Below, one piece after another: positions 1 through 35,699 of a DNA stretch of 35,699 nucleotides (position 1 is the first letter of the stretch; each line of letters opens with the position of its first letter). Source of the DNA: Desulfobulbaceae bacterium (GTDB lineage: Bacteria; Desulfobacterota; Desulfobulbia; Desulfobulbales; Desulfobulbaceae); the NCBI GenBank assembly GCA_015484845.1, contig WFUT01000155.1, positions 1 through 35,699 of the forward strand, in the 5' to 3' direction. A program made the translations under genes and the position numbers. The notes under the pieces were generated by a model that did not search any database, was not told the origin of the DNA, and worked only from the letters and a program-made list of their open reading frames with translations.

Positions 1-338
1 TGTAGGAAGAGGTATTGGTCAACATCGTCTGTTCATTCCTTGTCATTGCAGCCCGGACAAGGGCGGTATTCGGCCCCTTTTTCATGCCGGGACGACCCCG
101 CGGCAGCCCGATCGTCGACCCGACCGCGGCCCCCGGTTCCATTGCGGCCGATGGTACCACAAAAGATCTTTCCCGGCACCAGGTTTTCCGTGTTCCCCGA
201 CCGCTGCATTCTCATTTTTCCCTTGTGCCGCAGCCGATCACGGCGAGTGACCTGGTCGCCGCCCTGTCGCTCACCTGATAAATTGAGGTCCCGGGCGGCC
301 GTCTATTCCCGACAACGGGGCACTGGCCGGGAAAAAAA
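1..338. other. Left-edge stretch without a recognisable gene
   Basis: No open frame here has a convincing ribosome binding site, family motif or codon pattern. The frames that exist are short, overlap on both strands and look like by-products of high GC. The stretch probably holds the end of an upstream intergenic region. I see no tRNA, repeat or terminator in it. Confidence 0.4.
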
Positions 339-366
339 TTGACAGGAGCATATTTCCGGCTAGATT
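339..366 (+). promoter_or_regulatory. Candidate sigma-70 promoter for the beta-helix gene
   Basis: A perfect -35 hexamer TTGACA (339-344) is followed after 16 nt by TAGATT (361-366), four of six matches to the -10 consensus. Transcription would start near 373, about 140 nt before the start codon at 512. Identified by eye only. Confidence 0.5.
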
Positions 367-511
367 CAGGGAACGACAACCGGTCAGCGGGACAACCGTT
401 TTCCGGTCCGGCGAGCGGGGAAAGACGACCGCGGGCCGGAGAGAACCGCGCAAGACTGTCCCCCGTGGTGTCTTGGCGCGCCAGGACTCTGCAGAGCAAC
501 AGGAGGATGAC

Positions 512-1993
512 ATGGCAGACTCTTTCTCCAGGTGGTTTATGCCCGGCGGACTTCTCCTGCTGGGCTGTTTGCTGGTGGCGCCGGCCTTCGCCGGCCCGAA
601 TGGTCCCCCGGGCGGACCGGGCTTCGATATCCGGGCCTTTCAGCAGCAGCAGAGGCGGCTGCACCAGGACCGCATGGGAGGTGTACCGCCGGAGATACTC
701 GCCGCCCAGGACACGGGCCCCATCACGATCCCTTCCCTGGAACAGGCAGCACAGAAGGCCCTTGCCATGGCCCGGGAAAAGGCCGGGCCCCTGATCGACC
801 GGACCTTTCACCGCAGTGGCAGGACCCTGGTCGTGCCGGACACCTACCGAAGCATCCAGGAGGCCATTGATGCGGCCCGGGCCGGGGACACGGTGCTGGT
901 CCGGGCCGGCACCTACTTTGAGCAGCTCGTCATGAAGGACGGGGTCCGGCTCCTCTCCGACGCCTCGAACAACGGCGACCGGATGGTGGCGGTGAAAGGC
1001 TGCCTGCTCAGGCTGCCCGGGCGGACCCTGCGGACCATCATCGACGGCTCCAGGAGCAGGCCCTCCGGCCACGGCATGATCGATTTCGTGCCAGGTGCCG
1101 GCAGGAAGACCATCATCGACGGCTTCACTATCCAGAACCTGCCGCCGCAGAACCACCACATTCCCGGCCATGCCCATGCCCTGAACGTTCGCGGCGCGAG
1201 CCCGGTCATCACGAACTGCCTGATCCGGAACAACGGCTCCACCGGCATCGGCTCGCACGTGATCTACACGGACCAGGACGCCCCCATGCCGGGGCGGGAC
1301 TTCCGTTTCGCCAACATCCGCCACCAGGCCGCGGCCGTGATCTACCACAACATCCTGCGCGGCAACCTGGGCCTGGGAATCGGCTGCAACCACTTTGCCC
1401 GGCCCTTCATCCTGGGCAACGAGGTCCTGGACAACAGCGACGAGGAGCTGGGCGGCGTCCCGACACCGGGTATCGGCAACAAGCACGGTTCCGCCGCCAC
1501 CATCATCGGCAACATCGTCCACGGCAATCCCGGCGGCGGTATCCTCTGCAAGCAGGGCGCCCCCCAGGGAAGATTTCCCGTCGACCGCAGGCCCCATCCC
1601 GATATCAGCGGCAACGTCATCTATGACAACGGCTCTGTCCGGCCCGGCATCAGTGCATCCGCCTGCGGCACCGCCAAGACACCGGTCAGGATTACCGGCA
1701 ACTCGATCTACCGTGCCGGCCTGGTGGGCATCGGCCTGAGCGACGGTTCGGTGGCCCTGGTCGACGACAACCTGGTGGTCGGCAGCAGGCAGGCAGGCAT
1801 AGCCATCAAGGGCTCCACGGTCCTGCAGCTCGACCGGAACAGGATCAGGGACACCCGTCGAGGCCCGGGGATTGCCATGGTCAATGGATCCCGCGTCCTG
1901 CAGATGAAGGGCAACATCTCCGAGGCCAACATGGGCCCACGCTTCGTGGCCGGCAGGGGCACCTTTGCCCTGCCGGCCGGCCGACGACACTAG
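512..1993 (+). CDS. Secreted right-handed beta-helix (NosD/DUF1565-like) protein
   Basis: The product is 493 residues. It opens with a Sec signal peptide whose hydrophobic core ends at APAFAG, so it is exported. After a Gly/Pro/Gln-rich linker comes the sequence expected at the start of a pectate-lyase-like coil (DTYRSIQEAIDAA, then AGDTVLVRAGTYFE), as in NosD and DUF1565 proteins. Repeated 20-25 residue rungs follow (VITNCLIRNNGSTGIGS, ISGNVIYDNG, ITGNSIYRAGLVGIGLS, LVDDNLVVGSRQAGIAI), the signature of a parallel beta-helix. I cannot see a lyase or hydrolase active site, so enzymatic activity is unproven; carbohydrate binding or a structural surface role is equally possible. The ATG at 512 was chosen because AGGAGG lies 5 nt upstream and the signal peptide then starts immediately; an open frame continues upstream to 473. 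It converges with another beta-helix gene. Confidence 0.85.
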   Translation: MADSFSRWFMPGGLLLLGCLLVAPAFAGPNGPPGGPGFDIRAFQQQQRRLHQDRMGGVPPEILAAQDTGPITIPSLEQAAQKALAMAREKAGPLIDRTFHRSGRTLVVPDTYRSIQEAIDAARAGDTVLVRAGTYFEQLVMKDGVRLLSDASNNGDRMVAVKGCLLRLPGRTLRTIIDGSRSRPSGHGMIDFVPGAGRKTIIDGFTIQNLPPQNHHIPGHAHALNVRGASPVITNCLIRNNGSTGIGSHVIYTDQDAPMPGRDFRFANIRHQAAAVIYHNILRGNLGLGIGCNHFARPFILGNEVLDNSDEELGGVPTPGIGNKHGSAATIIGNIVHGNPGGGILCKQGAPQGRFPVDRRPHPDISGNVIYDNGSVRPGISASACGTAKTPVRITGNSIYRAGLVGIGLSDGSVALVDDNLVVGSRQAGIAIKGSTVLQLDRNRIRDTRRGPGIAMVNGSRVLQMKGNISEANMGPRFVAGRGTFALPAGRRH

Positions 1994-1995
1994 AC

Positions 1996-2100
1996 CCGGC
2001 CACCCCCGGGGAGCGTGGCCGGACCCTGTTCGGCCACGGTCCTGCCGGTTACATGATGACAACGCCTTACCACCGGTTACTTTCGTTTTTGTAACCGGCA
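1996..2100. terminator. Hairpin-rich gap between two convergent genes
   Basis: The gap between the two convergent stop codons holds an 8-bp perfect stem (1996-2003 with 2015-2022). A second structure follows in which 2091-2100 can pair either with 2043-2052 (10 bp) or with the nearer 2073-2080 (8 bp, T-rich loop). Neither hairpin is followed by a clean T-run, so this is a plausible but non-canonical bidirectional terminator. Confidence 0.4.
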
Positions 2101-2139
2101 ACAGCCCTGCCGCCGGGCAGGCTGGCCCGGCACAGCTCC

Positions 2140-3978
2140 CTACAGCAGCAGGTGGTACACCCCGGTGATCACCCGGAAGTCGGCCGGGGGCCGGGGCGGC
2201 GATGTCCGCGAGTAGGAGGAGTGGCTGTCCTGGCCCGAGACCTGCTGCCAGCCGGCGAAATCCGTTCCCGCATTATTCCAGACGTTCCAGAGAAACGGGA
2301 GCGCTGCTCCGTCGTGGTAGACGTTGTAGTCGATGTTGTGCCCCGTGGTCGCGCCCGGCTGCACGTAGAAAAGGTTCTGCCCCGGCCCGGCCTGGATCGT
2401 GTTGGAGGTCACGGTGCAATTGGCGGCGGTGTGCGCGGCATTCACCGGGAAAAAGACGACCTGGGCGGTGAGCCAGGAGGCGACGCCGTTATAGAACAAC
2501 CGGTTGCCGGTGATGACGTGGCCGGCCGAAGAGACATCGATGCCGCCGTTACTGTTGCCGACCACCAGGTTGTTTTCTATGGTCATTGCGCCGCTACCCT
2601 GGTCGACCATGATGCCGGCGCTGCGCAGCCGCACCGAACCGCCGTCGCGGATGGCGTTGCCACGGATCACGTTGCCGGTCCCGGAGAAGAGGGTATAGAT
2701 GCCGGCCGAGTCATAGACCAGTTGGTTTGCATCCTGTATGGTGTTGTTCTCGATGAGATTTCCCGTAACCAGGGAGGGTGACGACTGCCCTCCTCCATCC
2801 GTTGACAGGCTGATGCCGCCCGCACCCGGGCGATCAAAGGTATTGCCGGAGATAACATTGTCCCGGGCCGGGTTTCCCCAGGCATAGATGGTCAGGCCGC
2901 CACCCAGCACCGTGTCCACCCGGCAGTTCTCCACCCTGCTGCTGCTCGAGCTGAGCAGCAGGATACCGGTCTGGTGCCCCAGCAGACCGCTGCCGAAGAC
3001 CTCTGCCCCGCTGACGGTCACCCCCGCCGAGTTGTTCAGGAGGATCCCCACTCCGCCCGCTCCCCTGACCTTCAGGTCACGGATGACAAGGTCATTCTTG
3101 CCGTTGGTATTGATACCGGTGGCAAAGGTACTCGCCTCCACCGGGATTCCGTTGGGATCGACATCGGAAAAGAGGTAGAGCGTGCCCCCGTCCCAGTACC
3201 AGTGGCCGGGTGCTGTCAACCCGTCCGTGGTGGCGGTGATGGTCGGCTTGCCAAGCGAGGAGGCCCACTGCTGTTCCCTGCCGGAGGTGGCGAGCTGGCG
3301 GACCCAGACATCGACACCAGGATCTATCCTGTCACGGTAGCGGCTGATACCTGAGACCGTGTATTGCGTCCGGGAGGTCACCCAGAGATTGGTATAGGGG
3401 CCCAGCTGCAGGAGTATGGCGCCGGCGGCAAGGGTCGCGGGTACGGGCGAATCGAACCGGAGGGTCGTTATCTCCGGCACGGGTTTTCCCTTGTACAGAA
3501 GAACTCCCGGATCAGAGGGCCACGAAGCCGAATAGAGATTGCCTCCCAGGGCCGTCCAGTTGGAGACCCGGGCCATGGCATCGATCAGCGGCAGATCGCC
3601 GGTGGCATAGGCCCCGAAGACAATGGGGCTGCCGGCTGTACCGGACGAAGGAACTATCAGGGCCTGGTGCCAGACCCCGCCACGCCTGAACAAAACCTGG
3701 TCACCGGCGGCAAGGTTTGCGGAATTGACACGGCCGATGGTCTGCCAGCACTCGCCGCTGCCAAGCTGGGAATCATATATTCCGGTGTTCGAGTCAAGGC
3801 CATTGAGATCATCGACACAGTAGGTGGCCGCCAGGCCGGCAGTTCCGCAGATGGCACAGAGCGCAATGGCCAGCAGCAGCACGCCGCCGGCATGTCGCCA
3901 TCCGCCGACTCGCCGGAACATCCCGACACTGCTGCCACGGCTCTTCCACTCCATGTTACGCTGAACAGGCACTATCAT
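2140..3978 (-). CDS. Secreted right-handed parallel beta-helix repeat protein
   Basis: The product is 612 residues. The signal peptide has an unusually long basic N-region and a core ending near GTAGLAA. The mature N-terminus (TYCVDDLNGLDSNTG, then ECWQTIGRVNSANLAAGDQVLFRRGGVW) is typical of secreted beta-helix proteins annotated as right-handed parallel beta-helix repeat-containing. Rungs such as VTVSGAEVFGSGLLG, VENCRVDTVLGGGLTIY, VISGNTFDRPGAGGISL and MTIENNLVVGNSNGGIDV fill the middle and C-terminal half. No catalytic residues can be assigned from sequence alone. I start at the ATG at 3978 because GGAGA lies 8 nt upstream; an in-frame start at 4050 lacks a good ribosome binding site. Its paralogue-like neighbour at 512-1993 is on the opposite strand, so the two are not one operon. 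Confidence 0.82.
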   Translation of the reverse strand: MIVPVQRNMEWKSRGSSVGMFRRVGGWRHAGGVLLLAIALCAICGTAGLAATYCVDDLNGLDSNTGIYDSQLGSGECWQTIGRVNSANLAAGDQVLFRRGGVWHQALIVPSSGTAGSPIVFGAYATGDLPLIDAMARVSNWTALGGNLYSASWPSDPGVLLYKGKPVPEITTLRFDSPVPATLAAGAILLQLGPYTNLWVTSRTQYTVSGISRYRDRIDPGVDVWVRQLATSGREQQWASSLGKPTITATTDGLTAPGHWYWDGGTLYLFSDVDPNGIPVEASTFATGINTNGKNDLVIRDLKVRGAGGVGILLNNSAGVTVSGAEVFGSGLLGHQTGILLLSSSSSRVENCRVDTVLGGGLTIYAWGNPARDNVISGNTFDRPGAGGISLSTDGGGQSSPSLVTGNLIENNTIQDANQLVYDSAGIYTLFSGTGNVIRGNAIRDGGSVRLRSAGIMVDQGSGAMTIENNLVVGNSNGGIDVSSAGHVITGNRLFYNGVASWLTAQVVFFPVNAAHTAANCTVTSNTIQAGPGQNLFYVQPGATTGHNIDYNVYHDGAALPFLWNVWNNAGTDFAGWQQVSGQDSHSSYSRTSPPRPPADFRVITGVYHLLL

Positions 3979-4444
3979 AGGATCTTTCTCCAGGAGGGGG
4001 GTGAGGGTTGAATACTGTTGCCCTGCCGCAACACAGGACGTCAGGCTCATGGGTTGCTGATACCTTTGCCTGCAGGATTATTCCCGACAACAGCCGGGAT
4101 GTCCCGTAAACAAGTATACCCCATGCCGTTATCACCGGAAAGTGTCCGGTACAAAGATCTCTGCGCCTCTCCCCTGAAAAACTTGCAACAATCATGCAAA
4201 CACCGCTCAAGGCCATCTTCCGGGAGGCAGGCGAGGGTTGACAGGAAGCGATTCCCGCCACGCGGAGGCAATAACCATTCATCCTTCTGCACTGCAACTG
4301 GTCACCGGCCAGCCTTCAACCAGCCGCCGGGCCCGGCAAACAGAACAGAACGCAAAAACAGCAAGATATATAGACAATCGCTGAAATACCCATCGCAGGC
4401 GTAGATCAATCCGACACCTGGCCCCCTGTCTTCCGGTTACCGAT
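3979..4444. other. Intergenic stretch, no supported gene
   Basis: This roughly 470-nt stretch lies between the start of the leftward beta-helix gene and the terminator of the cytochrome operon. It should carry the leftward promoter and leader of the beta-helix gene. I could not find a pair of hexamers good enough to name. Short frames on both strands overlap each other and have no family motif. Confidence 0.4.
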
Positions 4445-4483
4445 AAAAAAAGGGCGGTTCCGCAGCTGGCTGCGGAACCGCCC
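4445..4483 (-). terminator. Strong intrinsic terminator of the cytochrome operon
   Basis: A perfect 15-bp inverted repeat (4452-4466 with 4469-4483) is followed on the minus strand by seven T residues (A-run 4445-4451 on the plus strand). It lies about 30 nt past the stop codon of the last cytochrome gene and is the best terminator in the window. Confidence 0.92.
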
Positions 4484-4511
4484 CGTCTGGGCCGGAACAG
4501 TGATCCCGGGT

Positions 4512-5495
4512 TTACTTCTTCCTGTTCACAGGCAGGTTATGCGGATCCTTGTGGCAGGTGAGACAGTTGGGGAACCGCTTGTGCAGGGCCTTGCTGTGCG
4601 GCAGGCCGTGGCACTGCTGGCACTTGGGAATCTGGCCGTGCTTGACGTGACAGGTTGCACAGTGGAGCTCGCTGTGCTTGGTATGGTTGGTCTGCAGGTG
4701 CTTGTACTCGGTGGTATGGCAGGAACCGCAGATCTTGTTGGCCGTGTCCTCCGGGTACTTCTTGATCCTCTTTGCAGAGTGCGGCGAGTGGCAGACCAGG
4801 CAATCCTTGAAGACCATGCCCTCGACATGGGGCTCGTGGCAGTCAAGGCAGCTCGGGATGTAGCCGTGCTTGTCGGCATGGCAGCCCTGGCAGTTGACCT
4901 CGACGTTGTGCTTGGTCGGATACTTGGCAAACTCGGTACCCTCCTTCAGGTGACACACCGCGCAGGAGACCACCGGCTTGCCGTTCTTGCCCTTGATCTT
5001 CTTCTCCACCTGGGCAAAGGGGATGTTCAGCGGCGAATGCGGGTTCTGATGGCACTGCAGGCAGTGGGGAAAGGCCGCGCCGTGCTTGAGCCCGTGGCAG
5101 CGCTGGCACTTGGGCATGATCTTCTCATAGTTCTTCTTGAGCGGATTGTAGACGTGGAACTGCGTATGGCAATTCTTGCAGTCGAACCGGTGCTTGCTCT
5201 TGCTCTTCTTCAGGGCAGTAAACTGGCTGACATGGCAGCGGCCGCAATCAACAGGCTTCAGCGGCGGCGGCGTCTTCTCGTAAAGGGCCACTCCGGCCGG
5301 CTCGGGCACGGCCTTCTTCTCGGCAGCGGCCGCCGGGGCCGCGCTCTTGGTGGTCGTGCCGGCAGAGGCGGTGACCGTCTTGCCGACCTTGGCTTCAGTC
5401 TTCTTGTCCGTGGCCTGCTGGTTGGCACAGGCCACGAACAGGAAGGAAGAGGCCAGAACCGCGATGAACGCCATTCCTTTCGACTTGATCTTCAT
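4512..5495 (-). CDS. Dodecahaem c-type cytochrome, lipoprotein
   Basis: The product is 327 residues with twelve CxxCH haem-attachment motifs: CGRCH, CKNCH, CQRCH, CLQCH, CAVCH, CQGCH, CLDCH, CLVCH, CGSCH, CATCH, CQQCH and CLTCH. The N-terminus is a lipoprotein signal (hydrophobic core then LFVAC), with Ala after the Cys, which fits outer-membrane sorting. About 45 residues rich in Ala, Lys and Thr follow as a tether before the first haem. It is a clear paralogue of the upstream gene, sharing the HGYIPSC, FKDC..CH and KDPHNL-type segments in the same order. The stop codon of that gene is only 23 nt away, so the two are one operon. A likely role is electron transfer across or at the outer membrane, but the partner and terminal acceptor are not visible. 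GGAGG lies about 10 nt before the ATG at 5495. Confidence 0.93.
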   Translation of the reverse strand: MKIKSKGMAFIAVLASSFLFVACANQQATDKKTEAKVGKTVTASAGTTTKSAAPAAAAEKKAVPEPAGVALYEKTPPPLKPVDCGRCHVSQFTALKKSKSKHRFDCKNCHTQFHVYNPLKKNYEKIMPKCQRCHGLKHGAAFPHCLQCHQNPHSPLNIPFAQVEKKIKGKNGKPVVSCAVCHLKEGTEFAKYPTKHNVEVNCQGCHADKHGYIPSCLDCHEPHVEGMVFKDCLVCHSPHSAKRIKKYPEDTANKICGSCHTTEYKHLQTNHTKHSELHCATCHVKHGQIPKCQQCHGLPHSKALHKRFPNCLTCHKDPHNLPVNRKK

Positions 5496-5518
5496 CTCTT
5501 TTTCCCCTCCTAATCCTG

Positions 5519-6322
5519 TTATTTGGTTAAATTATGCGGATCGACATGGCAGGCAAGGCATCCCTTGAAGTTCTTGATCAGGCGCTTGGGATGGGGCACT
5601 CCGTGGCAGTCCTGGCAGGCAGGAATGTAGCCATGCTTCTTCTTGTGGCAGAAGACGCAGTGGAGCTTGGCGTGCTTGGTATGGCCCGACTCCAGCAGCT
5701 TGCGGATTTTGCCGTGGCAGGCGCCGCAGTTCTTGTTGGGGACGTTGGGGCCATAGGCCACGTTGAGCGGCTGGTGCACGCGGTGACAGGAGACACAGTC
5801 CTTGAACGTCTGCCCCTTGCGGTGCGGCTTGTGGCACTTCAGGCAACTGGGGATGTAGCCGTGCTTAAAGTGACAGAAGGAGCAGTCGACCTTGGCATGG
5901 GCGCTGGGGTTCTGGTTGACCTCCTTGACCTGCTCGGCGTGACAGGTCTTGCAGACCGGTTTGACCTTCCTGTTCTTGGGAAAGGTTATCTTCAGGGGAG
6001 TGTGGGGATTGCGGTGGCAGTCGAGGCAGTTTTTCACCTCAAAGTGGGGTTCCCCCTCGTGGCACTTGGAACACTTGGGAATCATCTTGTCCACGGGGGT
6101 CGCCGGCGGATGACCGGCATCGTGACAGTCGAGACATGTTACTTCGGTCCTGTGCTTGCCGCCTGCCTCCTGGTTCTGGTGCACGACCTTGGGATGGCAC
6201 TTCACACAGTCGCTGAGCTGCAACTGCGCGTCAGGAGCCTTCTGCGCGGCGCCGGCGGTTCCCCATGGAGCCATCAGCCCGATGGCCAGCGACAGGGCCG
6301 CGGCAAAGACAAACGTTTTCAT
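5519..6322 (-). CDS. Dodecahaem c-type cytochrome, soluble exported form
   Basis: The product is 267 residues, again with twelve CxxCH motifs (CVKCH, CLDCH, CSKCH, CLDCH, CKTCH, CSFCH, CLKCH, CVSCH, CGACH, CVFCH, CQDCH, CLACH). It has a conventional cleavable signal peptide (core then GTAGAAQ) and no lipobox Cys, so it should be periplasmic or extracellular. Extra His residues between motifs (HGYIPSC, GHTKHAKLHC) can supply distal ligands, as in multihaem cytochrome c3-type chains. The ATG at 6322 has GGAGGG about 7 nt upstream; an in-frame upstream extension to 6382 lacks a signal-peptide-like start. It is first of the two-gene operon. The family is recognisable only as multihaem cytochrome c; a specific role such as extracellular electron transfer is inference. 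Confidence 0.92.
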   Translation of the reverse strand: MKTFVFAAALSLAIGLMAPWGTAGAAQKAPDAQLQLSDCVKCHPKVVHQNQEAGGKHRTEVTCLDCHDAGHPPATPVDKMIPKCSKCHEGEPHFEVKNCLDCHRNPHTPLKITFPKNRKVKPVCKTCHAEQVKEVNQNPSAHAKVDCSFCHFKHGYIPSCLKCHKPHRKGQTFKDCVSCHRVHQPLNVAYGPNVPNKNCGACHGKIRKLLESGHTKHAKLHCVFCHKKKHGYIPACQDCHGVPHPKRLIKNFKGCLACHVDPHNLTK

Positions 6323-6860
6323 AACATATCCCTCCATCTCTCTTGAAAATGTTTCTGACAGTCCCGGGTCGCTCCTTTTCATCTTCCCGGGACGTGGTTT
6401 CTCCCTGCAGGGTATCCATCATGCCGCAACGCCGGCTCCATGCCGCCACCGGGGCGGAAAGCCATGGTGACGGGAGCAGCAAGCCGCCGTCCTTGCGCCG
6501 CGGGCGACCATTTTCACAACCAGCAATGAAAACAGGCAACAGCTCCCCCGGCGCCCTGCGCCATTTTCGGACAAAGGCGCCAACAAAATTTTCCGGCGGA
6601 AAATTCAGCCCTTTCCCATCCGGAACCCGTGCACCTGCCACCGGACGTCACAAAAATATTCTCTATTCAAAACCACCAGTTCCTCAAAGTCAAGAGGCGT
6701 TTGCCCCAACCTTTCTCATTTTCGCGTCAAATCAGCCCCAACCAGGTCTTTTTTTCCTGCCGGCCAATGGCCTTGCCACGGAACGACGTCCCCGGAAGCA
6801 CACTTTCGCCGGTCCCTTTTTCCCCTCTGCCCCCGGGCAGCCCTTCCCTCTCTTTCCTCC
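6323..6860. other. Divergent intergenic stretch upstream of the cytochromes
   Basis: About 540 nt lie between the leftward cytochrome operon and the rightward ilvB promoter. No frame has a convincing start or motif. On the minus strand TTGACT (6688-6693 complement) and TGAATA (6664-6669 complement), 18 nt apart, form a weak candidate promoter for the cytochromes with a leader of more than 300 nt. I would not rely on it without transcript data. Confidence 0.3.
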
Positions 6861-6889
6861 TTGACAGCAAGTATTATCAATTATATATT
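6861..6889 (+). promoter_or_regulatory. Near-consensus sigma-70 promoter for ilvBH
   Basis: Perfect TTGACA (6861-6866), a 17-nt spacer and TATATT (6884-6889) stand out in a locally AT-rich patch inside GC-rich DNA. The start of transcription would be near 6896, leaving a leader of about 350 nt before the ilvB start codon at 7248. Confidence 0.75.
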
Positions 6890-7030
6890 CCGATGTTATT
6901 CTCCCATTCCGAGCGTGACCATGCTCCCGGCGCCGGTCACCCGGCGGGAGAACCCGCAGGCCGCCGCAGCCGGTTCCCTGATCGGGCCCGGCAGGCGGAC
7001 CGGGCGCGGCGGCCTGCGAATTTCAGAAGT

Positions 7031-7144
7031 ATGCCCGGGGCGCCGGGAAACGAACAGGCAGATGCAGCCAGCACGGGGTCAGCAGGATATCGCCGGGGGC
7101 GGCTGACACTCATCGTCTTGCTTCCCCTGCCCTCTGTTCTCTGA
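7031..7144 (+). CDS. Possible Leu/Ile/Val-rich leader peptide before ilvB
   Basis: A 37-codon frame inside the ilvB leader ends about 100 nt before ilvB. Its last 13 codons (7103-7141) read [13 protein letters not shown], nine of them Leu, Ile or Val, followed by TGA. That is the composition expected of an attenuator peptide for a branched-chain amino acid operon, where scarce charged tRNAs stall the ribosome. Weak points: the ATG at 7031 has no good ribosome binding site, the real start could be further in, and the hairpin downstream (7154-7159 with 7166-7171) has no T-run, so a classical transcription attenuator is not evident. The match could be chance in a GC-rich frame. Confidence 0.35.
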
Positions 7145-7247
7145 ACCAGCATGGCAGGACCGGATTCCTGCTCCCAGCCTCAACGACATTGTACCAGGCT
7201 CAGCACGGAGTCGAACAGGTGTCAAACCGAAAAAAGGATATATCCAG

Positions 7248-8948
7248 ATGAGTAAAATGACAGGTGCGCAGGCAATCGTCAAATGTCTGCAGGAAGAAGG
7301 CGTCAACACGATTTTCGGTTTTCCGGGTGGTGCGGTCATCGATCTCTATGACGAGCTGCTCGACTCGGATATCAAACATGTCCTCGTCCGGCACGAGCAG
7401 GGCGCCGTCCATGCCGCCGACGGCTATGCCCGGGCCACGGGCAAGACCGGCGTCGCGCTGCTGACCTCGGGCCCCGGGGCCACCAACGGCGTGACCGGCA
7501 TTGCCACTGCCTACATGGATTCCATCCCCATCGTCGTCTTCACCGGCCAGGTGCCCAGGGCCCTGATTGGCAACGATGCCTTCCAGGAGGTCGATATCGT
7601 CGGCATCACCCGTCCCTGCACCAAGCACAACTACCTGGTCAGCGACCCCGACGACCTGGTGCCCATCATCCGCGAGGCCTTCTACATCGCCTCTTCCGGC
7701 CGGCCGGGCCCGGTCCTCATCGACCTGCCCAAGGACGTGGTGGCCGCCACCATCAGGTTCCCTGAAAAGAAAAAGGTGCGGATGCAGACCTACCAGCCCA
7801 ACTACGAGCCCCACCCGGGCCAGGTGGACAAGGCCTGCCGCGCCATTGCCAAGGCCAAGCGGCCGGTTCTTTACATCGGCGGCGGTGTCATCCTCTCCGA
7901 TGCGCACAAGGAACTGACCGAACTGGCCGAGAAGACCACGATCCCGGTGACCATGACCCTGATGGGCCTGGGCGGCTTTCCCGGAACCAACCCCCTGTCC
8001 ATGGGCATGCTCGGCATGCACGGCAGCTATGCCTCCAACATGGCGGTGGCGAAAAGCGACCTGCTCATTGCCGTGGGCGCCCGCTTCGACGACCGGATCA
8101 CCGGCCGCCTCGATGCCTTTGCCCCCCATGCCAAGATCATCCATATCGACATCGATCCAACCTCGATCAGCAAGAACGTCGAGGTCGACATCCCCATTGT
8201 CGCCGACTGCAAGCTCGCCCTGCGCGCCATGAACAGCTGGTTCGACGACTGGGCCGAGTTCGATGCCCGGGCCTTTGCCGACAAGCACCAGCCCTGGCTG
8301 GAGCAGATCAAGGAGTGGAACGAAAAGCACCCCCTGACCTACCAGCAGGAGGGCGACGTCATCAAGCCGCAGTACGTGATCGAGAAACTGGGTGAACTGA
8401 CCGGCGGCGATGCCATCATCACCACCGAGGTCGGGCAGAACCAGATGTGGACCGCCCAGTTCTACAAGTTCAACAAGCCACGCCACCTGCTCACCTCCGG
8501 CGGCCTGGGCACCATGGGCTACGGCCTGCCCGCAGCCATCGGCGCCAAGCTGGCCTTCCCCGACGCCATGGTCATCGACGTGGCCGGCGATGGCTCCATC
8601 CAGATGAACATCCAGGAACTGGCCACGGCCAAGCAGTATGGCGCCAATGTCAAGGTCGTCATCCTCAACAACAACTACCTGGGCATGGTCCGCCAGTGGC
8701 AGGAGCTGTTCTACAACCGCCGCTATTCCGCCACCGTCATGGAAGTGACCCCGGACTTTGTCGAGCTGGCCAAGGCCTATGGCGCCGCCGGCCTGCGCGC
8801 CAAGACCAGGGACGAGGTGGAGGCGGTGCTCAAGGAAGGACTGGCCACGGACAACGTGGTGATCATGGACTTTGCCATCAGCAGGGAAGAGGGCGTCTTC
8901 CCCATGGTCCCGGCCGGTAAGGCAACCACCGAGATGCTGCTGGTCTGA
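7248..8948 (+). CDS. ilvB: Acetolactate synthase, large (catalytic) subunit
   Basis: The 566-residue product has the standard length for the biosynthetic enzyme. It joins two pyruvates, or pyruvate and 2-oxobutyrate, in the first common step of valine, leucine and isoleucine synthesis, using thiamine diphosphate and FAD in the cytoplasm. Visible marks include the cofactor-activating Glu50 in [20 protein letters not shown], the SGPGATN loop, and the thiamine-diphosphate/metal motif that begins GDGSIQMN near residue 447 and ends in NN about 25 residues later. The ATG at 7248 has AAGGA about 9 nt upstream. The regulatory subunit gene follows 104 nt downstream and the pair ends at a terminator at 9591. 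The sequence is ordinary throughout, with no truncation or odd substitution. Confidence 0.97.
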
Positions 8949-9052
8949 GGCCGCGCCAGGCATCCGCCCGGAAACAACCGCCGCGGCAGGATGTCGCAGG
9001 TGCGGCACAGTGACGCAACAGGATTGAAAACAAGCCCCTACAGGATCGAGCA

Positions 9053-9535
9053 ATGAAACATACACTCTCTGTCTTACTCCAGAACAAGCCCGGTGCCCTC
9101 TCCCGGGTCACCGGCCTGTTCAGCGGCCGCGGATTCAACATCGAAAGCCTCTGCGTGGCAGAGACCCTGGACCCCAAGGTCTCCTGCCTGACGCTGGTCA
9201 CGCGCGGGGACGAAGGCATCATCGAGCAGATCACCAAGCAGCTCCACAAGCTGATCGATGTCATCAAGGTCAGCGACGTCAGCGAAGGCGAATTCGTTGA
9301 GCGGGAAATGGTGCTGATCAGGGTCAAGGCCGAGGCAGGCACCCGCGCCGAGGTGCTGCGCGTCATCGACATCTTCCGCGGCAAGGTGGTGGACGTGAGC
9401 CCCACCACCTATGCCGTCGAGGTGACCGGGCCGGAGTCCAAGATCAAGGCGGTCATCGACATCCTGCGCCCCATCGGCATCAAGGAGATCGTCCGGACCG
9501 GCACCATCGCCATGGCCCGGGCACCCAAAAAATAA
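9053..9535 (+). CDS. ilvH: Acetolactate synthase, small (regulatory) subunit
   Basis: The 160-residue product begins with an ACT domain (HTLSVLLQNKPGALSRVTGLF, then GRGFNIESL), which in this family binds valine for feedback inhibition and raises the activity of the large subunit. The C-terminal half (VDVSPTTYAVEVTGPESKI, then GIKEIVRTGTIAMAR) is the usual ilvH/ilvN C-domain. AGGA sits 7 nt before the ATG at 9053. It is co-transcribed with ilvB. In many related genomes ilvC comes next; here a terminator and then psd follow instead. Confidence 0.96.
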   Translation: MKHTLSVLLQNKPGALSRVTGLFSGRGFNIESLCVAETLDPKVSCLTLVTRGDEGIIEQITKQLHKLIDVIKVSDVSEGEFVEREMVLIRVKAEAGTRAEVLRVIDIFRGKVVDVSPTTYAVEVTGPESKIKAVIDILRPIGIKEIVRTGTIAMARAPKK

Positions 9536-9563
9536 CCGCCTCCGTATCGGATCGCCATCCCCG

Positions 9564-9591
9564 GGGCACGGCCGCAGGCTGTGCCCTTTTT
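9564..9591 (+). terminator. Intrinsic terminator after ilvH
   Basis: An 8-bp stem with one G-U pair (9564-9571 with 9579-9586) and a 7-nt loop is followed directly by five T residues (9587-9591). It lies about 30 nt past the ilvH stop codon and should end the ilvBH transcript. Confidence 0.85.
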
Positions 9592-9758
9592 GTTGTTCCG
9601 GCAGCCGCCCTGCAGCGGCCCGCCGCGTGGCTCCGGCGCCGGCACCCGGGCCGGCTCGCCGCAGGTCGGAGGTCAATCCGGTCCGGCCCTGCCGCACCTG
9701 GGAAGCCGCGCCAGCTCACCTGTTTCCCCTTCGAGGTATTCCCCCAGACAGAACGTCC

Positions 9759-10403
9759 ATGAAAGCTGCCGAGATCTCCATTGCCAGGGAAGGCTACCCC
9801 TTTATCCTGTTCAGCGGTTTCGCCACCCTGATCTTCGCCCTCCTCTCCTCGACCGCCGCGGCCCTGGCCGGCCTGGCCGTCACCTGTTTCGTCACCTGGT
9901 TCTTCCGTGACCCGGACCGGATCGTTGCCAGGGACACGGACGTCCTGGTCGCACCGGCCGACGGCAAGGTGATCCGCATCGAAGAGGTCGATGACACGCA
10001 GTTCACCCGGGACAGGGCTGTCAGGATCTCCATCTTCATGAACATCTTCAACGTGCATGTCAACCGGATTCCCGCATCAGGCCGGGTCGAGCATGTCAGC
10101 CACCGGCCGGGACGATTCTACTGCGCAGACAGCGACAAGGCCCTGCTCCACAACGAGGCCTGCGCCCTGCTCATCCGCACCGACACCCAGCAGCTCTACG
10201 CCGTGGTCCAGGTCGCCGGCCTGATAGCCCGCCGCATTATCTGCCGGGCCGAGAAGGAGGATCGCGTGGTCACCGGTGAGCGGTACGGCCTGATCCGCTT
10301 CGGTTCCCGGGTCGATCTCTACCTGCCGCCGGCAACGGAGATCCGCGTCAGCCCGGGCGACAAGGTCCGGGCCGGGGAATCGGTCCTCGCCCTCCTGCCC
10401 TGA
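9759..10403 (+). CDS. psd: Phosphatidylserine decarboxylase (short proenzyme form)
   Basis: It converts phosphatidylserine to phosphatidylethanolamine at the inner membrane. The 214-residue length and start (ISIAREGYPFI) match the short Psd/archaetidylserine-decarboxylase-like family. The N-terminal hydrophobic hairpin (about residues 15-50) is followed by FFRDPDR and VLVAPADGKV, and FMNIFNVHVNR carries the conserved His. Near the C-terminus Gly182-Ser183 (RFGSRVDLYLP) is the expected self-cleavage site, where the Ser becomes the pyruvoyl group. The start at 9759 was chosen by family alignment; a longer in-frame extension to 9627 is Pro/Arg-rich and would overlap the terminator spacer. No strong ribosome binding site is visible. 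The partner gene pssA follows. Confidence 0.95.
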   Translation: MKAAEISIAREGYPFILFSGFATLIFALLSSTAAALAGLAVTCFVTWFFRDPDRIVARDTDVLVAPADGKVIRIEEVDDTQFTRDRAVRISIFMNIFNVHVNRIPASGRVEHVSHRPGRFYCADSDKALLHNEACALLIRTDTQQLYAVVQVAGLIARRIICRAEKEDRVVTGERYGLIRFGSRVDLYLPPATEIRVSPGDKVRAGESVLALLP

Positions 10404-10510
10404 GGCGATGGGAGCGCCCATACCACGCTGTTGCCATGCCCACGTACCTGCCGCCCCCGCTGGCCGGTGGGGCGCATATCCGCCAATACCACCACACTGC
10501 AGGTATTTGG

Positions 10511-10540
10511 TTGCAAGACAGACGCACAGTGTTGTATAAT
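10511..10540 (+). promoter_or_regulatory. Candidate sigma-70 promoter for pssA
   Basis: TTGCAA (10511-10516), an 18-nt spacer and a perfect TATAAT (10535-10540) lie in the 287-nt gap between psd and pssA. Transcription would begin near 10547, giving pssA a leader of about 144 nt and expression partly independent of psd. Confidence 0.6.
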
Positions 10541-10690
10541 CCACTTACTGGGAAAGAACTCTCCGCGCAGTCGCGGGCCTCTTCTCCAGCCACCGCGAAG
10601 CAGAACATCCGGCCGCCTGCCGCTGACCGGACTTCTCCTCCAGTTACCCGCCAGCCCGCCACGGTGCGGCGCAATCTCCGGAGAACGACC

Positions 10691-11449
10691 ATGGCAGTAC
10701 CCCAGTCCAACCGTTTCCATCCCGTGCCCTGCATGCTGACCTGCGCCAGCCTGTTCAGCGGCTTTTATTCCATTGTCGCCTCCATCAACGGCCATTTCTT
10801 CGCCGCTGCGGTCGCCATCCTCGTTGCCGCCGTGTTTGATGGCCTGGACGGCCGCGTTGCCCGGCTGACCGGGACCACGTCCCGCTTCGGCATGGAGCTT
10901 GATTCGCTCTGTGACCTGGTCTCCTTCGGCGTGGCGCCCGCCATCCTGGCCTACCTGTGGGCACTGACCCCCTATGGCCGCTATGGCTGGCTGGCCGCCT
11001 TTCTCTACGTCGCCACCACGGCCCTTCGCCTGGCCCGCTTCAACTCCCAGAGCGAAGAGACGCCGGGGCACGACTTTGTCGGCCTGCCCTGCCCCGCCGC
11101 CGCCGGCATGATCGCCACCACGGTGATGTTCTCCCGCTTCCTGGGCGCCACGGGCACGGTCAAGCACCTCTCCATCCTGCTGCTGGTCTATGTCATCTCC
11201 TACCTGATGGTCTCCACCCATCGCTACCTGAGCTTCAAGCAGACCAACATCACCAGGGACAAGAAGTTCCAGGTCATGGTGGGCATGGTCCTGCTGCTGA
11301 TCCTGCTGGCCACCGAGCCACCGGTCACCCTGTTCGTGGCCTCCCTGGTCTACATGGCATCCGGCCCGGCCCTGGCCATCCACGCCCTGGTGACCAGGCG
11401 GCGCAAGGACAAGTGCCTGGGCGGCGAGGAGGAGTCGCCCCTCTCCTGA
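10691..11449 (+). CDS. pssA: CDP-diacylglycerol–serine O-phosphatidyltransferase
   Basis: It makes phosphatidylserine from CDP-diacylglycerol and serine, supplying the substrate for Psd. The 252-residue membrane protein contains the full CDP-alcohol phosphotransferase signature DGxxAR-x8-GxxxDxxxD (DGRVAR, then GMELD, then SLCD, within about residues 55-80), which binds the metal and CDP. Several hydrophobic segments follow (around YLWALTPYGRYGWLAAF, LLLVYVISYLMV, MVLLLILLATEP). The ATG at 10691 has GGAGA about 7 nt upstream; the frame is open for another 85 codons upstream but that part is non-hydrophobic and unlike the family. The C-terminus ends in a charged tail. psd–pssA adjacency is common in Gram-negative bacteria of this kind. 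Confidence 0.96.
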   Translation: MAVPQSNRFHPVPCMLTCASLFSGFYSIVASINGHFFAAAVAILVAAVFDGLDGRVARLTGTTSRFGMELDSLCDLVSFGVAPAILAYLWALTPYGRYGWLAAFLYVATTALRLARFNSQSEETPGHDFVGLPCPAAAGMIATTVMFSRFLGATGTVKHLSILLLVYVISYLMVSTHRYLSFKQTNITRDKKFQVMVGMVLLLILLATEPPVTLFVASLVYMASGPALAIHALVTRRRKDKCLGGEEESPLS

Positions 11450-11507
11450 CCCCGCAGGAGAGATCCCGGGCCAGGTCTTCTGCTTCTGATTCCGGGACGC
11501 CAGCACC

Positions 11508-12092
11508 ATGCGGATAACCGGCGGCAGTGCCCGCGGACATCGCCTGGCGACCCCCGGCGCAGGCAACGCCGGCATCCGGCCCACCAGCGACCGGGTCCGG
11601 GAGGCCCTGTTCAACATTCTCGGCGACCGGGTCCGGGAGGCCCTTGTCCTGGACCTCTTTGCCGGCACCGGCGCCCTCGGCCTGGAAGCGCTCAGCCGCG
11701 GCGCGGAGCACGCGGTCTTCATCGACCGCTCGGCCAGGGCCCTTGCTACCATCCGGACCAACCTGCAGCGCTGTTTTCCCTCGCCCCCTGCCTCTGTTAT
11801 CCGGCTCGATCTCGCCAGGCCCGGCGCCCTTGCCAGGCTGGCGGCCGGGATGCCAGGGGAGGCGCTCTTTGACCTGGTATTTCTTGACCCGCCCTATGAA
11901 AAAAATCTGGCGCTACAGGCCCTGGAGATGGTAGATAGGGCAGGGATTCTCGCCCCTGGCGCCGTGGTCGTTGCCGAGGAAGAACGAAACCAGCAACTGC
12001 CCCGGGCCACCGGTTGTCTGCAACGCATCGACCAGCGCCGTTACGGCGGCACCGGCCTCTGGATCTACAAAAACGAGTCCGGCTCCCGATAA
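11508..12092 (+). CDS. rsmD: 16S rRNA (guanine-966 N2)-methyltransferase
   Basis: The 194-residue product has the features of RsmD. These are the N-terminal MRITGGSARG strand, RPTSDRVREALFNIL, the SAM-binding glycine motif LDLFAGTGALGLEALSRGA, and the catalytic LDPPYEKN near residue 125, typical of amino-group N-methyltransferases. It would use SAM to methylate one guanine in the small-subunit rRNA during ribosome assembly. It lies 58 nt after pssA and 41 nt before coaD; rsmD–coaD is a very common pair. No strong ribosome binding site precedes the ATG at 11508, but the family start matches. Confidence 0.95.
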   Translation: MRITGGSARGHRLATPGAGNAGIRPTSDRVREALFNILGDRVREALVLDLFAGTGALGLEALSRGAEHAVFIDRSARALATIRTNLQRCFPSPPASVIRLDLARPGALARLAAGMPGEALFDLVFLDPPYEKNLALQALEMVDRAGILAPGAVVVAEEERNQQLPRATGCLQRIDQRRYGGTGLWIYKNESGSR

Positions 12093-12133
12093 ACCAGCAT
12101 GGCCGGCCCGGAAACCCGAAGCCCGAAACCTGT

Positions 12134-12676
12134 ATGTCCGCGACAGAACCTGGAAATGCCGCAGCCGGATCGCGCCGGCCATCCATTGCCGTCTACCCCG
12201 GGACCTTTGATCCCATCACCAACGGCCATATCGATATCATCAAGCGGGCACTGCGGCTTTTCGACCAGGTGATCGTCGCCATTGCCATCAACCCGCAGAA
12301 AAAACCCCTCTTCAGCCTGGAGGAACGGATCTCCATGATCAGGCGCTGTTTCGGCTCTGCCAACGACCGGATCCACGTCGACTGTACCTCCGGGCTGATC
12401 GTCGACTTTGCCGTGGAAAAAGGGGCCTGCACCATCATCCGCGGCCTGCGGGCGGTTTCCGACTTTGACTACGAGTTCCAGCTCGCCCTGATGAACCGCA
12501 AACTGCAGCGCAAGGTGGAGACCCTGTTCCTGATGACCGGCCTGCGCTGGATCTACATCAGCTCCAGCATCATCAAGGATGCGGCCAAGCACAATGGTGA
12601 CGTCTCCGGCCTGGTCCCGGCCCACGTCCAGGAGGCGCTCCGGGAAAAGTACCACCGGCTGCGCTCCGGACAGTAA
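12134..12676 (+). CDS. coaD: Phosphopantetheine adenylyltransferase
   Basis: It transfers AMP from ATP to 4'-phosphopantetheine, the penultimate step of coenzyme A synthesis. The nucleotidyltransferase signature YPGTFDPITNGH (around residues 22-33) includes the TxGH-type active site, and the later ISSSIIKDAA motif corresponds to the second conserved loop. RGLRAVSDFDYEFQ is also family-typical. At 180 residues it is about 20 longer than usual because of an N-terminal extension (SATEPGNAAAGSRRPS). The true start could therefore be internal, but no other start codon with a better ribosome binding site lies before the first strand. Confidence 0.95.
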   Translation: MSATEPGNAAAGSRRPSIAVYPGTFDPITNGHIDIIKRALRLFDQVIVAIAINPQKKPLFSLEERISMIRRCFGSANDRIHVDCTSGLIVDFAVEKGACTIIRGLRAVSDFDYEFQLALMNRKLQRKVETLFLMTGLRWIYISSSIIKDAAKHNGDVSGLVPAHVQEALREKYHRLRSGQ

Positions 12677-12707
12677 CCCCGCCCGCCGGAATCCTTCTCC
12701 TGCCGCC

Positions 12708-13151
12708 ATGTCCTGCGCAAACCGTTCCCCGGCCAACGATCCGCAACGACGCCAGACCCTGATCTCCTGGCTGCGCTGGGGCAGCCTCCTGCTGGCCGGC
12801 AGCCTCGCCTGGCCGCTGACCCGCTTCCTCGCCTTCCGGGTGATGCCAAAACCGCGGCATGTCCTCGTGCCGGCGCCCCTGCCCCTTTCCGGCTATCACG
12901 CGGAACGCGACTTTTTCCTCTTTCTCACCGCCAAGGGTCCCATTGCGGTCTCCAGGACATGCACCCACCTGGGCTGCCGGGTCAACTACCTGGCAGACAG
13001 GAAAATCATCGAGTGTCCCTGCCACCAGAGCCGGTTCACGCCGACCGGGCAGCGCATCTCGGGACCGGCAAAGCGCAACCTGCCCGTCTATCCCGTGGAG
13101 ACCAGGACCGACGCCAGTGGCAAGGTCCGCGACTACGTGGTGACCCTCTGA
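12708..13151 (+). CDS. Rieske iron-sulfur protein of a b-type quinol complex
   Basis: The 147-residue product has an N-terminal hydrophobic segment (LISWLRWGSLLLAGSLAW) that would anchor it in the inner membrane. The two cluster-binding boxes are complete: CTHLGC and CPCHQSRF, giving the two Cys and two His ligands of a [2Fe-2S] centre. Gln replaces the common Gly in the second box (CPCHGS is more usual). The stop codon overlaps the start of the cytochrome b gene by one base (TGATG), so the two subunits are translationally coupled and must work together in quinol oxidation. The start at 12708 removes an upstream in-frame extension that overlaps coaD. Confidence 0.93.
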   Translation: MSCANRSPANDPQRRQTLISWLRWGSLLLAGSLAWPLTRFLAFRVMPKPRHVLVPAPLPLSGYHAERDFFLFLTAKGPIAVSRTCTHLGCRVNYLADRKIIECPCHQSRFTPTGQRISGPAKRNLPVYPVETRTDASGKVRDYVVTL

Positions 13152-14017
13152 TGGCGAGCAGCGGCCAGGGACCATTGACCCGCCTGGGACGGCTTCTCCT
13201 CGACCACCGCTGGGGCGGCCAGGCCCTGATCTGCCTCCAGGTCTCGGTCCTGTCGGGCATCCTGCTCGCCCTGCAGTACAACGTGGCCGAGCCCTACTAT
13301 TCCACCGCAACCATCGAGCTCGTCATTCCCTACGGTTCCTTCTGGCGTGCCCTGCACTACTACTCCAGCCAGGGTTTCCTCCTCCTGCTCTTCTGCCACC
13401 TGGCCGTGGTGCTCTGGAAGGGCGAACATACCTATGCCCGGCCGGCCTGGGTGCGGCTGACCGCCACCGTGCCGGTGGCCCTGCTGCTGATGTTCACCGG
13501 CTACGTCCTGCGCGGCGACGCCACCGGCGAGGCGGCGGGTGCCATTGCCGAGCACATCGCCCGCTCCATCCCGGTGGCCGGAAATTTTCTCAACCAGCTC
13601 CTCTTTGACGTCTCGGCAAGCGGGGCCCGCCGGATCTACGCCAACCACCTGGCCGGCCTGGTGGCACTGGGCGGATTCTGTGCCTGGCCGCACCTGCGGC
13701 GCTACACGGCCCGCTGGCAGGACCACCTCCTGCTCCTCATGCTGCTGCCGGCCCTCTCCATCCTGGTCGCCGCCCCCATGGAACCGGACCACGTCGGCCT
13801 GCTCCATATCGGCGGTCCCTGGTTCTTTCTCGGCCTGCAGGAGCTGCTGCGCTACCTGCCCGTCTTCTGGGCCGGTGTCGCTGCGCCGGCAGCCGTCATC
13901 ATCGCCCTGTTCGCCCTGCCGGACGAAAAACAGGGCCGCAGGCGATGGCTGCTCTTCATCTGTGCCTGGCTCGCAGCCTATGTTGTCCTGAGCGCAATCA
14001 GCTACTGGAGGATCTGA
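13151..14017 (+). CDS. Compact fused cytochrome b (b6 + subunit IV-like)
   Basis: The 288-residue membrane protein has about seven helices: four of b6 type and three of subunit IV type in one chain, much shorter than the usual fused cytochrome b of about 400. Helix B carries a haem-ligand pair with 13 residues between the His (ALHYY...FCHLA). Helix D carries a pair with 14 residues between (ANHLAGL...WPHLRR), the spacing typical of b6f rather than bc1. The quinol-site motif PEWYF is replaced by GPWFFLGLQELL. With the Rieske protein it would oxidise a quinol, probably menaquinol, and pass electrons to a c-type cytochrome; none is encoded next to it. Its 3' end overlaps the convergent HAD gene by 16 nt. 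The helix count was made by eye. Confidence 0.9.
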   Translation: MASSGQGPLTRLGRLLLDHRWGGQALICLQVSVLSGILLALQYNVAEPYYSTATIELVIPYGSFWRALHYYSSQGFLLLLFCHLAVVLWKGEHTYARPAWVRLTATVPVALLLMFTGYVLRGDATGEAAGAIAEHIARSIPVAGNFLNQLLFDVSASGARRIYANHLAGLVALGGFCAWPHLRRYTARWQDHLLLLMLLPALSILVAAPMEPDHVGLLHIGGPWFFLGLQELLRYLPVFWAGVAAPAAVIIALFALPDEKQGRRRWLLFICAWLAAYVVLSAISYWRI

Positions 14018-14886
14018 ACGAGCTGCTCCAGGCGATCGATCACCATGTCGGGCCGGGTCCCGGCCACCAGGGCGTTGTCCTCGCGCAGTCGCAGCGAGCG
14101 GGCATCGCCGGCAAAGAGAACCGTCCGCCAGCCCACCTGCGCGGCCGGCCAGATATCCTTGAGCATGTCATTCCCCACGTAGAGCACACCCGCCGACGCG
14201 ATCCCCTGCTCCTGCAACCGCCGGTCCAGCCGCCTGAACAGGCCGGGCGAGGGCTTGCCCTCCATCTCCCGGTAAGACCAGAGACTCAGTTCCGGCGCAA
14301 AGCCCAGCGCCGGTGGATCCCTTTCCAGGAAGGCCTCGAAGAGCAGGGGTGTATAAAACTGGGCATTGGAGAGGATCCCCAGCACGAGATCACGGCTGCG
14401 CAGGATACGCAGTGTCTCGGCCAGGCCGGGCATGGGCCAGACCGGGTTGGTCCGGCACTCGTAGGAGATGGCAAGACGCCGCAGGGATCGACCCGGACCG
14501 GGTGGCGCCAGGGCCAGGCCGGCAAGGACCCGGCGCCAGATCGCCAGGATGTCCACCTCCGGGTACTCGATACCCTCCCTGCGCCGCATGGTGTGCTCGC
14601 GGGCGATCTCCCGCCGCAGCAGCTCCACGGCCCGGCCCGACACCGCCGGCTCCGGCACCGGCCAGCCCCCGTCCGCCATGGCCAGGGCAAAGGCCCGCGC
14701 GTCGTCCTCTGCCGCGTCCACGCCCACATCACCGGCTGCCGAGGCCAGCAGCGTGCCATAGATATCAAAGACCACCGCCCGGGCCCGGACCGGGGAGAGC
14801 CTGGTCGGATACCCCGTGGGCACCGGCAGCACGGGCGTGGTCAGGTCCCTGATCAGGGCGACCTGTTCCTGGACAGCTTTGTTCAT
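14002..14886 (-). CDS. HAD-superfamily protein of the osmolyte cluster
   Basis: The 294-residue product has the four HAD motifs: VVFDIYGTLL with nucleophile Asp41, ILSNAQ, the Lys in GKPSPGLF, and VGNDMLKDIWPA. Position +2 after the nucleophile is Tyr instead of the second Asp that HAD phosphatases use as acid/base; DxYGT is the haloacid-dehalogenase pattern. By position it is the best candidate in the cluster for removing phosphate from a glycosyl-3-phosphoglycerate, but the missing Asp argues against assuming this. It is last in a minus-strand unit: its ATG lies one base past the stop codon of the upstream glycosyltransferase, so they are coupled. Its 3' end runs into the convergent cytochrome b gene. 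Confidence 0.85.
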   Translation of the reverse strand: MNKAVQEQVALIRDLTTPVLPVPTGYPTRLSPVRARAVVFDIYGTLLASAAGDVGVDAAEDDARAFALAMADGGWPVPEPAVSGRAVELLRREIAREHTMRRREGIEYPEVDILAIWRRVLAGLALAPPGPGRSLRRLAISYECRTNPVWPMPGLAETLRILRSRDLVLGILSNAQFYTPLLFEAFLERDPPALGFAPELSLWSYREMEGKPSPGLFRRLDRRLQEQGIASAGVLYVGNDMLKDIWPAAQVGWRTVLFAGDARSLRLREDNALVAGTRPDMVIDRLEQLVQILQ

Positions 14887-14887
14887 C

Positions 14888-16342
14888 TCAATCCACCCGC
14901 AGGAGCATCAGCCGTTCCGGGGCAAGAAAATGGTCGAGCAGGATCTCGCCGTCCAGGAAGCCCAGCGGCGTGACCCCGGAGCCGGCCACCTGGTCGTAGA
15001 GACGCCACAGCCGCTCCCCGTAACCCCGCAGGCTGTATTTCTCCTGCAGCAGCCGCCGGTTGGCCTCGATGGCCCGGTCACACTCCTCGGGATCGGGCAG
15101 GGATGCGGGGCGCAGCCGGTGCGCCTGGCCCGGGTCCCGGACAAGCCGCCGCAGGACGATCTCCTGCATCTCCTCGTCGAGCCGTCCGAAATCGACATGC
15201 CCGTCCCTGATCCAGGCCGCAAGGATCCGCTCCAGGCAGTCCGCGCTCTCGCTCCTGCCATAGGCGTCCAGGACCTGCTGCTGGCCGGCCGCGGCCCGGT
15301 CCGCTATCCTGCCCAGGCCGAGCCAGGAGACCGGCACGTCGAGGCGCTCGTAGAGCCAGGGCAGGAGGATGCCCTGGCTGTGGAAATCGGCCGTGATCTC
15401 CGGCAGGTCGCGCCCGCAGACCGGCCGTCCCACCAGCCACGGCTCCAGGAAGGCCAGGCCGAACCCCTCGGTCACGCTGGTGGTGACCAGGCTGCGGGCC
15501 TGGCCAAGGAGTTCCTCGAAACTGCAGCCGCAGGTGGCGGCGATCTCGAACTCCACCGGCAGTTCCAGCTCGGCGGCGATTCGCTTCCACATCTCGTAGC
15601 GGGGCCGTTCCCTGGGATTTTCCGGCCCCAGGGTGGTGGCGAAACGGTGGCCCTCCCCGGCCACGGCGGACCAGAGCAGGAACTCGCCGATGTTCTTGCG
15701 CCGGATGGCCCGGGTGGGATAGAGCCAGAGGGTCCTCGTGTCCGGCCCCGGCAGGGGCGCATCGGCATGGTTGCCAAGCTGCACCGGGTTGGGCAGCAGG
15801 TGCAGGCAGTCGCCGCCGGCGCCGGCATCGCCGAGAAAGGAAAAATCCCTGCCGTTGAGGACAGCATAGTGGACATGGCCGCCAACAGGATAGAGCAGGC
15901 GCGACATCTCCCGCTTGCTGCCGTGGGCCATCTTCTCCAGCATCAGGTGGTAGTTGGCCGGGCGGCCGTCCTCGGCAAAGTCGTGGATGTGCAGGAGCAG
16001 CCGCGCCCCCCGGCCGGCCAGCTCGACCAGGGCGCCGGGCAGGGCCATGTTCTTGCCCAGGCTGTGGTTGTGCACGTGCCAGAGGTCGGGCGGCCCGCCC
16101 AGGGCCTCCCGGGCGGCGCTCTCCATCTGGCGGGCAAGTTCTTCCGGCCCCACCGGCGGCCGCGCCGCCTCGTACTGCAGGCCGGGGATGAGCCGCCACT
16201 CCGAGGGCCAGTCGCCGGCCGGCTCCTGGCCGGTGAGCACGACGATGCCGGTATCCCGGCCGGCCAGGGCGCTGATGGTATGGCCGATGATCCTGGTCAC
16301 ACCGCCCGGCTGCAGGTGGTAATGAACAATGGCAACACGCAT
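14888..16342 (-). CDS. Glycosyltransferase, GT4-like (GT-B fold)
   Basis: The 484-residue cytoplasmic protein begins with an N-terminal GT-B domain (VAIVHYHLQPGGVTRII, with the glycine loop) and continues with DLWHVHNHSLGKN and LLLHIHDFAEDG. The C-domain has LWLYPTRAIRRKNIGEFLLW and SVTEGFGLAFLEPWLVGRPV, the E-x7-E donor-binding pattern of GT4 and related families. The acceptor is unknown; the context (GpgS, a mannose-phosphate cupin, a phosphorylase) suggests a glucosylglycerate-type solute. About 300 nt separate its start codon from gpgS upstream, and that gap is filled by a structured repeat. The ribosome binding site is weak (GAAG, about 6 nt upstream). The long Arg/Glu-rich C-terminal extension is not family-typical. 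Confidence 0.85.
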   Translation of the reverse strand: MRVAIVHYHLQPGGVTRIIGHTISALAGRDTGIVVLTGQEPAGDWPSEWRLIPGLQYEAARPPVGPEELARQMESAAREALGGPPDLWHVHNHSLGKNMALPGALVELAGRGARLLLHIHDFAEDGRPANYHLMLEKMAHGSKREMSRLLYPVGGHVHYAVLNGRDFSFLGDAGAGGDCLHLLPNPVQLGNHADAPLPGPDTRTLWLYPTRAIRRKNIGEFLLWSAVAGEGHRFATTLGPENPRERPRYEMWKRIAAELELPVEFEIAATCGCSFEELLGQARSLVTTSVTEGFGLAFLEPWLVGRPVCGRDLPEITADFHSQGILLPWLYERLDVPVSWLGLGRIADRAAAGQQQVLDAYGRSESADCLERILAAWIRDGHVDFGRLDEEMQEIVLRRLVRDPGQAHRLRPASLPDPEECDRAIEANRRLLQEKYSLRGYGERLWRLYDQVAGSGVTPLGFLDGEILLDHFLAPERLMLLRVD

Positions 16343-16370
16343 GGTATCTTCGTCAACTTGATATTCTGGA

Positions 16371-16616
16371 ACCTAAATCCTGCAATTGGCAATTTTGCCG
16401 GAGATGCGAGGCATCAAGGGCGCAGACGTATACGAATACCTCAATCCCTTGATAACGAAGCAGATTCGGTAAAATTGCCAATCCCTTCGGGCGAGAAAAT
16501 GAAGAAAAAAATCCTTCACCCGATCAGTGAGTCGAAAAAAACGATCACGTTCGTAGAATCCGCTGATACAGCAAAAGAAAATTTTTTTCTTCATTTTCGA
16601 AGTGCAGGGTTTAGGT
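16371..16616. repeat. Structured palindromic repeat, copy 1 (full length, MITE-like)
   Basis: This AT-richer 246-nt element has imperfect 14-bp terminal inverted repeats (16371-16384 with 16603-16616). Inside are a 16-bp stem (16385-16400 with 16467-16482, one mismatch that is G-U in RNA) enclosing an 8-bp stem (16413-16420 with 16446-16453), and a second 18-bp perfect inverted repeat (16495-16512 with 16581-16598). About 120 nt of it recurs at 22617-22751 in the same orientation. It codes for nothing recognisable and fills the gap between gpgS and the next glycosyltransferase, so it should be transcribed. It could be a non-autonomous mobile element or a REP/BIME-like processing or attenuation structure. 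Confidence 0.8.
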
Positions 16617-16651
16617 GGAACAATGGCAGGCTGGGCAGGAGAGGCTGTCGG

Positions 16652-17641
16652 CTAGTGCCCCTGGTCTTCAAGACCGAATTTCCGGCGGTACTCCGGGACC
16701 TCGATCATGGGCGGCCGCTCCTCCTCGTAGATCTCGTGGATGACCTGCTGGTAGCGGTTCTCCTGGGCCAGGAACTGGCGGAGATTGCAGGTCAGCTCAG
16801 GCAGGTCGCTGACAATGCCGCGCGCCTTGAGCCGCTTGAAGAAGGCCCGCATGATGCCAAAGGCCATCTTGCCGAGATCCTGCGTCTCCTGGTGGCGGTG
16901 GATCCGCTGGTCGAGATCGGTCTGGGCAAAGGCCTCCAGGCCGTAGTCGGAGTAGACATCGATGAGGTGCGATGTCTCGACGCCGTAGCCCACCGGGAAG
17001 GAGAGCCGCTCCAGGATCTCGCGCCGCACGGCATACTCGCCCGACAGCGGCTGGATAATGGCGGTGAGCTCGGGAAAGAAGAGGGAGAAGAGCGGCCGCA
17101 CCAGGATCTCGGTCACCCGGCCGCCGCCCGAGGGCCTGATCTTGTCGGACAGGGCCAGGGGCCGGTCATAGAAGGCCTTGACATACCTGATCTCGGGCCG
17201 GTAGATGAGCGGCGCCACCAGGCCGTAGACGAAGCGGGGGTGGATATTCTTGATATCGGCGTCCACGTAGACGATGATATCGCCCCGGAGCTGGTAGATG
17301 GCCTTCCACAGGTTCTCGCCCTTGCCGCGCTTGAACCCCATGGAGGGCAGGATATCGGCCGAGTTGTAGACATCGGCGCCAAAGGAGGCCGCCACCTCCA
17401 GGGTCCGGTCGGTGGAGCCGGAGTCGATGACCGCGATCTCGTCGAGCAGGGCGTAGCGGTCCATGAGTTCGGACTTGAACAGCACCACCTCCTTGCCGAT
17501 GGTCTTCTCCTCGTTGAGGGTGGGGATGCACAGGGAGATGGTGAGCCCCCGCCGTTCCTTTTCCCTGATCAGCCGCAGCAGATCCCAGAACTGTCCGTGG
17601 TGGAAGGTGTTGGACTGCAGCCAGTTGTCAATGTTCAGCAC
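16652..17641 (-). CDS. gpgS: Glucosyl-3-phosphoglycerate synthase (GT81)
   Basis: The 329-residue product transfers glucose from a nucleotide sugar to 3-phosphoglycerate, the committed step of glucosylglycerate-type solute synthesis. Visible GT-A features are ISLCIPTLNEEKTIGKEV, VIDSGSTDRT, GKGENLWKAIYQL, and the metal-binding Asp127-Ala-Asp129 in VYVDADI. PLSGEYAVRRE and GYGVETSHLIDVY are also typical of the GpgS group. I start at GTG 17641 because GGAGG lies 5-6 nt upstream. A TTG at 17656 would also fit the frame but without a ribosome binding site. The start lies 14 nt inside the end of the upstream M20-like gene, so translation is probably coupled. The related mannosyl-3-phosphoglycerate synthase is a less likely identity. 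Confidence 0.88.
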   Translation of the reverse strand: MLNIDNWLQSNTFHHGQFWDLLRLIREKERRGLTISLCIPTLNEEKTIGKEVVLFKSELMDRYALLDEIAVIDSGSTDRTLEVAASFGADVYNSADILPSMGFKRGKGENLWKAIYQLRGDIIVYVDADIKNIHPRFVYGLVAPLIYRPEIRYVKAFYDRPLALSDKIRPSGGGRVTEILVRPLFSLFFPELTAIIQPLSGEYAVRREILERLSFPVGYGVETSHLIDVYSDYGLEAFAQTDLDQRIHRHQETQDLGKMAFGIMRAFFKRLKARGIVSDLPELTCNLRQFLAQENRYQQVIHEIYEEERPPMIEVPEYRRKFGLEDQGH

Positions 17642-18788
17642 GACAGCCTCCGTCAATGGTGAGCAGGATTCCGATCAACTGGGCCACGCCGGTGAGGATG
17701 GGATCGATCTCCACCGACTCGTCGGGATAGTTCACGTTGTCGGCATTGGTCAGGCCGATGCAGACCGCTGGTACCTCCTGCTCCACGTAACCGGAGATCA
17801 CCGGCGAGTAGATGGTGTCCCACGGCTGGATATCCAGGGCCGACATCACCCTCCGGGTCCGCACCACCAGGGGATGGTTGGAGTCGAGCCCGCCGGAACG
17901 GGTCCTGGCGATGACCTCCATGTGGGCCGAGACGCCGGACTGCTGGCCCATGTCGTCGAGGATGGCATCGACCTGTTCCACCAGGTCCACCAGAACCTGG
18001 TCGGAATCGCTGCGGAGCTGGAACTTCAGCTGCGCGTTGCGCGCCGGCACCTTGTAAGACGAACCGCCGCTGATACTGCCCAGGACCAGGGCCGTGTGGC
18101 TCTGGCTCGGCAGGACCAGGGCGTGCAGCCGGTTGACGACCTGGTTGATGACATCCACCGCCGAGAGCTGGCTGTAGCGCCGGTCCACGTGGCAGGAGAT
18201 GACACTGCCCAGGGAGGCCACGGACCGGAAGTGGAGCCGGCCCAGGGAGGCGCCCTCCAGCGAGATGCCGGCATAGAGCGGTCGCTTGCTGTTGGCGAGA
18301 AAGAACCGCAGTCCTTCCTGGTTGCCCTGTTCCAGGCTGCGGGTGGCGCCCATGAGGATCAGGTCGCTGGCCAGGGTGATGCCCAGGCCCTCGAGCAGGG
18401 TGGGCAGGGTGGCCAGCACGGCCAGGCCGAGCGAATCATCGGCCACGCCCGGCCCCCGGACCACGCCGTGGCTCACCATGAAGGTATGATCGACGCCGGC
18501 CGGGAACGGGGTGTCGGCATGGGCGGTGACCAGGATGGCCCGTTCTCCCTCGCTGCCGGGAAGGATGGCGACACCGTTGCCCAGCTCGTCGGTGGAGCAG
18601 TTCTGCAGGCCACACTCCGTGAAGCGCTGCTGGAGAAAGGCGATGCGTCGCTTCTCGCCAAAGGTGGGCGCCGGGATCTCGCCGATCATCACCAAGTTGG
18701 CCAGCAGCATCTCGCGGAAGGGCTCCAGTTCCGCCGGCAGCCGCCGGACCCTGTAGAGAATCTGTTCCAGTTCATCCATGACTGCCAT
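17628..18788 (-). CDS. M20-like metallohydrolase relative, probably inactive or altered site
   Basis: The 386-residue product has the layout of the M20/M25/M40 family: VTAHADTPFP near residue 90, GPGVADDSLGLAVL near 115, a dimerisation-type middle domain, and a C-terminal VPAVCIGL segment. The first metal ligands (His and Asp of HAD, Asp of ADD) remain. The usual GEEG pair is replaced by RSLEQGN, and the late metal-binding His, normally in a HTPDE-type motif, reads NYPDE. It may therefore bind one metal, act on an unusual substrate, or be a non-enzymatic partner. It lies between the cupin (11 nt upstream) and gpgS (14-nt overlap), so its role should concern the same solute. It has no signal peptide and is cytoplasmic. 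Confidence 0.8.
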   Translation of the reverse strand: MAVMDELEQILYRVRRLPAELEPFREMLLANLVMIGEIPAPTFGEKRRIAFLQQRFTECGLQNCSTDELGNGVAILPGSEGERAILVTAHADTPFPAGVDHTFMVSHGVVRGPGVADDSLGLAVLATLPTLLEGLGITLASDLILMGATRSLEQGNQEGLRFFLANSKRPLYAGISLEGASLGRLHFRSVASLGSVISCHVDRRYSQLSAVDVINQVVNRLHALVLPSQSHTALVLGSISGGSSYKVPARNAQLKFQLRSDSDQVLVDLVEQVDAILDDMGQQSGVSAHMEVIARTRSGGLDSNHPLVVRTRRVMSALDIQPWDTIYSPVISGYVEQEVPAVCIGLTNADNVNYPDESVEIDPILTGVAQLIGILLTIDGGCRAEH

Positions 18789-18799
18789 GGCCCCCCCGG

Positions 18800-19174
18800 C
18801 TATGTGGTCCTGCCATAATCATCCTCCAGGCGTTCGATATCGTCTTCTCCAAAATAATCGCCGAGCTGGACCTCGATGAAGACCAGTTCTTCCGGGCCGT
18901 CGTTGCGGACCCGGTGCACGTCGCCGCGGCCGATGTCCACCGACTGGCCCGGGGCAAGCTCGATCTGCTCATCGTTGCGGGTCACCGTGGCCCGGCCGCT
19001 GATCACGTACCAGTGCTCCTGCCGGTGCCGGTGCCGCTGCAGGGACAACCGCTGGCCGGGGGCGACATTGATCCGCTTCACCTTGTGATCTTCTTCATCG
19101 GCCAGGATGGTAAAACTGCCCCATGGCCGGTGTTCGGTTATCTGAACATACTCTCTGCGGGTGATCTCTGCCAT
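18800..19174 (-). CDS. Mannose-6-phosphate isomerase-type cupin
   Basis: The 124-residue single-domain cupin matches the C-terminal isomerase domain of two-domain ManC/AlgA proteins: RPWGSFTILADE, then VKRINVAPGQRLSLQRHRHRQEHW, where the His cluster and Glu bind metal, then VISGRATVT, and finally VFIEVQLGDYFGEDDIERLEDDYGR. The expected reaction is interconversion of fructose-6-phosphate and mannose-6-phosphate in the cytoplasm, feeding GDP-mannose. Its presence suggests that the final solute contains mannose. GGAG lies 5-6 nt before the ATG at 19174. It lies between the phosphorylase gene and the M20-like gene. Confidence 0.88.
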   Translation of the reverse strand: MAEITRREYVQITEHRPWGSFTILADEEDHKVKRINVAPGQRLSLQRHRHRQEHWYVISGRATVTRNDEQIELAPGQSVDIGRGDVHRVRNDGPEELVFIEVQLGDYFGEDDIERLEDDYGRTT

Positions 19175-19268
19175 CTCTTCTCCGGTGTCTGCGGAAAATC
19201 AGGCTCCGGCTGCCTGCAGACGGCACCACCGGCCGCTGCCCGGCCCCCTGATCTTCCCTGGTTGTCGT

Positions 19269-20999
19269 TCAGGTCGCGAGCCAGCAGCACTGGTAGGGCT
19301 CCAGGTGCACGACCGGGCCCACCTTTTCCTCGCCGATGCAGTCCCAGACCCGCTTGCGCCGGGCAAGGGCGGGCCCGAGTTCCTTCAGCCGCACCTCCTG
19401 CTTGCGGCCGCTGACATTATGGACACAGGTGATGGTCCTGCCGTTCTCCGGCCTGCGGACCAGGACAAAAAGCGACTCCCGGCTCTGCACCAGCTCCTGG
19501 GGCGCATCGGGATGAAAGGCGGGCTCCATGGCCCGTTTCCTGATCAGGTCCGTGTAGCTCCTGAAGACGCGGGCCGTGGCCGACTCCGGCCTGGCGAGCA
19601 GGTTGCGCAGCTCGTCGTCGCGCCAGCGGCCGCGGTTGATGGTGCGGTTCATGCCGGTGGCGGCCACGCCATCGTAGTTGTTGCGGGTCGCGGTCAGGCT
19701 GTGGAAGTAGATGGCCGGGATGCCGCGCAGGCTGAGCATAATGATCTGCGAGCAGAGAAAACGCAGGGCCTGCCAGCTCGGGTCGTCGGGCCGGTCCGGG
19801 TCCTTCATGGCATCGAAATAGGTGATGTTGAGCTCGTAGGGCTGCTCGCCGCCGTCGGGACCGGTACGGCTGGAGACCAGGCCGCCGCAGGCCCGGACCG
19901 TGTCGGCCAGGGCGAGGATCTCTTCGTCGGAGAGCAGCCCCTCCAGGGGACGGACGCCGATGCCGTCGTGCGAGGCCGTGAAATTAAGAAAGCTGCAGCC
20001 CGGCGGTGGCGGCGCCAGGTCGCGGGTCCACTTCTGCAGGTAGTACGACGATCCCGAGTGCAGGGTGTGCAGCAAGAGCGGCGGCAGGGTGAACTGGTAG
20101 ACGAGGTGGGCCTCGTCGCCGTCGCCGAAATAGGAGATGTTCTGCTCATGGGGCAGGTTGGTCTCGGTCAGGACCAGGGTGCCGGGCGCCATGTAGTCGA
20201 GGATGTCGCGCAGCAGCTTGACCATCTCGTGGGTCTGGGGCAGGTTGATACAGCTGGTGCCGACCTCCTTCCACAGGTAGGCGATGGCGTCCAGGCGGAT
20301 GATCACGGCGCCGTTGGCCACATAGCCGAGCAGGATGTCGATCATCTCCAGGAGGACATCGGGATTGGCATAGTTCAGGTCCACCTGGTCGGCGCTGAAG
20401 GTGGTCCAGACCCAGCGCTGGCCGGCCACGGTCTGCACCGGCGTCAGCAGGGGCGAGGTGCGCGGCCGCACCACCATGGAGAGATCGGTGTCCGGATCCA
20501 TCTCGATGAAATAGTCCCGGGCCGGGGCAATGCCGCCGATGTAGTCCTGGAACCAGCGGGAGTGGCTGGAGACATGGTTGAGGACCAGGTCGACCATGAG
20601 ATCGAAATTCTCGCCCAGCATGCGGATGTCCGCCCAGCCGCCCAGGGAGGGGTTCACCTCGCGGTAGTCGATCACCGAGAAGCCGTCGTCGGAGCTGTAG
20701 GGGAAAAAGGGCAGCACGTGAACGCCGGTGATCACGCCGGCCAGGTGCTCGCGGAGAAAGAGGCGCAGGGTCACCAGGGGCGATTCACCCTCCTTGGTCA
20801 CCATGTCGCCGTAGGTGATCAGGAGACAGCTCTTCTCGTTCCAGAGCGGGCCTTCGGGCGGCTCTTTCCGGACCAGGTAATCGTAGCGGCCAAAGAGCAG
20901 GGCGATCCGTTCCAGGATCCGGTCCACGTTCCGGTCGGGATACAGGAATTCCAGCCGCCGCCCGAAAATCTCCTTGAAGGTGTTGAGGTATCTCCACAT
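19269..20999 (-). CDS. GH13_18 sugar phosphorylase (glucosylglycerate/sucrose phosphorylase type)
   Basis: The 576-residue product follows the sucrose-phosphorylase subfamily from the start (LEFLYPDRNVDRILERI, LITYGDMVTKEG, VLPFFPYSSDDGFSV). The catalytic residues are visible: nucleophile Asp237 in IIRLDAIAYLWKEVG, acid/base Glu279 in VLTETNLPHEQN, and stabilising Asp345 in FTASHDGIGVRP. These enzymes cleave a glucoside with phosphate to give glucose-1-phosphate. Known members act on sucrose, glucosylglycerol or glucosylglycerate (as for E. coli YcjM). Being in a gpgS cluster makes glucosylglycerate the best guess, which would let the cell recycle the solute. The ATG at 20999 has GGAG 8 nt upstream. 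The protein lacks a signal peptide. Confidence 0.9.
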   Translation of the reverse strand: MWRYLNTFKEIFGRRLEFLYPDRNVDRILERIALLFGRYDYLVRKEPPEGPLWNEKSCLLITYGDMVTKEGESPLVTLRLFLREHLAGVITGVHVLPFFPYSSDDGFSVIDYREVNPSLGGWADIRMLGENFDLMVDLVLNHVSSHSRWFQDYIGGIAPARDYFIEMDPDTDLSMVVRPRTSPLLTPVQTVAGQRWVWTTFSADQVDLNYANPDVLLEMIDILLGYVANGAVIIRLDAIAYLWKEVGTSCINLPQTHEMVKLLRDILDYMAPGTLVLTETNLPHEQNISYFGDGDEAHLVYQFTLPPLLLHTLHSGSSYYLQKWTRDLAPPPPGCSFLNFTASHDGIGVRPLEGLLSDEEILALADTVRACGGLVSSRTGPDGGEQPYELNITYFDAMKDPDRPDDPSWQALRFLCSQIIMLSLRGIPAIYFHSLTATRNNYDGVAATGMNRTINRGRWRDDELRNLLARPESATARVFRSYTDLIRKRAMEPAFHPDAPQELVQSRESLFVLVRRPENGRTITCVHNVSGRKQEVRLKELGPALARRKRVWDCIGEEKVGPVVHLEPYQCCWLAT

Positions 21000-21135
21000 A
21001 ACTCCGTCTCCAGGTTGCCGGCAGGACCCTTCAGCCACCGGTCATGCCGGTTTCTCCGACCCGCCGTCCGCCCCTGCCGCGGCCCTGGCCGGCCCATGGC
21101 CGGGGAGCCGGTCAGTAGCGGCCGGGAGTCCCCGC

Positions 21136-22395
21136 TCACATGCCGTTCTTGATATTGCTGATCATGGTGCGCAGGCAGTAGTGCAGGATCGGGTAGCCAT
21201 AGTAGCGCCGTGCCTGTTCATAGTTGTGGTTCACCATCTGCTGCCGGTAGTCGGCGTCGTCGAGCAGGCGCCTTGCCGCGGCAACGATCCGGCGGTTGAC
21301 AAAACCGTCCATCACCGGCACGTGAAAGCCCTTGGGCTCGATATCCCGGACCCAGACCGGGTAGCGGTTGACGATGATGGGTACCTTGAAATAGAAGGCC
21401 TCGAGCAGGGCGTTGCCAAATCCCTCGTAGATACTGGGGTACATCACCAGGTCGGCATGGGGATAGAGATCCTGGAGGACGTAGATCTTCTTGCCCTCGG
21501 CATTGATGTGCCGATGGTCGCCCACCCGGTCGCCGAAAAACCGCAGGTCCACTCCCTCGGCCTGGGCAAGATCGGCGATCTGGTCAGGATAGTCGGACCC
21601 CTCGTCACCGGCGGCATGGGAGATGACCAGCTTGCAGCGCGGATCACCCAGCCGCTGCAGCAGGGTGATGGAATGCTCGATCCCCTTGCGCGGCACGATG
21701 CGGGTGGGCTGCAGGATCAGCTTGTCTTCCGGGGAGAGCCCCATCTCCTGCCGGATGTCGGCACCGTAATCATCGGTGCTGTCCGGCGTCTTGTCAAAGT
21801 CAAAGACATTGGGAATCAGCATGGACGAGATCCCCTTGCGCAGGGCCAGCTCCTCCCGGGCCGCCTGGTTGATCACCACGTGCCGCAGGTCGATGTCACG
21901 CGGAGGAAAGGCCATGTCAAGGAAGTCGGGGACATTGTTGACCTGGAAACGGCTCCGTTCCCAGTAGAAGTCGTGGTGATGGGCAATGGCCGGGATCACG
22001 GCCTCGGAGAGAAACTCGGTCAGGGCGATACCCAGCGGCAGGTGCATGGGGATGGTGAGCGCGTTCTGGATAATCAGGAGGCTGATGTCGAACTTGCGCA
22101 CAAAGTCGTAGATCGTGGCCTTGAGATACTCGGCCAGGTGGTGGATACGCTTGGTGACCGCGGGCGAGCGGAAGGCATGGCCCCAGATCCGCTTGTCGAT
22201 CCACTCGTTTTCCGGGTGGCCGAAATAGGCCTCGGGCACGCACATGGAGACATCCCTGCCCCGGTCGAGCACACCACCGTACCAGAAGCTGACATGTTCA
22301 TCGCGCCAGAGCACCTCGGCCCACTTGGCCGATTCCAGCGAGACACCGTCGGTGCCGGCAAAGCGCGTGGAGATGAAACCTATCCGTTCAGGCAT
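21136..22395 (-). CDS. Glycosyltransferase family 4, first gene of the osmolyte unit
   Basis: The 419-residue GT-B protein begins with IGFISTRFAGTDGVSLESAKWAE, the glycine loop that contacts the donor. HHHDFYWERSRF (acceptor side) and LILQPTRIVPRKGIEHSITLL (start of the C-domain) follow. MYPSIYEGFGNALLEAFYFKVP supplies the E-x7-E donor motif. It probably adds a sugar, perhaps mannose, to glucosylglycerate or its phosphate, as the mannosylglucosylglycerate enzymes of Petrotoga do; this is inference from neighbours. GGAGG lies about 4 nt before the ATG at 22395, which replaces a longer frame beginning at 22440. The downstream phosphorylase gene starts 136 nt after its stop codon. Confidence 0.87.
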   Translation of the reverse strand: MPERIGFISTRFAGTDGVSLESAKWAEVLWRDEHVSFWYGGVLDRGRDVSMCVPEAYFGHPENEWIDKRIWGHAFRSPAVTKRIHHLAEYLKATIYDFVRKFDISLLIIQNALTIPMHLPLGIALTEFLSEAVIPAIAHHHDFYWERSRFQVNNVPDFLDMAFPPRDIDLRHVVINQAAREELALRKGISSMLIPNVFDFDKTPDSTDDYGADIRQEMGLSPEDKLILQPTRIVPRKGIEHSITLLQRLGDPRCKLVISHAAGDEGSDYPDQIADLAQAEGVDLRFFGDRVGDHRHINAEGKKIYVLQDLYPHADLVMYPSIYEGFGNALLEAFYFKVPIIVNRYPVWVRDIEPKGFHVPVMDGFVNRRIVAAARRLLDDADYRQQMVNHNYEQARRYYGYPILHYCLRTMISNIKNGM

Positions 22396-22616
22396 GCTTC
22401 CTCCCGGGTTCGGCCCCTGGCCGCGAAACGTAACGCGCAATCAGCCGCCGGACAGGGGGCCGGGCCTGACCGCCATCCCTTTCCTGGTCTTGCACGACCA
22501 CGGGTTCGACAGAACTCCACCAGGTTATGACAAAACGCCTTCCGGCCCGGAGCCGGCAAGGAGGTATCGACAACCCGATAAAAAAATATGCCACCTTCAT
22601 CCCGCAACGGACGCAA

Positions 22617-22751
22617 CCGGCAATTTTGCCGGAGATGCGAGCCATCAGGGACGCAGGTGTAAAAATACTTCAAGCCCTTGATAACCATGCAGGTTCGGTG
22701 AACCTGCCCATCCGAAGGGCGGGAAAATGAAGAAAAAAGTGCAGGATTTAG
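22617..22751. repeat. Structured palindromic repeat, copy 2 (shorter)
   Basis: This copy repeats the first module of the 16371-16616 element and ends with the same right terminus (GTGCAGGATTTAG), but lacks the central inverted-repeat module and the left terminus. The shared stretch runs from GGCAATTTTGCCGGAGATGC through CCCTTGATAAC to GAAAATGAAGAAAAAA with scattered differences. Several differences keep pairing possible, for example GGTTC with GAACC (22692-22704). It lies in the 5' leader of the leftward osmolyte unit, downstream of its proposed promoter, so it should be transcribed as RNA. Confidence 0.75.
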
Positions 22752-22764
22752 ATGTCATTTCCAC

Positions 22765-22792
22765 ACTATAAAAAATAACGCCCCAAAGTCAA
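22765..22792 (-). promoter_or_regulatory. Candidate promoter of the osmolyte unit
   Basis: On the minus strand TTGACT (22792-22787), a 16-nt spacer and TATAGT (22770-22765) form a good sigma-70-type promoter. The start of transcription would fall near 22758, at the edge of repeat copy 2, giving a structured leader of about 360 nt before the first glycosyltransferase gene. Confidence 0.6.
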
Positions 22793-23189
22793 GGCCCATG
22801 CTCCACCGGGGCCGCCCCCATGCGGACCAGGGCGAGCGGTTCAGGGGTGCGGCCAGGCCCGGTACCCTGGTCCGCCGGAACATGGCGCAATGGCAGGCTA
22901 AGGCGGACTCCCCTTGCTGCACCGCCCCGGGATGCAGGCATCAGCGGGCGGTCGGTGTCATTGACAGCTCACCTCCGCGGGACGGACCGGATACCGGCAA
23001 TCAGCCGAATCCGTTGGGGGACAATGATTTTCGGCCGCCAACATACTTTTTGCCGCCCTACCATGCAAGAATCGTTGAACTTCCGGTGAAAATGGATAAT
23101 ACTTATGAAAATAATTCTCTGTCCAAAACGCCTCTTGTTCCTGTTCCCAATTGCCGACAGCGTGGGACAATCGAAGCCAGGATATGCAC
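22793..23189. other. Intergenic stretch upstream of the giant surface protein
   Basis: No gene is supported in these 400 nt. Between 23075 and 23103, TTGAAC followed after 17 nt by AATACT in an AT-rich patch is a weak candidate for the rightward promoter, about 80 nt before the giant gene. A short frame from 23105 overlaps the start of the giant gene in another phase and has no ribosome binding site. Confidence 0.35.
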
Positions 23190-26100
23190 ATGGGCCGAAA
23201 ACGACACCTCCTTCTCGAACAGCTCGAAGACCGGATCTTCCTTGATGCCAATCCCGTTGCCGGCGCCCTGGACGCACCGGGCGTCGACCTGCCCGACCTC
23301 CCGGGCCACGTGGGCGCGCCGGATCCTGTCCCGGCCGACCTGACGGATCTTGCCCACGCGCCGGACCCAGGGCTGGCGGCAACGGCCGACCATCTCACGG
23401 CCGACGCGGCGGCCGGTACTGCCGGCGGCAGCACGTCTCCTGCTGCCAATGATGCCGCGGCAGCGCAACATGCCGGCACGGCAGATTCCGGCACCGCCCC
23501 CCGGGACGGGAACGGGCCCGGTGATGCCGCGGCCGATGGCCACGGAGCCGTCCAGGCAGACGGCGACGCCGGGAGCGACGCCGGGAGCGACGCCGTGTTA
23601 GGGGGACATGAAAGCGGGGCCGACGGCGGCACGGTGGATGGCCACGCAGCCGACGGGACAGAAGCCGGCGCCGACGCCCGCGACCCGGAAAGCGACGGCG
23701 CCGGCACGGCCGGTAGTCATGACACGGCTCTCCCTTCCCCCGCCCCGGCCGCGCCGTCGGCAGCGACCGACACAGCCGGTACCGCGCAGGCCATGGACCC
23801 CATGATCGGCGAGGACTTCAGCTTCACGGTCGACTTTGACAACACCACGACCAGCACGGTGTACGGCCCCTACATCGACATCCTGCTTGACGGCGGCCAG
23901 GACGGTGCCGATGCGGCGGTGGACGGGATCACCTTCCAGGATGCCACCTACCTGGGCGTCCAGGTCCAGTCCCAGGTAATCGACATCACCAGTGACGGCC
24001 AGACCGTGGACCATCCCTGGGCAACGGACAGCAACGGCGATCCCCTGCAGGTCACCGGCATCAACGGCCACACCTTCCGGGCCGGCGACCAGTTCGTCAG
24101 CCTGCGCATGCCCTTTGGCTCCTTTGAGACTGACCAGCCCGCGGCCGAGGTGACCGTGACCGCCCACATGAGTGAAAACGCCGATGTCGGTGCAGGCAAC
24201 GACCTGGCCGTCGAGGTGACCACCGGCGCCATGTACGGCCACGACGCCCTGGACAACCCGGCCACGGACGCGCCCCTGCGCGATATCGCCACATCCTCGC
24301 TCACCTGTGCCCCGGAGGTAATCGCCTACAATGCCGACATCGAGGTCAGCGGCGTGCATGGCGACTGCCAGGTGCAGCACGCCGCGGACCACGATACCCG
24401 CTACCGGGCCGATGATCCCGGCCAGGTCTTTGAAAGCAACCACCAGGAGATCCCCACCGGTCCCAACTATCCCGGCACCTACGTGATCCGGGTCGACATC
24501 GCCGACGGCCAGAGCGTGGACAACCTGGCACTCACCGAGCACCTGCCCGACAACATCGTCTTTCTCGGCAACGTCTCGGTCACCGACAGTGGCGGCAACG
24601 CCCTGGCCCACCACGTGATCCAGAATGGCACCGACCTGCAGATCGGCCTGGACAACGGCATCACCGGTACCGGCAGCACCACGGACGTGACCATCCGCTA
24701 CGACTTCTATGTTCCCGAGCAGACCACTGCCGGCCAGCCGGTCATTGATCCGCAGACCGGCGATGATGCCCACATCGTCAACAACGGCGAGCTGTCCTAT
24801 ACCTGGTCGCCCATTGACAGCAACGATCCCGGCCCGGTCAACGGTGTCATCAACGCCGAGGTGGACCGGGACGGCCACTTCTCGGGTTCTCCTGACATTG
24901 ATGACATCTCGCATGCCCAGTCCCTGGCCATCCAGAAGGACCACAACCTGGCCACCGATACGGGGGCTCCCGGTTACAGCCCGGGCGACACGGTGGACTT
25001 TTCCCTCGACTTCCAGGTCTCGGACTTCTTCTCCTTCGGTGACCATGATCCATCGGACAGTGACTACAGTTTCCGCATCGACGACCTGGTGCCCGACGGT
25101 CTCACCATGAACAACAACGGCACCGACTACCTGGCCTCCATCGATATCTGGCAGAACGGGCACGCCTACCACCTGGACCTGACCAGCACCACCACGGCCG
25201 GTGACATGATGTGGGTCACCACGGATGCGGACAACAACCTCGAGGTCCATTACAACCTGGAGAAGATCTTTGCCACCATGGATCCGGCCAGCGGCGGCAT
25301 CCTCCACGGGGACCTGACCGACGGCAACCAGGATGGCCCGACCCACGGCCGGATCACCTACAGCGCCGATATCGCCCGGGTCTACCACGACGAGAACAAC
25401 GCCGGCGGCAACGGCGGCACGGACAATGACATCGACCAGGGCGACATCCTCTCCGGCGCCCCCGCCATCACCGGTGAAATCTACGCCAACGGCGCCTTTA
25501 CCGGCCAGGCCGAGGGCGACGCCTCCTGCGACACCCTGCATATCGTCACCGGTTCCGTGGACAAGGATATCTACGCGGTCAACGGCCAGACCGGGGTCGG
25601 GAGCACGCCGCACATCTCGCCCGGCGACACGGTGACCTACCGGCTGCACTATGACATGCCGCTCAGCTCCACCGAGGATTTCCACCTGGTGGACTACCTG
25701 CCCCTGCCGATTTTTGACGTCAACGATCCGGACCAGGACGGCACCGCCTCCGGCTGGTCCCAGGTCGCTGACGGCACCCTGCCCGGCACGGGGGAATGGG
25801 CCTTCACGGCCAATGACAGCTACCATACCCTGAACACCACCATGGACAGTGTCGGCGCCGGCACCGGCAACAGCCTGGTCTTTGACTGGGCGCCCTACCA
25901 CGACGCCTCGGGCACCTCGTCCACCGTGGAGATCCTGTTCACGGTCACGGTCTCGGGCGAGCCCTTTGCCGACGGCATGTACCTGACCAACCAGGTCCGG
26001 GCCACGGAACAGGGAACCCCCCTTGCCGACAACACCACGGACGCCATCGTCCAGGTGGTCCTTGACCAGCCCGAGTTGACCATTACCAAGGGCGTGGTGG

Positions 26101-29100
26101 AGACGGACAACGATGCCGCCGCCTTTCCCGGCAACGCCTTTGTGGACAGCTACTTCACCGAGCCGGGCAGCAGCGGCTTCCGGGCCGAGCCGGGCACGGT
26201 GATCTCCACGGACTGGCTGGCAGGACACAACATCAACACCAACCTGAGAGGCATCGATGCCGGCGACCTGGTCACCTTTGCCATCGTGGTACAGAACAGC
26301 GGCCACTCCGGCGCCTTTGACATCCGGCTCACCGACGACATGCCCACCGGCTTTGCCACGCCTGCGTCCGGCCTCAACCTGTCGGTGACCGACGGCGCCG
26401 GCAATGCCCTGGCCCACAGCGGCGACCTGTTCACCGGCCTGGAGCTGACCGATGACGCCGACGGCGCCCTGGCCGCCACTGACCCGGCCTCGGGCGCCGA
26501 CGTCCTGGTCATCACCTATGACCTGGTGGCCACCACCGATGTCGCGCCATTCCAGAACCTGGCCAACACGGCCACCCTGACCAACTATGCCGGCACCGAG
26601 GGCGGCACGGACCACACGGTCACCGACCCCGCGGACAGCGCCCTGGTCACCACGGCAAGCGCCCGGCCGGACAAGGTTCTTGTCTCCACCAACCAGGCCC
26701 ATACCGGCGGCAACGACGTGGCCATCGGCGAGCAGGCAGAGTACGCCATCACCCTCACCATTCCCGAGGGGACCCTCTACAGCGCCCGGCTGACCGATAG
26801 CATGACCGACAACAGCGCCGGCGTCGAGATGGCCATTGTCAGCCTGGACTCCATCACCGCCTCGTCCAGCCTCACGGCAGCAAACGGCAGCTTCACCGAT
26901 ATCCTCAACAACGCGACCATCGACGCCGACGGCGGTGGCTTTACCCTGGACTTCGGCGACCTGGTCAACAGCGATACCGACAACTCGGTGACCGAGACCA
27001 TCACGGTCCACTTCACCGGCGTGGTCCTCAACAACCCGGACCTGGACCGGGGCGAGACCGTCAACGACCAGGCCAGGCTGATCTGGGTGGACGGAAACAG
27101 TATCTCCCATTCCCAGGTCGATTCCGGTCCTGACCTCACCGTGGTTGAGCCGACCCTGCAGGTGAGCAAGACCGTGGACTCGCCGCACCCGGACCAGGAC
27201 GACACCATCACCTTCACCATGGTCATCGAGCATGACGGGTCCAGCGACGCCGATGCCTTCGATGCGCACCTCAGTGACACCATCCCGGCCGGCCTGACCT
27301 ATGTTCCCGGTTCCCTGGCCAACACCGGCGGCCTGGCACCGGACTCGCTTGCCATCAACGGCGATGTCATCTCCGCATCCTGGGGCACCTTTGCCCAGGG
27401 CCAGAGCTCGACCATCACCTTCCAGGCCCACCTGGACACGGCCCAGGCCGGCCAGGACCTGTCCAACACCGCGGACATCGACTGGAGCGGCCTGCCCGGT
27501 GACGTGACCGCGCCCCAGTCCACCCACAACTCCCTCTCCACCGAGCGGACCGGCGACACCGCGGACCCGGGCGGCGTGGCCAACGACTACCGCGCAGCCT
27601 CCACGGCCTCGGTCACGGTCATTGCCGATATTGACAAGCTGGAGCCTGCGCCGGCCACCTACACCATCGGCGAACAGGTCACCTACGACATCCGGCTCAC
27701 CCTGCCCGAAGGCGACACCGGCGGCCTGGTGGTCACCGACGCCCTGCCTGCCGGCATGGTCTATGTCTCGCACCAAGTGGACACCTCATCCTTCGACGGC
27801 ACCCTCCACGCGCCCACCGTGGACAGCACGGCCGGGGACGGCAACGACATCACCTTTGATTTCGGCGATGTCCAGGTCACGGCTGACAATGATCCCGCCA
27901 ACAACGGCTTCACCATCCAGGTGACCGTCCAGGTCCTCGACCAGCCCGGCAATCACCAGGGCGTCACCCTGACCAACCATGCCTCCATGACCTTTGACGA
28001 CCCGGACAACCCGGGCCAGCGACTGACCGACAACGATCCCACCGATCCCACCGTCACCGTGGTCGAACCGCAGATCACCACCCACAAGAGCGTGACCGAC
28101 TCGGCCGACGCGGGCACCGACGCCTCGCCGGGCGAGATCCTGACCTACACGGTGCGCTTCAGCAACACCGGTGATGCCACGGCCTACGAGGTCCATGCCG
28201 ACGACATCCTGCCTGCGGGCGTGCAGTTCAACCCGGGCTCGGCAAGCGCTGTCGACCAGGATGGCGCTGCCGTACCGGTCACGGTGACCGATACCGGCGC
28301 CGGCAACCTGGCCATTGCCGGGGACTGGGACATCGGCGTGGATGACTGGGTCCAGGTCCAGTACACGGTGACCGTCCTGGGCGCGGGCTTCACTGCCGGC
28401 CCGCACGAAAACACCGTGGACGCCGACTGGTCGAGCATGGACGGTAGCCAGCCCGGCGAGAGGCTGTATGCCGACAGCGGCAACTCACCCGTGGACGGTG
28501 ACCAGGATACGGATACAGCCTCGTTCACCGTGGTGACCGATGCATCCCTGGGCGACACGGTCTTTTTTGACGCCGACAACTCCGGCGACTTCTCCAGCGG
28601 CGACGTGGGCATCTCCGGGGTCAACGTCACCATCACCGCGGACGTGGACAACGACGGCACGCCCGAGTTTACCCGCACCGTGACCACCGACGCCGACGGC
28701 GCCTACCTGTTCGACAACCTGGCCGCCTTTGCCAACTACACGGTCAGTGTCGACTATGACGGCTCCGGCGGCAGCGTCCTTGACCTGCAGGCCGCCGGCT
28801 ACCACCAGACCTATGACCTGGACGAGGACGGCAGCCCGGCCCTGGACCATACGGCGCGGGGCATCGGCCTTGCCGCCGGCCAGGACCGCGCCGACGTGGA
28901 TTTCGGCTACACCGGACAGAACGCGGTGGGAGACACCATCTGGTTTGACGTCAATGCCGACGGTGTCCAGGATCCCGGTGAAGACGGCATCGGCGGGCTC
29001 AGCGTCAGCCTGAGTGCGGACATCGACGGCGACGGGATCTTCGAGTATACGGCCACCACGACCACGGACGGGGCCGGTGTCTACGGTTTCGACAACCTGC

Positions 29101-32100
29101 CGGCCGGTGACTTCGTGATCACCGTCACCCCGCCCGGCGGCACCGAGGCAACCTATGACCAGGATTCCGGCACCACGGCTCCCGACAACAGCACCCCCTT
29201 TTCCCTGGCCGCGGACCAGGACCGGGACGATATCGATTTCGGCCTGCGCGGCACCGGCACCATCGGTGACTTCATCTGGTATGACGCCGACGGCAACGGC
29301 GCCCAGAACGAGGGGACCCATGCCGGCATCGGCGGGGTCACCGTGACCCTGGCTGGGGATATCGACGGTGACGGCAGCATCGACTACAGCACCAGCACGA
29401 TCACGGCCGCCGATGGTTCCTACAGCTTTGGCCACCTGCTGGGTGGCGACTACACGGTGCACGTGGACACCGCCTCCCTGCCCGTGGCCATGGTCGCAAG
29501 CGGTGATCCGGACGGGACCCTGGACAACACAGCCACCGTGCACCTGGCCGCCGGCGCAAGCGACCTGGACCAGGACTTCGGCTACACCGGTACCGGTTCC
29601 ATCGGCGACCGGATCTGGTACGACAGGGATGGTGACGGCGTCCAGGACCCGGATGAAAACGGCCTTGCCGGGGTCGGCGTGACCATCACCGCCGATATCG
29701 ACGGTGACGGGATCAACGAGTACAGCCAGGCCATGGTCACGGACGCAAACGGCAACTACACCTTTGACCACCTGGCGGCTGCTGACTACACGGTGCGCGT
29801 CGACACCGCCACCCTGCCCGGCGGCGCGACCCCGACCTATGACCTGGACAGCGCCACCAACCTGCCCGACAACCAGGCCACCTACACCCTGGCCACGGGC
29901 GAGAACATGGACCGGGTCGATTTCGGCTACACCGGTTCCGGCTCCATCGGCGACCTGGTCTGGAACGACAGCAACGGTAACGGCATCCAGGATGCGGGCG
30001 AGCAGGGGTTTGCCGGGGTCACCGTGACCCTGACCGGGGACCTGGATGGTGACGGCGTCGCGGCCGAGACCATCACCAGCACCACGGACGCCGACGGCAA
30101 CTACCGGTTCGACAACCTCTTCCTGGGCGACTACACGGTGAGCATCGATCCGGCCACCCTGCCTGCGGGCACCAGCCCGACCTGGGACTATGACGATCAT
30201 GGCCAGCCCGTGGCCACACCCCACACCGCCGACGTCTCCCTCACCGCGGCCGATCCGGACCGCAGCGACGTGGACTTTGGCTACAACAGCCGCGGCACCA
30301 TCGGCGACACGGTCTGGTACGACATGAACGGCAACGGCCTCCTGGACAGCGGCGAGAGCGGCCTGGCCGGGGTCACGGTGACCCTCTCCGGCGATACCGA
30401 CGGCGACGGCGTCGCCGACGTCACCCGGACCACCACCACCGATGCCGGCGGCAGCTATCTCTTTGACCAGCTCACGGCCGGCGACTACACCATCACCCTG
30501 TCCGGCCTGCCCGGCGGCCTGGCCCAGACCGCTGACCCGGACGGTACCATGGACAACGCCGCCCACCTCACCCTGGCAGATGGCGAAACCAACCTGGACC
30601 AGGACTTCGGCTACACCGGCACCGGTGCCATCGGCGACACGGTCTGGAACGATGCCGACGGCAATGGCAGCCAGGACCCGGGCGAACAGGGACTGGCCGG
30701 GGTCACGGTGACCCTGACCGGTGACCTCAACAACGACGGTATCATCGACACCCTGACCACGGTCACCGACGGCAGCGGCAACTACCACTTTGAGCGGCTG
30801 CCGGAAGGACCCTACACCGTCAGTGTCGACACCACCACCCTGCCGCCCGGCATGGTGGTCACCGCCGACCCGGACGGCGGCAGCGACGCCAGCGCCACCC
30901 TCACCCTGGGGCCGGGCGAGACCAATAATGACCAGGACTTCGGCTTCCGCCAGACCGGCACCATCGGCGACACGGTCTGGTACGACATGGACGGCGACGG
31001 CATCCGGGATCCGGGCGAACCGGGCCTGGCAAACGTCAACCTGACCCTGGTGGGCGACCTGGACAACGACGGCCAGGCCGACGACACCCTGACCACGGTC
31101 ACCGATGCCGACGGCAACTACCACTTTGACCGGCTGCCGGCCGGAACCTATGTCATCAGCGTCGATACCGCCACCCTGCCCGCCGGCATGCGCCAGACCT
31201 TTGACGCCGACGGCACGGCCACCGGCAACAGCTCGACCGTCACCATCGGCGACGGCGGAGTCAACCTGGACCAGGATTTCGGTTATACCGGTACCGGCTC
31301 CATCGGTGACACCGTCTGGTATGACGCCAATGGCAACGGTGGCCAGGATGGCACCGAGCCCGGCATCGCCGGCGTCCGCGTCACCCTGACCGGTGACCTG
31401 GACAACGACGGCCAGGCCGATGACACCATCACCGTGACCACGGACGCCGACGGCACCTACCTCTTTCCCAACCTGCCCGCCGGTACATTCGATATCACCG
31501 TTGACACCACCACCCTGCCCGCCGGCATGGCCGGCAGCGGCGACCCGGACACGGTGATCGACAACGCCACCACCCTGGCCCTGGCCCCGGGCCAGGATAA
31601 CCTGGACCAGGACTTCGGCTATACCGGCACCGGTTCCATCGGCGACCAGTTATGGATCGATGGCAACGGCAACGGCACCATGGACCCGGGCGAACAGGGT
31701 CTTGCCGGGGTGCAGGTCTGCATCGGCGTTGACCTGGACGGCGACGGCCAGGCCGACTACCGCGCCACCACGATCACCGACGCGGACGGCACCTACCTGT
31801 TCGACAACCTGCCGGCCGGCAGCCACACGGTCTGTGTCAACCCCGCCACCCTGCCGCCGGGTATCCGGCCAGGTTTTGACCCGGACGGCAACAGCGACAA
31901 CAGCACCGTGGTCCACCTGGGCGCCGGCGAACAGAACCGGAGCACGGACTTCGGCTACACCTTTCCGCCGGTCCCGCACATCACCCCAGTCGGGCCGACG
32001 CCCCGGCCCGTGCCCCCGACTCCCACCGTGCCGGCGGCCGAAGCCGCCCTGCCGGCCGGTGACAGCCTGCTCATGTACCAACAGTTCGTTGAACAGGATC

Positions 32101-32585
32101 AAGAACCCCTGTTCCAGCCCTTTGCCGAGATCCCGTGGCCGCCGCCCATGGTGCCCATCTCGCCCATGTATACCGGTCATGCCGAGCCCGGCACCACCCT
32201 GTTCCTGACCCTCTTCGATGTCCAGGGCAACGAGATCGGCTACCAGAGCGTGATGGCGGATGCGGCCGGCAACTGGCTGGCAAGTTTTCCCGGTTCCCTG
32301 CTCTACGATGTCCCGCATCACCTCAGGATCGAACAGACCATCTCCAGCTACAACGCCAGCTCGGCCGGCCTGTTCAACCTGCGCACCTACTTCAACCCCG
32401 ACTTCAGTTCCATGGTCTTCTCCACCACGCCGCTCACCGTGGAGACCGTGTTCGCCGAGCTGCCGGCCACGCTCATGGAATCGATCCACGAAAGCAACCT
32501 GTCATCGTTCAACCTGCGCTGGAACGGCTACAGGGAGTACGAGTTCCTGTCACCGTCCATCAACCCCTCCAATCTCAGCCACTAG
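23190..32585 (+). CDS. Giant LEPR-type surface protein with DUF11-like and SdrD-B repeats
   Basis: The 3131-residue product is acidic and built from repeats. Residues 1-22 (GRKRHLLLEQLEDRIFLDA) resemble the LEPR-XLL N-terminal motif of large exported proteins; there is no ordinary signal peptide. Residues about 25-205 are an Ala/Asp/Gly/Thr low-complexity linker. Residues about 208-1784 are a series of DUF11-like beta-sandwich domains with recurring LTDDMPTGF, LSDTIPAGLTYVPGS and VTDALPAGMVYVS segments. Ten SdrD-B-like domains follow (about 1786-2926). After a Pro-rich linker the C-terminus holds an Ig-like domain (MYTGHAEPGTTLFLTLFD, then ADAAGNWLASFPG) and a non-repetitive tail. The start at 23190 has AGGA 7 nt upstream; a TTG at 23151 is open but unsupported. 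The likely role is adhesion or surface coating; export is probably through the TolC/adaptor genes downstream. Confidence 0.9.
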   Translation: MGRKRHLLLEQLEDRIFLDANPVAGALDAPGVDLPDLPGHVGAPDPVPADLTDLAHAPDPGLAATADHLTADAAAGTAGGSTSPAANDAAAAQHAGTADSGTAPRDGNGPGDAAADGHGAVQADGDAGSDAGSDAVLGGHESGADGGTVDGHAADGTEAGADARDPESDGAGTAGSHDTALPSPAPAAPSAATDTAGTAQAMDPMIGEDFSFTVDFDNTTTSTVYGPYIDILLDGGQDGADAAVDGITFQDATYLGVQVQSQVIDITSDGQTVDHPWATDSNGDPLQVTGINGHTFRAGDQFVSLRMPFGSFETDQPAAEVTVTAHMSENADVGAGNDLAVEVTTGAMYGHDALDNPATDAPLRDIATSSLTCAPEVIAYNADIEVSGVHGDCQVQHAADHDTRYRADDPGQVFESNHQEIPTGPNYPGTYVIRVDIADGQSVDNLALTEHLPDNIVFLGNVSVTDSGGNALAHHVIQNGTDLQIGLDNGITGTGSTTDVTIRYDFYVPEQTTAGQPVIDPQTGDDAHIVNNGELSYTWSPIDSNDPGPVNGVINAEVDRDGHFSGSPDIDDISHAQSLAIQKDHNLATDTGAPGYSPGDTVDFSLDFQVSDFFSFGDHDPSDSDYSFRIDDLVPDGLTMNNNGTDYLASIDIWQNGHAYHLDLTSTTTAGDMMWVTTDADNNLEVHYNLEKIFATMDPASGGILHGDLTDGNQDGPTHGRITYSADIARVYHDENNAGGNGGTDNDIDQGDILSGAPAITGEIYANGAFTGQAEGDASCDTLHIVTGSVDKDIYAVNGQTGVGSTPHISPGDTVTYRLHYDMPLSSTEDFHLVDYLPLPIFDVNDPDQDGTASGWSQVADGTLPGTGEWAFTANDSYHTLNTTMDSVGAGTGNSLVFDWAPYHDASGTSSTVEILFTVTVSGEPFADGMYLTNQVRATEQGTPLADNTTDAIVQVVLDQPELTITKGVVETDNDAAAFPGNAFVDSYFTEPGSSGFRAEPGTVISTDWLAGHNINTNLRGIDAGDLVTFAIVVQNSGHSGAFDIRLTDDMPTGFATPASGLNLSVTDGAGNALAHSGDLFTGLELTDDADGALAATDPASGADVLVITYDLVATTDVAPFQNLANTATLTNYAGTEGGTDHTVTDPADSALVTTASARPDKVLVSTNQAHTGGNDVAIGEQAEYAITLTIPEGTLYSARLTDSMTDNSAGVEMAIVSLDSITASSSLTAANGSFTDILNNATIDADGGGFTLDFGDLVNSDTDNSVTETITVHFTGVVLNNPDLDRGETVNDQARLIWVDGNSISHSQVDSGPDLTVVEPTLQVSKTVDSPHPDQDDTITFTMVIEHDGSSDADAFDAHLSDTIPAGLTYVPGSLANTGGLAPDSLAINGDVISASWGTFAQGQSSTITFQAHLDTAQAGQDLSNTADIDWSGLPGDVTAPQSTHNSLSTERTGDTADPGGVANDYRAASTASVTVIADIDKLEPAPATYTIGEQVTYDIRLTLPEGDTGGLVVTDALPAGMVYVSHQVDTSSFDGTLHAPTVDSTAGDGNDITFDFGDVQVTADNDPANNGFTIQVTVQVLDQPGNHQGVTLTNHASMTFDDPDNPGQRLTDNDPTDPTVTVVEPQITTHKSVTDSADAGTDASPGEILTYTVRFSNTGDATAYEVHADDILPAGVQFNPGSASAVDQDGAAVPVTVTDTGAGNLAIAGDWDIGVDDWVQVQYTVTVLGAGFTAGPHENTVDADWSSMDGSQPGERLYADSGNSPVDGDQDTDTASFTVVTDASLGDTVFFDADNSGDFSSGDVGISGVNVTITADVDNDGTPEFTRTVTTDADGAYLFDNLAAFANYTVSVDYDGSGGSVLDLQAAGYHQTYDLDEDGSPALDHTARGIGLAAGQDRADVDFGYTGQNAVGDTIWFDVNADGVQDPGEDGIGGLSVSLSADIDGDGIFEYTATTTTDGAGVYGFDNLPAGDFVITVTPPGGTEATYDQDSGTTAPDNSTPFSLAADQDRDDIDFGLRGTGTIGDFIWYDADGNGAQNEGTHAGIGGVTVTLAGDIDGDGSIDYSTSTITAADGSYSFGHLLGGDYTVHVDTASLPVAMVASGDPDGTLDNTATVHLAAGASDLDQDFGYTGTGSIGDRIWYDRDGDGVQDPDENGLAGVGVTITADIDGDGINEYSQAMVTDANGNYTFDHLAAADYTVRVDTATLPGGATPTYDLDSATNLPDNQATYTLATGENMDRVDFGYTGSGSIGDLVWNDSNGNGIQDAGEQGFAGVTVTLTGDLDGDGVAAETITSTTDADGNYRFDNLFLGDYTVSIDPATLPAGTSPTWDYDDHGQPVATPHTADVSLTAADPDRSDVDFGYNSRGTIGDTVWYDMNGNGLLDSGESGLAGVTVTLSGDTDGDGVADVTRTTTTDAGGSYLFDQLTAGDYTITLSGLPGGLAQTADPDGTMDNAAHLTLADGETNLDQDFGYTGTGAIGDTVWNDADGNGSQDPGEQGLAGVTVTLTGDLNNDGIIDTLTTVTDGSGNYHFERLPEGPYTVSVDTTTLPPGMVVTADPDGGSDASATLTLGPGETNNDQDFGFRQTGTIGDTVWYDMDGDGIRDPGEPGLANVNLTLVGDLDNDGQADDTLTTVTDADGNYHFDRLPAGTYVISVDTATLPAGMRQTFDADGTATGNSSTVTIGDGGVNLDQDFGYTGTGSIGDTVWYDANGNGGQDGTEPGIAGVRVTLTGDLDNDGQADDTITVTTDADGTYLFPNLPAGTFDITVDTTTLPAGMAGSGDPDTVIDNATTLALAPGQDNLDQDFGYTGTGSIGDQLWIDGNGNGTMDPGEQGLAGVQVCIGVDLDGDGQADYRATTITDADGTYLFDNLPAGSHTVCVNPATLPPGIRPGFDPDGNSDNSTVVHLGAGEQNRSTDFGYTFPPVPHITPVGPTPRPVPPTPTVPAAEAALPAGDSLLMYQQFVEQDQEPLFQPFAEIPWPPPMVPISPMYTGHAEPGTTLFLTLFDVQGNEIGYQSVMADAAGNWLASFPGSLLYDVPHHLRIEQTISSYNASSAGLFNLRTYFNPDFSSMVFSTTPLTVETVFAELPATLMESIHESNLSSFNLRWNGYREYEFLSPSINPSNLSH
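23565..23594 (+). repeat. Short tandem repeat in the linker of the giant gene
   Basis: A 12-bp unit GACGCCGGGAGC occurs two and a half times, encoding Asp-Ala-Gly-Ser repeats in the low-complexity linker. It is a possible site of length variation. Confidence 0.75.
28545..31965 (+). repeat. Ten tandem SdrD-B-like domain repeats
   Basis: Ten units of about 340 nt (110-125 residues) follow one another. Each begins with a version of GSIGDTVWYDANGNG, continues with DPGEQGLAGVTVTLTGD and TTDADGNYLFDNLPAGDYTV, and ends in LDQDFGYTGT. Asp/Asn-rich loops (DxDxDG-like) in each unit are typical calcium-binding sites of SdrD B and related domains, which stiffen surface stalks. Units 3-10 are closest to each other, suggesting recent duplication or exchange; unit 1 is the most divergent. 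Confidence 0.9.
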
Positions 32586-32687
32586 CGCGGCGATATACCG
32601 TTGTCCGGCCGGGCCGGGGAGCACCTGTCCCGGCCCCGGCCATGAATCACACTCCGTCCCATGGTAAACAACAGAGGTAGATCACCA

Positions 32688-34505
32688 ATGAAACAGTATG
32701 CCACACTTGCCCTGGCCTTCCTCATCCTGGCCTGCTGCCTGGCAGACGCCAGGGCAGAACATGACGAGGAGAGTTCCGACTTCGTCAAGGTCACCCGGGC
32801 CGTCGAGGAGAGCAAGAGCGACTACGACAAGCTGAAAGAGAAACTCTTCAAGCGGTACCAGGCCATTGTCACCCGCATGGAAGAGGCGGAAAAGAACTAT
32901 GTCAGCATCTTTTCCGGCAAGGCCCACGGCGGCCTGACCATCACCACCGGCACCATCCCGGCCGGCTATACCCCCTGGTGGCAGAAAAAGGTCAGGGGCC
33001 GGATCAACAGGGCAGTGCCCGACGTGGAGACCGACATCTCGTCGCTGTTTGTCAAGGCGCTGGCCAGTTCCTCCCAGATCAAGGTCTTCAGCGACCTGCC
33101 CCTGATCCGCAAGACCTCGATCCGGGAGGCGGAGGGGCCCTATGACTTCCGGGTCTTTGCCGAGGGGCGGCTGACCGATCTCGACGAACCCGTGGGCGAC
33201 GACCTCAAGACCGGCGGCCCGCTGCGCTACGAGGAGAACTCGAAAAACCTCGAGTATGGCATCCGCAAGAAATTCCTCACCGGCACCGAGGTGGAGCTGA
33301 AGCAGAACATCGGGGACATGGACACCAACTCCACCTACTTCAATCCCGAGGACCAGGCCCGGGCCGGGACCTACCTGACCATCCGGCAGCCGCTGCTCAA
33401 GCGGTTCGGCATCCGGTACAACAGGGCCCCCATCGACCTGGCCCGTATCGACCACGCCATTGCCGGCGAAGAGCTGCGCCGCGACGTGGAGAGTCACCTG
33501 CTCGAGATCAGCCGGGCCTACTGGGGGCTCTACCTGGAACGGTCCCTGCTCGTCCAGAAAAAACGGCTGGCCGAAAAGACAAGAAAATTCCTGGAGCGGA
33601 TGCAGGAGCGGGCCAAGGTGGACGTGGAGCCGAGCCTGCTGGCCCGGGCCCGCTCCCTGGTCAGCTCCCACGAGCTGGCCGCCATGCAGGCGGAATACGC
33701 CATGCTCAACGCCCAGGCCAGGATCAGGGCACTGGTCAATGCCCCCGAGCTGCTCAACGCCTCGGGCCTGGAGATGATCACCCGCCAGCTGCCCGCCGAC
33801 ACCATGGTCGATGTCTCCTTTGACCACGCCCTCCAGACCAGCCTGGACAGGCGGCCCGAGGTGGCGCAGGCCATCCGCCAGATCCAGTCCGCCTACCTGC
33901 GGCTGCAGCGCTCGGAGAACGAACTGTTTCCCGACCTGGATCTCTTCTTCCAGACCTATGTCAAGGGTCTTGACGGTGACTACCGCTACGGCTCGGCCTA
34001 TGACAACCAGTTCGACGAGGGCAGCCCCAGCTACGTGGCCGGGCTCAGGTTTGAGTATCCCCTGGGCAACAATGGCGCCGAGGCCCGTAACCTGCGAAAA
34101 AAGATAGAGATCCGCCAGCTCCTCCACCAGCTGGACACCACGGTGGAAAACGTGCTCCTGGAGACCCGGGTCTCCTACCGTGAGCTGGTCAAGAACTACC
34201 GTTCCATGGTCCAGAGCTACCAGATCATGAAGGCCGACGACGAGGAGGTCCAGGCCCTGATCTCCCGGGTCGACTACCTCCTGGCCAACAACCGGCCCTA
34301 CGGCGAGGTCCTCTACCAGCTCATGGATGCCAGCGAGCGGCTCACCAACTCGGAGGAGCTCTTTGCCAAGGGCGAGCTGACCTACAACTACTCCCTCTAC
34401 AACCTGTACCGGGCCATGGGCATCCTGGTGGAGAACAACCGGATCGAGTTCACCGAGCAAGAGCCGGACAAGGGCCTACCGGTCATCGATGTCCATGCGC
34501 GGTAA
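32688..34505 (+). CDS. TolC-family outer-membrane channel protein
   Basis: The 605-residue product has an N-terminal signal sequence (TLALAFLILACCLADARA). A lipobox-like reading at the first Cys is possible but weak. A coiled-coil-rich region near residues 25-70 (EESKSDYDKLKEKLFKRYQ) precedes the TolC-like body: TYLTIRQPLLKRFGIRYNRAPIDLARID, then LLEISRAYWGLYLERSLLVQ. The second half repeats this as LDRRPEVAQAIRQIQSAYLRLQRSENELFPDL. Such proteins form trimeric channels through the outer membrane for type I secretion or efflux. It is larger than typical TolC (about 470-490) because of the N-terminal extension. It begins about 100 nt after the giant gene, with only a GC-rich hairpin lacking a T-run between them, so co-transcription is likely. 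GAGG lies about 10 nt before the ATG at 32688. Confidence 0.87.
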   Translation: MKQYATLALAFLILACCLADARAEHDEESSDFVKVTRAVEESKSDYDKLKEKLFKRYQAIVTRMEEAEKNYVSIFSGKAHGGLTITTGTIPAGYTPWWQKKVRGRINRAVPDVETDISSLFVKALASSSQIKVFSDLPLIRKTSIREAEGPYDFRVFAEGRLTDLDEPVGDDLKTGGPLRYEENSKNLEYGIRKKFLTGTEVELKQNIGDMDTNSTYFNPEDQARAGTYLTIRQPLLKRFGIRYNRAPIDLARIDHAIAGEELRRDVESHLLEISRAYWGLYLERSLLVQKKRLAEKTRKFLERMQERAKVDVEPSLLARARSLVSSHELAAMQAEYAMLNAQARIRALVNAPELLNASGLEMITRQLPADTMVDVSFDHALQTSLDRRPEVAQAIRQIQSAYLRLQRSENELFPDLDLFFQTYVKGLDGDYRYGSAYDNQFDEGSPSYVAGLRFEYPLGNNGAEARNLRKKIEIRQLLHQLDTTVENVLLETRVSYRELVKNYRSMVQSYQIMKADDEEVQALISRVDYLLANNRPYGEVLYQLMDASERLTNSEELFAKGELTYNYSLYNLYRAMGILVENNRIEFTEQEPDKGLPVIDVHAR

Positions 34506-35397
34506 CCTGCAGGCCTTCCGCCGGGCGGGGGCGCTGGCCGGCCTCCTGCTGCTCGTCCGGCTCCTTTTCCCTTCCATTGGCGCCCTTGCCGCCGGCACGG
34601 ACTTCGAGGGCTTCCTGGAACCGAACCAGGTGGTCGATATCTCGACCCCGTTCCGGGACCGGATCCAGGCCCTGCACGTCCATGACGGCGACCGGGTCAA
34701 GGCCGGCCAGCTCCTGGCCGAGCTGGACAGCCGTGTCCTGGAGGCCAACCTGGCCGTTGCCCGGCAGGCGGCCGCCTCCCACGGCCAGGTCGACGCGGCC
34801 CGGGCCCTGGTCGCCATGCGGAAGAACCGGCTGCAACTGCTGCAGGAGCTGGAGAAGAGCGGCAACGCCCGGCCCAGGGAGCTGGCCACCGCCCGCACCG
34901 ACCTGGCCATGGCCCGGGCCCGCCTCCAGGGGGCCATTGAAGAACAGCGCCTGAAAAAACTCGATGTCCGGGTCATCCAGGCCCGGATCGAGGAGAAGAA
35001 GCTGCGCAGCCCCCTTGACGGTGTCGTGGAAAAGGTGTATAAACAACAATTTGAACTCATCGGCGGCGGTGATGCCGAGCCGCTCCTGACCCTGGTCCAG
35101 CTCGATCCCCTGCTTGGCCGCTTTCACCTGCCACCGGCGGCCGCGCAGGGACTGCGACCGGGCCAGCGGGTCCGGGTCGGCATCGGCGCCACCAGGGTGG
35201 AAGGGATCATCGACTTCGTCTCCCCGGTCATCGACGCCCGCAGCGGCACGGTGACCGTGCGGGTCCGGGTGCCCAATCCCGGGCTTGCCCTGGCCAGCGG
35301 CAGCCGCTGTCACCTCATCCTTCCCCTCCCTGCCGGAGCAGAAAACCATGACCGACCAACAGACCAGACAGCAACAGATCAAGGTCCGGTACAGTGA
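34489..35397 (+). CDS. Periplasmic adaptor (HlyD/AcrA-like membrane-fusion protein)
   Basis: The 302-residue product has a signal-peptide-like N-terminus (AGALAGLLLLVRLLFPSIGALAAG). A biotinyl-lipoyl-like half follows (STPFRDRIQALHVHDGDRVKAGQLLAELDS), then a long alpha-helical hairpin rich in Ala, Arg and Glu. The second lipoyl half (LRSPLDGVVEKVYKQQFELIG) leads into a beta-barrel domain (GQRVRVGIGATRVEGIIDFVSPVIDARSGTVTVRVRV). Such adaptors bridge an inner-membrane transporter and TolC. Its start lies 17 nt inside the TolC gene (an alternative ATG at 34495 gives 11 nt), so translation is coupled. The absence of a non-cleaved N-terminal anchor is more like RND/ABC efflux adaptors than classical HlyD. 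Confidence 0.88.
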   Translation: MSMRGNLQAFRRAGALAGLLLLVRLLFPSIGALAAGTDFEGFLEPNQVVDISTPFRDRIQALHVHDGDRVKAGQLLAELDSRVLEANLAVARQAAASHGQVDAARALVAMRKNRLQLLQELEKSGNARPRELATARTDLAMARARLQGAIEEQRLKKLDVRVIQARIEEKKLRSPLDGVVEKVYKQQFELIGGGDAEPLLTLVQLDPLLGRFHLPPAAAQGLRPGQRVRVGIGATRVEGIIDFVSPVIDARSGTVTVRVRVPNPGLALASGSRCHLILPLPAGAENHDRPTDQTATDQGPVQ

Positions 35398-35650
35398 GAC
35401 CTCGGCCACCTTTGCCTCCCAGTTCATCGTCAACATCAACGGCGATGAGCTGATCCTCAACTGCTCACCCGGCCCCCTGGCCGACCCCTCCAGCGGCGAG
35501 TCCATCCTGCCGGTGGACTGTCGCATCGGCATGACCATGTCCGCGGCCCGCCGTCTGCACGACGTCCTGACCCGGGTCCTCACCCAGCAGGGAAGCGCCG
35601 GGGAAGACGTTCCGCCAGCGGGCGGGTCGACCGGAAATGTCCAGCAGTGA
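35348..35650 (+). CDS. DUF3467 protein
   Basis: The 100-residue product contains the DUF3467 pattern: VRYSETSATFASQFIVNIN, then ELILNCSPG, and finally MTMSAARRLHDVLTRVL. The function of the family is unknown. It has no signal peptide and should be cytoplasmic. The ATG at 35348, with GGAG about 10 nt upstream, lies inside the end of the adaptor gene (50-nt overlap in another frame), so the two are tightly coupled. Its place between secretion genes hints at a role in assembling or regulating the exporter; this is inference only. Confidence 0.85.
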   Translation: MTDQQTRQQQIKVRYSETSATFASQFIVNINGDELILNCSPGPLADPSSGESILPVDCRIGMTMSAARRLHDVLTRVLTQQGSAGEDVPPAGGSTGNVQQ

Positions 35651-35657
35651 CAGGGCC

Positions 35658-35699
35658 ATGACCGCCGCAGCTCCCGGCCACCCGGCCCTGGCAAGGATC
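35658..35699 (+). CDS. Start of a further gene, cut by the window end
   Basis: Eight bases after the DUF3467 stop codon an ATG opens a frame (MTAAAPGHPALARI) that runs to the window end. Position and spacing suggest the next gene of the same operon, but 14 codons are too few to identify it. Confidence 0.35.
   Translation, partial: MTAAAPGHPALARI

Follow-up and report, generated by a model that had tools for sequence, protein, structure and literature searches.

MITEs are usually described as relics of an insertion sequence (IS) that arose by internal deletion and retain a throw-away interior. The bacterial MITEs covered by a review (PMC10969869) are smaller than 300 bp, AT-rich, intergenic and multicopy, possess terminal inverted repeats (TIRs) and a target duplication, and are predicted to form stable stem-loops. 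The element described here shares all of these properties. Unlike the reviewed MITEs, however, it has an interior whose architecture covariation has preserved in many families of the phylum Desulfobacterota. The name IS1380 does not occur in that review. From the ISs of the IS1380 family (NF033539; e.g., ISEcp1 and ISPme1) our element differs in that it carries no transposase gene and has an unrelated interior. The Correia elements (CREE) of Neisseria are likewise MITEs with many copies and a stem-loop transcript. They have different ends and most often duplicate TA (PMC9330008). MITEPye1 of Paracoccus yeei (IS1182-type) is also non-autonomous, shares its ends with an IS and is predicted to form a long stem-loop, but it belongs to a different IS family, is present in 1–3 copies per chromosome and is reported without covariation in the accessible part of its description (PMC11578231). 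Among the multicopy palindromic sequences of Geobacter metallireducens, one family of 24 is centered on the palindrome GRCGTAGCGCTGCTACGCC and has related sequences in Desulfotalea (PMC2700814, accessible part). This palindrome resembles the apical part of the hairpin termed A below, although a relation is unproven, and the same part of that paper describes these sequences without a link to transposons. In the literature searched, the end sequences of our element were absent from any relevant context, and MITEs were not linked with Desulfobulbaceae. What is new in this finding is the conserved fold.

The element was located at positions 16371–16616 of the window, the whole analyzed stretch of 35,699 nucleotides, which represents contig C155 of the home genome G000 (3.38 Mb, 233 contigs, assembly 97% complete). 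It is A+T-rich in a region of roughly 65% GC, and with 246 bp and no transposase gene it lies within the size range of MITEs (about 30–300 bp). The left TIR ACCTAAATCCTGCA (16371–16384, + strand, 14 bp) and the right TIR TGCAGGGTTTAGGT (16603–16616, − strand) differ by one mismatch. Flank comparison of copies revealed the target-site duplication GGA on the left (16368–16370), equal to GGA on the right (16617–16619), neither with an assigned strand. Hairpin A (16385–16482, +) was defined by stem search, folding, the covariance model R1 and cross-genus covariation. Its outer stem (16385–16407 / 16460–16482) spans 23 nt and is 83% complementary; the outer 16 positions all pair, one of them as G-U. 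The inner stem of 8 bp is formed by ATCAAGGG (16413–16420, +) and CCCTTGAT (16446–16453, +), and an AGAU/AGAU tandem G-A internal loop lies within the hairpin. The predicted mini-hairpin CCCTTCGGG (16483–16491, +) follows, and the 20 full elements aligned in A5 show a CC..GG counterpart at the corresponding position. A perfect inverted repeat of 18 bp (16495–16512 / 16581–16598) closes hairpin B (16495–16598, +). The TIRs, the 16-bp and 8-bp stems and the 18-bp repeat had all been proposed in a preliminary description and were recovered at these positions. That description had overlooked the pairing between the two outer ends, which makes the whole MITE a closed multi-branch structure in the order end stem, hairpin A, mini-hairpin, hairpin B, end stem. 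The earlier characterization as highly folded was borne out by a single-strand folding energy of −100.1 kcal/mol compared to an average of −54.5 for shuffled sequences (sd 4.7; z = −9.8), and none of 200 shuffles was as stable. With R1 the + strand scored 121.6 bits and the − strand 42.2 bits, which identifies + as the conserved reading strand. The only long frame spanning the element (14816–17662, +) results from reading two real genes antisense in GC-rich DNA. A second, decayed copy, likewise overlooked before, is situated at about 22593–22753 (+). It represents an A-only form (R1 match at 22616–22718, 75.7 bits) that has lost hairpin B by a deletion between the B arms; its left end is degenerate and its flanks are GCC/GTC.

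As stated earlier, the MITE is placed between gpgS and a glycosyltransferase gene. It lies downstream of the former (glucosyl-3-phosphoglycerate synthase, NF010496, 393 bits) and upstream of the latter, both on the − strand, with its conserved strand antisense to this operon. No terminator-like site was found. In the relative HyVt-437, whose GpgS is 98% identical to that of the window, the same gene pair is separated by a short spacer without the insert, which represents an empty orthologous site.

Further copies, target-site duplications and compensatory changes between copies had been named as the points on which the earlier transposon proposal would be judged. The home genome contains about 40 near-full copies with 80–98% identity to the consensus, mostly on separate contigs; 40 near-full matches showed 88–100% identity with the copy in the window across the greater part of their length. 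Several contigs stop about 75–150 bases inside a copy, and the copy number is consequently a lower bound. With up to two mismatches allowed, the 14-bp end matched the home genome 280 times (143+137), compared to 3 times (3+0) for a reversed control pattern. An exact 3-bp duplication was observed in 25 of the 34 full copies with both flanks, while 1.2 are expected from mis-paired flanks, and duplications of 4–6 bp were found in none of these 34. No matches to the element were obtained in plasmid and viral collections. On the basis of the matched ends, the 3-bp target duplication, the many copies and the empty site in a relative, positions 16371–16616 can be securely assigned as a complete MITE, i.e., a non-autonomous transposon as originally suspected.

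A partner IS was detected in a single-contig relative of the same family (G046). This IS of about 1676 bp (1.68 kb) is present in about 27 copies, encodes a transposase matching NF033539 (IS1380, 293 bits) and PF13701, and ends in ACCTAAATCCTGCAATT, identical over 17 bp to the MITE ends. A 3-bp duplication flanked 11 of the 12 IS copies that were read, the same length as for the MITE. Relatives of this IS are carried by two further genomes (G036 and G015). The home assembly is 97% complete, and several of its 233 contigs end within a copy; the only trace of an IS1380 found in it was a relic on contig C32, which combines an IS1380-like left end with an internally deleted transposase fragment. 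In a genome from another, distant family of the phylum (G169) the MITEs terminate in (A/G)CCCGGATTATGCAGCTC, and the end of a local IS1380 fragment has that same sequence. Both have changed to the same new sequence, so that the MITE ends follow those of the partner. The MITE interior has no similarity to the partner IS, and R1 found no match in three partner ISs. IS1380-family elements are usually listed with longer duplications of 4–5 bp, so the 3-bp length, like the failure to find an intact IS1380 in the home assembly, counts against IS1380 mobilization. Nevertheless, the identical ends and the identical duplication length strongly support mobilization of the MITE by an IS1380-family transposase, as judged by inference. 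Such a transposase, supplied in trans, would recognize ACCTAAATCCTGCAATT and cut the target with a 3-bp stagger. At the present locus the MITE is an insertion into the gpgS operon, and its conserved strand runs antisense to the operon.

Two further observations concern ISs. A 1825-bp TIR-bounded candidate in the home genome contains two tandem open reading frames, no recognizable transposase and one poor end, and was rejected. Another genome (G041) carries the 246-bp MITE and, at three loci, several IS1380 left ends that are incomplete or decayed and possess the same TIR.

The conservation of the interior was investigated by searching 247 genomes of the phylum with R1. Matches were obtained in 19 genomes from 16 genera. 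Most of the strong matches belonged to elements that share the layout and have ACCYRRAYNNTGCA-type ends; 3-bp duplications flanked many of these elements. The layout (ends, hairpin A, a CCCGnAGGG mini-hairpin, hairpin B, ends) was found in many families of the phylum. Already among close copies of the home genome and its near relatives, 11 of 72 pairs showed double-sided changes, compared to 1.8 in shuffles. The inner stem of hairpin A exhibited such changes in 7 of 8 pairs across about eight genera. When 38 copies were fitted to R1, double-sided changes affected 27 of 34 pairs and amounted to 271 cells, compared to 69 ± 9 after shuffling and no more than 53 after sliding. For 20 whole elements aligned by sequence only, the values were 33 of 50 pairs and 172 cells (42 ± 6 shuffled, at most 26 slid), a result somewhat favored by the fact that the structure was taken from the window copy. 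The arms of hairpin B have been rewritten in other genera and still pair, matching their own partner to 91% and the partners of other genomes to 59%. Furthermore, the unpaired positions of the AGAU/AGAU loop were 95–100% fixed in the 38 diverged copies (columns 84–85: G 100%, A 95%; column 22: A 97%), in which the apical motif of hairpin A persists as well. The proposed test of compensatory changes thus yielded strong covariation between copies of different genera. It is well supported that compensatory changes have maintained the interior fold across the phylum, while certain unpaired motifs have stayed fixed. At the curated threshold the window gave no Rfam match, permissive searches returned only unrelated weak matches, and hairpin A matched no Rfam family. 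This conserved fold, absent from Rfam, is one that annotators can search for in the phylum.

In contrast to the usual picture of a dispensable relic, the interior of this MITE is unlike the partner IS, is older than any single burst of copies and has its shape held by compensatory changes. Matching mutations across much of the phylum suggest that the fold itself does something. Given the fold, we regard service to the element, as DNA or transcript, rather than to the gpgS operon as the most likely inference, with chances about even; most likely the fold aids the element's own spread or tolerance. An interior that holds its shape while the ends follow the local transposase offers a testable case for the purpose of a MITE interior. 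More tentatively, and with odds somewhat against it, the core may function as a folded nucleic acid, either RNA or a hairpin of single-stranded DNA, in which the tandem G-A loop and the apical motif are fixed. An ancient non-autonomous transposon lineage would have carried this core throughout the phylum while adapting its own ends to the resident IS1380 transposase. If true, this would define a class of structured-core MITEs with a molecular activity of their own.

Taken as a whole, the locus is very probably a MITE inserted in trans by an IS1380-family transposase, with a phylum-conserved core of two hairpins and a mini-hairpin. Other explanations were weighed against this assignment. That the inverted repeats arose by chance or by simple local duplication is refuted by the folding z-score of −9.8, the 40 copies and the target duplications; no evidence in its favor was found, and its probability is negligible. 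An element of the REP/REPIN type, mobilized by an IS200/IS605-like transposase (RAYT), would also be palindromic, multicopy and intergenic. However, movement of the IS200/IS605 type makes no such target duplication. The 3-bp duplications of a staggered cut refute this reading and, together with the long TIRs, are shared with a DDE element of the IS1380 type, which renders it highly improbable.

Two alternatives concern the reason why the hairpins are kept. They could be retained because the element is co-transcribed with host genes and acts on mRNA processing or stability, like Correia elements. The great stability of the fold, the insertion between co-transcribed genes at this locus and the cleavage of other MITEs by RNase III (PMC10969869) are consistent with such a role. 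Flanking genes also tend to face away: next to 63 copies, 55 gene starts and 25 gene ends face the element (summed counts). The neighboring genes in these counts are codon-score predictions in a GC-rich genome; in the home genome 2 of 34 copies lie inside predicted genes. Against a role in host mRNA, the operon in the window and the conserved strand of its element are read in opposite directions, and in co-directional gaps the predicted genes gave 10 sense and 4 antisense copies (p = 0.18), which indicates no clear strand preference. For both reasons a regulatory role is not claimed, and we consider this explanation unlikely. Slightly less probable still is that template switching between the arms at replication keeps them complementary as a mutational process, without selection on the fold. 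The arms are near-perfect palindromes prone to slippage, and derivatives that have lost a hairpin recur. Arm-to-arm correction would, however, be expected to erase mismatches, and these are kept: the AGAU/AGAU loop and the apical motif in the 38 diverged copies count against pure correction. In part, the covariation could nonetheless be due to such correction rather than to selection.

The decay of the transposon copies was apparent from short versions of the MITE in which one hairpin is missing. In several B-only copies ATTGGCAAT or ATTGCCAAT is joined to the mini-hairpin. The two arm bases are also near-direct repeats, and these junctions are as expected from slippage between them. Remnants of 38–58 bp are still flanked by duplications. 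The copies decay by losing hairpins one by one, and apparently do so through slippage between the short repeats present at the base of a hairpin.

MITEs of other types, about 160–200 bp long, were observed at five loci in other genomes. Their TIRs are the same or nearly so, mostly ACCTAAATCCTGCAGTT. Three of these types gave weak hairpin-A matches of 26–34 bits, and the 160–200 bp types may therefore be single-hairpin relatives. At seven additional loci hairpin-A-like modules were found without detectable MITE ends, one of them (L052) with two adjacent modules; these modules may stand alone as hairpins or belong to elements whose ends are unrelated. Elsewhere in the window, a 3144-aa open frame (23151–32585, +) contains many repeat blocks of the GDTVWYDxNGDGxQDxGE type and resembles surface proteins with SdrD/Cna-B-like repeats. 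Two adjacent proteins encoded at 4512–6382 (−) are rich in CxxCH-type motifs and resemble multihaem cytochromes.
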